NCBI GenBank assembly: GCA_011033025.1
Contig: WFMF01000069.1
Span: 372,001 to 436,000, forward strand
DNA length: 64,000 nucleotides
Direction: 5' to 3'
DNA from: Beroe forskalii
Taxonomy: Eukaryota > Ctenophora > Nuda > Beroida > Beroidae
The stretch's first letter is position 1. The number at the start of each line of letters is the position of its first letter. The notes under the pieces were generated by a model. That model ran no database searches. It saw only the letters and a program-made list of their open reading frames with translations, and had not been told where the DNA came from. Position numbers and translations under genes: made by a program. Below, in pieces: positions 1 to 64,000 of this stretch.

Positions 1-460
1 CTCTAGCATCAATTTGAGTACCTATGACCCACCTTCAACCGTCAAAAGTACATAGAATTACGAGTTATACGCGTAAGAAAATAGGTGGCTTTGGCGGCTA
101 TCTGGTGGCATCAGGGTGGCAATTCAGCACCAAAAACTTATCAATACTATCGATTCAATCCCCCTACAACACATTTAGATCGTCAAAGCTTGTTAACAAA
201 ACTTTGCACAAGAGATTCTCACCAGTAAATTGAGATCAAACACAATCGTGCAGTTCAACAGCCGCATCTATATTGAAATTTGAAGTAGAAATAAATTACT
301 ACGCGTTGTGAGGCGCAGTTGAAAAGCTTCATCAGGCGTTCGGTAAATAAAATTTTGGCACTCCCCTTGGATATGAGTTGACATATTAGAATTACCTTAA
401 CCTTATTGATCTTCAGACCTTTAAGTCAGCCGAATTTATCTCACTGACCCTATGCAAAAT
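1..460. other. AT-rich DNA without a recognised gene
   Basis: No start, splice or domain signal that I trust is visible. An open frame of 69 codons near the left edge has no recognisable motif and is probably chance. Confidence 0.5.
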
Positions 461-1160
461 GCATCCACATTTTCTCAGACCAAATTTCGCACATGGATGC
501 ATCCATTTTTGGGAAAAATAAAGCAATTTTCAGCCGAAAAACGACGCGGATTAACTTCTAGGATGTTCGGCACATTTGAGCCGATAGTAATCAATTTTAA
601 GCAATTTTAATTTTCGGCCTTTTTTCGCCCATATCGGCTTTCAGTGATGGCCAAATTTTCCAAAAACGGTCCTAGGACTCATGTATCATCTTTACAAACA
701 TATTCCGACCATTTGGAATCATTTTCAGTGCATTAAACACGCTAAAAAGCCATTTTCCCAAAATTGGGAAAATGCATCCACTTTTTCTCAGACCAAATTT
801 CGCACTTGGACACATCCATTTTTGGGAACAATAAAGCAATTTTCAGCCGAAAAACGACGCAGAATGACTTCTATGATGTTTATAAACATATTTGAGCCGA
901 TACAAATCAATTCCGAGCAATTTTAATTTTCGGCTTTTTTCGGCCTTCTTCGCCAATATCGGCTTTCAGTGATGGCCAAATTTTCCAAAAACGGTCCTAG
1001 GACTCGTGTATCATCTATAAAAACATATTCCAACCATTTGGAATCACTTTCAGTGCATTAAACATGCTAAAAAGCCATTTTCCCAAAATTAGGAAAATGC
1101 ATCCACTTTTTCTCAGACCAAATTTCGCACTTGGAAGACGACGCAGGATGACTTACCTAT
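461..1160. repeat. Tandem repeat, about 313-325 bp unit, two copies plus a fragment
   Basis: The phrase gcatccac followed by ttttctcagacc recurs at 461, 774 and 1099, and the text after it (ttttcagccgaaaaacgac, then an ATTTTCGG tract) repeats in the same order. The third copy is short: it skips most of the unit and ends near 1160. Copies differ by scattered substitutions, so the array is not recent. No coding content is seen. Confidence 0.85.
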
Positions 1161-1444
1161 AGGATTTAAGTTTCCAACCTTGAAAGACAGTTTATTAAAT
1201 CATGCACTGGGAGACAGTAATTACAGCTTCCCCGTCTATCTGGCCCTGATCATGTCATGACCCAAACCCTCACACTGTAAAGTTATTAGGCCATTTTCGC
1301 TAGGCTGGGAGTGGATTCGCGTCTTCCCAAGTCAAATTTTGCAGTTTTAAGGGAAAAAACGATTCAATTCTAGTTGGAAAGACACGGAGCTTTCCTTAGT
1401 TGTCTTTGAATAAATTTGAGTCGATAGAAATCAAATTGGGTAAA
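1161..1444. other. Unannotated spacer between two tandem arrays
   Basis: No gene or repeat was recognised here. The ATTTTCGG phrase near the right end links it loosely to the arrays on both sides. Confidence 0.4.
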
Positions 1445-2562
1445 TGTTAATTTTCGGTATTTTGACTCAATTTGCATCATAGAGCGGTTAAGTCTCCTTA
1501 ACTAATCAACCATTCTCTATTCAATCATATATTTCAATCAGTCTCGGTCACTTTCAAGAAATTGGTTAAATTTTCCCAACTTCATTGTACTCAATCGCTC
1601 GTATCGACCGTGTGCGGATTTTCCCAATTTGCATCCAATCCACAGAATCATCTTGTGACAGTCCGCGGCTGACAAATGTCCGCCATCGGAAGGGCCAAAT
1701 TGAAAGTTAATTGAGTGACTTAAACTATGAGAGACCCACCTCTTAATGTTTCATCTTTATTCAATCCATTCTATCTGTTGATCTTTGCTTTCAGAGCTTC
1801 ACTCTTTCAGTACTAAGTCACTGAAAGATATCAAAAATTAAGTAAAAATAATCATGGGTTGACGACGATAATCACATGATTTTCGAAAGCTTCTGAATAC
1901 AATTCTCTCGTATCAGTTATTTCGTTAAAACTTCAACCTCTTGAATGGGTTGTAAGTCAAAATGAGCTTAACGAGCAAGGGAAAGGAAATTGGGCTATTA
2001 TATGTTAATTTTCGGTATTTTGACTCAATTTGGCATCATAGAACGGTAAAGTCTCCTTAACTAATCAACCATTCTCTATTCAATCATATATTTCAATCAG
2101 TCTCGGTCACTTTCAAGAAATTGGTTAAATTTTCCCAACTTTATTGTACTCAATCGCTCATATTGACCGTGTGCGGATTTTCCCAATTTGCATCCAATCC
2201 ACAGAATCATCTTCTGACAGTCCGCGGCTGACAAATGTCCGCCATCGGAAGGGCCAAATTGAAAGTTAATTGAGTGACTTAAACTATGAGAGACCCACCT
2301 CTTAGTGTTTCATCTTTATTCAATCCATTCTATCTGTTGATCTTTGCTTTCAGAGCTTCACTCTTTCAGTACTAAGTCACTGAAAGATATCAAAAATTAA
2401 GTAAAATAATCATGGGTTGACGACGATAATCACATTATTTTCGAAAGCTTCTGAATACAATTCTCTCGTATCAGTTATTTCGTTAAAACTTCAACCTCTT
2501 GAATGGGTTGTAAGTCAAAATGAGCTTAATGAGCAAGGGAAAGGAAATTGGGTTATAATATG
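1445..2562. repeat. Tandem duplication, 558 bp unit, two copies
   Basis: Copy one starts at 1445 and copy two at 2003, both with tgttaattttcggtatttt. The copies stay collinear over the whole unit to the shared end gaaaggaaattggg. Differences are a few substitutions and single-base indels, so the duplication is fairly young. The sequence resembles no known gene. Confidence 0.9.
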
Positions 2563-2777
2563 GTTTTTATAGTGCCTTAGGATCGGTATCGCACCTCAAA
2601 CATAATAAAGGTTTTGGCAGAGATATGATGGGCACTTGGGCAGTGGGAATGATGATGAAAAAACCTGATATCATACTGTAGCTCTGAAGAGCAGAACAGT
2701 GTGCTGATATCCAGTGAGGGACAGGCTTGCGCACGCTATCAAGAACATCATCGGCCCTTTTGTTTACCAAGCTCTTA

Positions 2778-3937
2778 GGGATCGTTCACATATTACGTAA
2801 TCAGCCGAGGGGGGGAGGGGGTTTCCTAATGATTACGTTTGATTACGAGGGGGGGAGGGGGGGTTTGGCCAATGATTACGTAATCAAAATATCTAAATTT
2901 TCATGAAATTTTCAAGGATTTTTATGAAAATTTCACGAAGTTTCATGAAAATTTCAAGAATTTTCATGAAAATTTCAAGATTTTTTTATGAAAATTTAAA
3001 GGATATCCAAATTTTTATTACCAAAAATTAACCATTTGCAGAAAAATTGTCAAAATTCCATAATTATGATTATAACATGATCTACTCTAAGTCTAACTCA
3101 ATATGGTTCAGAATGTATAGTTCCTTTAGTGCTGCCCGTAGAGGACTTATAGGAGGGATGTACTCCATTCGTTAAACTCTTCCAAACCACTTCAGTGCCT
3201 CTTTGTATATAAGGTTTGCTGCTCTGTGCTTGACCAGAGGTTCGGAGGCCTTTCTTTCCCTGGAGCTCTAGAGTTGACGCCAGAGCAGGTTTTGGCGTAC
3301 AACCGCAGCTCCATTATGCAGGAATCAATCTTTTTGATGAAGGTGTAGGAAGCTGCAGTTGTCTGTGAAGTTGCCAGACTCTGATCTGGCACTTGGGGCT
3401 AGGGCTGATCTGGATCTTGAGTTCTGTCGGCTTTGGTGGCAGATGAGCAGGACACGGATACTGAACTTTGGTTCCATCGGTTTTGAAGGAGGTTGAGGTG
3501 GGACCAAGACGTTGACTTCTGGCTCTTTAGTGGAACTGGGGGCCTCAGGTGTAGAGGAGGATGATCTGTTGGAGGTAAAGGAGGATGATGAGCAGATGAG
3601 GATGCGTTGGAGGAAGAGAAAGAGGAGGAGGTGTCCATCTCATTGTCAGAGGAGTTGTTGTAGGCGAGATTTCCGTAGGAAAAACTAAATGAAGCTTTGA
3701 ATGTCAGCTTCAAGTCGATAATGTTGATGATTGAATTGAAACACACGATACTGTTCTAATTTTTGTCAGTTAATTTAGTTTTTTGGTGACGTCAAAAAAC
3801 TGAAGGAGGGGGGGTTGGGCCATGATTACGTAATATTTTCAGAAAAAGAGGGGGGGTTTGGCCATGATTACGTTTGATTACGGAGGGGGGGGGTAAAAAA
3901 TGCCCAAAAATTGATTACGTAATATGTGAACGATCCC
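2778..3937. mobile_element. TIR DNA transposon, TTA target duplication (PIF/Harbinger-like by duplication only)
   Basis: The element is 1160 bp long, flanked by TTA at 2775-2777 and 3938-3940. Its first 26 bases (gggatcgttcacatattacg...) are the exact reverse complement of its last 26. Inside each end lies a second inverted block: a G-run followed by the phrase tgattacgtttgattacg. A 3-bp TWA duplication is typical of the PIF/Harbinger superfamily, but no DDE transposase is visible, so the family is an inference from the duplication alone. AT-rich degenerate repeats of atgaaaatttca occupy 2890-3000. Confidence 0.8.
3192..3746 (-). pseudogene. Degraded coding remnant inside the TTA element
   Basis: This stretch is less AT-rich than its surroundings. 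It reads on the minus strand in two or three overlapping frames: a Ser-rich and Pro-rich piece (MDTSSSFSSSNASSS, then HHPPLPP) and a piece ending near 3192 (ASYTFIKKIDSCIMELRL). The open frame shifts several times, as expected for a decayed element gene. I do not recognise a transposase, nuclease or DNA-binding domain. It could be the last exon of the element's own gene or captured host sequence. Confidence 0.35.
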
Positions 3938-3940
3938 TTA

Positions 3941-6528
3941 TAAGAGTTCACTTTTCATCAAGAGGAACGGTTAAAAAGTCCGTTAAAACTTTTAAAGTAG
4001 CACCGGTTAAATTAAAAGTCAGATAATATAAGAAATTATTCTTGATATGACCGGATATGAGGCATTTCATCATCTTATTTTCCCTATAAAACCACGCGTC
4101 GATGAAAGTCCTATAAAAAGAAGTCACGGAATAGGAAGTGATAAAACAAATCAGGTCGACATGTCATTGTTTTATGATTTCAGAAATGAAGAATATCAGA
4201 ATTTTGATTAAATGTGATAAAGAATTGGAGTTTTTTGTCGAAATAGTCGGTTGTAATTTTGGTATTGGGGTCAATTAAAATAGCCAAATACGTATACCTT
4301 TAAATACCCACTGGTCTTGGGATATGCTTACATCTCATAGTAACAGAGAGTAATTTAAATCTTAGAATTAGGGATGCTTATTGGGAAATTCAAGAGTGAT
4401 TTTGTCAGGGCTTCTCACAAATTCCGCGTCTTTGAATTGTCATTTCCAACTGATTTTACATTTCCAATTTGGCAATTGAATAGTTCAATAATTTATATTT
4501 ACAGAAATTAGTTTAAGATGCAGTTGGAACAAACTACTTAAGTGATAGAAATTACGAGGCGCTCTAATTATGACGAATGGAATCATGATCGGTACTAATT
4601 ATGATCCAAAAATTTTCTTGAAAATTTTTTTGTCCAAGGGCCGGGCCGGTTAGAATGATTCAAAATGATTCGATTTTTTTGTCCATAGGGCCGGTTAAAG
4701 AAGGGTCGGCTAAAAAAAATACAAGAGCTAAATTAAGGCTAATAAGGTAAGTCGAGAGAACTTCCACGATCCTCATTTACACGATATAAATAATATGAAA
4801 AGATATATTATATTTATATCATACCAGTACTTTCGTATCAATTGTTTATTTTCGTTGTCAAGAGGCTATAATTGTAAATTTTCATACCTAGACCCTTTTA
4901 TTTGCTAGGGCACGGCTGCAGAAACAGATAATTTTGCAAATTTGAGGTATGCTAGGATATTTGCAGCTTCAAATGCCTGTTAGACCATGTTGGTCTCAAC
5001 TCTCAAAACTCCGCCCCAAGTATGCCTCATATATCTTATATTCCAATAGTCTAAATACCATGCTCAAACATCGAAAATGCCAATTTTTAAAGTGACTAAT
5101 TTATGATCTATAAAAATTATCATATATATATATTCACGCTGAGGTGCTCAGCGTGACAGCAAATCATAATGAATTTTAGGAGGGACCAAAAATTTCGATT
5201 GTACCGAAAAAAACTCAAAATATGTTAAAATATCTGGTGCAAAGCTCGTTTGAAATAATTAATTTTTATTCATGACTGAAAATGGCAATTTTATGATCAT
5301 TCAATTATTAATTTTTAAAGCACACGAATTCATATGTATTTTCTAAGCCTAAATTGTCATGAAACATTAAAAAATGATCTAGGACCAACTAAAACTTACT
5401 TGTCCCCCATGTTATATCGTCAAACATTTCTTAATCCAATAGATTTCAACTCTAAAATTGAGTTGGAATTGTCAATTCGTTTCTATAATCTTATACATTA
5501 TAAGTACAGTGAGTACCTATGTACAATAATATATTTTTCAAGTTCATACTCTTACCGGTTGAATTGTGAGGTATCTCAACGCTTCTTGTCTTTCGGTGGA
5601 GCACCTTTCAGATTTTCATGCCATATTGAAGTATTGTTCTCTTTGTTGATTTATCATGTGCACTCATTCAAGTCCACATTGCAGATCCAAACTGCCATGA
5701 TTCCTGTTCACATTGTAGTTGGTAAAATTTTTAGTCTCAAAGTATCATTAAGCATTCAAAATCAATCATATTTTCAAAAATTCTTAAGCGATCAGTGAAT
5801 GGGATTCAATCAATCAAAAACAGTAATAGGATTCCTTGAAATGAGATTATAGAAACAATTGCACAAAGCTGAGTGCAATAATTCAGTTCATAATAAATAA
5901 AAGTAAAAAATCTCCTCAGCACTAAAAATAGGGTAGTCAACAATTGATATATAAATTGGAGAAACATTTTATCCAATCAAGTAAATTATACTGAAAAAAT
6001 GTGAAGTTTCACTGGCGTCAAAACGAAAATACAATATAGCAATATGAGTAATTTTTGTCGAAGGATATTTTATGGTCCTATAACATAGACCTAGGGATTG
6101 TCAGGTGAACAGGATTAACCATCCAGTACTAGGTGCCATAATACAAGAGATTAACTTGCACCTTGTGTGATAATGAAACTGGAAGGTGTAATGTGTTAAG
6201 TGTTACCTAAGCAAAAGGTGCAAGAGCTTGTCTGATAAATTCAATTCAATTAAATTCAATTATATTTTTTTACAGCACAAAACTTGACATATATTTTTCT
6301 CTGGGTTATAATGAAGAATCTGGGAGGCACCTAGTCAAATTTAAAATCTGTTAATAGGGCCTCCCATCAAGGACTATAAGTATAAGGATAAATAATCATA
6401 TATATGCATGCAAAGACGGTGGCATAGTTACCAAACTATAATCATAGTTGAAAAAACCATCGCTGGGCATTCAGTGAATCAAGAAACCAGGGAAATCAAG
6501 AAAATAGTAAGTTTCATTTCATTTATAC
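3941..6528. other. Long AT-rich stretch without a supported gene
   Basis: It contains a perfect hairpin at 5135-5155 (9-bp stem CACGCTGAG, loop GTG). An open frame of 154 codons at 5334-5798 on the plus strand has no recognisable domain and AT-driven composition, and I judge it chance. No splice-bounded exon was convincing. Confidence 0.5.
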
Positions 6529-6671
6529 ACCACCAAAACCGTTGGACGGTTGGTCTAGTAACCCCCCGCTGGTTTGGATGTGATCAGCCCATTTTGTCTC
6601 TTTTCAGGTTCCGTTGTCACATCCAAACCCGCGTGGGGTTACTAGACCAACCGTCCAACGGTTTTGGTGGT
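6529..6671. mobile_element. 143-bp foldback MITE, copy 1
   Basis: The ends accaccaaaacc and ggttttggtggt are inverted repeats. The inverted arms continue inward for about 60 bases each (gttggacggttggtctagta and its complement), leaving only a short loop. The same element recurs at 7129-7271 in reverse orientation with the same length. The target duplication is not clear. It has no coding capacity, and the superfamily is unknown. Confidence 0.85.
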
Positions 6672-6689
6672 GATATCTTGACAGATGTA

Positions 6690-6830
6690 TGTTTGAACCC
6701 ATGTTACTTGCCCAAAGGCAGTTTGGACCCACGTAACTTGCCCTCACGTAGTCCGAACCCATGTTATAAGCCCACACGCAAGTCTAACCCACGTAACTCA
6801 CCCTGACGAAGTCCAAAACTACGTTATTCT
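6690..6830. repeat. About 30-bp tandem repeat, four diverged copies
   Basis: The phrase gaacccatgttacttgccc recurs with changes about every 30 bases (gacccacgtaacttgccc, aacccatgttataagccc, aacccacgtaactcaccc). Each is followed by a variant of acgtagtc. The array immediately follows the first MITE copy. Confidence 0.8.
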
Positions 6831-6860
6831 AACTTGGATTTACTAGAATTGATATATTTC

Positions 6861-7129
6861 TTAATTTCTACAAATCATCCATATGAACTCAGGTGCTGAA
6901 ATATAACAAACAGATCTAATTTCACGTGCATCAGTCGTATTTGAACTCATTTCGACGTCACCAAGTCGAAAATCCCGTGTAAATATCAATTTCTTCAAAT
7001 CCCCTAATTTCTACAAAACGGCCGTATGTACTCACGTGCTGAAATGTAGCAACCAGATCTAATTTCACGTGCAGTAGTCGTACTTAAACTCATTTCAACG
7101 TATTCAAGTCGAAAATCCCGTGTAAATAA
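6861..7129. repeat. Direct duplication, 143 bp apart, of a 126-bp segment
   Basis: 6861-6986 and 7004-7129 share taatttctacaaa, gtgctgaaat, cagatctaatttcacgtgca and gtcgaaaatcccgtgtaaat in the same order. Divergence is moderate. The second copy ends exactly where the second MITE begins. Confidence 0.8.
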
Positions 7130-7271
7130 CCACCAAAACCGTTGGACGGTTGGTCTAGTAACCCCCCGCGGGTTTGGATGTGACAACGGAACCTGAAAAG
7201 AGACAAAATGGGCTGATCACATCCAAACCAGCGGGGGGTTACTAGACCAACCGTCAAACGGTTTTGGTGGT
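7129..7271. mobile_element. 143-bp foldback MITE, copy 2, inverted
   Basis: This is the reverse complement of 6529-6671 apart from a few substitutions; the asymmetric centre (caacggaacctgaaaagaga) is reversed relative to copy 1. The two copies face each other across 457 bp. The following gatata run is a short simple repeat. Confidence 0.85.
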
Positions 7272-7400
7272 GATATAGATATAGATATACAGATATACAG
7301 ATATACATATCAATAGAGGATAAAAACAACGACAAGTATGTCCTTTTTATGATGTCATATCTCAAAAACTATAAAAGATACATGCTTTATCGACCCAGCA

Positions 7401-8050
7401 TTTGAAAGAAGAAAGATAGAACTTTCAAAAAATGGCGTCAAAAATTATCTGATGACAATGCAATGATGTCATAATGACGTCACAAAATCAAGAATTTCAA
7501 ATTTCCATTTTCCAAAAATAGGCGTTTTTCAACGCCATTTTTCGGTATGAAGCTTTCGAGATAGAGAAAAATGCATCACATAATGCAGAAAGGAAATTTG
7601 ATGTACTTTCTGAAAATGTGGTCAAAAAGTTTCGGGCTCCACAGAATAATGGAGATATTCGCGATTGTTTGGACCATTTTGACGTAAAAAATTGCAAAAA
7701 AATAGCCAAAACGGCAAGTTTAGTGGTGAAAAAACAGGGGCATCCCAGGACTCCATATCACTGTATGATGTCGGTCATAGTGTCCCATGAACTAATAAAT
7801 GGGTTTCAAGTTGAATCTCAAATATGATGACGTACTTATGACGTCATCAGTTGCACGCGGTAAGTCATTTTTTACACACAAATGCAGCTAATACAAGGTC
7901 GATATGTACGGTTCATCAAACTGGTGTTTGAAAGAAGGAAAGTAAAAACTCCAAAAAGTTCCCCCGAAAATAACTGATGAAATAGTGGTGACGTCATAGT
8001 GACGTCATGAAATCACGTTTTTCAAAATTTGACTTAGAATAGACGTTTTC
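7401..8050. repeat. Two diverged repeats about 525 bp apart with paired TGACGTCA-like sites
   Basis: tttgaaagaa followed by (g)aaag, an actgatgaca/aactgatgaa phrase and a double tgacgtca run occurs at 7401-7530 and again at 7926-8050. The shared order implies an old duplication. An open frame at 7618-7827 between them has no recognisable motif. Confidence 0.55.
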
Positions 8051-8141
8051 AACCCTATCTTTTGATCCTATTCCTACTATTTATTACGGTGATTCTTCGA
8101 ATTTTCACAATAGGATTGAACACTGAAAAAGAATGATATTT

Positions 8142-8415
8142 TTCCCAAAACCAAAAGGATTTGGTTGTGATGGTCCGCGGCGATGTTTAAGCGTTCTTTA
8201 TTGAAAATCCATGATATGAGAAAGAACGCGACGGTTAAAACTGCCGCAACGTCACTTTTTAGTTCTTTGAGCCATCAGGCGTCAGTGATGGGGTAAAATG
8301 CGACGTTGCGGCAGTTTTAACCGTCGCGTTCTTTCTCATATCATGGATTTTTCAATAAAGAACGCTTAAACATCGCCGCGGACCATCACAACCAAATCCT
8401 TTTTGGTTTTGGGAA
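8142..8415. mobile_element. Long foldback element with near-perfect 110-bp arms
   Basis: The left arm 8144-8253 (from cccaaaaccaaaaggattt to gccgcaacgtc) is nearly the exact reverse complement of the right arm 8302-8413. Only a 48-bp loop separates them. The arms differ by one or two inserted bases. A transcript would form a long double-stranded hairpin. No target duplication or coding sequence could be identified, so its mode of movement is unknown. Confidence 0.85.
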
Positions 8416-9230
8416 TAGAACAATATAAATGTTGTTGAACTTATTAAGTTCAAATTTTTTTGAAAAATAAGTCCTCATGAAATTAAGAATACATGTCATT
8501 AAGGTGCATTAAGGCCCTTTTTGAGACCTTATAGGGCTTAATTATATGTAAAATTAATTTCCTGTCATAAGGTATATCGGAGTATTTCTATATAATAGGG
8601 TCAGTCGGACCCTATAACAGTATAACCACGGGTAATATGCTCGTTTCCGACCCCAAAACTCCGAGTTATTGAGTTGTTCTAATTCTCGACCCTACAACCC
8701 ATATGATAGCTGCTCAGTAAAGAGTCAATCGAATTCGCATAATTTGAAACCGTGAATGAATGGATAAAACACGAAGATTGATTTCTTTTTCATTACAACT
8801 ATCAATTTGAAAAACATCAGCAACCTAGATTCCTGTCATTGACCGTGCGGCTGATGGAATTGAAATGTAACCGCTTAAAAATAAGAAGCGGTCAGTTCAC
8901 AGTAAATAATAAGTCGTGAATATTGACCCAAAAGTGTCTAATGACGCATAGCATAATTATGCTTATTGATCACATAACTTAGATTGCCCATCCCCTGCCC
9001 CCTACCTCGTGGTATATATACTTATCACGTGACCGTGTGGAGCCCCAATCTTATGCCCCGTCATTATCACCTGCTTGTGTGAATGGAGTCGATTTGGTAC
9101 TCAATTTCCACGATCATTCACTGTGATCATTTAAGAGGTCTGGTGGTGATTGGGGAACGTGGGCATTCGATTTCACTTTGATGTTTTCCCTTCCCCATTT
9201 TGTGTATTCAAAAGGCAATGTTGAGGGTTG
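8416..9230. other. AT-rich stretch without a recognised gene
   Basis: No gene, repeat array or element boundary was recognised. A tatata run and a gtggtatatatac phrase lie near 9011 but nothing follows that would make a gene. Confidence 0.4.
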
Positions 9231-9400
9231 GCTGTGGACAAATTCTGAAAGTGCCCGGGCACTTTTCAGAATTAACAGTACGGATAAAGGTAGCATACAC
9301 AAATTGTCCCACAATCCTTCAAAACACGTCCATTTCTACCCCTTTAATTTGCCTTTTTGTAAAAGAAAAACCCAATTGGAGAGGGAAAAAATAAATATGC
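9231..9400 (+). repeat. Dispersed repeat, shared with 43090-43265 (possible SINE or LINE 3' end)
   Basis: The blocks tgtggaca, gggcacttt(t/c)cagaa, ttacagta (written ttaacagta here) and gcctttttgtaaaa...ggagaggga occur in the same order in both places. Here the repeat runs into aaaaaataaata; the other copy ends in tandem taaaaatagaa units. An A-rich tail on one side fits a retroposon. No internal pol III box was recognised, so the class stays open. Confidence 0.55.
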
Positions 9401-10144
9401 TTTTTATACGGAATTTATCTTTCTATCACCTGCAAAATATCGCGGGATTTTGGCCGTCGTTTGGTAGATATCTACCACTTTTGGTAGATATCGATGAGCT
9501 GATCACAAATATATCACTTTTTTCAATTGGACAATGCCTTCCTTGTCCACGGCTTTTTTGTGACGTCATGTTACGTGTCAGTTCACGTGACCCGTCTGCT
9601 AGTACTTTGTGTGCATTGCGTTACGTGCACGTCATACCCCACAGATCGCGGTTGTGCGGGGAAGACGGGAAGTGACAATCTTAGGTCAAATGAAACTATT
9701 AAGGGCCGTATCTCCATTGATTTCATGATGCGCCAATGAAAATTGGAATATACTATCATGACCGATTGAAAACTTAGACAATGGCGAAAAAACCTGCTCC
9801 ACTTTTTCTACGCGGCAATTTATAAACATCGTTAGAGCGGTAAGCAATATCAAATTTATAACATGCCCATCGGCGATATATATTATTTAGTGCACACGTC
9901 ATTTTAACATGCTGTATTGTATTATTATATATCAATCTATAAATTGATACCTATAATGTTTTAATGTTATAAAACATTTTTAATATGATCTTGACGTAAT
10001 TGGAACAAGTAAAAGATAACATGGTTGTACCTGATCAAGCGAAGTGCGTCATTAATATTATAGTAAACTATAATTCTTCTCATCGAGATGAAGATGAAAA
10101 TGCTGCAATTAAAAACAACACCGGAAAACTCGTAAAAACTTATG
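9401..10144. other. Stretch without a supported gene
   Basis: An open frame at 9178-9675 crosses into it from the dispersed repeat, which argues against a real gene. It holds cacgtgac and tgacgtcatg sites at 9560-9590. Confidence 0.4.
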
Positions 10145-11045
10145 GTCATTGAATACCTAGAGCATTGGTTGACTGGAACACTGACTGGAGCACTGGTTGA
10201 CTGGAACACTGGCTGAACACTGGTTGAGTGGAACACTGGTTGAGTGGAACACTGGTTGAGTGAAGCACTGGTTGACTGGAGCACTGGTTGACTGGAGCAC
10301 TGGTTGACTGGAGTACTGGTTGACTGAGCACTGGTTATTTGGAGCACTGGTTGACTGGAACACTGGGTTGAATGGAACACTTGGTTGACTGGAGCACTGG
10401 TTGGCTGGAGCACTGGTTGACTGGGCACTGGTTGACTGGAACACTGATTGACTGACTTCAAGACACTGACTGGAACACTGGCTGACTGGAGTACTGGTTG
10501 GACTGGAACACTGGTTGAATGGGAGCACTGCTGACTGGAGCACTGGTTGACTGGAGCACTGGACTGACTGGTTACTTGGTTGACTGGAGCACTGGTTGAC
10601 TTGAGCACTGGTTGACTGGAGCACTGGGTTGTTCAATTGTAGCACTGGTTGACTGGAACACTGGTTGAATGGAACACTGGTTGACTGGAGCACTGGCTGG
10701 CTGGAGCACTGGTTGACTGGAGCACTAATTGACTGACACTGGTTGACTGGACTGATTGACTGTAGCACTGGTTGACTGGGAACACTAAGGACTGGAACAC
10801 TGGTTGAGTGGAACACTGGTTGAGTGGAACACTGGTTGAGTGGAGCACTGGTTGACTGGAACACTGGTTGACTGGAGCACTGGTTGAGTGGAACACTGGT
10901 TGAGTGGAACACTGGTTGAGTGGAACACTGGTTGAGTGGAGCACTGGTTGACTGGAGCACTGGTTGACTGGAGCACTGGCTGACTGTAACACTGAAGCTG
11001 AGTGGAACACTGGTTGAGTGGAACACTGGTTGAGTGGGGCACTGG
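10145..11045. repeat. 16-bp minisatellite
   Basis: The unit is tggagcactggttgac with common variants tggaacactggttgag. There are roughly 55 units, several with one-base indels. Sixteen is not a multiple of three, so three units encode 16 residues; because the unit lacks stops on the minus strand, all three minus frames stay open for long stretches (repeating QCSSQPVLQSTSAPVN). The longest is 336 codons. These are products of the repeat, not genes. Confidence 0.95.
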
Positions 11046-11800
11046 TTACCCCGGAACACTGGGTTTACCGGAGCCTTTTTTGGTGGAACACTGGTTTGGT
11101 GGAACACTTTTGAATGGAAAACCTTTGAGGAGCAATTTGGTTTCTTTAGAAATTTCGGGACTGGCACTGGTTATTTCGGAAAACTGGGTTAAATTCGGGG
11201 CATTTGGGTTTGGTTTGGGGCACTGGGTTTCTAGAACACTTTGGCCTGGTTTACTGGAAATGGGTTGATGGGCAACTATGGCCCCTGGCTTAATGGAGCA
11301 TTTTTGAACTTTGGGGCCCGGGTTGAAAGGACAATTTTGCGCCCCAATAACGTTTTTTGAAATTTCATGCGCCGGCCGGTTTTTTGGGTTTAATTTTAAT
11401 TTGGCCCCAAACAATATTTATTAATTCCCTACGTTTCCTTTATAATGATATTTATACCTTGTTTTTAAAATTTTGGCCTTCAAATGCTTTCAACCAAGTT
11501 TTTTAAATTTTTAAAATTCAACAATTTCAAACACCACATATAATGAAAAATTTTAGTTTTTAAAAAACCTTAAAAAACTAACCAAATTTTTTCCAAATTT
11601 CCCCTTTTCCCGAAACTTGGAAAAATAAACTACAAATTCCAAACTTCATTTTTTTACGAAATATTTTTTTTTAAAATAATTTTAAACCCCAAAATTTAAA
11701 AATTTTTTTTTCAAGTTTTTTTAAAAAATCCAAACCCTTAACCAAAATATGAAAAATTACCTTCATATTTTTATTTTTTTATAGTTTAAAGAAAGCCCCG
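11046..11800. other. Probable low-quality sequence block
   Basis: The minisatellite dissolves here into text in which bases are doubled or tripled (cactgggttta, ggggcccgggttg). It then becomes runs of A, T and C with almost no ordered sequence until about 11800, where normal complexity returns abruptly. This is how the tail of a poor read, or a poor consensus over a repeat, looks. It may hide a gap of unknown length. I saw no element that explains it. Confidence 0.6.
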
Positions 11801-11832
11801 ATTTAAAATCAATAGTCCCCTAACATTCTTAC

Positions 11833-12363
11833 CTTGATATCCGGTATCAATGACGGGGACCACCCAAAGTCCTCGGTGCGGGTCTCGAGTGAGGCAAGCC
11901 GGTCCTCAAGCCGTGCCGTGTGCTCCTCTGCGGCCACCACTCTGGACAAAAGAGCCCTCATCTCTTGGTGGTGCTGCTCACCCTGTAGCTGTAGCTCGCG
12001 GAACCCCGCCTCCATACTGTCCACTTTCTCCTCCAATCTCTTGATGCTGCTAACCACAGCACGCAGGCTGTCCGCTATATCCCTGCTCACAGTGTGTTCA
12101 ATGGTGTTAATATTGTCATGCATCGGGGAAGAAGTAACAAAGTTGGTGCGTTTAACCTCGCCAAAGTTGTGGTCAGATAAATTACTATCATCTGCAGTTT
12201 TACGCTTCACACTGGTACCTTCATTAGCACCACGTAAATCTGCAGGCTCACCAGTAGGATGATGGCGTGGCTCCTCAGCACTACCACTCAAACCTGTGAC
12301 CGAGTCTACCGCCTCTAGAACCTGGTCGGCAAAAAAACCCATATTGTTCAGCATGCTATTCAT
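11833..12363 (-). CDS. Probable first coding exon of an unrecognised coiled-coil protein
   Basis: The minus-strand frame opens with ATG at 12363 and codes 177 residues before a strong splice donor, AAG|GTAAGA, at 11833/11832. The exon ends exactly in phase 0. Reading on past the donor meets a stop after seven codons. Residues 1-80 are polar, with a basic KRK at 53-55. Residues 95-162 form a long heptad coiled coil (IKRLEEKVDSME, LEDRLASLETR). Base composition is far richer in G and C than its neighbours, which supports coding. The start follows an A-rich context without an acceptor, so it is probably the true start. The next exon would lie in or beyond the poor block at 11046-11800. It could be a host gene or the ORF1 of a retroelement; no family was recognised. 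Confidence 0.55.
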
Positions 12364-12795
12364 TGTAAATACGATAGAATTCGTCTAGCAAGGTGGGTAT
12401 AGAGCAGACAACTGTTGGAAGAATAAAATAAGACCGTGTAAGTAACAGGTTAATTGACACAAATTGCAATCAGTGAGTCAACCACTCCGAATGTACAATG
12501 TATAGTATTAATAGAGAATACAAGATTAAGATGGACTACAGTGTATTAGGTAAAAAAGAAATCAGAATACCATAAACGAGAGGTGATGCAAAATGAAATA
12601 AAAAAGATAAGAAGTTTAGAATCTTAAACCTTACCAGAGATTCTAAACCACATTACTTGCAGCAAATACTTTGCGCTCGCTTATAATATTGCCATAGTAA
12701 GATAGTAAAGTTACTTGGCACATTTGATCTGAATTCTTTGATCTGATTTATTGCGATTTTCTGACCGCTTAAACACCTACACAGGCACAGCAACT
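12364..12795. other. Stretch upstream of the coiled-coil exon
   Basis: It is AT-rich and would hold the 5' untranslated region and promoter of the minus-strand exon. I see no clear TATA box or acceptor. Confidence 0.35.
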
Positions 12796-12801
12796 TCACA
12801 A

Positions 12802-13599
12802 GGGGGGGGCCAACCCCTCAATTTTGTTGGATATCAAAAAATCGCCAATAGGGGGTTTAATTTTGGGGGGTTTCGGGGGGGTTTGAGGGGGCTTTATTCT
12901 AAGTGAAAAAAAGGGAATTTTTTTCTCAAATGGTACCATTTTTGTTCCTGATTTTTTGCACCATTTCAAAATGGTACCATTTTTGGTCGTGATTTTTGGC
13001 GATTTTCTAAAATGGTACCATTTTTGTTTACAGTTTTTGGTACCATTTTTGTTTCTGATTTTCAGCATCTTTTTCAAATGGTACCATTTTGTGTCTGATT
13101 TTTTGCACCCTTTCGAAATGGTACCATTTTTGTTCCTGACTTTTTGCACCATTTCAAAATGGTACCATTTTTGGTTGTGATTTTTGGCGATTTTTAGAAA
13201 TGGTACCATTTTTGTTTCCGGTTTTTGGTACCATTTTTGTTTATAATTTTTGGAACTTTTATGAAATGGTACCATTTTTGTTTCTGATTTTCAGCATCTT
13301 TTTCAAATGGTACCAAATTTGTGTCCGATTTTTGCGCCTTTTCGAAATGGTACCTTTTTTATTCGTGATTTTTGGCAACTTTTTCAAATGGTACCATTTT
13401 GTTTCTTCATTTTGGTGCTTTTTTGAATCATACTAGAATAATTTTTGCTGTCGATAGGGGGTTTAATTTTGGGGGGTTTAATTTTTGCTGTCGATAGGGG
13501 GTTTAATTTTGGGGGGTTTAATTTAACCCCCTGGTGGATATAACAAATTTCCAATAGGGGGCTTAATTTTGGGGGGTTTTGGGGGGTTTGCCCCCCCCC
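12802..13599. mobile_element. G-rich ended element carrying a minisatellite, TCACAA duplication
   Basis: TCACAA occurs at 12796-12801 and 13600-13605. Between them the ends are inverted: GGGGGGGGCCAACCCC on the left, and on the right a strand whose complement reads GGGGGGGGGCAAACCCC. Inside both ends, in direct orientation, stands the phrase ccaatagggggtttaatttt followed by a run of G. I infer a non-autonomous element with a 5-6 bp target duplication. Superfamily unknown, no transposase. Confidence 0.55.
12925..13405. repeat. About 40-bp minisatellite built on AAATGGTACCATTTTTG
   Basis: The palindromic core tggtacca recurs about 13 times from 12931 to 13389, mostly 38-42 bases apart, alternating with variants of gttcctgattttttgcacc. 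Open frames on both strands (repeating MVPFL or KWYHF) follow the repeat and are not genes. Confidence 0.9.
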
Positions 13600-13605
13600 T
13601 CACAA

Positions 13606-14329
13606 ATAATTTGGTATGAACTACCATGCTAAAAGTGCAAATGAATCCTGACTGTAAGGCTCTCTTGGTGTTATTATATCCGAGCTATCAACCAAATTTC
13701 TCGGCTACCTTGGTCCAATATTGATCTGTGAAATGGAACAAATTTCAGTGTCAGGTATTGGACCTTTAAAGTTCTAACAATCACAATATCATGTATTATG
13801 GTCCAATCAGAACCTCAGATTACTGTGAGCTTATCAAAGTATTAAACAGCGTTGTGAATATTCCATTAGATTTTGGCGACTGGGGGAGAGAGCCCTGAGA
13901 ACCTGACAATGTATGCCTGCCACCAGATCCTTGTCGATGATACCGTTTATTTCGACTGAAAATGTCAACCAAAGTTCACAAATCATAATCTCATTATCTA
14001 GCGATAATTTATCTGTCAAAGACCTAGTGTGCTTGAGGTAGGCTCATTCCACTCGTGATTATAATCCGTATAGAAGGTTGAAAATTGAGGTGCCTGTCTT
14101 TGTCGATAATGTTAAACCCACATCCAGAAACACGCGAGTCCATGAGTCTGACTCGGAGGAAATTGATTTTGAGAGGAAATTTTTGGTGGTTCGAGAGGAT
14201 TTTTTTTGTATGAAAATGTTAATTTTAGATTCTGACGGAAGAGGAAAATGTTCATATTTTTAAGTCAAGTGTCACAAATATGTTTCATTCATGAGCAAAA
14301 GGAATATGATGTGATTCTAAATTGAATTT
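13606..14329. other. Stretch without a supported gene
   Basis: Short open frames occur on both strands but none carries a recognisable motif. A satellite begins at its right end. Confidence 0.4.
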
Positions 14330-16115
14330 AAAGGCAGATTTCGTATGAAGATGGAAAAATTTTCGCCTGCGGCGGGCTGTTGTGATCAAAATGGTCTTAG
14401 ACACAGCCACAGGACGTGTGAACTGTGAAGTACATCAAAAATCTTCGTGTGCGGCGGACTGTTGTTAAATCAAATTATCAATACCAAATTGACATTAGAG
14501 GCAGATTCAGATGCAAAAAACCCTAAAAATTTTCGCCTACGGCGGGCTGTTGTGATCAAATTATGTTATTCAATTATTCAAGACACAGCCACGTGCCACG
14601 GATGTATTGAAATTTTTGCTTGCAACGGGTTATTCCAATCAAATTGTTCATTACCAAATTGACTTAAGAGGCAGATTCAGATGAAAAAACCCTAAAAATT
14701 TTCGCCTGCGGCAGGCTGCTGTGATCAATTTATGTCAATGAATTGGTTTCAGACCCAACCACAGATGTGAAACTTGAAAAAATTTTCGCCTTTGGCGGAC
14801 TTTTGTAAGCAAATTATTGATACTGAAATGACTTTTGAGGCAGATTTCTTATTACGATACAAAATATTCTAAAAATTTTCGCCTGCGGCAGGCTGCTGTG
14901 ATCGAATTGCGTTGGTAAAATGATAAATTGGACTTAGACACAGCCACAGGAAGTGTGAAGTGCATTTAAAATTTCCGCCTGCGGCGGACTGCTGTAATCA
15001 AATTATCAATTCCAAAATGACTTTATATTAGAGGCAGATTCAGATGCAAAAATACCCTTAAGATTTTCCCCTGTCGTGGGCTGTTGTGATCAAATTATGT
15101 TATTTAATCAATCAAGACACAGCCACCTGCCACGGATGTAAAGCAATTAAAATTTTCGCTTGCAAACGGGTTATTCCAATCAAATTGTTCATTACCAAAT
15201 TCACTTATGAGGCAGATTCAGATGAAAATAACCCTAAAAATTTTCGCCTGCGGCGGGCTGCTGTGACCAATTTGGGTCAATGAATTGGTTTCAGACCCAG
15301 CCACAGATGTGAAACTTGAAAACATTTTCGCCTTTGGTTGACTATTGTAAGCAAGTTATTGATACTGAATTGACTTTTGAGGCAGATTTCTTATTACGAT
15401 TCAAAATATTCTAAAAATTTTCGCCTGCAGCGGGCAATTGTGATCAAATTGCGTTGATAAAATGATAAATTGGACGTAGACACAGCCACAGGAAGTGTGA
15501 AGCGCATTTAAAATTTCCACCTGCGGCGGACTGCTGTAATCAAATTATCAATACCAAAATGACTTTATATTAGAGGCAGATTCAGATGCAAAAATACCCT
15601 TAAGATTTTCCCCTGTCATGGGCTGTTGTGATCAAATTATGTTATTCAACCAAGACACAGCCACGGATGCGTAGCAACTAAAATTTTCGCTTGCAACGGG
15701 TTATTTCAAATTGTTCACTACCAAATTGATTTAAGAGGCAGATTCAGATGCGAATAACCCTAAAAATTATCGACTGCAGCGGGCTGTTGTGATCAAATTG
15801 TGTCAATGAATTGGTTTTAGACCCAGCCACAGATGTGAAACATATAAAACTTTCGCCTTTGGCGGACTTTTGTAAGCAAATTATTGATATCAAATTGACT
15901 TTAGAGGCAGATTCAGATGCAAAAATTCCTGAAAATTTTCGCCTGCGGCGGGCTGTTGTAATCAAATTATACAGATTTCTGCAAATATTAATGCAAAACA
16001 CCAAAAATTTTCGCCTGCGGCGGGCTGTTGTGATTCATTATCCTACTAAATTGGTCCTAGACATAGTTTTCGATGTGAAACTTTAAAAATTTTCGCCTGC
16101 GGCGCTCAGAAATAT
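14330..16115. repeat. Satellite of about 85-90 bp units with a higher-order period near 540 bp
   Basis: A core of aaaattttcgcctgcggcgg followed by gctgttgtgatcaaat returns about 21 times. The sequences between cores are of several types (gacacagccac..., gaggcagattcagatg..., ttgcttgcaacggg...). These types repeat in fixed order, so blocks starting near 14690, 15235 and 15775 match one another at about 540-bp spacing. The array ends abruptly at about 16105. Confidence 0.85.
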
Positions 16116-16460
16116 CAGTAAGGACCAAAAACTACAATTACAAATGAACAATATTGTCGTATTATCGTTCCTTGTATTTATTTGTGGTCTTTTTTGCGAG
16201 CGAAGCGAGCAAGTCACAGAAATCATAAAAAATGGGTCTCAGAGGAAATTCAAAATTTTCTGGATGTGGGATGTTAAAGTGTATTATTTTGATGATTGCT
16301 GGTTCTAGCTGATGAAGCTATATATGCTAGTTATTTGTTAAGTCTTTTTCGTATCATAGCATGACAATCTAATAAAGTAATAAACACAAACACGATAATC
16401 CAACTCTTCAAAATGTAAGCGCCATGAGTATAATCAGTATTAAAAGGTTTGACTATTAAG
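16116..16460. other. Spacer between satellite and ORF1-like gene
   Basis: It contains the mirror-symmetric motif gagcgaagcgag at 16198-16209, also found in hairpin loops at 47430 and 48692. No gene was recognised. Confidence 0.4.
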
Positions 16461-16462
16461 GG

Positions 16463-16514
16463 CTATAAAAATTATTTCACTTCTCTTATTTCTACTCACT
16501 TCTCTTATTTCTAC
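16463..16514 (+). promoter_or_regulatory. Possible TATA promoter and duplicated start region
   Basis: TATAAAAA at 16463-16470 is followed about 30 bases later by a pyrimidine-rich tract made of two exact copies of the 19-mer tcacttctcttatttctac (16477-16495, 16496-16514). A transcript starting in the tract would have a leader of a little over 100 bases before the ATG at 16619. The duplication could equally be the repeated 5' end of a LINE. Confidence 0.35.
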
Positions 16515-16618
16515 TTTTCGTTTGTTTCGAATTTCGCTCTCCGACTTTTAACAGTACCAGTAAGGCGACACCACCTCTCCACCTACCACCTTGTGGTTTG
16601 TGCGACTTGTGAACAACT

Positions 16619-17611
16619 ATGACGAGTAAACTGGATTCCCTGGTGGTACGAATGGAAGAGCTTTGTTCCGAGATTTTCACGCTTGGAGGAAGTGGCGGAG
16701 TAAAACCGAAAGATATTGAAAAAAAGTTCAACAAAGGGCCCATGTCAGAGTTGACATTTGATCTTTTCACCTGCCTTTATGAGGCCCAGAAATATCTCAA
16801 GAACCACAAGAAAGAAACAGAAAACATGAAAATGGAAAGACATCAAATTGATACTCTGAACTCTAGCATTGAAGAAGGAATGTCCTCCCAAACTAAAATG
16901 ATGAACAGCATCCTGGAAGAAGTCAAAGAAAATGGAAAGAAATTATTGGAACTCAAGGCAGACATTGAGAATCAGGCAGAAAAAGTGTATGAAGAGGCTG
17001 AAAAAGTTTCAACATATGCCGATATACTACAGAAGTCAGCAGAAACTTATAACAACGGAGTAAGCAATCAACCCGAAACATTGGCTAAGCAAATGGTTTC
17101 CGAGATGAAAGCGTCCAACAGAAGATGTAACCTCGTATTCTATGGTATACGAGGAATTCACGTTGATCTCGAGAATGATATCTTCGACTACAGAAGTGAA
17201 CTTGACGGTGTACTGAAACAAATGGAGAATAGATTAGAGTTTTCCATAAAACCTAATTATGTGGAACTATTGAGGAAATCGAACGATTTCCATCATGATG
17301 ACGAAATAGGACAAGACGTATCAACCTGTACACTACGAGTTCAGTTCCAGAGTGAGTTCATTGCGACCAAGGTGCTAGAAAGGTCGAAGCATCTGAAACG
17401 CTCTGAAGAGTACACCAAAGTTTACATCGCACCGGATCGGACATTTGCTGAACGAAAAGCAAGAGCAGAACTCGTCGAAAAATTGAAGGAAAAGATCAAA
17501 AACGAACCATCTATTAAATGGGTCATTCGTAAGGGTGAGGTTGTTAGCAATGGTTCATTTGGACGACGTCGTCGTACTGCGTTGGTCAGTTCGAACTCAG
17601 ACTCTAAATAG
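16619..17611 (+). CDS. Intact LINE ORF1-like RNA-binding protein, 330 residues
   Basis: A single open exon from ATG to TAG. Residues about 45-135 are strongly charged and predicted coiled coil (IEEGMSSQTKMMNSILEEV). Residues 168-248 have the order of an ORF1 RRM-like domain (RRCNLVFYGI at 169-178, then TLRVQFQSEFIATKVLERS at 238-256). Residues 265-310 match the usual C-terminal block of such proteins (KVYIAPDRTFAERKARAELV, then KWVIRKGEVV), followed by a basic RRRR. In LINEs this protein trimerises and binds the element RNA in the cytoplasm. No endonuclease or reverse transcriptase frame follows within the window, so it is either an ORF1-only (HAL1-type) element or a gene derived from one. 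The full open frame suggests youth or selection. Confident on the family, unsure on element versus gene. Confidence 0.8.
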   Translation: MTSKLDSLVVRMEELCSEIFTLGGSGGVKPKDIEKKFNKGPMSELTFDLFTCLYEAQKYLKNHKKETENMKMERHQIDTLNSSIEEGMSSQTKMMNSILEEVKENGKKLLELKADIENQAEKVYEEAEKVSTYADILQKSAETYNNGVSNQPETLAKQMVSEMKASNRRCNLVFYGIRGIHVDLENDIFDYRSELDGVLKQMENRLEFSIKPNYVELLRKSNDFHHDDEIGQDVSTCTLRVQFQSEFIATKVLERSKHLKRSEEYTKVYIAPDRTFAERKARAELVEKLKEKIKNEPSIKWVIRKGEVVSNGSFGRRRRTALVSSNSDSK

Positions 17612-17738
17612 AAGTATGAGAGGTCCACTGATTTGTTTGTTAATCACCAAACTGAATAACAATCTACAGTATGATTTGGAATTGGGGTAGATTTAGAGTT
17701 TTTATGTAAGAGTTGAGTTGGCTAAGCTGCCAAAACAT

Positions 17739-17784
17739 TATTATTATTATTATTATTATTACTATGTTTAAAATAGTTAATAAA
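17739..17784 (+). terminator. ATT microsatellite and AATAAA signal downstream of the ORF1-like gene
   Basis: A run of att units at about 17739-17761 is followed by AATAAA at 17779-17784, some 170 bases after the stop codon. This is a plausible polyadenylation signal, or the simple-repeat 3' end of a LINE. Confidence 0.4.
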
Positions 17785-18678
17785 TTATGGAAGTCCGGAT
17801 AGTTCGGGTCTAAAGGCATCCTCGTTTTTCCTGGTCTAGCTTAACTCGGAGACATGGCTCCAGCTGTTCTAGCTTATTATTTTCCTTTAATTTGTGTGGG
17901 AGCGGGGTTTCTTGAGACCTTGATTATCAACACTTCAAAAATTGAAATCTTTCTTATCTGAAGAAAGTTTTATTGTGTTAGTATTTTCTACGTAATATAA
18001 TTAAGTCATATCGGTGTATTCAATTATATTTTCTTTCTTTGCATGGATTATCATAATCAGCATTGCATCACAAGACGTTTTTTGGGCCCAGTTTAATTTT
18101 CATTAAAATGAATATTTCAAAATAATATGTACAGTTGAATGTTGAATTTTTCTACAGGTGCTCGCTGAGAAACTGAGACTAAATGTCTCCAGGACAGGGA
18201 TGTCTGAAATCTGCACAGGGATTCTCCCTGAAATCAAACAATGAGTGATGGGTTATGCATATGGATTATAGATGCGCAGGAGTTACCATTGTATCTTCAT
18301 AAATCGGTCTTGACATGAATCATGATTGGAGACCCAGATTACCCAGCGGCATAACATAAAGTCGGGTTCATATTCCTGTCATTGATAAAATATTCATGTA
18401 TTCCGTTTCCTCCCGCATATTATCAATGTTATTATTATTATGCTGAAAGTTAAACCCCGCCGTGCTGTAGAATGCTGTGAAGCTGATTATATGCGGCGTA
18501 TTGCGTCATTGCTGATCGTGTGCACATTTCTCAAATTCTTTGGATTTAGTCACTGTGGGCGTTTTTTACTCATCTCGATTCTCGATAATGAAGGTATATA
18601 ATATTATGATGAGAACTAAACGAGCATTATATAGACTTTAGAAAAGCCACTTGCACAACCCTTCTTGTATATTTTCAG
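17785..18678. other. Stretch without a supported gene
   Basis: No repeat or coding motif recognised. A weak polypyrimidine stretch precedes the acceptor described at 18678. Confidence 0.4.
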
Positions 18679-19056
18679 TTGTCCTGTAGCACACTGTAGT
18701 GATATTGGCAGTGAATTGAGCGACCTGGGTTTGCCTAAGCAGGCACTCGGCATGCCACGTAGCCAGTGGGGACTAACGTCGGCCTGCCCAGACCTGCGTA
18801 GGTCAGTATGGCAGTATAGTGCTAGCTTAGTACACCAAACCCAGTGTTACTCAAGTATAATAGCACCAGGTAAAACATGCCTAGTATCCCTTAATCAGCT
18901 CAGTGCAATACTGGTGTTATACCTATATTGGCTCAATACACCTGTAGATGTTCTTGATACTATGATAAATGTGTGCGCGCGTTCATACTATGACAGTGTA
19001 GTCACTTTATTAATGTTATATAATATATATGCCCTGATATGTACATGCAGTACTTG
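18679..19056 (+). CDS. Candidate internal exon, product unrecognised
   Basis: An open stretch lies between an acceptor-like tatattttcag at 18668-18678 and a strong donor, TTG|GTAAGT, at 19056/19057. It stays open over all 378 bases in one plus-strand frame, and its GC content is higher than the flanks. The product (ELSDLGLPKQALGMPRSQWG, then Leu- and Tyr-rich text) has no motif I know. The signals are common enough by chance that this remains a weak call. Confidence 0.2.
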
Positions 19057-20025
19057 GTAAGTTAGCGTTCACGTCATTGACAAGTATGTAGTCGTATGAA
19101 GTAAATGCTAGCCAGTGCTCCACCTTCTACACAGCACAGGCAGCTGATTGGCGGGGTAGAGTGACGTCATTATCAGGGGTTACCATGGTGCGTGTGTGAC
19201 GTGAGAGGGCATGTGCAGTTTCATTCGTGCAGGCACACACACACACACATATATTATTATATCATTCTCTTCTTCATCACCATACGATTCATATAGTTAT
19301 TAATTTATGACTTTGCCAGCAGTAACTTACGCGTGTCCATGCCTAGCTCTCGCTACTATTTGCTATTGTTATTATTATTATTATTGTGCTATTGGTTAGG
19401 TGCGTTTTTGTCATTTTTACGCCGGTTACGTTTAGTTTTGCGCGTTTGCTACCGGTTGACGTCTGCTCATTTTGACATTTTGTTAGGTACTGATTTTGTC
19501 TATGAGATTATGAGATTTTGTGATCGTTTTTTGTTATAATGATATTTTTTCTATATTTCTATGCACTTCTGAGTGCTTTTTTGTAATTTACACTTTTACG
19601 TGGGCATCTATTTCTGTCCTCCACTGTCGAGCGTACCTATTTTTCACAGCATATCACAAAGCTCTATAACAAATCAAACCTCTTCGTACATAATGGCCCT
19701 CTGATTGCGGTAGCACCAGCAGCAGCTGACATCATTCGTTATTAAAATTGTGATGAGTTCTGATGTGCTTGATGTTCAATATATATAATATCATGACACC
19801 CAAAGCCTCCCCCTCTCTCTCTCTCTCAATCACTCTCTCACTGTTTCGCAATATGTCTCAGTGTCCTACTCCTCCTGCTAAATAGCGAATATATCTCACT
19901 CTCTAGTGTGCCTCTTGTTGTGTTGTTCCTCCTTGGTATTCTTATTCTTTCCGATCTCAGTCTCCTTGAAATCCAAGTCATGGAGTATCAATACTCTTGC
20001 AATTCTATCGTTATCATCATAATCA
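19057..20025. other. Stretch left of duplication copy A, simple repeats only
   Basis: It holds a CA run near 19234, an ATT run near 19370 and a CT run near 19812. No gene was supported. Confidence 0.5.
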
Positions 20026-20483
20026 TAAGGTACTATTGACTGCTTTAAACTTTTCAACATTTGCAACTGTACTTTGTTTTATATGAGCTCACTTACATAT
20101 TCATTTATGAAGAAAACTTATACCTTTTTGTCCTTTCACATCTGAAAACATTTAGTATGATGTCATGCATAGCGTTAAATGCACTCAAGTGTAAAATTAT
20201 GTGATTTGTCAAACTTAATTTTTATTTTGCTGTATATGATTAACGGACTTAAATGTAGAGATTAGAATTGATTGGATGACATTTGAAATTGCGGCTTTTC
20301 TTATAAATTTTCGGTGTCCTTACATTTATTTAATTGTGATATGGCAGTATTTCAGCTTCAATAATTCACTGACACAAGTATAAACAAATGATAAGTATAT
20401 CATTCCAACCATTAACTTACTTATTCAAGGAGTTTTAATATTTTCAACATTAACTGATAATTTTTCGTACATACTAGATGGGA

Positions 20484-21304
20484 TCTCTTATATATAATTT
20501 GGTAAGAGCACGTGAATAATGTCTGTTTGTGCGGGCGCACAGTTTAAATTTGAGCTTGCCAAGAAAATATCAACTTATCAAGAGAAACGAACGGGGAAAA
20601 TGTGCTTATTGGTGCCGTTGTCATGGTCACTGGAAACTGCACGTGCAGGTTATGATCAGTTGTATGCGAGTGCTTTCTGATACGCTGCTAATTGCTGCGT
20701 CGTGGTTTTTGTTAATTTTACGTTTTCTACATTTAAAATTGAAGATCTAAAGATAGTGAATGGGTATGGCTGGCATCGGGGAGGCTATAGGCGATAGAAT
20801 TCCCTTTCTGAATCAGTGGCAATGGTCGGTCAATTTATCAAATCGATGATTAAAATGGTTTCAACTAAATAATGTTAATCGAGCAATTATTGAAAGAAAT
20901 TTAAGATTAACCAAAGCAAAATCAAATTGATCAAATTGGGCATGGCATATATTATTGCGAATTTGGGAATCTTGGCGTAAATCAATGCGCTATTCAACGT
21001 TCAGTATGCATTTACGGTTCTCAGATTGCAGTTAAACTAACTTGGTCGTACAATTGCAATTAGACAAAACTGGCCTTCATGGGACAGCATTACTAAAAGT
21101 GACAGACGTGTTATTGTAAATTTTGCTCCTTCATAAACTTTTCATATTTCAAAATTTGCAGCTGGCGTAAATGCATTAATTGTTTTCATTCTTCACTGCG
21201 GTAAGAAAAGAAAAATTGTCTTGATAACTTGAATTGCAATTTTGGAATTCTGCGAGGGAGGCGCCGAGTGAGCTACGTTTTAGCAGGCCCAACGGGCCTG
21301 CTAG
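20484..21304 (+). mobile_element. Non-autonomous Helitron, present in copy A only
   Basis: The element begins TCTCTTATATATAATTTGG after an A and ends CTAG before a T. The terminal CTAG is preceded by a perfect hairpin at 21283-21301: 8-bp stem GCAGGCCC, loop AAC. Copy B at 30378/30379 has A directly followed by T at the same point, the intact empty site. A 5' TC, a 3' hairpin plus CTRR, an A|T target and no target duplication are the defining marks of Helitrons. At 821 bp it has no RepHel frame and would depend on an autonomous relative. The hairpin abuts the CTAG more closely than the usual 10-12 base gap. Confidence 0.85.
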
Positions 21305-23685
21305 TTTAAAAATAAATTCGGTTCTCTGAAGTTCTCAATGCTGCTCAATGTAGTAGCAGAGGCTAGACACAGATGGTGCTTGAGTTTGACGTAATCATTG
21401 GTATCCATCACCGTTCATAAGAGGTCAAGTTTTATGACGTCAGTGTGACATCAGTTGACCTCTTAAAACCATGGAGATGACGTTAAGGCTCCTACTTCTG
21501 CCAGTTGATGCCTGGTGAATGATAGTGAAATCTTGGCGTCATTGTCCTAGATCGTCCAAAGGGGCATGTATTAGTCCACGGAAGTTTCTTTTTTATTGAT
21601 TTCTTTGTCGTCTGTGCCGCTTGTTTTCTTGCTGGGGTCGGGTTTTCAACCATACCAATAAGCAGTGGTCGAGGTGGATTGAGAACCCATCCGTTGACTT
21701 ATCAATTCAACCACTTACTTGCTCGACCACTATTTGAATTAGATCTAGATAAGTAGCTCTCCTAGTCTCCTACTTTAGTATTATGATTTGAGATGACTTT
21801 TTATCACTTTATCACACCCTCTGCTTTTGTGCTTTTACAAGTATCTATCTCATGCCCTCTCCGAGTCTTCTGATCGTTTTACCGAAGAATCTAAGTAGTA
21901 CAGCTATTCCCCCTTATCTGACCAGTTGAACTTGTTTTAGCAGTTCCGGAAGCATGGTCCCCCAATAGATGACCTTATTCTACTCGGTGAGTCAACTTGA
22001 TGAAAGAATCACTCAATCGCAATATGAATTCATTGATTATTTTTCGTAAATTTACAATATATTTATTCTAAATTCTTAAATTGCTATAAATGCTAGTAAC
22101 CTCTTGTGTAATGCTAGTAACCTCTTGTTATGAGTCAAATGTTATGTTTATGAGTCAAATGGAAAATACACATAGAAGATGCGTGAGCAGCGTAGCTTTA
22201 AAATTAAGAAATTTCTTCTGCCAATAGCAGTTCCTAATGCTATGGCATATCTGCTCTTGCATCTTCCTTTTCTAAGACGAAAGGCACATCCTATTATTAT
22301 CGTACTGATTGAGTATCTCAACCATAATATGAACAGTTTATGAGCCATTTAATCTTACTGCCTGATTTTATAATAGCATAGGGGGGGCAATTATCATAAT
22401 ATTATGTATTTGATTATTTGAGAATGGTACACACCAAGAAATACATGACAGTCCTATGAAGGGCACCTGTCAAATGAGCTGTCTAACGATCTGTAATTTA
22501 AGACACTTCTTGTTATAAAAAGTGGCGTACATTTTTAATCACTGGATAGGACACCTCAGTCGTACCGTTTACCATAAGATACATGCACCATTCAAAGGCA
22601 AATTTGCCTTCGCTGGCGCCTGGCAGTTGTCAATAAATACCTGTCACCTCTCCCCCTCACAACATCTACATGATATTGAGCATGACAACACACCCCCGCT
22701 GCAAAACATTCCACTTCTGATGGCCATCTGACAGTTCGTTAATAGACTCTTACGAATTCGAATCATCTGGAGAATGTCACTAGAGAAGCTATCGGACGAT
22801 CATGCTAAACAAATCGGTATAACTACAGTTGTTAAATTAATTTATTGTTGTTTTCTTGAGAATTAGTAAATTGACGATCATATTATGATGATTCGATCAA
22901 ATTAGTGTGAAACATTATTCATTTATAGTTAAATAAGACGCTCCTCGTTTTTCAAGGGTTGAGATTCGTAACACCGTACAGCTTTTCGATGGTATAATGG
23001 TATAATGTCACCTTACATGCAAGAAATGATCCAGCGTTCATTAAGCAGAGTTCAATCGTCCACTAAAAGAAATTTTGACTCGATGTTGATTAAAAAGCAA
23101 CGGTATATTTAACCGTCAAATTATAAAGACTTCAGGGATACTACTGGGCCGCTCTAAGTGTGGCTGGTTTCATATAAGGCTGGATAATTAATTTCTGATA
23201 ATTTGTTGAATTTGTACTTTGTAGATATACAGTAAATTCGGATTTATTACAAAAAACGGAGGTCGGGGCTGATCATCATAATGAAAGCTTAGTGCAATGG
23301 GATAAATGAAATGGAAACCATTAGTTGACACTTAAATTAAGCTTTAAATGATTGCTTTCGCGTTGATATGTTTCAGAATTTTCCCTAGTTGTGGCTAATA
23401 TCTAACATGGTTTAAAATGAGGTAATTTGACTTAGGATCATATCATATACGATCGTCAGAACTCAGTCATAGCTCTCAATATACTAATATAATAGAAATG
23501 ATAGAGGATAATAAACATAATAGAAGAGTAAAACACTTACTAGGAGTTAAGTCAGATACATATCATATTGACCGATGTTATCGAAGTTATGGAGTCAATA
23601 GCTCCCTGACTGCTACACGCGCGGCATTTTGTTATTGTTTCTTGTTGTGAAGGAAAATGATAGAGCGCTTCATTTAAAATATTAA

Positions 23686-23729
23686 TCTTGTACGTAAGCT
23701 TACAAGAATAACAGTGATCACTGTTATTC
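23686..23729. other. Two adjacent perfect or near-perfect palindromes
   Basis: 23706-23729 is a perfect 24-bp palindrome centred on AGTGATCACT. Directly before it, cttgtacgtaagcttacaag is nearly palindromic. Copy B keeps both unchanged (37201-37224 for the perfect one). Confidence 0.8.
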
Positions 23730-24567
23730 AAAGATATGATATTAAACTATACACCGTAGTGCCAATTTTATAATTCACATTATGATTGAACGATTATTTT
23801 CTTGTGGTCGCAACTCGCATTTTTTAACGCAAAAAAACTCATTTTTGTTACTCGGAGAAGTGGATGCTGCACACTTTCAATTAAAACTTCGGCCTTTGGC
23901 CTAAAGGTGTAATTTATATCTAAACATTGCGGCTCACACTTTTACATCGGCTTTCTCCAATATGACTGGGAGATCCTGAAAATTTCGTTTCATGTCATCG
24001 TATTTGATTTTAAATGATCTGATGATTTCAAATGATCTGAGTCATTGTCATGTATTACAAGACACTGAGTCATCAGCAGTATTTAAAATAATATAATGAT
24101 GATAATAAAATGATGTTCGATTTAAATCAAGTTGGGCAGCGCACACTGGACGGTTGTCTGTTGATTGTGAGCGTGCTCCCTTGACATTGCGATTTGCGCA
24201 CAAAACTTGGATGATGTAGTTCTTTGGTGTATCTATCCACGAAGGTGTGCATCAATAATCAATGTATGAAGGCATTTATGTATCTCTGCATGTTTGCGTA
24301 ATAATTTGATCACTATAATCACCGATCAATTGTTTGCCGATTTATTGAAAGTATATCCCGACGCAAGATATAGATTAACACATCTCTCACATGACCAATG
24401 AGTATGTAATATATATTGAGCTCTGCTTGCCACAGTGGGGCGTAACTTATTGTTACCGTACATTACGATACACATTATTACGATGTGTGCTCGGATCGTG
24501 CGTAGTTCAGCGGCGTGTTTACATTGGAGATCTGAGGAAGGAATTGTAAACACGTCAAGCATGCGCA

Positions 24568-24598
24568 GTGTGGGTGTGTGTGTGTGTGTGTGTGTGCA
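24568..24598. repeat. GT microsatellite, longer than in copy B
   Basis: The GT run here is about ten bases longer than at 38060-38078 in copy B, typical slippage variation between the two copies. Confidence 0.85.
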
Positions 24599-24846
24599 CT
24601 GTGTGCCGTATAGCAATCTCAATCATTCTCCATTATCGTATATTATGATGATTTAGACAAACATGTGATTGGCTGATTGGTTCACTACGAGTTTCGAATA
24701 TATACTGTGCAGTTGAAGTTGAAGAGTATGATAGAATAGCGTATTATATATACATATATTTGATTGATTACTGTGAACTTGTTGTTTGAGAGAGAAAGAT
24801 CTGAATGTTAAAATGTTTATTACATAGCTCAGCTCACGTATTATAT

Positions 24847-26520
24847 CCACTCGCGTGCGCTTTTTGAAGACATTTTAGGTAGCGGGCGCGCGCGGCCCGG
24901 TAAAATATCTGCACGCTAAATTTGATATACCCACCGGATATAGCCCGGCCCGCGAAAGCAGTTCTACGCCGGTTGCAATATAGCCCGCCTCTTGGAAGAA
25001 AATATTATTTGGTGCTAAACTGGCTGAGATCATTGAAAGTGTACACAAAAACAATTTTAGCAGCAAAATATCGATCATGAGGCAAAAAACTGGCAAATAG
25101 AAGGATTTTTGTGGAGTTGATTATCGACAAAAACATCGAGGCGATGGAAAGTTAAGAGTCAAAACACTGAAACTGATATTCATCATTGTTCAGCAGCTTA
25201 CTGAATCATGAAATTATGAGAAGTAGTTCAACTTCGAAATAGAATTGGATGAAATTGACAGCAAAACAACATAGGTATCGATAATTAATAAATATTCAGC
25301 AAAATATGTGGCCATTTGCCAGCAGTAGACAAAAGTCGAGTCAAATAGCAGAGAAAACAGTGAACTGCAGTGATAGTAGTGATAGCAGTGAAAGCAGTGA
25401 TAGCAGCAATTCTGTAAAATTCTGTAAAAGCAATCATTCCGAGAAAGAGAAGTAAAAAGATACAAAATCAAAAACGAGAGAATGAAATACAATATCATGA
25501 AATAAAGTTAGAATTTGCATTTGTGTTGATCATTAATTGCATTGCCATGTTGTCATGGTTACACATTCTTCGGAAATAGCAAGAGGTGAGTGAGAGCAAT
25601 ACGTCATTATCATTAGTAACAATGGTGCATTATTTTTCTCACACACAGCGGATACGATGTAAAATAAATGCCGCCTAATTACCGCGACACTCTGATACAT
25701 AGTGCAACTTCTCATGAGAAAAATTTTGAGGGACACTTTATTCTATTGACTTACCATATTCAACCATGGTAATTACGTCATTCTCATTTGTCTACTATTA
25801 TAACAGTGCTGCAGAGTTTCACCAAATGTAAATACGCTCATTTTAACCCATTTTCTTTCATCGTTTTGTATCTCTTTCAAGTTCTGCTGTAACTGATGCG
25901 TTTCACAAAGTGACATGCTACCATTTTCCCTTGTTTGTTTTTCCAATTATTGTTTGTTTTTCCAAGATTGCTAGTGTTTTAAGTTTAATTAACAGCATCT
26001 AACCACATTTTTAGCCAATAATCCTTCGATTGCAAGACCTTTGATTGATCCATGCTTAGATTCGATTCGCCTTTAAAATTTTTCGCCCTCGGCCCTTCGG
26101 GCCCTCGGGCTTATAACTTCTACATAAGCTTTACCAACCCCTTCGATCAAATACTTACGGTACCTAATCGTGTTTGTATTGCATTTGTGAAAAATTAAAT
26201 TTTTGTAAATTAGAGAAAAAAAACTCAATATTATTGTTGCAAACCTTCCTGTGTGTTCAAATCTTCGAGGATTTACTTGAACATTCAACTTTTTTCATCT
26301 TAGATATGCCATTCTCCCAAAAAGCTCACGCGAGTGATATATACCATATACTCCTCGCCTCATGGGCTGAATTTCGTATAGCACTCGGGCTCTTCGAGCC
26401 CTGCGTGTTATACGATATATCCCACTCGGGCTAGCGCCCTCGAGGGATATATTTTATCGCACAGCATGCGCGTGCGATATGAAATTCAGCCCTAGAGGCT
26501 GCGGGTATATGTATATATAT
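24847..26520. other. 1674-bp block present only in copy A
   Basis: Copy B joins TATAT directly to aaatactgatga at 38321/38322. Copy A has 1674 bases between, and the phrase tatat stands at both edges. No TIR, poly-A tail or coding domain is clear. The right part carries two nested hairpins with TTC triloops: GGCCC-TTC-GGGCC at 26091-26103 and GGGCTC-TTC-GAGCCC at 26387-26401. A short tandem gatagcagt repeat is at 25366-25420. It may be an unrecognised element, or ancestral sequence lost from B across the TATAT microhomology. Confidence 0.7.
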
Positions 26521-28732
26521 AAATACTGATGATTTGTGTCTCGTTCTCTACAGTGCAGTACATTGACATGGCAATTTGTCATGCAGCTCCTTTCTAAATA
26601 CCATTCATAAACTTCGTAGATATATATTATATTGTAGTGTTATATATTTGAGTCAACATCAGGACTATATGTAATAGGGAGATGATCAATAAACTATAAT
26701 AAAATTGACGGACGAAAATGTTTCGTGCAATGCACCTGCACACCGAGACCGATAGATATACATGAAGGGTATTTTAATGGGCAACAGTAAACGATAGTAA
26801 TACCTGAGCATGGGTCCTGGAAGCTGAAATGAATAAGAATAAACGTAGTTTAATCGCTTATCGACTGCTGTTTCAGTTCTCGTGATAAATGTTGGTTTAC
26901 CATGGAGAATAGTACACCATTTTAGTTTTTGTGTGCAGGAATGGGGGCGAATGATGTCGTTATGGTATCTCATTGTACTTGGATGGAATTCGGAGTGAGA
27001 TGGTTTGATCTATTTGATTTTAATATTCGAAATAAGGCTCAAAATTGAATAAAAACTGGCCGATCACGAAAAAATTTCAACCCAGTATGTAGTGAGTGTG
27101 ATAACTGCTTCATGGCACTTTCAGCTGGATGATAGCTGGAATGAAACTCCTTTAATCTTGCTTGTTTATCCTGCGGAGTGCTGACCCGCTGTCAGTGTGT
27201 AGCTATGTAAAGAAAATAAGTCATAATTCCTGTCAAAGAAAATACATGATGTGATAGTACCGAAGTTAACAGCGCTGTTAATTAATTCGATCTTTATACA
27301 TTGCCCGGTGTTACTAATTTACCAACTTGCTGAAGCCTCTTCAGTGTGTTGTTATTATTAGACATTGACGTAATGCGCTCTTATCTTGTGAGAGTGTCTT
27401 ATAATTTCATGATATTATCTGGAGCCAAATTACATCAGACAATCGCGATACACAGATATTGGAGTTTAGGATGAGGGTTGTGTGTGTTTTGTGTATGTAT
27501 GATATCTCAAATGTCAAGTCTGTGTATGAGTGTGATACATTTAATGTGTTACTCTGACACGCCTGTCTCTGACATCATCACTATATTTGATTAGTTAAAA
27601 TACTCATCCGAACGTTTTGATTTCTCCTGATATAATGTAGAATACCAAATTACATCATCTTCAAGGTCTGTGTATGTTTGTATGTATGTACGTATGTATT
27701 TACTGTGAGTTGTATCTTCAGGGATGGTTCCTTTCTGAGAAGGAGTGAATGTATCGTGTTTTTGTGTGTTGTGTTCTAATTGCAGTTACATTCGAAGTAT
27801 GTTTCCGTATGATGCGAATAATACTCCAAAATTATTTCGGGAAAATACAATTTCGCAGAAAATATTCCTGTTACCCAACCACAATAATTTTACACTTCAG
27901 CAGGCTTAGATAAACAACTGGATGTAGATCCTCTGGCTCTTTCTCGTGTTTCCACTTCCTGCCCTACATTCCAATATGCATTAGATAATCTCACGGATAC
28001 CGCAAAGGTATCACCAAGTGAGATGGATAGATGTGTACCTGTATCATTCTTTGTGGTATTTGACGTCACGACGTCTTGATACTGTCACGCGCCATCAGAG
28101 TTGGCAGTCACTCATCAGTATATGTGGTGTCAGCGTCATGACAGAGGGAAGTGAATTGGTGACGCATGTAGTAATTGGTATGTGTGTGCAGAATCTGAAA
28201 CTGTGATGTGGTATTTTCGCCCATAACGCGCCGTCCACTGACTTCATATCGACAACTCATTACAATATTTCATCTCCTATATTCGCTCTAGAGTTGGTGA
28301 TTTCATTGTTATGTGCTCTTGTTCGGCTAGTTGCACTTATCACGTTTTACTGTTTACAGGATTTTCTAGTAAAGTTACATTTTTCCTGTAGAATATTATG
28401 ATCAGGATTCAGGGATCGGACGCGATTAAATCGCCCTGTATGGGTTATCTCTTTTCTATTTGTCTAGATTCAAAGTAGTCTGCGACAGATGTCTGAATAA
28501 TAATCAATGTTCACTTTTGATTAGAAATTTTTGAGTCGTATAGAGATCTGGTCGAATGAAAAAGCAAAAAAGCGGATGTAGTGTCGAGGAGGACAAATTG
28601 AAGGAGCTTTTGGCATTTGTCTTTACCCTGAAAAGTTATATATATTTTCTCCATTAACTCTAGCCTTCTGCTCATATTGTCCATCGCAACAATTAACAAC
28701 CTCTCTCGGTCTCGCTCTACACCTCTTTCAGT

Positions 28733-29893
28733 CAGAACATGTTTTACGCGACTTGGGACAAGCCGCGCCGCAAATTTCGGCACTCCAAATGCGCGCGTGA
28801 ACATGTGCAATTTCCTCCCATGAACGCACACAAAATTGTGAATGATTAACTATCTCGTTGAAGCTATTTACATCAATTAGTTTGACCAGTTCATAATCAT
28901 TGTTAGTTGCTTAAGTTGTCAATTGTCTTTGAATTGTTTTGAATTCAGCCGACCTTTTTCATCCAAGTCCAACCAAAGTCTAAAATTGCCTTCTAATCTT
29001 CGAGCCATTAAAACCGGTCATTTAGACGATTCCAGTAACTCGAATTTTTATAAAGTTGTTGTTCTTGTTTCAACTATTATCTCGTGATCGCGTAAGTAGA
29101 TGCTTTAATGGCCTTTAATTTAAATCGACCCACTTTTACTGCCCGATTTGAAGGTGTGAAGAGCCTCAATTTCAGCCTGAAGATGGGATACATTATCAAA
29201 GTATCATGTACGATGACATTGATTTGACAATAATTGAGTATAAGAATCAAAGAGAAGCAGAGGTCTGGGGGCGGCAGCCCCCAGAAGCCAGAGGTCTGAG
29301 TATAAAGAATTAGCAACTAAATAGTGTTTGGGCATTGTTGTCAACTTAACGACGCCTCGTTGTTGTTGAACGAAATCTCAATAAATATAAAATCAAAAGA
29401 GCAGCAGGGGTTCTGGGGCAGCCCCCAGAAGCCAGAGGTCTGAAGTATAGAGAAATGGTAAGTCAATAGTGTTTGGGCATTATTTTCAACTTAATAACAG
29501 CGCTGTCCTTTCTGTCATAAAAATTCCAATAGATGTTATTCTAAGAATCAAAAGAGCAGCAGGGTCTGGGGGCAGCCCCTGTGAAGCCAGAGGTCTAGAG
29601 TATCAAGAAATGGCAACTCAATAGTGTTTGGGCATTGCTTTCAATAGGTAATAATAGCGTTGTTAATGCTCCTCGTACAAAATCTCATTGATATAAATAT
29701 GAAATCGTGTACAGGGTTCGGGGGCAGCAGCCCCCAGAAGTTAGAGGTCTGAAGAAAGAAATTGGTAATCAATTGCATTGTGCCTGTTAATTGTGCATCA
29801 ATTTTTCAAAAATAGCACGCCCCCATGCACGCCCCCAAATTTCTGATGGGGGCGTGCGCACGCCCCCGCACGCCCCCGGTGGATCCATGCCTG
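28733..29893. repeat. Spacer between duplication copies, with hairpin-bearing repeats
   Basis: From about 29246, a unit of 145-155 bp occurs four times. Each has a G-run/C-run hairpin (gggggcggcagccccc at 29267, variants near 29412, 29568 and 29719) followed by agaagccagaggtctga and gtgtttgggcatt. The end of the spacer (29818-29885) is a cluster of inverted gcacgccccc motifs. 28733-29245 shows nothing recognisable. Confidence 0.75.
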
Positions 29894-31564
29894 TAAGGTA
29901 CTATTGACTGCTTTAAACTTTTCAACATTTGCAACTGTACTTTGTTTTATATGAGCTCACTTACATATTCATTTATGAAGAAAACTTATATACCTTTTTG
30001 TCCTTTCACATCTGAACACATTTAGTATGATGTCATGCTTAGCGTTAAATGCACTCAAGTGTAAAATTATGTGATTTGTCAAACTTAATTTGTATTTTGC
30101 TGTATATGATTAACGGACTTAAATGTAGAGTTAAGCATTGATTTTCACTCTAACATCCCATCCTTGGATGACATTTGAAATTGCGGCTTTTCTTATAAAT
30201 TTTCGGTGTCCTTACATTTATTTGATTGTGATTATGCAGTAGTTCAGCTTCAATAATTCACTGACACAAGTATAAACAAAATATGATAAGTATATCATTC
30301 CAACCATTTACTTACTCATTCAAGGAGTTTTAATATTTTCAACATCCACTGTGAATTTTTCGTACATACTAGATGAGATTTAAACTTTTAAAAAGAAATT
30401 TGGTTATCTGAAGTTCTCAATGCAGCTCAGTGTAGTAGCAGAGGCTAGACACAGATGGTGCTTGAGTTTGACGTAATCATTGGTATCCATCAACGTTTAT
30501 AAGAGGTCAAGTTTTATGACGTCTTCGTGACATCAGTTTACCTCTTAAAACCCTGGAGATGACGTCAAGGCTCCTACTTCTGCCAGTTGAAGCCTGGTGA
30601 ATGATAGTGAAATCTTGGCGTCATTGTCCTAGATCGTCCAAAGGGGCATGTATTAGTCCACGGAAGTTGCTTGTTTTATTGATTTCTTTGTCGTCTGTGC
30701 CGCTTGTTTTCTTGCTGGGGTCGGGTTTTCAACCATACCAATAAGCAGTGGTCGAGGTGGATTGAGAACCCATCCGTTGACTTATCAATTCAACCACTTA
30801 CTTGCTCGACCATTATTTGAATTAGATCTAGATAAGTAGCTCTTCTAGTCTCCTACTGTAGAATTATGATTTGAGATGACTTTTTATCGCTTTATCACAC
30901 CCTCTGCTTTTGTGCTTAAGTACAAGTATCTATCCCATGTCCTCTCCGAGTCTTCTGATCGTTTTACCGAAGAATCTAAGTAGTACAGCTATTCCCCCTT
31001 ATCTGACCAGTTGAACTTGTTTTAGCAGTTCCGGAAGCATGGTCCCCCAATAGATGACCTTATTCTACTCGGTGAGTCAACTTGATGAAAGAATCACTCA
31101 ATCGCAATATGAATTCATTGATTATTTTTCGTAAATTTACAATATATTTATTCTAAATTCTTAAATTGCTATAAATGCTAGGTAACCTCTTGTTATGAGT
31201 CAAATGTTATGTTTATGAGTCAAATGGAAAATACACATAGAAGATGCGTGAGCAGCGTAGCTTTAAAATTAAGAAATTTCTTCTGCCAATAGCAGTTCCT
31301 AATGCTATGGCCTATCTGCTCTTGCATCTTCCTTTTCTAAGACGAAAGGCACATCCTATTATTATCGTACTGATTGAGTATCTGAACTATAATATGAACA
31401 GTTTATGAGCCATTTTATCTTACTGCCTGATTTTATAATAGCATAGGGGGGGCAATTATCATAATATTATGTATGTGATTATTTGAGAATGGTACACACC
31501 AAGAAATACATGACAGTCTTATGAAGGGCACCTGTCAAATGAGCTGTCTTACGGTCTGTAATTT

Positions 31565-32289
31565 CCCCATTCAAAAACCCAGGCAACTTATGCAACATAT
31601 TGTACTAACATCTAGGATAATAAAAGGACAAAATTACTAACATGTGACCTGCTTGACGGTTGACAACAAACATCCACAGAAATAAAATTGTGAAAATAAT
31701 CAACAGTTCCGATTGTATACATTTACCAGTCGCTAGAGGACACTGTTCATCACTGTTTACAAATGCTATTGCAGCATTACTCCTCCTCTGCCAGGGAGCT
31801 CAAGTTACAGAAACAGGCAACCCCGTTCATATTTGTATGTCAGGTTGCCCAGATCTAGGCAACCCACTGTATTATTGTATGTTGCGTTGCAAAAGCGTGT
31901 TAGTCATTTTCATGTTAGTCCAACAGTGAAGTGGGGAGGTAGATAATCGAATTGGCACTATGTAGAGAGAGGGGTGTCCTGTTCCTCTCCACGCTATGCT
32001 CTGAGCTATTTCATAATTCAATCAAAATGCTTGCATATTATCCCAATTCCCATTGATATGCAAGGTTACTCCTTGAAGAAATGTGCCTAAAAAATACTTA
32101 AGAACTTGAATAGCGCTCGGTGGTGGCTGGTTATTGCATTACGTCCCCATTTTAGAGGAGTAGAAACATGTATGAATGTTGCGATAGTATAGTCATAATT
32201 ATGATTGTGTGACGACACTGAAACAATACTAACATGACGTCCTTCAAAAATCAGGTTGTACTAACATTATTACAGGTTCTAGAATGGGG
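31565..32289. mobile_element. 725-bp TIR element with 8-bp target duplication (hAT-like)
   Basis: TGTAATTT flanks the insert at 31557-31564 and 32290-32297 and is single in copy A at 22492-22499. The ends CCCCATTCAAAAACC and, from the other side, CCCCATTCTAGAACC are imperfect inverted repeats. Eight-base duplications are typical of hAT and P elements; the TIRs do not decide between them. A frame of 89 codons inside has no transposase motif, so the element is non-autonomous. Confidence 0.85.
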
Positions 32290-32628
32290 TGTAATTTAAG
32301 ACACTTCTTGTTATAAAAAGTGGCGTACATTTTTAATCACTGGATAGGACACCTCAGTCGTACCGTTTACCATAAGATACATGCACCATTCAAAGGCAAA
32401 TTTGCCTTCGCTGGCGCCTGGCAGTTGTCAATAAATACCTGTCACCTCTCCCCCCTCACAACATCTACATGATATTGAGCATGACAACACACCCCCGCTG
32501 CAAAACATTCCACTTCTGATGGCCATCTGACAGTTCGTTAATAGACTCTTACGAATTCGAATCATCTGGAGAATGTCACTAGAGAAGCTATCGGACGATC
32601 ATGCTAAACAAATCGGTATAACTACAGT

Positions 32629-33487
32629 CATAGCTTCCGAATTGCCCTCTTTTTGAGAGGGCGCCCTCTCATGCCCTCTTTTTGCCCTCCTTTTTGGGTC
32701 TTGCCCTCCGAGCCCTCCGTTTTGCCCTCTTTTAGGCCCAATTTGCCCTCCTTTTTGACCCTTCCCGAAATACACCTAATAGATACGGCCTTAAATAGGT
32801 CTTTCTGGGCGGTTTCAAAAAAAAAAAAGGTCGACCATATATTTCGAAATACACCTAACAAGCACTGGCTCCGATTGATTTTGGAAATCTACTTTTTAGT
32901 AAATTTGTTCCTAAAAATACACCCATGACTTTGAAAATACACCCAATAAGCACCATCTCGGATTGATTTTTGAATACACTTTACTGAAGTCACCTAAAAT
33001 ACACCTTAAGTTCCTGAAATACACCCATGATTGTGAAAATACACCTAATAAGCACTACCTCGGATTGATTTTGTAAATACAATTTTACTGAAGTCACCTA
33101 AAATACACCTTAAGTTCTGGAAATACACCCATGATTGTGAAAATACACCTAATAAGCACTATCTCGGATTGATTTTGTAAATACACTTTTACTGAAGTCA
33201 CCTAAAATACACCTTAAGTTCCTGAAATACACCCATGATTGTGAAAAAATACACCTAATAAAACACTACCTCGGATTGATTTTGTAAATACACCTTTACT
33301 GAATTCACCTAAAATACACCTTAAGTTCCTGAAATACACCCACGATTGTGAAAATACACCTAATAAGCACTATCTCGGATTGCATTTTTGTAGAATATAG
33401 AATATTGCCCTCCTTTTGCTTTGATTTGCCCTCCTTTTTGGGCAAAAAACTGCCCTCCGAACGGATTTTCAAAGGTCGGAAGCTATG
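32629..33487. mobile_element. 859-bp hAT-like element carrying a 103-bp minisatellite
   Basis: ACTACAGT flanks the insert at 32621-32628 and 33488-33495 and is single in copy A at 22822-22829. The TIR is CATAGCTTCCGA, perfect over 12 bases. Subterminal zones carry repeated tgccctc(c)tttttg on the left and its direct repeats on the right. No transposase is present. The 8-bp duplication supports hAT. Confidence 0.9.
32850..33390. repeat. About 103-bp minisatellite inside the hAT-like element
   Basis: aaatacacctaataagcac followed by tcggattgatttt begins near 32850, 32935, 33037, 33141, 33246 and 33352. Units are nearly identical, so the array expanded recently. Confidence 0.85.
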
Positions 33488-34113
33488 ACTACAGTTGTTA
33501 AATTAATTTATTGTTGTTTTCTTGAGAATTAGTAAATTGACGATCATATTATGATGATTCGATCAAATTAGTGTGAAACATTATTCATTTATAGTTAAAT
33601 AAGACGCTCCTCGTTTTTCAAGGATTGAGATTCGTAACGCCGTACAGCTTTTCGATGGTATAATGGTATAATGTCACCTTACATGCAGGAAATGATCCAG
33701 CGTTCATTAAGCAGAGTTCAATCGTCCACTAAAAGAAATTTTGACTCGATGTTGATTAAATGATTAAAAAGCAACGGTATATTTAACCGTCAAATTATAA
33801 AGACTTCAGGGATACTACTGGGCCGTTCTAAGTGCGGCTGGTTTCATATAAGGCTGGATAATTAATTTCTGATAATTTGTTGAATTTGTACTTTGTAGAT
33901 ATACAGTAAATTCGGATTTATTACAAAAAACGGAGGTCGGGGCTGATCATCATAATGAAAGCTTAGTGCAATGGGATAAATGAAATGGAAACCATTAGTT
34001 GACACTTAAATTAAGCTTTAAATGATTGCTTTCGCGTTGATATGTTTCAGAATTTTCCCTAGTTGTGGCTAATATCTAACATGGTTTAAAATGAGGTAAT
34101 TTGACTTAGGATC

Positions 34114-36932
34114 CCGTTGCAAGGGCTATTCTCAGTTATACCATACACAGTTCAAGAAGAAGTTAATACACAGCGATCTGTTCCTGTTATCCCATTTCAT
34201 TACAGCGTTAGCTGCAAGTCTCAAAGGCAGAGAGAGGGAGATAGTCAGTGTTTCAAAGCTTCTTCATTACCGATCATACAACCTTTAATTTGTATCGGTA
34301 TTTGAACAATTCAATACGTCGGTTAAGAAGTGTCAGATGAATCATACGATCGGCGTTATCTTCATTATCGGCGGTATTAACAATATCTCTGTAGATGACA
34401 TGTCGCGTTACAGTTAATGTTTCGACTGTAAAAGCGTGGCCTTCATCGAATAGAAATGCAGATAATAAATTATTAGATTCTTGAATGTCGTTATTCTTTA
34501 GTTTCAGCTATCTTTTGAACCGGAAGATAATTGTTAACTTGTTATCATTTAAAAACTAACCATTAACCAGTGTTGCACTGTTGCTATATTGTGTTGATAT
34601 TTGTTATGGTGACGTAGCAGTGACGCAACAACTACTTCGTTAAATCTCTTAAGTCTTATATATCTTAGAACTCTTATGTAAGAAACATTAAATTCTTCCG
34701 TCTAGAATAATATGCTACTCAACTCAAACTTTTTAGTACAGTCAAATCCTAATTTTTTCAGGAACAAATTCTACACCAAGCGATTTTGACTGCTTTCTAC
34801 AGTTTCCCGCCCAAAAAATCGATCTAACAACTTTCCGGGACTTTCCGGGGTGGGGAAAGTGTCGAAAAATCGATTTTTAGTTGAGGCGCAGCCGACTGAC
34901 CAGTGAAAATTCGTAATTTGGCCCAGGAAGGTCATAGAGACTTTGTTTTAGGCTTAAAAGAAGCGCAATGGCCATGTTTATATACGACTTGTTAATAAAC
35001 ATATGCCCTAAAATGCTCAGGAACAGAGTTATGAGCGAAAAACTGTTTTTTGGGCACCCGCGAGACATTGTGGAAGCGATTTTTGTAATTCGGCCCAGGA
35101 AGGTCGTAGAGACTTCGTTTTAGGCTTAAAAGAAGCGCAATGGCCATGTTTATATACGACTTGTTAATAAACATATGCCCTAAAATGCTCAGGAACAGAG
35201 TTATGGGCGAAAAACTGTTCTTTGGGCACCCACGAGACATTGTGGAAGCAATTTTTTGTATCTCGCACAAGAGTCTTGAGTAGAGATTTCATTGTGTGCT
35301 TAAAATACGCGCAATGGGCGTGTGTATTATATACTACTTGTTATCAAAGATATGTCCTAAAATGCTTTAGAACAAAGTTATGTAATTTTAGTTTTCTTCT
35401 GAGTAGAGGCAATTTTCCTGGGCTGTATCTCAGCCTAGGAAGGTCATTGAAACTTATTAAAATAATGCAATGGCCATGTTTATATACATACTTGTATGGA
35501 TTTGATGAAACTGATATGGGGCTCCCTACTAAGGCAAACACAATTTTCGTATCACAGCTTTGCCCCAAGAAGGGCTTAAAACTTAAAAAGAACCGCAACC
35601 GTGTAGACTATTAGGGGCTAATGTAAAGATGATGATTGATGATGATTCATTGAATCAATGAATCATCAATCATCATCAATGAATCATTGATGACACCTAG
35701 CTCTACGACCTGTATGTGTAGCAATACCTAAAACTTAGTCCATAGTGCTTTGCTGAGCTAGGATTATATAAAATTGCTTCAGCCATGTCTAATGAGTCAT
35801 GCCCCATGCCATGATTGACCAAACATCGGGTTTTTGCCAATAACCTGAGGTCTACAATGAAATCTACAAGCCTCTTGGGCAGAGATGCAGAAATAGCATG
35901 CCCAAAACACCAAAAAATCAGTGTTTCGCCCATAACTTTGTTCTGGAGCATTTGAGGACATCTGTTTATTCACAAGTCGTACAAGTCCAAAATCACGCTT
36001 CTATGACCTTCCTGGGCCGAAAACAGGTGCTTAAAAACAGTTTTTCGCCCATAACTCGGTTCCTCAGCATTGTAGGGCATATAATTATTAGCAAGCCGTA
36101 TATAAACAAAGACCATTTCACTTCTTATAAGTCCAAAACGAAGTCTCTACGACCTTCATAGGCCAAGATACAAAAATCGCTTCCACAATGTCTTGAGAGT
36201 GCCCAAAAAATAGTTTTTCGCCTATAACTCTGTTCCTGAGCATTTTAGGGCATGTTTTTATTAACAAGTCGTATATAAACATAACCATTGCGCTTCTTTT
36301 AAGCCTAAAACGAAGTCTCTACGACCTTCCTGGGCCGAAATACAAAGTCGCTTCCACAATGTCTTGCGGGTGCCCAAAAAATCAGTTTTTCGCCCATAAC
36401 TCGGTTCCTGAGCATTTAAGGGCATATGTTTATTAACAAGTCGTATATAAACATGGCCATTGCGCTTCTTTTAAGCCTCAAAAGAAGTCTCTACGACCTT
36501 CCTGGGCCGAAATACAAAAATCGCTTCCACAATGTCTCGCGGGTGCCAAAAAACAGTTTTTCGCCCATAACTCTGTTCCTGAGCATTTTAGGGCATATGT
36601 TTATTAACAAGTTGTATATAAACATGGCCATTGCGCTTCTTTTAAGCCTTAAACGAAGTCTCTACGACCTTCCTGGGCCAAATTACGAATTTTCACTGGT
36701 CAGTCGGCTGCGCCTCAACAAAAAATCGATTTTTCGGCACTTTCCCCACCCCGGAAAGTCTCGGAAAGTTGCTAGATCGATTTTTTGGGCAAAAAACTAT
36801 AGAAAACAGTCGAAATCGCTTGGTGTAGAATTTGTTCCGATTTTGGGCCATTTTCGGCCAGATTTGACTGTACTATTTCCTTAGTACTGTGATTATAAAG
36901 TCATAGGAATTGTAAAACATGTAAAATATATC
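34114..36932. other. 2819-bp block present only in copy B
   Basis: Copy A joins ggatc to atatcatatacg at 23439/23440. In copy B this point holds 2819 bases, including the foldback element at 34739-36870. The outer part (34114-34738, 36873-36932) has no inverted ends, and ATC is the only shared edge sequence. Loss from A is as likely as gain in B. No gene was recognised in the outer part. Confidence 0.7.
34739..36870. mobile_element. 2.1-kb foldback element with TA target duplication (pogo/mariner-like)
   Basis: CAGTCAAATC begins after TA (34737-34738) and its complement ends before TA (36871-36872). Each arm then carries the same text: a subterminal zone (ctacaccaagcgattt, ctttccggg, cgcagccgactgaccagtg) and several copies of a unit of about 180 bp (ggaaggtc.tagagact, gaagcgcaatggccatgttt, aacatatgccctaaaatgct). 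The left and right arms face each other. The centre, 35625-35692, is an almost perfect gatgattcattg palindrome. CAGT ends with TA duplication recall pogo/Tigger-type elements. No transposase is visible. Confidence 0.8.
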
Positions 36933-39900
36933 ATATCATATACGATCGTCAGAACTCAGTCATAGCTCTCAATATACTAATATAATAGAAATGATAGAGG
37001 ATAATAAACATAATAGAAGAGTAAAACACTTACTAGGAGTTAAGTCAGATACATATCATATTGACCGATGTTATCGAAGTTATGGAGTCAATAGCTCCTA
37101 ACTGCCGCTACACGCGCGGCATTTTGTTATTGTTTCTTGTTGTGAAGGAAAATGATAGAGCGCTTCATTTAAAATATTAATCTTGTACGTAAGCTTACAA
37201 GAATAACAGTGATCACTGTTATTCAAAGATATGATATTAAACTATACACCGTAGTGCCAATTTTATAATTCACATTATGATTGAACGATTATTTCCTTGT
37301 GGTCGCAACTCGCATTTTTTAACGCAAAAAAACTCATTTTTGTTACTCGGAGAAGTGGATGCTGCACACTTTCAATTAAAACTTCGGCCTTTGGCCTAAA
37401 GGTGTAATTTATATCTAAACATTGCGGCTCACACTTTTACATCGGCTTCCTCCAATATGACTGGGAGATCCTGAAAATTTCGTTTCATGTCATCGTATTT
37501 GATTTTAAATGATCTGATGATTTCAAATGATCTGAGTCATTGTCATGTATTACAAGACACTGAGTCATCAGCAGTATTTAAAATAATATTATGATGATAA
37601 TAAAATGATGTTCGATTTAAATCAAGTTGGGCAGCGCACACTGGACGGTTGTCTGTTGATTGTGAGCGTGCTCCCTTGACATTGCGATTTGCGCACAAAA
37701 CTTAGATGATGTAGTTCTGTGGTGTATCTATCCACGAAGGTGTGTATCAATAATCAATGTATGAAGGCATTTATGTATCTCTGCATGTTTGCGTAATAAT
37801 TTGATCACTATAATCACCGATCAATTGTTTGCCGATTTATTGAAAGTATATCCCGACGCAAGATATAGATTAACACATCTCTCACATGACCAATGAGTAT
37901 GTAATATATATTGAGCTCTGCTTGCCGCAGTGGGGCGTAACTTATTGTTACCGTACATTACGATATTATTACGATGTGTGCTCGGATCGTGCGTAGTTCA
38001 GCGGCGTGTTTACATTGGAGATCTGAGGAAGGAATTGTAAACACGTCAAGCATGCGCAGTGTGGGTGTGTGTGTGTGCACTGTGTGCCGTATAGCAATCT
38101 CAATCATTCTCCATTATCGTATATTATGATGGATTAGACAAACATGTGATTGGCTGATTGGTTCACTACGAGTTTCGAATATATACTGTGCAGTTGAAGT
38201 TGAAGAGTATGATAGAATAGCGTATTATATATATTTGATTGATTACTGTGAACTTGTTGTTTGAGAGAGAAAGATCTGAATGTTAAAATGTTTATTACAT
38301 AGCTCAGCTCACGTATTATATAAATACTGATGATTTGTGTCTCGTTCTCTACAGTGCAGTACATTGACATGGCAATTTGTCATGCAGCTCCTTTCTAAAT
38401 ACCATTCATAAACTTCGTAGATATATATTATATTGTAGTGTTATATATTTGAGTCAACATCAGGACTATATGTAATAGGGAGATGATCAATAAACTATAA
38501 TAAAATTGACGGACGAAAATGTTTCGTGCAATGCACCTGCACACCGAGACTGATAGATATTATACATGAAGGGTATTTTAATGGGCAACAGTAAACGATA
38601 GTAATACCTGAGCCTGGGTTCTGGGAGCTGAAATGAATAAGAATAAACGTAGTTTAATCGCTTATCGACTGCTGTTTCAGTTCTCGTGATAAATGTTGGT
38701 TTACCATGGAGAATAGTACATCATTTTAGTTTTTGTGTGCAGGAATGGGGGCGAATGATGTCGTTATGGTATCATTGTACTTGGATGGAATTCGGATTTT
38801 AATATTCGAAATAAGGCTCAAAATTGAATAAAAACTGGCCGATCACGAAAAAATTTCAACCCAGTATGTAGTGAGTGTGATAACTGCTTCATGGCCCTTT
38901 CAGCTGGATGATAGCTGGAATGAAACTCCTTTAATCTTGCTTGTTTATCCTGCGGAGTGCTGACCCGCTGTCAGTGTGTAGCTATGTAAAGAAAATAAGT
39001 CATAATTCCTGTCAAAGAAAATACATGATGTGATAGTACCGAAGTTAACAGCGCTGTTAATTAATTCGATCTTTATACATTGCCCGGTGTTACTAATTTA
39101 CCAACTTGCTGAAGCCTCTTCAGTGTGTTGTTATTATTAGACATTGACGTAATGCGCTCTTATCTTGTGAGAGTGTCTTATAATTTCATGATATTATCTG
39201 GAGCCAAATTACATCAGACAATCGCGATACACAGATATTGGAGTTTGGGATGAGGGTTGTGTGTGTTTTTGTGTATGTATGATATCTCAAATGTCAAGTC
39301 TGTGTATGAGTGTGATACATTTAATGTGTTACTCTGACACGCCTGTCTCTGACATCATCACTATATTTGATTAGTTAAAATACTCATCCGAACGTTTTCA
39401 TTTCTCCTGATATAATGTAGAATACCAAATTACATCATCTTCAAGGTCTGTGTATGTTTGTATGTATGTACGTATGTATTCACTGTGAGTTGTATCTTCA
39501 TGGATGGTTCCTTTCTGAGAAGGAGTGAATGTATCGTGTTTTTGTGTGTTGTGTTCTAATTGCAGTTACATTCGAAGTATGTTTCCGTATGATGCGAATA
39601 AATACTCCAAAATTATTTCGGGGAAAATACAATTTTCGCAGAAAATATTCCTGTTACCCAACCACAATAATTTTACACTTCAGCAGGCTTAGATAAACAA
39701 CTGGATGTAGATCCTCTGGCTCTTTCTCGGCCGTGTTTCCACTTCCTGCTCCTACATTCCACATGCATTAGATAATCTCACGGATACCGCAAAGGTATCA
39801 CCAAGTGAGATGGATAGATGTGTACCTGTATCATTCTTTGTGGTATTTGACGTCACGACGTCTTGATACTGTCACGCGCCATCAGAGTTGGCAGTCACTC

Positions 39901-40526
39901 ATCAGTATATGTGGTGTCAGCGTCATGACAGAGGGAAGTGAATTGGTGACGCATGTAGTAATTGGTATGTGTGTGCAGAATCTGAAACTGTGATGCGTGG
40001 TATTTTCGCCCATAACGCGCCGTCCACTGACTTCATATCGACAACTCATTACAATATTTCATCTCCTATATTCGCTCTAGAGTTGGTGATTTCATTGTTA
40101 TGTGCTCTTGTTCGGCTAGTTGCACTTATCACGTTTTACTGTTTACAGGATTTTCTAGTAAAGTTACATTTTTCCTGTAGAATATTATGATCAGGATTCA
40201 GGGATCGGACGCGATTAAATCGCCCCTGTATGGGTTATCTCTTTTCTATTTGTCTAGATTCAAAGAAGTCTGCGACAGATGTCTTGAATAATAATCAATG
40301 TTCACTTTTTGATTAGAAATTTTTTGAGTCGTATAGAGATCTGGTCGAATGAAAAAAGCAAAAAGCGGATGTAGTGTCGAGGAGGACAAATTGAAGGAGC
40401 TTTTGGCATTTGTCTTTACCCCTGAAAAGTTATATATATTTTCTCCATTAACTCTTGCCTTCTGCTCATATTGTCCATCGCAACAATTAACAACCTCTCT
40501 CGGTCTCGCTCTACACCTCTTTCAGT

Positions 40527-43028
40527 GCGCTGCACTTCGTTACAATCCATTATATTATTATATTTTGAAGGTCTTGAAACTGCGTTTGTCCGGAAAAGGT
40601 ATTATTGTCACTCTAACAAAAGTGTTACTTGTTGCGACTTCACACATCAAGCTGGAGCGTGATTGAGAGTTAGAGAGACTGCGTGATTTATAAGGGGAGC
40701 TCTTGTAGTTCAGCAGAACCAGCCGGGTTGTAGGTAGTTACAAACGAGGGATTGTGGCTATTATACCATAGATAGGCCGTTAGTTGGCTTAAACCTTAAT
40801 ACTTCCGCCAATATTCGTATATCATCCTTCATCTTTTACATGCTTTATCAAAGTGCTTTTATTCTTTAAAACTCTAGTTTCGGTGTGTTCTGTCGGAGAG
40901 AAACATGAAAAGAGCTCGGTGCTCGCCAAGCTGTGTCATATAGCAAGCCATCGACCGGCGAAGTCACGTGACTTTCTTGAAGATCGTGTCATTAGACGTT
41001 TATATACCGCTTTTTATAAAATGCATTGAAACGCGCCTTTTGGGTCCATTTTGGGTTACTTCTCAAGTGCGCAGCCCGAGAAATGTGTCGTTTAGATCCA
41101 CAGCCCGAAGGGCGAGGGTCTGGACCTTTATTGAAAAGATAACATCATCGATGGTACCTCATAGTCTCATTGCGAAATATTGTCTTATTTGTATATTTGT
41201 AAGCCTTATTATTAGGTCCCCCTCACTTTTAACACGTACACGTCTATGAGAATATTCTGCCCACCTTATAAGCTTATAGTATATAACCGGGTATTATATG
41301 AAAAAGGTCATCATTCCGCTGGATAGAATACACATTAAACTCAGCTTCGCCTCGTCCAGTATGCATCACAACACCGCCAAATAGTTCTATAGAAATAAGC
41401 CGCCCTAACGATTACTATCCTGATGTATCAGTGATATAAATTCTGATAATATTTATAAGTTTATTATATCGCTGCTGTTGCTATTTACGTCCCTGTGATG
41501 CGGATATTCCACCAAGGAAAGAGAGAGAGAGTAGCGCGCCCTGCGGAATGTATCGGAATGTCCGCGTAAAAACCTATCTCTCTCTCGTAGCGCTGCTAGC
41601 AGCTAAAATTCCATAGTTACGAACTCGGGCCTCTCTTGAGCTGTTGCTGCTGCTGCCTGTTATATAACATCACATGTAATATAGCAGTAGTAATATATAT
41701 AAATACCAAATCTATATAATATTATCGCGCGTCAGTCGGCGACAGTGGTTTATCCTTTGTAGAACGTAGAGACCGTGTTTATTTATATATTACATGTTGA
41801 CCTGGCCTGCTGTAGTATTATAACATATATACGATAAATAGTGCAAATTCTTGAGAGAGGGAGGGAGAGTCAACACGTTGAGAGATGGAAGACTGTAAAG
41901 TACGGGGTATGACGTAGCAGAAAGCGAGATATATCTGGTATTTATATTATATAGTTTCACCTACACAGCTACACATACTCACATAAAGTTGCAGGGAAAT
42001 TACTACGTTGTTACTTGGTGGTGGGAGTTATAGATGAAACATAAAGGTTGCAATAAACGAACAATGCACGTTATTACATTTTAGAAGATATCGACCGGGC
42101 AGTTTTGAAAGAAACACGTTATTGGAATCGGTAGTCAATGCAGTTTACGTTGCAGTCTCCCCAGTGAAATATTTAGTTTTCGTGAAAATTATAGAATAGA
42201 ATAATTATAGAATAAAACAAGAATTGCGCCTGCAGGCTAAATTATTGTTTGTCCCGTTGCCTCGTTTTGCAGGCGCTTTATTTCCCTCTCCAACGTACTT
42301 GAATTAACGCGCGCACGTAATGGCACGTGGGTGAATTCGGTCCGATACACGTGCCAAATCATTGCGCGCGCTCCCGCCAATTCGTAGAACTCTTTGTAGA
42401 TTTGGCCATTTTGTTTGCGCGCCATTTCATTACGAATAGCGCCATTTTTGTTACGCATCATCCTTTCTTTCTTTATTTGATGTCGATCGATATCGCATGA
42501 CAAACCATACTACCATAGTACTATTGTTGCAATTTATGGTTCATGTTGCATCACACCGTCCCTTTACATGATTTCATGAAGTCAAGACATGGAAAAGAAT
42601 TGATAGGTACTTCAAACTGCTCAAGATTGACGATTCTGATATGATAACCGAGACAAATTTTTCATCGGAAGCCATGGTCATCATTGATTGCACTCAAATT
42701 GCTCATTGTAAATTGTTTCTACAAGATCACTTGATGAGGAATTCTGTGACAGCGGGTCAGTTGATAGATAATAGATTTTTCACCCGACTTATCCACAGGC
42801 CTGGGCCACGTCTTATCATTGAAATTAATCAAGCAAGTTTAAAAAAGGAATCAAAATTTTCTAGGTCAGGATCACCGGAGCATTGAACCCAAATAGCTGT
42901 AAGCTAGCTGCTGTGAGAACTGCACACGATGCCACTACACCAAACTGAGAAACTACACCGGCGCGAGTGATTTTATAAAGGAGCAGTTGGTTTATGCACC
43001 TTGTGCCTGTAATGGTACGTTGTTAACG
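40527..43028. other. Stretch right of copy B without a firm gene
   Basis: It has a GCCC-GAA-GGGC mini-hairpin near 41103, a GCTTCGC near 41343 and GA-rich runs near 41520. A minus-strand frame of 88 codons at 42237-42503 (KKERMMRNKNGAIRNEMARK, then LEREIKRLQNEATG) is less AT-rich than its surroundings and could be an exon, but it shows no known motif. Confidence 0.35.
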
Positions 43029-43110
43029 AAATCTCCCTCAAATATGTGGACATCTCCCTCAAATTTGTGGACATCTCCCTCAAATTTTGTGGACATATCT
43101 CCCTCGGACT
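43029..43110. repeat. 21-bp tandem repeat, three to four copies
   Basis: tctccctcaaattt(t)gtggaca recurs at about 43029, 43050 and 43072, then degrades into the dispersed repeat that follows. Confidence 0.8.
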
Positions 43111-43265
43111 TTCCGGGCACTTTCCAGAAATTACAGTAATTGTATTGCAAATCTGGACCTGCTATGCACATATCCTATATCTCATCTTCCCAAACACGAT
43201 CTCTGCTAACCCTCTCATTTGCCTTTTTGTAAAACAAAAACGCAATTTGGAGAGGGAAATAAAAA
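43090..43265 (+). repeat. Dispersed repeat, second copy (see 9231-9400)
   Basis: It shares gggcactttccagaa, ttacagta and gcctttttgtaaaacaaaaa with the copy at 9231-9400 and is followed by tandem ataaaaatagaa units up to about 43300. Such a tail suggests the 3' end of a retroposon. Confidence 0.55.
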
Positions 43266-43439
43266 TAGAATAGAATAAAAATAGAACAGAATACAATTAA
43301 ACAGAAATGTACAGCCTACAGGAAATGCTCATAATATCACGAAAATATCCCAAAATGTCAAATGTATTAAACCAGCGCGACTTTTATCTTTTTAAAATGA
43401 AAATATGTAGCACCCTGGACAGCATACGTAGAGTTCCTG

Positions 43440-44830
43440 TCATCAGCAGTTAGGCGTGTTGTTAGGCGTGTTGTTAGGTGTGTTGGTGTTGTTAGGTGTT
43501 ATGTTAGGAGTCTTGTTAGTGTGTTGTTAGGTGTGTAGTTAGGTGTGTTGTTAGGTGTGTTGTTAGGCGTGTTGCTAGGCATGTTGTTAGGTGTGTTGTT
43601 AAGTGTGTTGGTGTTGTTAGGTGTGTTGTTAGGTGTGTTGTTAGGTGTGTCGTTAGGTGTGTTGGTGTCGTTAGGTGTGTTGTTAGGTGTGTTGTTAGGT
43701 GTGTTGTTAGGTGTGTTGTTAGGTGTGTTGTTAAGCATGTTGTTAGGTGTGTTGTTAGGTGTGTTGTTAGGTGTGTTGTTAGGTGTGTTGTTAGGTGTGT
43801 TGTTAGGTGTGTTGTTAGGTGTGTAGATTGTAGTTAGATGCGTTGTTATTAGGTGTGTTGTTATGAGAGTTGTTAGTGTGTTGTTAGGTGTGTAGTTAGG
43901 TGTGTTGTTAGAATGTTAGGTGTGTTGTTAAGTGTGTTGTTAGGTGTGTTGTTAGGTGTGTTGTTAGGTATGCTGTTAGTGTGTTGTTAGGCATGTAGAT
44001 TGTAGATTGTAGTTAGATGCGTTGTTGTTAGGTGTGTTATTATGAGAGATGTTAGGTGTATTGTTAGGAATGTTGTTGTTAGGCCTCTTGTTCAGAGAGT
44101 TGTTAGGAGTCTTGTTAGGCGTGTTTTCAGTGCGTTGTTAGGTGTTTTAGGTGTGAACTGTGTTGTTAGGTGTGTTGTGAGGTGTGTTGTTAGGCGTGTT
44201 GTTAGGTGTGTTGTTAGGTGTGTAGTTAGGTGTGTTGTTAGGTGTGTCGTTAGGTGTGTTGTTAGGTGTGTTGGTGTTGTTAGGTGTTATGTTAGGAGTC
44301 TTGTTAGTGTGTTGTTAGGTGTGTTGTTAGTGTGTTGTTAGGTGTGTAGTTAGGTGTGTAGTTAGGTGTGTTGTTAGGTGTGATGTTAGGTGTGTCGTTA
44401 GGTGTGTTGGTGTTGTTAGGTGTTATGTTAGGAGTCTTGTTAGTGTGTTGTTAGGTGTGTTGTTAGGTGTGTTGTTAAGGGTGTTGTTAGGTGTGTTGTT
44501 AGGTGTATTGTTGTGTGTGTGGTTAGGCATGTAGATTGTAGATTGTAGTTAGATGCGTTGTTGTTAGGTGTGTTATTATGAGAGTTGTTAGGTGTATTGT
44601 TAGGAATGTTGTTGTTAGGCCTCTTGTTCAGAGAGTTGTTAGGAGTCTTGTTAGGCGTGTTTTCAGTGCGTTGTTAAGTGTTTTAGGTGTGAACTGTGAA
44701 CTGTTAGGCATTCTGTTAGGTTGCTAGGCGAATTTTTAAATTTTTAATATGTTGTAAGATCTGTTGTTAAATTTGTACTGTGTTGTTAGATTGTTAGATC
44801 TGTTTTTAGGTGTGTATTGTGTAGGGTCTG
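43440..44830. repeat. 12-bp minisatellite with higher-order repeats
   Basis: The unit is gttgttaggtgt. A block of about 170 bases (gcatgtagattgtag... to gtgaactgtg) occurs at about 43992 and again about 535 bases later, and tgttatgttaggagtcttgt recurs three times. Twelve is a multiple of three, so the array reads as LLGV on plus and NTPN on minus without stops. These frames are products of the repeat. The array decays from about 44700. Confidence 0.95.
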
Positions 44831-47387
44831 TAAATGGGTGGGTCTTGAAAAACTGTTTAAAACACACGTTTAGGTGAGATTATAGCAAGGTTTTTCATCT
44901 TTCTTTATATCGGTGTGTCTGTTCCTGGTCGGTGTGTTTTTGTGTTTGTCTCTGACCGGTCTTTTTGTTACCCATGCCGTAGCTTTCCGTGCTAGAAATA
45001 TTAAATATTTTACAGGCACTTTTATATAACATAGCTATAGGGAATTATAATATTGAAATGCACAATGTTATGATATGACATACTACGAAAGTATGAAGCG
45101 ATAGTAATTCTAAAGGAATGTGCAGCGCGGTTCGCTTTCCGAAACTCATCAGTTCAGGGAAAGGATGTATAAATATATTCAACTGTAATGTAGTATATTA
45201 AATGTTATATATTGCAAGTTATGAGAACCTTGTAATGATTCGGAATTGTGGTATAAATATCCTCCTATGCCTGTTTGGGAGCGTTAACAGAGTTACAACT
45301 TATTTGAAGTTTATTTGCATGGTAGCAACCTGCAACCTTGCAAATATTTCTTTCTTTTGTTGTGTGACCAGATCGAACCTGATACTTATATTGATGTTTT
45401 GTTTGATCGTTTTTTGTGGGGTTTTGTTTACCCGACACCCGTTACCAAGATTGTCAAGTACCAGGCGAACTAGTAACATTTCTTTAGAATTCAGCGATAA
45501 CTGAGAAGTCGAGCTAATTCATTTGAAACGTGACTTAAAAATCGATTTTACTTTCCCACAGCCATCGAGAGTGAGCCATCAATTTAAAATTTTCTTTGAT
45601 GGACTTATTTTTTAAATCTTCTAAGAGCCTCATTATTCAGAACGTTTTGAGTGGATCTGAACTTTAAACCATGACAGATTATTAAAAATCAGCGGTCTGT
45701 CGTTTTTAGGGATGGTGCTCAATTAGAACTGCTTTTACTGAGAATCAGATCAGTGGTTATAATGAGAAATTTGCTGAAGGGGGAGTTGCCCTTGATTAAT
45801 TGCAGGAGAGAGCGACACCACCCTCTCCTAGGTCTAATCAATGAATCATTTGAAACTATCATCTACAATATAACCACTTATTCCGTGGATCACTAGTGAA
45901 GATAATATATTGCTGTGTATTTGAACCACGAAATGATCGGAGACGAAATGGCTGGAGTGGATCCTCACGAATTAGTGGAAAGTGTGAAGAATACGAGTGC
46001 ATATCATGTCCTCCTCGGTGTATCATCCAGCTCAAAACGATAAAGAATATATACAAATAGTTGTCACTTGAGGACGTTAATAAGCTGCCTACCCGTCACA
46101 ACCCCTCTAATATATGACAGATATCATACTGAGTGGTTACGTCATACATGATAATGTGTGAGATCTCAGCAGTATATATCCCGGTAGATGTGTTACAATG
46201 AATTTGTATCTCTGTGTATATACTACCACACAGTGTTTAATGCCTAAACAACTACAATGGAAGATCGGAGAGCTTGGTGGTTTTCTGAGATATATCTATC
46301 AGAACACACGGTCCATGAGCTCAATAAAAAGTGGGACATTCCTCTCTGCTCTGCCATGTACTCTCCGTGAGTGCAGTGTTTAATATACGGCTTCCACCGT
46401 CCTCTCTCTCTCCCTCTCCCGTAGTGCATTCCATTGGAAGTAAGCGAGTTGTCACGTATTTCCTGTTGTTACTTTCACGGCTATGGCACATCACGTATTT
46501 TACTTTACTTTTATATATCGAAATATAAAAACCTTTATTGTGTGCGCTGTTATATCATCATTATGTCTAGGGACATTCTCTGTAGGTCTTATTATATTCT
46601 GTAGTCTATAGTAGTAGTAGTGGTTTGGTGTCTTTTATTGGCTTTTTATTGACCGCTTTCATAAATCGTTATTGACTGCGTCATGATGTCATTCTGCTAT
46701 TGTCTTGTGCGAGCTGTTGTAGCGTAGTTATGTTGAGCTATGTTTTCATTTCCATGTATTACAGGTCATTATGTTAATGTCATATATTTATTGTACACTA
46801 CTACCCACTCCGACATGAGACATGTAATTGGCTGTTGTTCATTCCTTAACCTAGGCAATGGTCACGTGACCATCAGACAAAGACATCGGGTATTGTTGTA
46901 GTCCTTGCCTTTTAGTTACGTCCGATAGGTCGAGATCCTATAGTTTCTCATTATATTATTCGACTACTTATCGTCTGTTATTGCGCTGTTTTACATGTAT
47001 TGTCTCAGGTCACGTTATATTGCGAGTATTGAGGCGTTTTGCTGGGAATATTTTACTGTAAAACAGTTACCGTAATAGGCACTGATGATGTGTTAAACGA
47101 AAGATTTCTGCCTCATTTTGATGAGCGTTTAATTCAGTATATCAGCATTTCATTCTTGTCAGAGCGATTGGGAATTTATGTATTCATAGTTACCGTAATA
47201 TTCCGGTCATCCTCGGATGATGTCAATATGATGCAATATAAAGTGTACTACCCCCTAGATCTATCTTTCTCAACATGAGACTATGGCAAATATATACCAC
47301 TACATTGACTTGTATATTTTACAAAGTTTATCATATCTCTACATTGATACATTTACCATCATCCACACATCATGTTATAATATAGGA
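44831..47387. other. AT-rich stretch without a supported gene
   Basis: Several open frames of 60-100 codons occur on both strands, none with a recognisable domain. There is no repeat array. Confidence 0.45.
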
Positions 47388-47490
47388 TAATCAAACACCC
47401 TTAGGATACGTTTATATGAATTATCACACGAGCGAAGCGAGTGTGATAATTGAATTTTGGGATATAAACGGTCCTTAGGGTGTTTGATTA
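47388..47490. repeat. Nested hairpin capped by gagcgaagcgag
   Basis: The outer arms, 47388-47417 and 47462-47490 (taatcaaacaccc and its complement), are about 90 percent complementary. Inside them sits a second perfect stem, attatcacac (47420-47429) with gtgtgataat (47441-47450). The tip is the mirror-symmetric motif at 47430-47441. Confidence 0.85.
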
Positions 47491-47879
47491 ATCTATTATA
47501 TAACGTGAGAAACGGGCGGATATCTACACTGGTTTTTCCAATAAAAAGCAAATTTAGAAGCTTTTAAATATAAAAACTTTGAGCTAGAGAGTATAGGGCC
47601 TGAAATTGAATTGGGAAAATATCAAGATTACCAGGAATCTTAGATTAGATGGTGAAGAGTGGCTATGTATATTTAAATTTGCCTTCAAAGTATGAATAAA
47701 ACGTAAATCCGGAGTCTTTATAAACTTTGCTCATATCTTTTGATTCCAAGGTACTATAAAAGTATAAAAGTGATTGTCGATTGAAATGTGTAGCAACATC
47801 AAAACAAAATTGAAAGATCATTTCCGTGTAAGTGTGTAACACCGTAACGGATGCACATTTATAGGCAAATTGTAGTGAG

Positions 47880-48360
47880 GGTTAGTAGGTACACGGCTCA
47901 TATAACGACTTGTCATACATGTGAAACCAAAAACAAGATAACAAAATAAATGTATACACTGCTACACTGATGTATCCTTATGGAGTGAGAGCAAGTGGTC
48001 TTACTGGCACGTGGGTGCGGCTCATATAATGACCAACAAGTATAGATAAACTCATGAAACCAAAACAAGATAACACAATATGTATACACTGGTGTATCGT
48101 AATGGAGTGAGAGCAAGTTGTCTTACTGGCACGTGGGTGCGCGGCACATATAATGACAAACAAGTATACATAAACTCATGAAACCAAAACAAGATAACAT
48201 AATATGTTTACACTGGTGTATTGATTTAGATCAAGTGGTCTTTACTGGCACGTGCGTGCGCGGCTCATATAATGACTAAAGTGAACGGTGAATGCATAAA
48301 CAAGATAACATAAGATGTATACACTGGTGTATCGTAATGGAGGAGTGAGAGAATTGACTA
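47880..48360. repeat. About 122-bp tandem repeat, four copies
   Basis: ggctcatata occurs near 47895, 48019, 48143 (ggcacata) and 48262. Between them run aaccaaaacaagataaca, gtatacactggtgtat and ggagtgagagcaagt. The array ends at about 48360. Confidence 0.85.
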
Positions 48361-48424
48361 AAAGTCCGATTGAAATGATTTTACATAGTAAATAAATACG
48401 AATAACAAAATTCTTAAGTTTTGA

Positions 48425-48538
48425 TTTTTGGGGTGTGATAATTTTTCAAAGGTGTGATAACTGTTCTTTGAGGGGTGTGATAACTGTACAGTTAACACAC
48501 ACCTGGAAAAAATTATCACACCCCAAAATTTCGAAAAT
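48425..48538. repeat. Foldback repeat with ttggggtgtgataattttt arms
   Basis: The left arm near 48425-48447 pairs with 48514-48538. Two further ggtgtgataact copies and a taactgtacagtta palindrome (48481-48494) fill the centre. Confidence 0.75.
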
Positions 48539-48661
48539 TTAGAAATCTTATGAAAATTATTAATTGACCCCTAAACTCCATTTTTGAAGCCGTTATATAA
48601 CAAAAATTATCAGAGCAAGAATTATATAACGATCGTTATATAATATAGAGTTACTCAACGA

Positions 48662-48810
48662 ATAAGTGTGAAGTAACATGATTTATGCCACGAGCGAAGC
48701 GAGTTCCATAAATCGCATTATTCACCGAAGCCGAAGGCTGAGTTGAATAATGATTTGTTTTCAACGAGGGCGTAGCCCGAGTTGAAAACAAGCTGTTACT
48801 TCACACTTAT
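48662..48810. other. Perfect DNA cloverleaf: 17-bp stem enclosing three hairpins
   Basis: 48662-48678 (ataagtgtgaagtaaca) is the exact complement of 48794-48810. Inside lie three separate hairpins. Arm 1: 48680-48687 with 48707-48714, 8 bp. Arm 2: 48716-48724 with 48744-48752, 9 bp. Arm 3: 48756-48765 with 48781-48790, 10 bp. Each arm carries a smaller hairpin at its tip: GC-GAA-GC at 48694-48700, AGCC-GAA-GGCT at 48729-48739 and GGGC-GTA-GCCC at 48768-48778. No mismatch was found in any main stem. It is not a tRNA, since the A and B box sequences are absent. It might be the terminal structure of an unknown element, a structured RNA or a recombination site; the sequence alone does not say. 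Confidence 0.8.
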
Positions 48811-51170
48811 GAGTTGTGTAACGATATTATTCACCAAGTGTACAAAACTACAAAGCCTTGAGCCTTTAAAAGGCTGGGGTTTTTAGCATTCTTCACAGTT
48901 CACAGCAGAAAAGGACGTTCCGTAGTATCACTTTTTTAGTGGAGAGCAATTATCTACTGATCAGGCAAATTAGCAGTGTACCAGCTCTCTCAGCAGAAAA
49001 GGACGTTCTCTCGTATCACTAATTTGGCAAAAGTGTTGAATAACACCATAAAAATGGCAAATAACACGGTGTAAGAGTGGAGTAACATGGTAAAAGTGTG
49101 AAATAATACTAAAAGGGTGGAGTAATACGACAAAAAACTCAAAATAACACGTTTATATTCAACCGGAATAACCCCACCACATGGTGAATAATAGAATTGA
49201 CACGGTTGCAGTTTGAAGTGTACTCGGCTTCGCCTCATGACTACCAATTCATTTCCACCCTTGAAGTTCACAATGAAATCATATAACTTCGATCAATATT
49301 ATACAGCCTATACAGAAACAAAGTCATAATAGTAATAATAGCATGAGAATCTAAGAATAGACTCGATGTGATACAAGATCAACTCATCACCATGATGAGA
49401 CAGAGAGATACATATCTAAACTTCTTATTGAGGTTCCGCATGAACTGTAGTGAAAGGAGGGTCACATCATTATCATGGTTCAAAATGATATATTTATGCG
49501 GTATTCCCTGTCTACATTTCGTTTGCTCTGATTCTTTCTTATCCTATATTCGCGTGATAATATTCAACACAACCTCGCTACAATCTCACTTACGTGAGCT
49601 TCATTGTTCTCGTCTTCTTGTGAGCTGATCAAGCTCTGAAAATAGATCAGTCTTATCTCTGTTTCATCCTGATATAGCTAGCATTGATGAAGCTGGAAAT
49701 AGCTGGTCGTCATACATTCGTTATTTCCTGATTTCTTTCCTGATTTGCACTTTCGTAGATTCGTATAGTATATTTGGAGACATTGACCGATCAGAAGACT
49801 TTTTTACTTTTCCTTACTTTCGTCAGATATTTCGAACAATCGCAGAATACATGTATGCCTTATGCGAACTATGTTAAATATTTTACCCCAGCTCAGACCA
49901 TCGATTATCTAAAAATTTAGGTTATACGTTACGGTCATATTACAAAATCAGAGTACAAAATGGGTTTAAAAGGAGTGAGAGAAATTTTTATTTTATAATC
50001 GAGCACTCAAAAATTTATGAAAGCGTTGAATACGGAGGAGGTTTGTGAGATCATAGTGGAAGGAAACTGTCATCTGGTTGGTGTATAGTCGGTCCTCGCT
50101 ATTTTGCGCATATTATTACTGGTCCGGTTCCCAGGTCTCAGCTATGAGCGTGACAGTATACACTATACATTCGATACATATGAACTCGGCACACTTCGTC
50201 CGTTAACAAGTCTCGGCTTTCGCCAATCCGGGACAATGATCGATTAGATACTAAATTTAGATCAAAAATATCGGTTGAATTTGTTTATAATACACCATGT
50301 AACGATGTAAACCGCGAATTAACGACATTTCCCTTGTCTATAGCGTAAACTGTGGAATATTCAGACGCAATAAAGCCGTTTCACATTGTTTCCATTCTGC
50401 TCACGCAAATAGACAAATCGGTTCAAGTGCGCCACGTAATTTCGTCTAAATTATCACTACTGACGTGAGTGGAGCAGACACCAAATGAACTTGCCCGCTA
50501 ATTGCCTCTAAACAGATCGCATTATACGACGTCACACGGCTCTTTAAATATAATATACGTACAGTTCCCCAACTGTATTATATAATACAGCCACGTTTGT
50601 ATATATTTAAATTCTGTTTTTGAAAAGTAACCAGTGTGACGAGCTCAACTCACCACTTTAAACCATGATAATGACGTCATCATTTCCACGTACACACACA
50701 ACTCCCTCAGCGCTCAGGTCTGATTTCAGGTGGCGGTAGTCACTCCCATGATATTATGAGCTGTGCTTATGATGTTGTTTACGTGTAAATAACATATACT
50801 AAGCTACGTGTTTCCACTTAACCGTGATTCGCTAGTACTTATGTTGCGTATAAGTGCACACCTATATGGTGGATGGAAACGTCATTATGATGCTTTAATG
50901 TGGTGCGTTGTGCACGTCACTGTGCCTGCTCTTCTTATTATACGTGATATATTAATGTTATTTTGTGTAATGTTTTTATAATCACTCAAACAATGGAATT
51001 GTCTATTGGTCATTACAATTCACATTCAAACTTGAGTAATTACATATTTACAATATATAGCGAGTTTTACAGCTGGTGCTACTGAATTCACATTTTGTGA
51101 AATAATAATAGTTCGTGATTTCTTCAATTTGTTTAAGAGAAATTTAAATGCTGTTTACGTGATTCTTAGC
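48811..51170. other. Stretch with minor repeats, no supported gene
   Basis: agcagaaaaggacgttc occurs at 48904 and 48993. A diverged 25-bp repeat (ggagtaacatggtaaaagtg) lies at 49020-49150. A CRE-containing motif is at 50647-50682. Open frames at 48990-49271 and 49368-49628 have no recognisable domain. Confidence 0.45.
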
Positions 51171-51370
51171 TACCTTAGGTGTATTTATGTGGAGTAAAAT
51201 TTTGGTGTTTACAAATTTGGTAGGTTGTAATTTGGGGATCTTTCTCAAGTCATTACTCTAGTTAACATATGATAATGATGTCATTTTGAACTGTCATGGT
51301 GGGTAAAAATATGGGGATTTTTCCGAAAAATCCCCAAATTACAACCTTTATAAATACACCTCCTAAGGTA
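51171..51370. mobile_element. 200-bp foldback MITE-like element
   Basis: taccttagg with gtgtatttat at the left end is mirrored by ataaatacac and cctaaggta at the right. A second inverted block, ggttgtaatttgggga against tccccaaattacaacc, lies inside. The target duplication is unclear and there is no coding capacity. Confidence 0.65.
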
Positions 51371-52066
51371 ATTTCGATAAATCACTGTCTGCGAGACATA
51401 ATAAACTGCTGCCACTTTAGGCGTGTCTGCTTTATATTAGTTTGTGAGCCAAAGGATGGATTATAACGAGGGTGCAAAAATTGAAGGATTATAGCATATT
51501 TTGTCGAAATAACGATAATCGCATGATTTTCGAAATTTTCAAAACAAATATATAATTTTGTAATTTTGTTTGTGTTTTTTTTTCTTGAAATAACCACTTC
51601 TCTGAAAGGATCATTTCAGCTGCTTGTCAGTTTTATTACGGTATTTGGAAACCATTTGCGAAGTAATGGATCGATTGATTAAAAACCCTCGTCAAGGCAC
51701 CGCCAAGGGCTTCTAAATGAAGTGTATTTGACATAAAACGTAAGCCATTATAACCAATTACAGGCCGAGCTCACAGGAAGCTCGCACTTCCAGTGCGTCA
51801 TATGCTGCAATCGTTGTGATCGTGACACAGGTATACAAACCTGAAACCAACCGCCGGTAGTCGCCTGTTCTAAGACAATATGTTGTTTTTATCATCTTCA
51901 TGATACATACTAACAGAAGGACAATCAAATGTTAAATCACCATAATATATACTCAAACCGTGCCCTCTTGATGGATCTGTCAATTGAGTGGCTGTTCTTT
52001 TTAGTAATCAAGTCTGAAATTATCAAATTCTATTGTTATTCTATTGTTATTAAGCACATAATACTA
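51371..52066. other. Stretch without a recognised feature
   Basis: Nothing recognisable apart from AT-rich DNA. Confidence 0.4.
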
Positions 52067-52996
52067 GGGCGTTCGGAAATGATTGTCACTACAGGCATAA
52101 AATGAAAAATATAACCAAAAATACCAAAATTCCAACATAGTCGAGTACTAGGGTCTCTACCAGACTGAATTGAAAATTTTCAGTGTTTACGAAGATTTTT
52201 GAGTGGGTCATCTAGCCTGTTTTATGATTGTTTTCAGGTGCTCCGCTGTATGGCGACTTCTACATCCTCTAGGCCATGTTTTTATGGTCCGATTTCACTA
52301 TTCAGGACATATTCAGGGCCTTCAGGTCCAAAACTAAAGAATAGGATGGTTGGTTGACATCCGGGGCAAATTTCTATATAATTTAACCCTGCATTATTGA
52401 TAATGAGTAGAGCTAAAAATTGGCAAATTTAACAGTTCAGTAACCGATAATGCAGTACACAGCTAGCACACACGTTTCTGATGTTAACAAAATTAGTCAA
52501 AACCTTTAAAATGGTTGTCTCGTGTACGGAAGGGTCTGAACTAATAGCCTAACACGATAACCGAAGGTTTCATGTATTCAAATGTTTTATTTCTGGGCAA
52601 TTGCCAGAGCAAAAGTTGCAACTGCCCTATCTGGAGCATATCCTTTTTGAGGTCAAAGCACCCCTTAGGATTATTTCATCTCGACGAAAACCAGTCCATT
52701 TGTTCTGGTTAGCATCCACGTGTGCTGCAACAGCCTCATTTTGATTATCTCACACTTCTTGGGTCTGTTGATAGCGCGTTTTGTTTGACAACGAAATTTG
52801 TGGTCAGTTTCGTACAGCGGAGCAAATAATTAGAAATTTAAATCTGCTGTAGAATGGGCTAAGAAAACTTAGTTATCGGTAAAACCCGATTATCTTAATC
52901 CAAAAATGTCTGAAAAAAACGAATATCACATCTAAAAGTCACTTCTGGCAGCCGTTTCTCCAAAAAATTGCAAGTGACAATCTTTTCCGAACGCAC
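52067..52996. mobile_element. 930-bp TIR element, probable TA duplication (mariner-like)
   Basis: GGGCGTTCGGAAATGATTG at 52067 and, read from the other end, GTGCGTTCGGAAAAGATTG at 52996 differ at two positions and continue into TCACT. TA stands on both sides (52065-52066, 52997-52998). The interior has no transposase frame, so it is a deletion derivative or a MITE. An ATT microsatellite follows at 52997-53016. Confidence 0.75.
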
Positions 52997-54689
52997 TATT
53001 ATTATTATTATTATTTTATTCAAGTTCGAGCATCATCATGATACTGTGATATGTGTTCTGGTATTGTTAAAGACAACTTTCAACCACCACACGAAAGACC
53101 TACACTTGGTATATGTTCTATTATGCAATTATGTATATAACTGTTACTCTCTCTATCTGCCTCATGATACTATAGACCAACTACCACTAGAATGCCGTAT
53201 ATTTCCCTGCTTTGGAGTCTCAAGTTGGCCGTTTGACGCCACCAATTCACCACTCCAAACCATCGGGGTGATGTCACAGGCAGTCACTCATAGGTAACGT
53301 TAGAGCGACGTCTTGTGCCCCCTCTCTCGCTCTCTGTGACCTCAAGGGTTCACATGGGAATAGATCTCAACCTCCCCACATATATACCAAATAGTATAAT
53401 ATGTTGAAGAAAATCTTTGACAAAGCAGATCGGCCAGGTACTTCGTCATCATAGAGCTAGAAGGGATCTTCCAAATAGTTTCTCAGTAGACCAAACAGCG
53501 CTAGGTCTCTCTACGTACGTTGGTTCCGGCAACATCTGAATGCTGTTGCCCGACCTGCTCACCTAGTACTTGTTGATATAGCCGTATTCCGCAGCCAAGC
53601 ACCAATATTCGAAGGGTTAAGGTACCAAACGGGACGAATCTAACCACTGAGAACAGATCGACAGATCCTAACTCCAACGTACTGCGTGTCCAAGAGGGGG
53701 TTGTTTCGTGCCGGTCTCGGGTGGTTTGAAATTGTGATACTCCTTTTTCTTTATTAATTGTTTTCGTTTATTTCCTCTTCTATCGATTTTTCCTCCTCTC
53801 AGCATACTTATAATATAGTGTTGGGTGGGTGTGTTATTAAGTTTACGGAGTTCTAGGGATACGAAAACCGAAATGTTTGTTTTAGTAGGTGCCGGTACTT
53901 GATAACCATGGAATCACCACAACATGATCAGGTTGAATCACTCTGATTTACCTGGGAGTGGTTGTGATCAATATGTTTTAAAATGCGTCACCGTTGTACT
54001 GGTGCGCGTTTATTTTACAAAACTATTTGAAATGTTTTGTTTCGACTTTTGTTTCCAGTTTAAATGGTGAGATCACACATGAACAGTAATTCTGAATGGC
54101 GGCTTCTCGAGTCGTATTTTAATAATATATCTCTCAGACCGTAATGAAAATTCATTAAGTCACGGTCATTTGATCCCATTACACACACGTATTCAAGGAA
54201 GGACGGGACCCCATGTGATACCTGCGTAATGTAATGAACTGGTTACTATGGAAACGTGAGTCAGACACACGTGACACATTTTCACTGAAAATTCACATAA
54301 TATATTTTACCAACTGTATCTGTACAATGTGTACTCTACTTGGTGTTGATGTATAAAATGTAGCTTATCATATAATGTGCATTTGTTACACTACGTTTAT
54401 ATGTTGTACACACCAATTCACGTTTATGTCACCGTGTGAATAAAGTAATTTATATTCATGTTACGTATAAAACATAATTCCCTGTTCACATATTGTGGTA
54501 TAATGATTCTCACACTCATAATTATGCGTGTATATGTGTGACTGTCTACAATCTATGCAGTACATAAGTTGTGTTATACAATGACGACACCTCTGATAAT
54601 TTACTGTAACACTGAGCCGCTGTGTTATGTAGGTATACACTGTGTAGTTTGTATAGGTAGTGTGGGTGGTGCAGTGAAGCTATATAATC
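52997..54689. other. Stretch without a supported gene
   Basis: The part 53480-53720 has higher GC but no frame, tRNA or 5S rRNA pattern that I recognise. A CRE-like composite motif stands at 53245-53276. Confidence 0.4.
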
Positions 54690-54840
54690 ACGTGATCATT
54701 GAGATAAGTCATCTGGAAACAAGTCACGTGACTTATTTAGTCACATGATCCTGTAGAAGCACATCAGCAGGTAAATGAACTATGTCATGTGACTTGCAGG
54801 TCACAGGTGACTGCGAAAAGTCACATGGTTTTCTTATCAT
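54690..54840. promoter_or_regulatory. Cluster of E-boxes
   Basis: Within about 150 bases stand cacgtg twice (once as gtcacgtgac), cacatg twice, catgtg and caggtg, all in a tcac/gtga context. Such palindromic E-boxes bind bHLH-zip factors (USF, MITF/TFE). No transcript start is evident nearby. Confidence 0.4.
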
Positions 54841-55264
54841 ATTGTCGTGTTTATGTGCCCTATAATGACAATTCGAAGTGTATTCTAATCAATACCGATT
54901 GCCGTGAAGCATTGATATACCATCCTAAACCCATCGATAGGTAGAAAATTTTATCGATTGAATTGATATAAGTTAAGCTTTTAGTGAATTTCTTAGTTCT
55001 GTCAGCAAAGAAACAAAGAGTAAACTTAACACTTCAATACCTCATGTATTATGTACAGCGGTTTATCATTCCATATTGCGTCATTGGAACTGCGCAATGT
55101 ATGAAAGTAATAAAAGATTACATACTTCGGATAACAATATTTTGAAACCCCTAAAATGGTTCGTAAGATGATATCGCGTACATTGCCCTCTCTCCCACTC
55201 AATGTGACAGGTGTTAAACCATTCTTCTCCGGGTGATGTCATCCTGACTCCTCTAAACTCCGCG

Positions 55265-55445
55265 TGCGCGAGAAATAGGCGCTTCAAACTCATTTCTAAC
55301 TTACTACATTACGCTATGATAATGACGAGAAATAGGCGCTTCTAACTCATAACTAACTTACTACATTACGTTATGATAATGACGAAATAGGCTCTTCAAA
55401 CTCATTACTAACTTACTACGGTGCGCTATGATAATGACGAAATCT
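55265..55445. repeat. About 62-bp tandem repeat, three copies
   Basis: cttc(t/a)aactcat followed by aacttactac and tatgataatgacga occurs three times with small losses in the third copy. Confidence 0.85.
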
Positions 55446-58400
55446 TGACTGCAATTTATGAGCTGTAGCTGGGGTCACGCATCAGAAAATGACGGTATGA
55501 GAAGCCATCAACTCACCTCTCCAAACTTTCGTGATTGCGTCAGTTTAAACTACCGTTTACGGTACAGCTGGTGCACGGTCTATCTTCGCATCTTGAAATT
55601 GCTTCTCTTCTTGAGACTGTCTCCCCTCTTGAAAATGCTTCTGTTCTCTATCGAGCATCGCACATGTTATAATTCAATTAAACTTTTATTGTTTTACATA
55701 ATATTATAAATGCCGCAGACAAACTGCATAATATACGGAATATTACCATCTGTGTTTGATTGCTTCCTTCTGATGAATACAGTGAATGGCTGATGTGGTG
55801 GTATAGTACTATAACAACACGTACATGGACTTTGTATCATAGAATTTTGAAACAGGGTTTTGTTACCTATTATAGTTGTAATGTTATAAGTTATTTGGTT
55901 GTGGTTTACAACTGGGGCTACCGGCCAAGGACCAGGCTTATTCATCAAAATATACCGCTTGCAAGAGCACTTGTATTATTTCCCGCAGTAATAGATAATG
56001 TTCAGTGAGCATATTATAACAAATTAAAGAGCTGCAATTTATTGAATATTTTTGCCGATAAAACATAATAGAATATGTTTCAGTGTTCTCCATTTTCTCG
56101 GGTCTCCATTAGCACACGAGTGGTGCATCTCTGATAATTTAATTCCCTACGAATTATATGTACTGTAGGTCATGAAAAAACACTCTCGCTCACGTAACAT
56201 AACATCATAATAATATGTAATGTAATATATAATCTTAATGTTGGCTATAATGAAGTAGTAGGGGTGTATTGCAAGGGTAACGGTGGCGTTCCATTACAAA
56301 TTCAGTTATTAGAAGGCACGCGGTTACACGGTACAGAGATAAGGTTCCATTTCATTGCGCATTCCACGGTGCCCTATATACCACGTTATGTGGTTGACGT
56401 CAATCCGTCAATGTGAATTCCATCACGACGCTACAAGGCTATTACTTACGGAGCTTGAATATTTAGTTAGATCATAACATTATGACACAGAAAAATGTAC
56501 CCAATTTCGAGAATAGTCGAGTCATGGCGCTTTGAGTAAATCATTGAGTGAAACCATGCATCTCCTTCTGCACATAGTAACGCAAGTCCACACACACACA
56601 CACATACACACACTCAACATTATGTCTTATGATGCATACCAACATCTCAACATTCAAGACCGTCACTAAAGCTCATAATAATGAAGCAACTACTACGTGA
56701 TGTATGAGTGTGCGTGTGTATGTGTGCATATTGTGTTGCCATGATTTTAAAAACTTTAATTATATCAAAGCATGACCTAACGAATAAGCAGGTGAGACGA
56801 CGTGTGTTAAAAATGTGAAAACATTCAGAAAATACGACCTGCATATTATATAAAATATTCGTACATGATAATTTATGATTTTCATAAAATATATTATTAT
56901 ACTCTCTCTCCCAAGTTGGTATACTATTAAATAGCAAATGTTCAGTGAATTGAATTATCTTTAAATTCTACACTCTTGGAAGGTAGCCATTGCGTATATT
57001 GTCGAGTGCACACATGGGGCTCGACAGCGGTATATCATAGATTCCACACCACTAATTTATACATGACGTGCTCGACTGCATTATGATTCAGAATGGTGGA
57101 TTGTTCTGATATTTACCTAATATTATATAGGAATTATACCGCATATTCTGCGTTGTAGTGGATTCGCTCAATCGCTCATGCATATGGTTGGAGGAGGGGC
57201 CACCAGGTCCGCTCTTAATTTGTAAATCTCACAAGGAAATACATTCATATCAGCTATTAGCTCTTTATTTCAATCTATAAAATATGCAGTATGATTTATA
57301 TTCAAAGTATTCAAAGATGCAGTATGATTTGCAATTATATTCAAAACCTTGTAACTTTTGGTTTTGATGATCCTGTTCATTATTGGAAATGAGCTAGTGC
57401 ATTTGGGGGTATGTTAGGTCAATAATTGCAATTTGTCACGCGCGCACCACTATATTCCTAAATGCAACAGCAGTGACACACGATCTGGAAATGATTCTAT
57501 CTCCACTCGGATATGTTGTCATGATCAGTTACTGTTATACTGTAGCTCACTGGGGATCAGTTCTTAGTTGTGTGGTGTGGTGACTGTAGATGTAATACCA
57601 GAATACCGATTTTGTTTACTGCCGTTTACTGTCGATATTACAGTTCATAGCACTGGTAGATGTTATCTTAATTATTTGCTCAGATATCAACCAAAATTAC
57701 TCACTACAAATGAAGTTCAATAATATTATCAATCACGGGTTAAAACTTTATCACACAAAACATAAACTGATATAACCACTTGCTTAAATAAGATTTTCCT
57801 TTAATAACCCCCGCTTCAGCCTGCAGTTTAACAATTTATATCATTCCATCTATCCGAAAATATTTATGCAAATTTTCAAATACTGTTAAATTTTTCATCT
57901 GTCCGGATACTAACATATTTTCATCGTGCTATATACTAATATACGGGTTCACTATGATAATAATAATATTATGTGCTCTATGTGTACGTGCAGCTGAAAA
58001 CACTGGTATTTGTCACTCGGCTTCACTCCCGGCGAGGTAATAGGGTGCTAATTCCTGATGAACATTGTCATTGGCCGGCCTATATATATATGTAACATGT
58101 ATATCTAGTGGAGGTTCCCCGAGAAAAGTAGGCCATTTCTTGTGCTCAATTGTTCATTTGAGACCTTGATAATGACGTCAGTCTGCTGTTTGTTTGTTGC
58201 GTGTTATCTAGGTAGGGGTGGAGAAAGACGTGACTTGAAACAGTGCTTGCTATAATAATGTGGGAGGTATGCCACCTCTTTTCTCTGTTGTTTATCTCGT
58301 ATTGGTTAGATCTTACAGGTGTTGTTAATGTCAATTTTAGAATGGACTGGGTTTTCCTTATTTCCTTCTCCACTTCTTTTTATGTGCCTTCTTTCAATGA

Positions 58401-59288
58401 TTTCTTTGTTCATCATTGAATAATAAATTCTGTGATAGTATGATTTATTCAAATCTTGATTGTGTTTATTCTTAGAATTTATCTAGATAGCTCTGGCCAT
58501 CTGGGTCCAAGGAAAATCGCGAATCTTAGATTTCATTTCCTCCGGATATTTTACAGAATATTAATCACAATGTCTGTCAATCAATATCGACAGACATAAT
58601 ATTACAGCCATTACTAAATTTCATAGCTTAAGTAAGTACCTTTTAGCTTGGTATTTAGGTGGAATACAAAATTACTTCCATTACGGTCAATCCCGTGCGA
58701 ATGTGTGCCGTCTAATTAGATCAATTAGATAGTTCACTCACTGCTCGAGCGTGCAAATTTACATTATATATCTACTAACGTTGCAGTTGGGTCATGGTAC
58801 AATATGCTAATTACTGCACTCGGCTTCTCCTCGTGCAATGCGCCATTGTATTAGCGTAAGTAATTTGAATACTTATTACTTAACTATCTTACTGATGCAC
58901 CTGATCATCGAGACAGGATATTTCTTTACTCCTAAAGGAACTAAAAACTAGAGGAAATTTATGAGGCACAATAATTGGCAACACCAAACTAGGAATTTCT
59001 CATGTCCTGGTGATTCATGTCATGTTAAATCAAGTATCTGCGTTTCATCAAATTCAATATTTTTGCGGCCTGATTGCTTAATTTTCTGCCCACTTATATT
59101 AATTTCCTTGTACTTAAATAACAAGTTAGGCATGTCGCTATACATTCCCCAAGATGGAAATGTTCTTCGAGGTGTTATTTAACAGTCCATTTGCCCTGGA
59201 TTATTTTGATATTATACTATACGCAAGAAAAGGCAGTTAAATATCATGGATTTCTTGTCATGATTGTGCAGCTTAAATCTTTAAATGA
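55446..59288. other. Long AT-rich stretch without a supported gene
   Basis: It has a CA microsatellite at about 56589-56616 and CRE-containing motifs at 55510-55543 and 58151-58183. Several open frames of 75-96 codons show no domain. Confidence 0.45.
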
Positions 59289-59385
59289 CTCCAGTTTACT
59301 AGTTCTGGTTTGTATACAGCTAACCAGTTTACTAGTTCTGGTATGTATACAGCTAACCAGTTTACTAATTCTTCTTGTCCATACC
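59289..59385. repeat. 36-bp tandem repeat, two and a half copies
   Basis: ccagtttactagttctggt followed by atgtatacagctaa recurs at 36-base spacing. Being a multiple of three it creates a repeated LLVLVCIQLTS reading that is not evidence of a gene. Confidence 0.85.
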
Positions 59386-59697
59386 CCTTACTCAAAATTC
59401 TGGAAACTACAAAACTTCAACCTAGAACTACTTAATTTGTTAATAAAATTCAGTACCAAGACGCGAATTTCTCATCTTCTTCTTCTTCTTCAGTAACTAC
59501 CATATTTAGGCCCATATTTACCACAACTTGTGCAAATTAAATCAATCTGCCGGTATTTTCTATTGCATAAAATTGTGGCTAAAATCTAAACTGTGGACCC
59601 CCAAGTTCACTTTATTACGACCCTTGATTTATCTCTCTCATTCTTTCTCCGACTTTACTTGATAAGGCATAAGCAGTGCGTAGTGCGTGCTCGACGT

Positions 59698-59735
<38 letters not shown>

Positions 59736-60190
59736 CAAAATTCAACAGGACTCAAATGATACAACATTTAACTGATCTGGAACTTCGATAAATTACATCT
59801 TCTAAGGATCATACTAAAAATACATAAACGAATTAGTATAACAGAATACAATATCAAATTTGAAAAGTCAAGTGATGACATACGGTCAGAGCACAGTTAA
59901 AAGTTGAATTGTTACAATTTCAATGGATCATAAATATCTAAAAGAAAGTTTACATTATCAATGGGTAACATACATCTGAAAGAATACAATATCAATAATA
60001 ATACATCATAAAAACATCAAACTTAAATACATCTGAAAAGTATAAACATAATTCGGGTAAAATGATGGAAAGATTGAACAATGCAAAATAATTAAATAAG
60101 TCGATTAGTAAACTCCTAGTAATAAATAAAATATAGAATTGACTGATAGAAGGGACGGGGAATGCTCTGGTGCCTATTTAAAGTCAAGGG
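59386..60190. other. Stretch 3' of the Penelope-like element, with TA microsatellite
   Basis: A TA run lies at about 59699-59732. The rest is AT-rich and could include the 3' untranslated part of the neighbouring element, whose end I could not fix. Confidence 0.45.
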
Positions 60191-62518
60191 ATTAGTTGCC
60201 TTGTGTACGCTTATTGGCTATTATGCGCTCATTACGGATGTTCAGCCCTCCATCTGATTCAAAAGTTTTAAGTTGGTGTTGCCAATAAGCCTCTTTCTTA
60301 CTTAACTTATTAGTGATGCTGAGGGTATCCCATGGCTCAGGCTTAACCTTATCTACAAGGGTGACCTTTAATTCTTGTGCTAGAGTGGCATTAAACTGAG
60401 CTTGACTGTCTATACTAAACTTATGCCCCTTACACCCGGGTTCCTGTTACGAGAAAAACTCACGAAAAAACTTGCAAGAAAACTTGCGAGAAATCAGAAT
60501 TTTCATCAACATAGTTCCTGTACACGAGTTTTTTTGTTCTGCTTGGACGTAATTGACGCTCATAATTCGATATTCCCATTATGTGTAACATTCCATCCAA
60601 AATCAATTATTCCTTTTTCATTATTTTCTTGCGAGAATTCTCGCAGGAAAATGTACAAAAAAAAAACGTGTTCAAATTTCTCGCGAGTATTCTCGCGAGG
60701 AAAAAAGGTGGTTTTCTCGCGAAGAATTTTTGTACAGGAACTGCGGCGAAAACATTTCTCGTAAGTTTTCTTGCGAGTTTTCTCGCGAGTTTTCTCGTAA
60801 CAGGAACCCGGGTGTTATTTTGGTTATAATGCACAGCCACTCTACAACTGTTAACCTTTTTCTTAATGTGACTCTTATGATTGGAAAAGCGTAGTTTCAT
60901 AGTGCTATCAGTGCTACCTACATTTTGTTTATTACATACTAAATCGGTTATTACATATATTACATGTTCATCTTCACACGAAATAGACTGATAAATATTA
61001 TGAATTCGTTTGGTAGTTAATGACTGAATTTTAACTGTATTGTCAGATAAAAGAATTTACATAAATTACACTTACCACAATTGATGTTACCTAGGACTAC
61101 ACTATTGTCTGTGGTATTGCGTGAATAACGAGAATGAACAAGAGAATCCCCCGATAGTCCTAGCCTTTCTAAAGGTCACAAAGATCTTGTCTTTGGAGAC
61201 TACATCCTTCAGAGAATCATCCAAGTCTAACAGGTGTTTATGTTTATTAACAGCTCTTGAAGCACCTGAAAAACTTGGATGAAAGTCTAAGACTAGAGGA
61301 TTCTCCTGCTAGTCTCATTACTTTCAATGGTAAAAACTAATTTCTGGGTCACCAATAAGATCAAGTCTGTCAAAATTATCACATTTACTAAATTCTGCAG
61401 AAATAAAATCCATATATTATAACCTCTGTCAACAAAATGATTAGCATGAGAAGTTTTATGAGTGGTGTATTCATTCTCTCTGAACAAATACGTTTAATAC
61501 GTTTAGCCACTCCCTGAGGGTATGTTATTGCACACATGCTTAGGATGACAAAGTTGGGGTTGAGATAAGCATGCGTGTCTGAGAGCTTCGTGTAAAAGAG
61601 TAGTATGAATAAAAGAGTCCTTTATATACACTCTTGTGTCTAGGTATTCAATGCCCTTCCAATTGATTAGTTGCATAGTTCATTGTAAATTTAATTTTAG
61701 GATGAAGAGTGTTGATCCAGGCATTGAACTCATGGAGTTTTTCTAAACCCATGATCCACGGACAAAAGATATCATCTTTAAACCTGCACCACAAGGCTAT
61801 AGTGAAATCATTGCTATTGTTAATAATCTTATCAATGGGGTGCATGGCTATGTCCGCATATGAGCATGCATTATGCGGTCCCATAGCCGTTCCATTTTTC
61901 TGAATGTAAGCAACATTGTTGAAGAAGGAAATGTTCTCCAAGGTAATCCTAGTAGCTTCTAGGATACTAGTGGTGCTGGGGAACTTAACATCTCTCTGAT
62001 CAAGCAACTCTTGACATGCATCAAGCCCCATGACGTTGTCAATACTGGGAACATTGCTACAACATCCCAACTTACCAAAATAATATTGTCTATTTGATCA
62101 TTTTGGGTAAGGTTAAACTTATGAATTTCATAGAGGAACTGTGAAGAGTCTTTCAAAACAAAGGTAACTCCACTGCCAACTGTTTGAGGTAAAAAAATCA
62201 GACCAAGCAGCTAGATTCTCTGTAGGAGATCCACACCCAGAAGTAATTAAACGCCCTTAGGGTAATTCGCCTGGGGTTTGTGCACTTGTAATTACAGTAG
62301 TCATACCCTGGCCGGGATTCTTCTTTGACAATCCAGGATGCAATACGTTTACTGATATCACCTGCCTCCAATGAAGTTTCTACCCACTTTTCAATGATCC
62401 CATTGATTTCCTTGATCTTTTTCGGAATATATATATATACGTTGGTAGTGTTCCACGGGCGCACTGACTCTTGCTTATAATATAATGGGTATAATGCACG
62501 TATTCGCTCCCTGACCAT
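60191..62518 (-). pseudogene. Penelope-like retroelement: reverse transcriptase and GIY-YIG nuclease, broken
   Basis: On the minus strand the parts stand in Penelope order. An N-terminal segment starts at 62518. The reverse transcriptase follows, with motif A (SWDVVAMFP, near 62070), motif B (NGTAMGPH...CSYADIAM, near 61870) and the catalytic motif C (RFKDDIFCPW, near 61770). A C-terminal GIY-YIG region comes next (NVGSTDSTMKLRFSNHKSH near 60880, KKEAYWQHQL near 60270) and the end is at 60191. The GIY-YIG nuclease nicks target DNA for reverse transcription. The copy is broken in several places and is interrupted by a 382-bp MITE, so it is inactive. Its ends and any flanking duplication were not found. 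Family assignment is firm, clade unknown. Confidence 0.85.
60433..60814. mobile_element. 382-bp MITE with TTA duplication, inside the Penelope-like element
   Basis: TTA at 60430-60432 and 60815-60817 flanks perfect inverted ends CACCCGGGTTCCTGTTACG. Both arms continue with repeated gcgagaaaac(t) motifs. The centre has small palindromes such as gagaattctc and ctcgcgag. Coding similarity to the Penelope GIY-YIG region stands on both sides, so the MITE is the later insertion. TTA suggests a PIF/Harbinger-type transposase supplied from elsewhere. Confidence 0.9.
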
Positions 62519-64000
62519 TGTGTTCGTGAGGAGATGTAGTGTGGGGGGCGTTATGCACTACAGAATCATATTGACCCCTGAAAATGATGGCATTATCATG
62601 AATTAGTATGCCCAATAGACGGCGTCAAACCACCCCCTTCTTTGGGCGTCGCTTTCCCTCCACCACCCCCAGATTTGTATTATATATAGTGATATATATA
62701 TATATATGGGCTCGTTTTGATTGACCCTGTCAAACTGTTTGTAAAGAGTTGTTCTTTGTGCTGTTGATGGTTGTCAAGACTCACAAGATAGTTTGATTGT
62801 GGGGAGGGGCGGGAACCGCATGTTTCGCAGTGTTTGTACGTCGCATTTGTGGTGTGCGGGCTGTGCGATGCGCAACCCCTCTTCGACTTTTCGGCACTTA
62901 CTGGAATCAGTATATTTAGATAATTTTCTGAATATCATGTTATAGATGTTATTTTTACTTGTTTTCTACATCTTTACTCCAAATCCAAGATTGGCCTACT
63001 TTAGAACTTAGTTCAATGTTTAAAATGCCACATGAGTCATGACTATTTTCGAAGATCCAATAATAGATATTTGGAAAATCTATCTATCATGGTAAACATT
63101 AGATTAAAATGCATAATGAACTATAATAACGCCGAATATGGCATTATTATTTTGAATCTATAATCCAAGCAAACTACGTGAATGGAACCACCCGAATACC
63201 ATTGCCAAGAATCATATCATTATTTCGCCAGGGAAATTGATAGGCGATTCGACTTCATAAATCAATCTATGAGTTATGACATCAGTCTTTACTGGAAATT
63301 AACGTGCTAAGCTATAATATTGTCTGTCAGTAAACTTTAATTACTGTAGGTCGAAGGTGTCACAGTGTTTTGACACTTCATTACAAGTATCCGTTACCAA
63401 TATAACACACTGCAATAACATCCCAATGCCAGTTACCAGAGTTAACCTCTACATGGCATTCAGTTCATTGCCTTTTGTTTTCGTTAGATGGACAACCCTC
63501 GTAGGGAATATTGGAGAACACAGGGTTTATTAACTGGATCATGTATTGATTAGTGCAATTAACAGTGGGGCTTGGCGCTAAATCAGTAATTGCCATGTTG
63601 ACAAGTTGGCAGGATTCATGTATTTATTTCATTCTTTGTTACTTTGTTCACCATATAATGTGATTGATTTATGAGCATTGAGCAAGGCCGCCATTAATCA
63701 CAATGTCCAATAGCAAATGATATCGTTTCAAATCATTTTTATTATCTTCGCGAATATTGGAAAACAATTATAAATTATAATTCGACTTTGGAATACGATT
63801 TACATGATTGATTCATTGCATGATTTCCTAGTATTACATGATTTCCTATAGGTGTCTCTTCGATATATGATTATATTTATTTTCTCTTAGATAATTAATC
63901 CAACAAAACAAAATATTATGTTCTACTAAAGGTGACGGCTATGCAATCCACTTAAAGGTCTAGCTTCGTGTGTTTCGTATCATCAGTCATTGGTGTGTTC
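62519..64000. other. Right end of window, no recognised gene
   Basis: 62519-62700 may be the leader of the Penelope-like element; it includes a short TA run near 62694. Beyond that only AT-rich DNA is seen. Confidence 0.4.

Follow-up and report, generated by a model that had tools for sequence, protein, structure and literature searches.

The cloverleaf-forming sequence at 48662-48810 of the window (the whole stretch of Beroe forskalii DNA that was analysed, 64,000 nucleotides) is, we are confident, the left (5') end of a mobile element, a reading to which the number of copies, the fixed ends and the empty sites give strong support. The element, here called A, belongs to a set of families (A/C/D, B, E and H) built on one plan: a folded left end, a guide, a 3' end reading AATAATA, and arrays. 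This common folded-end plan with its pairing code suggests movement as folded single-stranded DNA. The features of the window on which the argument draws are as follows.

47377-47382, + strand: left flank (target) of element E, ATAATA
47383-48645, + strand: element E, non-coding, 1263 bp, directly upstream of A
47383-47493, + strand: left-end hairpin of E, with one arm in the window copy
47494-47505, + strand: guide of E, TATTATATAACG, its 12 nt an exact reverse complement of E's right end
48634-48645, + strand: right end of E, CGTTATATAATA, the last six bases of which are the left flank of A
48646-49193, + strand: element A, a non-coding mobile element of 548 bp (from common ends and empty sites)
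48650-48822, + strand: left-end cloverleaf of A, stem helices and three arms (from folding and paired changes)
48680-48714, + strand: arm 1, 8 bp, GAA tip (GCGAAGC)
48716-48752, + strand: arm 2, 9 bp, GAA tip
48754-48792, + strand: arm 3, 11 bp in the DNA fold and 12 in the RNA fold, GTA tip
48825-48836, + strand: guide of A, TATTATTCACCA, its 12 nt an exact reverse complement of A's right end
49035-49170, + strand: degenerate repeats of ~20 bp with AATAACA/AATAATA-like cores (by eye)
49175-49193, + strand: right end of A, a CACC-ACAT-GGTG hairpin followed by AATAATA (from the fold and the end reading)

Structure of the left end

A perfect stem of 17 bp (48662-48678 paired with 48794-48810) encloses three arms, whose tips are the triloops GAA, GAA and GTA in arms 1, 2 and 3. 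Folded as RNA over 176 nt the sequence reaches -83.5 kcal/mol against a shuffled mean of -35.7 (z -14.4), folded as DNA it reaches -48.9 against -15.4 (z -13.3), and none of 200 shuffles attains the energy of the cloverleaf in either model. The sequence-only reading had described arms of 8, 9 and 10 bp within the 17-bp stem; the stem and the first two arms are as given there, while arm 3 is longer by one or two pairs, depending on the model. The shape itself was rightly described, but the real fold is larger, with outer helices of 5 and 4 bp (48650-48659 with 48813-48822, a T.T mismatch lying between the helices) and a further outer helix of 7 bp (48640-48646 with 48824-48830), for a total span of 48640-48830. 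Rfam gave no match within positions 40000-56000 of the window. The exact arm pattern was tried as a route to the cloverleaf elsewhere and abandoned, with no match in two contig collections, one genomic and one viral.

Copies and extent of the element

The assembly that we searched comprises 216 Mb in 1134 contigs. At least 41 places in it match a 191-base cloverleaf query at 97% identity or more, the number being a minimum because scoring covered 40 of 325 candidates, and the unit 48640-49193 is common to twenty fetched loci. Full-length copies of A are 90-98% identical to the window copy. Exact cores of the left end (LE) and of the right end (RE) occur 133 and 106 times in the whole genome, the reversed controls 0 and 0 times. 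Among the first 100 LE cores listed, 62 are followed, on their own strand and contig, by a listed RE; counted by hand from the table of listed pairs, 34 of them are spaced by 540-557 bp (family A), 16 by 759-791 bp (family D), and the remaining 12 lie at scattered distances, three at 12.8 kb or more. The 12.8-kb pair, on contig C66, was considered and rejected, its RE being part of a 5'-truncated copy. At ~580-822 of locus L045 a 5'-truncated copy of A has kept its RE and begins right behind an ATAATA-like sequence.

The longest ATG-initiated reading frames, taken from a single copy per family, encode 32 aa in A, 36 in B, 37 in C, 36 in D, 52 in E and 50 in H. A frame of 854 aa in L014 (5724-8285), behind a truncated A copy, has no Pfam match and was taken as an unrelated insertion. 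Pfam matches above the cut-off in the flanking loci were to LDL-receptor class A (L011) and F-box-like (L028) domains, which suggest an animal.

The sequence-only reading had proposed to look for other copies, for compensatory changes within them and for fixed flanks marking element ends, and was to be given up if there were no copies and no paired changes; copies, paired changes and fixed ends with empty sites are all present. Its view that the shape is either very young or maintained agrees with the high identity of the copies and with the A and C subfamilies, which hold the stem by compensatory changes. It erred in stating that nothing of that kind stands next to the cloverleaf, as element E ends exactly where A starts. 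Among the options that it left, namely an element end, a recombination site or a structured RNA, the first has strong support, whereas nothing specific, Rfam included, speaks for the last.

Insertion sites and element ends

To find empty sites, we joined the two flanks of each of 20 arrays and looked for the result in the fetched loci, the L022 row being excluded. Three target sites have empty counterparts; nothing was duplicated or lost at insertion, which took place directly 3' of a TANTA-like target. In L015 the occupied site GATATAGTACTA-(TAGAG..GGTGAATAATA)-CCCTCTAAATC, with the element in parentheses, is to be compared with CATATACTACTA/CCCTTTAAATC, an empty paralogue. L025 and L019 each carry an insertion at the site TGCAATAATA/AGTAATATTG, of which L019 also has two empty copies, and two copies of it in L015 are altered at the site itself. 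The comparison of L017 with L021 is weaker, at 85% identity and with differences near the junction. Spanning matches in L013 were discarded as empty sites, for they match further module starts. These results bear on the idea that a DDE transposase moved A as a conventional cut-and-paste MITE or foldback element. In its favour, the loci read commonly contain other foldback repeats. Against it, the three comparisons show no target duplication, and the inverted repeats are displaced by ~180 nt at one end; the empty sites largely refute this explanation, which we regard as very improbable.

The left hexamer of 23 non-tandem A, C, D and E copies is ATAATA in 13, GTAATA in 3, CTAATA in 2, ATATTA in 2, and GTACTA, CTATTA and GGAATA in one each; it thus differs from ATAATA in 10 of the 23, and GGAATA (1 of 23) lies outside TANTA. 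Four of these rows (L014, L018, L019 and L025) are at one repeat-borne site and hence do not represent four independent targets. Of the 61 rows in the left-flank table we dropped 14 in which AAATAA precedes a B-type start, taken as B's own hairpin on the other strand, as well as a B row (L026) that lies behind a mutated A right end. Right ends, read without anchoring on those letters, carry AATAATA in 25 of 25 A/D, 15 of 16 B and 2 of 2 C cases, that is, in 42 of 43 with all families pooled. Since the left hexamer varies and the right end is constant (Fisher test on the counts at the two ends, P = 0.0002, with 24 right ends used, one under the 25 found), we take the former as target and the latter as element, and the element ends read TAGAG...AATAATA. 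The next base past 10 A/D right ends that have no module behind them is A in 4 cases, C in 3, G in 2 and T in 1.

The same asymmetry argues against tyrosine-recombinase cassettes of a Crypton- or integron-like kind, whose circles would recombine at a short common core within a folded site. A core at both ends, head-to-tail arrays, a folded joint and seven Phage_integrase matches in the genome would all suit them. Simple exchange at identical cores, however, would not leave the left core variable and the right one constant, and of the integrases a single one comes near a listed A copy, at a distance of 10.6 kb, with ~0.13 expected by a rough estimate. We therefore regard such cassettes as highly unlikely.

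With regard to the sites themselves, a repeat rich in ATTATTGCACTCGGCTTCGCCTCGTGCAATAAT-type hairpins was noted at L019 ~5727-6500 and L015 4434-4776, and the TGCAATAATA site of this repeat is a repeated target of A, C and H. The H copy in L018 occupies the same repeat-borne target as the A copy in L025.

A common plan in several families

The loci read contain families A, C and D, with related cloverleaves, B (188 bp, one long hairpin), E and H. H was found at 3106-4531 of L009, with further copies on L018 and L002. Its left end is a second three-arm cloverleaf (DNA fold -57 kcal/mol), and its best match to A is 15 bp long (E 0.21), which is no significant similarity. A shares 27 bp (89%) with E and 25 bp (84%) with B, so E and B are not wholly unrelated to it. 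With several families on one plan, and two cloverleaves among them lacking significant similarity, the shape seems to be kept where the sequence is not. The L019 copy of E has ~60 bases more in its left end than the window copy, with a perfect 30-bp stem round three hairpin units; the lowest-energy fold of this end, at -55.7, is not the cloverleaf (-47.2).

Some further repeats were seen in passing. Inside E, 48430-48528 hold the inverted repeat GGGGTGTGATAATTTTT...AAAAATTATCACACCCC (by eye, with part of it also matching in inverted orientation). At L009 3106-5733 two H elements stand apparently tail to tail, in opposite orientation and with their right ends almost touching. At 43545-44341 of the window the open frames consist of short repeated units (LLGV..., VVRC...) and look minisatellite-like.

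Maintenance of the fold was assessed in 30 copies, 26 of them distinct. Paired cells amount to 98.0% versus 97.3% in shuffles, two-sided changes to 5 base pairs and 12 cells versus 1.7 and 1.8, and the covariation score is 0.043 versus 0.031 ± 0.002; when partners are slid by 1-3 columns, pairing falls to 31-44%. Further pair types are no more numerous than in shuffles (13 versus 11.7, with 98 of 500 shuffles reaching 13), and one pair in arm 3 is broken in 10 of the 26 distinct copies. The two-sided changes mostly separate C from A and thus represent few events. That H forms the same shape from other letters is a stronger sign of maintenance than this covariation.

Tandem sheared G.A pairs and the heptamer d(GCGAAGC) are very stable in DNA. 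All six LE types compared bear CGAG..CGAG tips on the + strand, and none does so on the minus strand. YGAR..YGAR tips crown 53 perfect hairpins in the window and L009-L028 (260 kb), as compared with none for a YAGR control; many of the 53 are copies of the same repeats. The DNA energies calculated for the two strands hardly differ (A, -48.8 for either; H, -57.0 on the + strand and -53.6 on the minus strand), so the choice of the + strand rests on the tip motif and the stability generally ascribed to it. Together with the letters common to the 5' sides of the two presumed cut points (TAATA on the left, AATAATA on the right), an arrangement also known from IS608, the motif points to the + strand as the one that is handled.

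Guides, 3' ends and arrays

Behind each left-end fold stands TATTAT followed by family-specific letters, the whole being the reverse complement of the family's own 3' end. Measured in one copy per family, this guide has 12 nt in A (TATTATTCACCA), 11 in B (TATTATTTAAC), 11 in C (TATTATTTACC), 12 in D (with the letters of A), 12 in E (TATTATATAACG) and 14 in H (TATTATTACCCTGC). A scan for an LE hairpin, a guide and a matching RE returned 38 rows in the loci, whereas five passes over locally shuffled sequence returned none; the 38 include other-strand and doubled readings and give no count of families. TATTAT is also complementary to the usual target ATAATA, and the guide would pair imperfectly with the 10 of 23 targets that deviate. 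The joint pattern of head-to-tail arrays occurs 57 times and in the control 0 times. At an A-A joint the RE of the leading copy pairs in the fold with the guide of the next to close one extended stem; at the E-A joint of the window the RE of E and the guide of A are unpaired because their letters differ.

A guide complementary to a DNA end and to a DNA target speaks against a fold that acts as RNA, that is, with a structured transcript whose spread is incidental or goes via RNA. Paired changes are equally expected of such a transcript, but there was no Rfam match, and the duplication expected of LINE-type retrotransposition is absent; of all the explanations weighed here we give this one the least credence.

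On balance we lean towards the view that these elements are non-autonomous and travel as folded single-stranded DNA with the help of an HUH-type enzyme, in an IS200/IS605- or rolling-circle-like manner. The + strand would be released as single-stranded DNA and then fold, and an HUH-type nuclease, supplied in trans, would bind the fold. The guide would pair with the left flank and with the 3' end, thereby placing both cuts, and would later pair with a new target. The ends would be joined in a circle, the joint of which would form one extended hairpin. As every copy ends in the target-like AATAATA, new copies would insert behind old ones, which would account for the arrays. The family-specific code linking guide and 3' end makes this mechanism testable, since a change in one side should force a change in the other. 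Several points speak against movement as a folded single strand: no transposase with these ends was found in the loci read, what we call guide and 3' end may simply be inverted repeats, displaced but otherwise ordinary, that are bound as double strands, and both the imperfect complementarity to 10 of 23 targets and the non-cloverleaf optimum of E in L019 fit it poorly.

Search for a transposase

Profile searches of the genome gave 20 matches to Helitron_like_N, 7 to Phage_integrase and 46 to PIF1, a single Viral_Rep match below the cut-off (E 0.07), and none to Y1_Tnp (PF01797) at E ≤ 10. No transposase with A-type ends was found in the part of the candidate loci that was read, and the class of the enzyme is therefore a guess. 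For 11 of the 20 Helitron_like_N matches (contigs up to C432) there is no LE core within 10 kb among those listed, and the parts of Helitron-like loci that were read hold no Rep-helicase with the same ends. The Helitron at contig C914 was rejected as a partner because a foldback repeat, which houses the array found at that place, interrupts it. Related copies on C110 and C11, which have sequence in common up to a different 3' hairpin, were rejected as well, as were the Helitron-like loci at C1099 and C847, in the parts of which that were read no A-type ends are visible. Tyrosine recombinases were also set aside: of the seven matches, the one mentioned above is the nearest to a listed A copy, and none was shown to lie between matching ends.

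Two loci with Helitron-like genes have features of their own. At L041 ~5468-8400 there is a large foldback repeat with B and A modules nested in its inverted arms; it has many copies genome-wide and interrupts a Helitron-like gene. At L040 ~1486-1530, shortly before a Helitron-like ORF with an additional match to a 2OG-Fe(II) oxygenase domain, we noticed by eye the motif ...GDVEENPGP, which we take to be 2A-like.

Comparison with known systems

None of the known families that we considered could be shown to agree with these elements in every defining feature, and membership in any of them is not claimed. To our knowledge, the HUH transposons of eukaryotes are Helitrons and Replitrons, the latter having a Y1 HUH transposase with an oligomerisation domain. 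Integron attC cassettes are head-to-tail modules with a folded site, and in this they resemble the arrays described here; they differ in that no integrase was found linked to our modules, which are without ORFs of more than 52 aa.

The elements could also be a non-autonomous group of Helentrons or Helitron2 (HINE/DINE-like) read on the other strand, with an inverted repeat at the 5' end and its inner 3' copy, the terminal hairpin enlarged to a cloverleaf and a resident Rep-helicase moving them. Passages of PMC4067079 and PMC5148889 describe for Helitron2, Helentrons and HINE/DINE-1 inverted repeats of asymmetric layout, terminal hairpins and copies in tandem, and for Helitron2 and Helentrons also the lack of a duplication, all of which are seen here, the repeats and hairpins in mirror-image orientation; FoHeli 5' hairpins with GAA loops also figure in these passages. 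The 20 Helitron_like_N matches and one family with an OTU-like motif (by eye) point the same way. On the tip-carrying strand, however, the layout is the mirror image, the end structure is far larger, and insertion into TT is at odds with the bases found past the right ends. The one Helentron-type family compared at its 3' end finishes in another hairpin and not in TATTAT, no partner was found in the parts of the loci that were read, and no listed LE core lies near the 11 matches mentioned. Such a relationship thus appears unlikely, if less so than the other alternatives weighed above. With Helitron1 the elements have in common a 3' hairpin a few bases before the end and the lack of a duplication, and Helraiser is described as forming precise end-to-end circles (passages of PMC5876387), but TC...CTRR ends and an A/T target rule are not found here.

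Replitrons are Y1 HUH transposons whose short direct repeats lie at their ends or close to them, and the elements might be members or relatives of that group. The direct ATAATA at both ends (a TANTA-like left flank and the AATAATA right end) fits the short direct terminal repeats described in a review passage (PMC10741241). The target duplications of 2-8 bp given there are absent from the empty sites; on this comparison, made by description, we think a Replitron origin quite improbable. Repetitive hairpin elements of sponge mitochondria likewise spread as hairpins with conserved stems, but they are mitochondrial and much shorter, and the passages of PMC2800124 at hand describe no guide or target rule for them. 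In the open-access PMC literature that we searched we found no description of the present group.

Transposition of a folded single strand steered by internal base pairing is established in bacterial elements, for example IS608. According to passages of PMC5934647, IS608 leaves its target TTAC in the left flank, and its guides base-pair with the cleavage and target sites. Our elements resemble IS200/IS605 in inserting without duplication on the 3' side of a short target that remains in the left flank, in their folded ends and in having an internal sequence complementary to the 3' end and the usual target. As far as those passages go, IS608 differs in having a 4-nt guide 5' of each hairpin foot, in place of the one guide of 11-14 nt that stands here 3' of the left fold, and its type of transposase, the Y1 TnpA, has no match in this genome. 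It is possible, and we offer it tentatively, that these families, with a transposase not yet known, form a new major group of eukaryotic single-stranded DNA transposons, in which the cloverleaf would be recognised and a family-specific 11-14-nt DNA guide next to it would set, through base pairing, both the 3' cut and the TAATA target by a logic like that of IS200/IS605.
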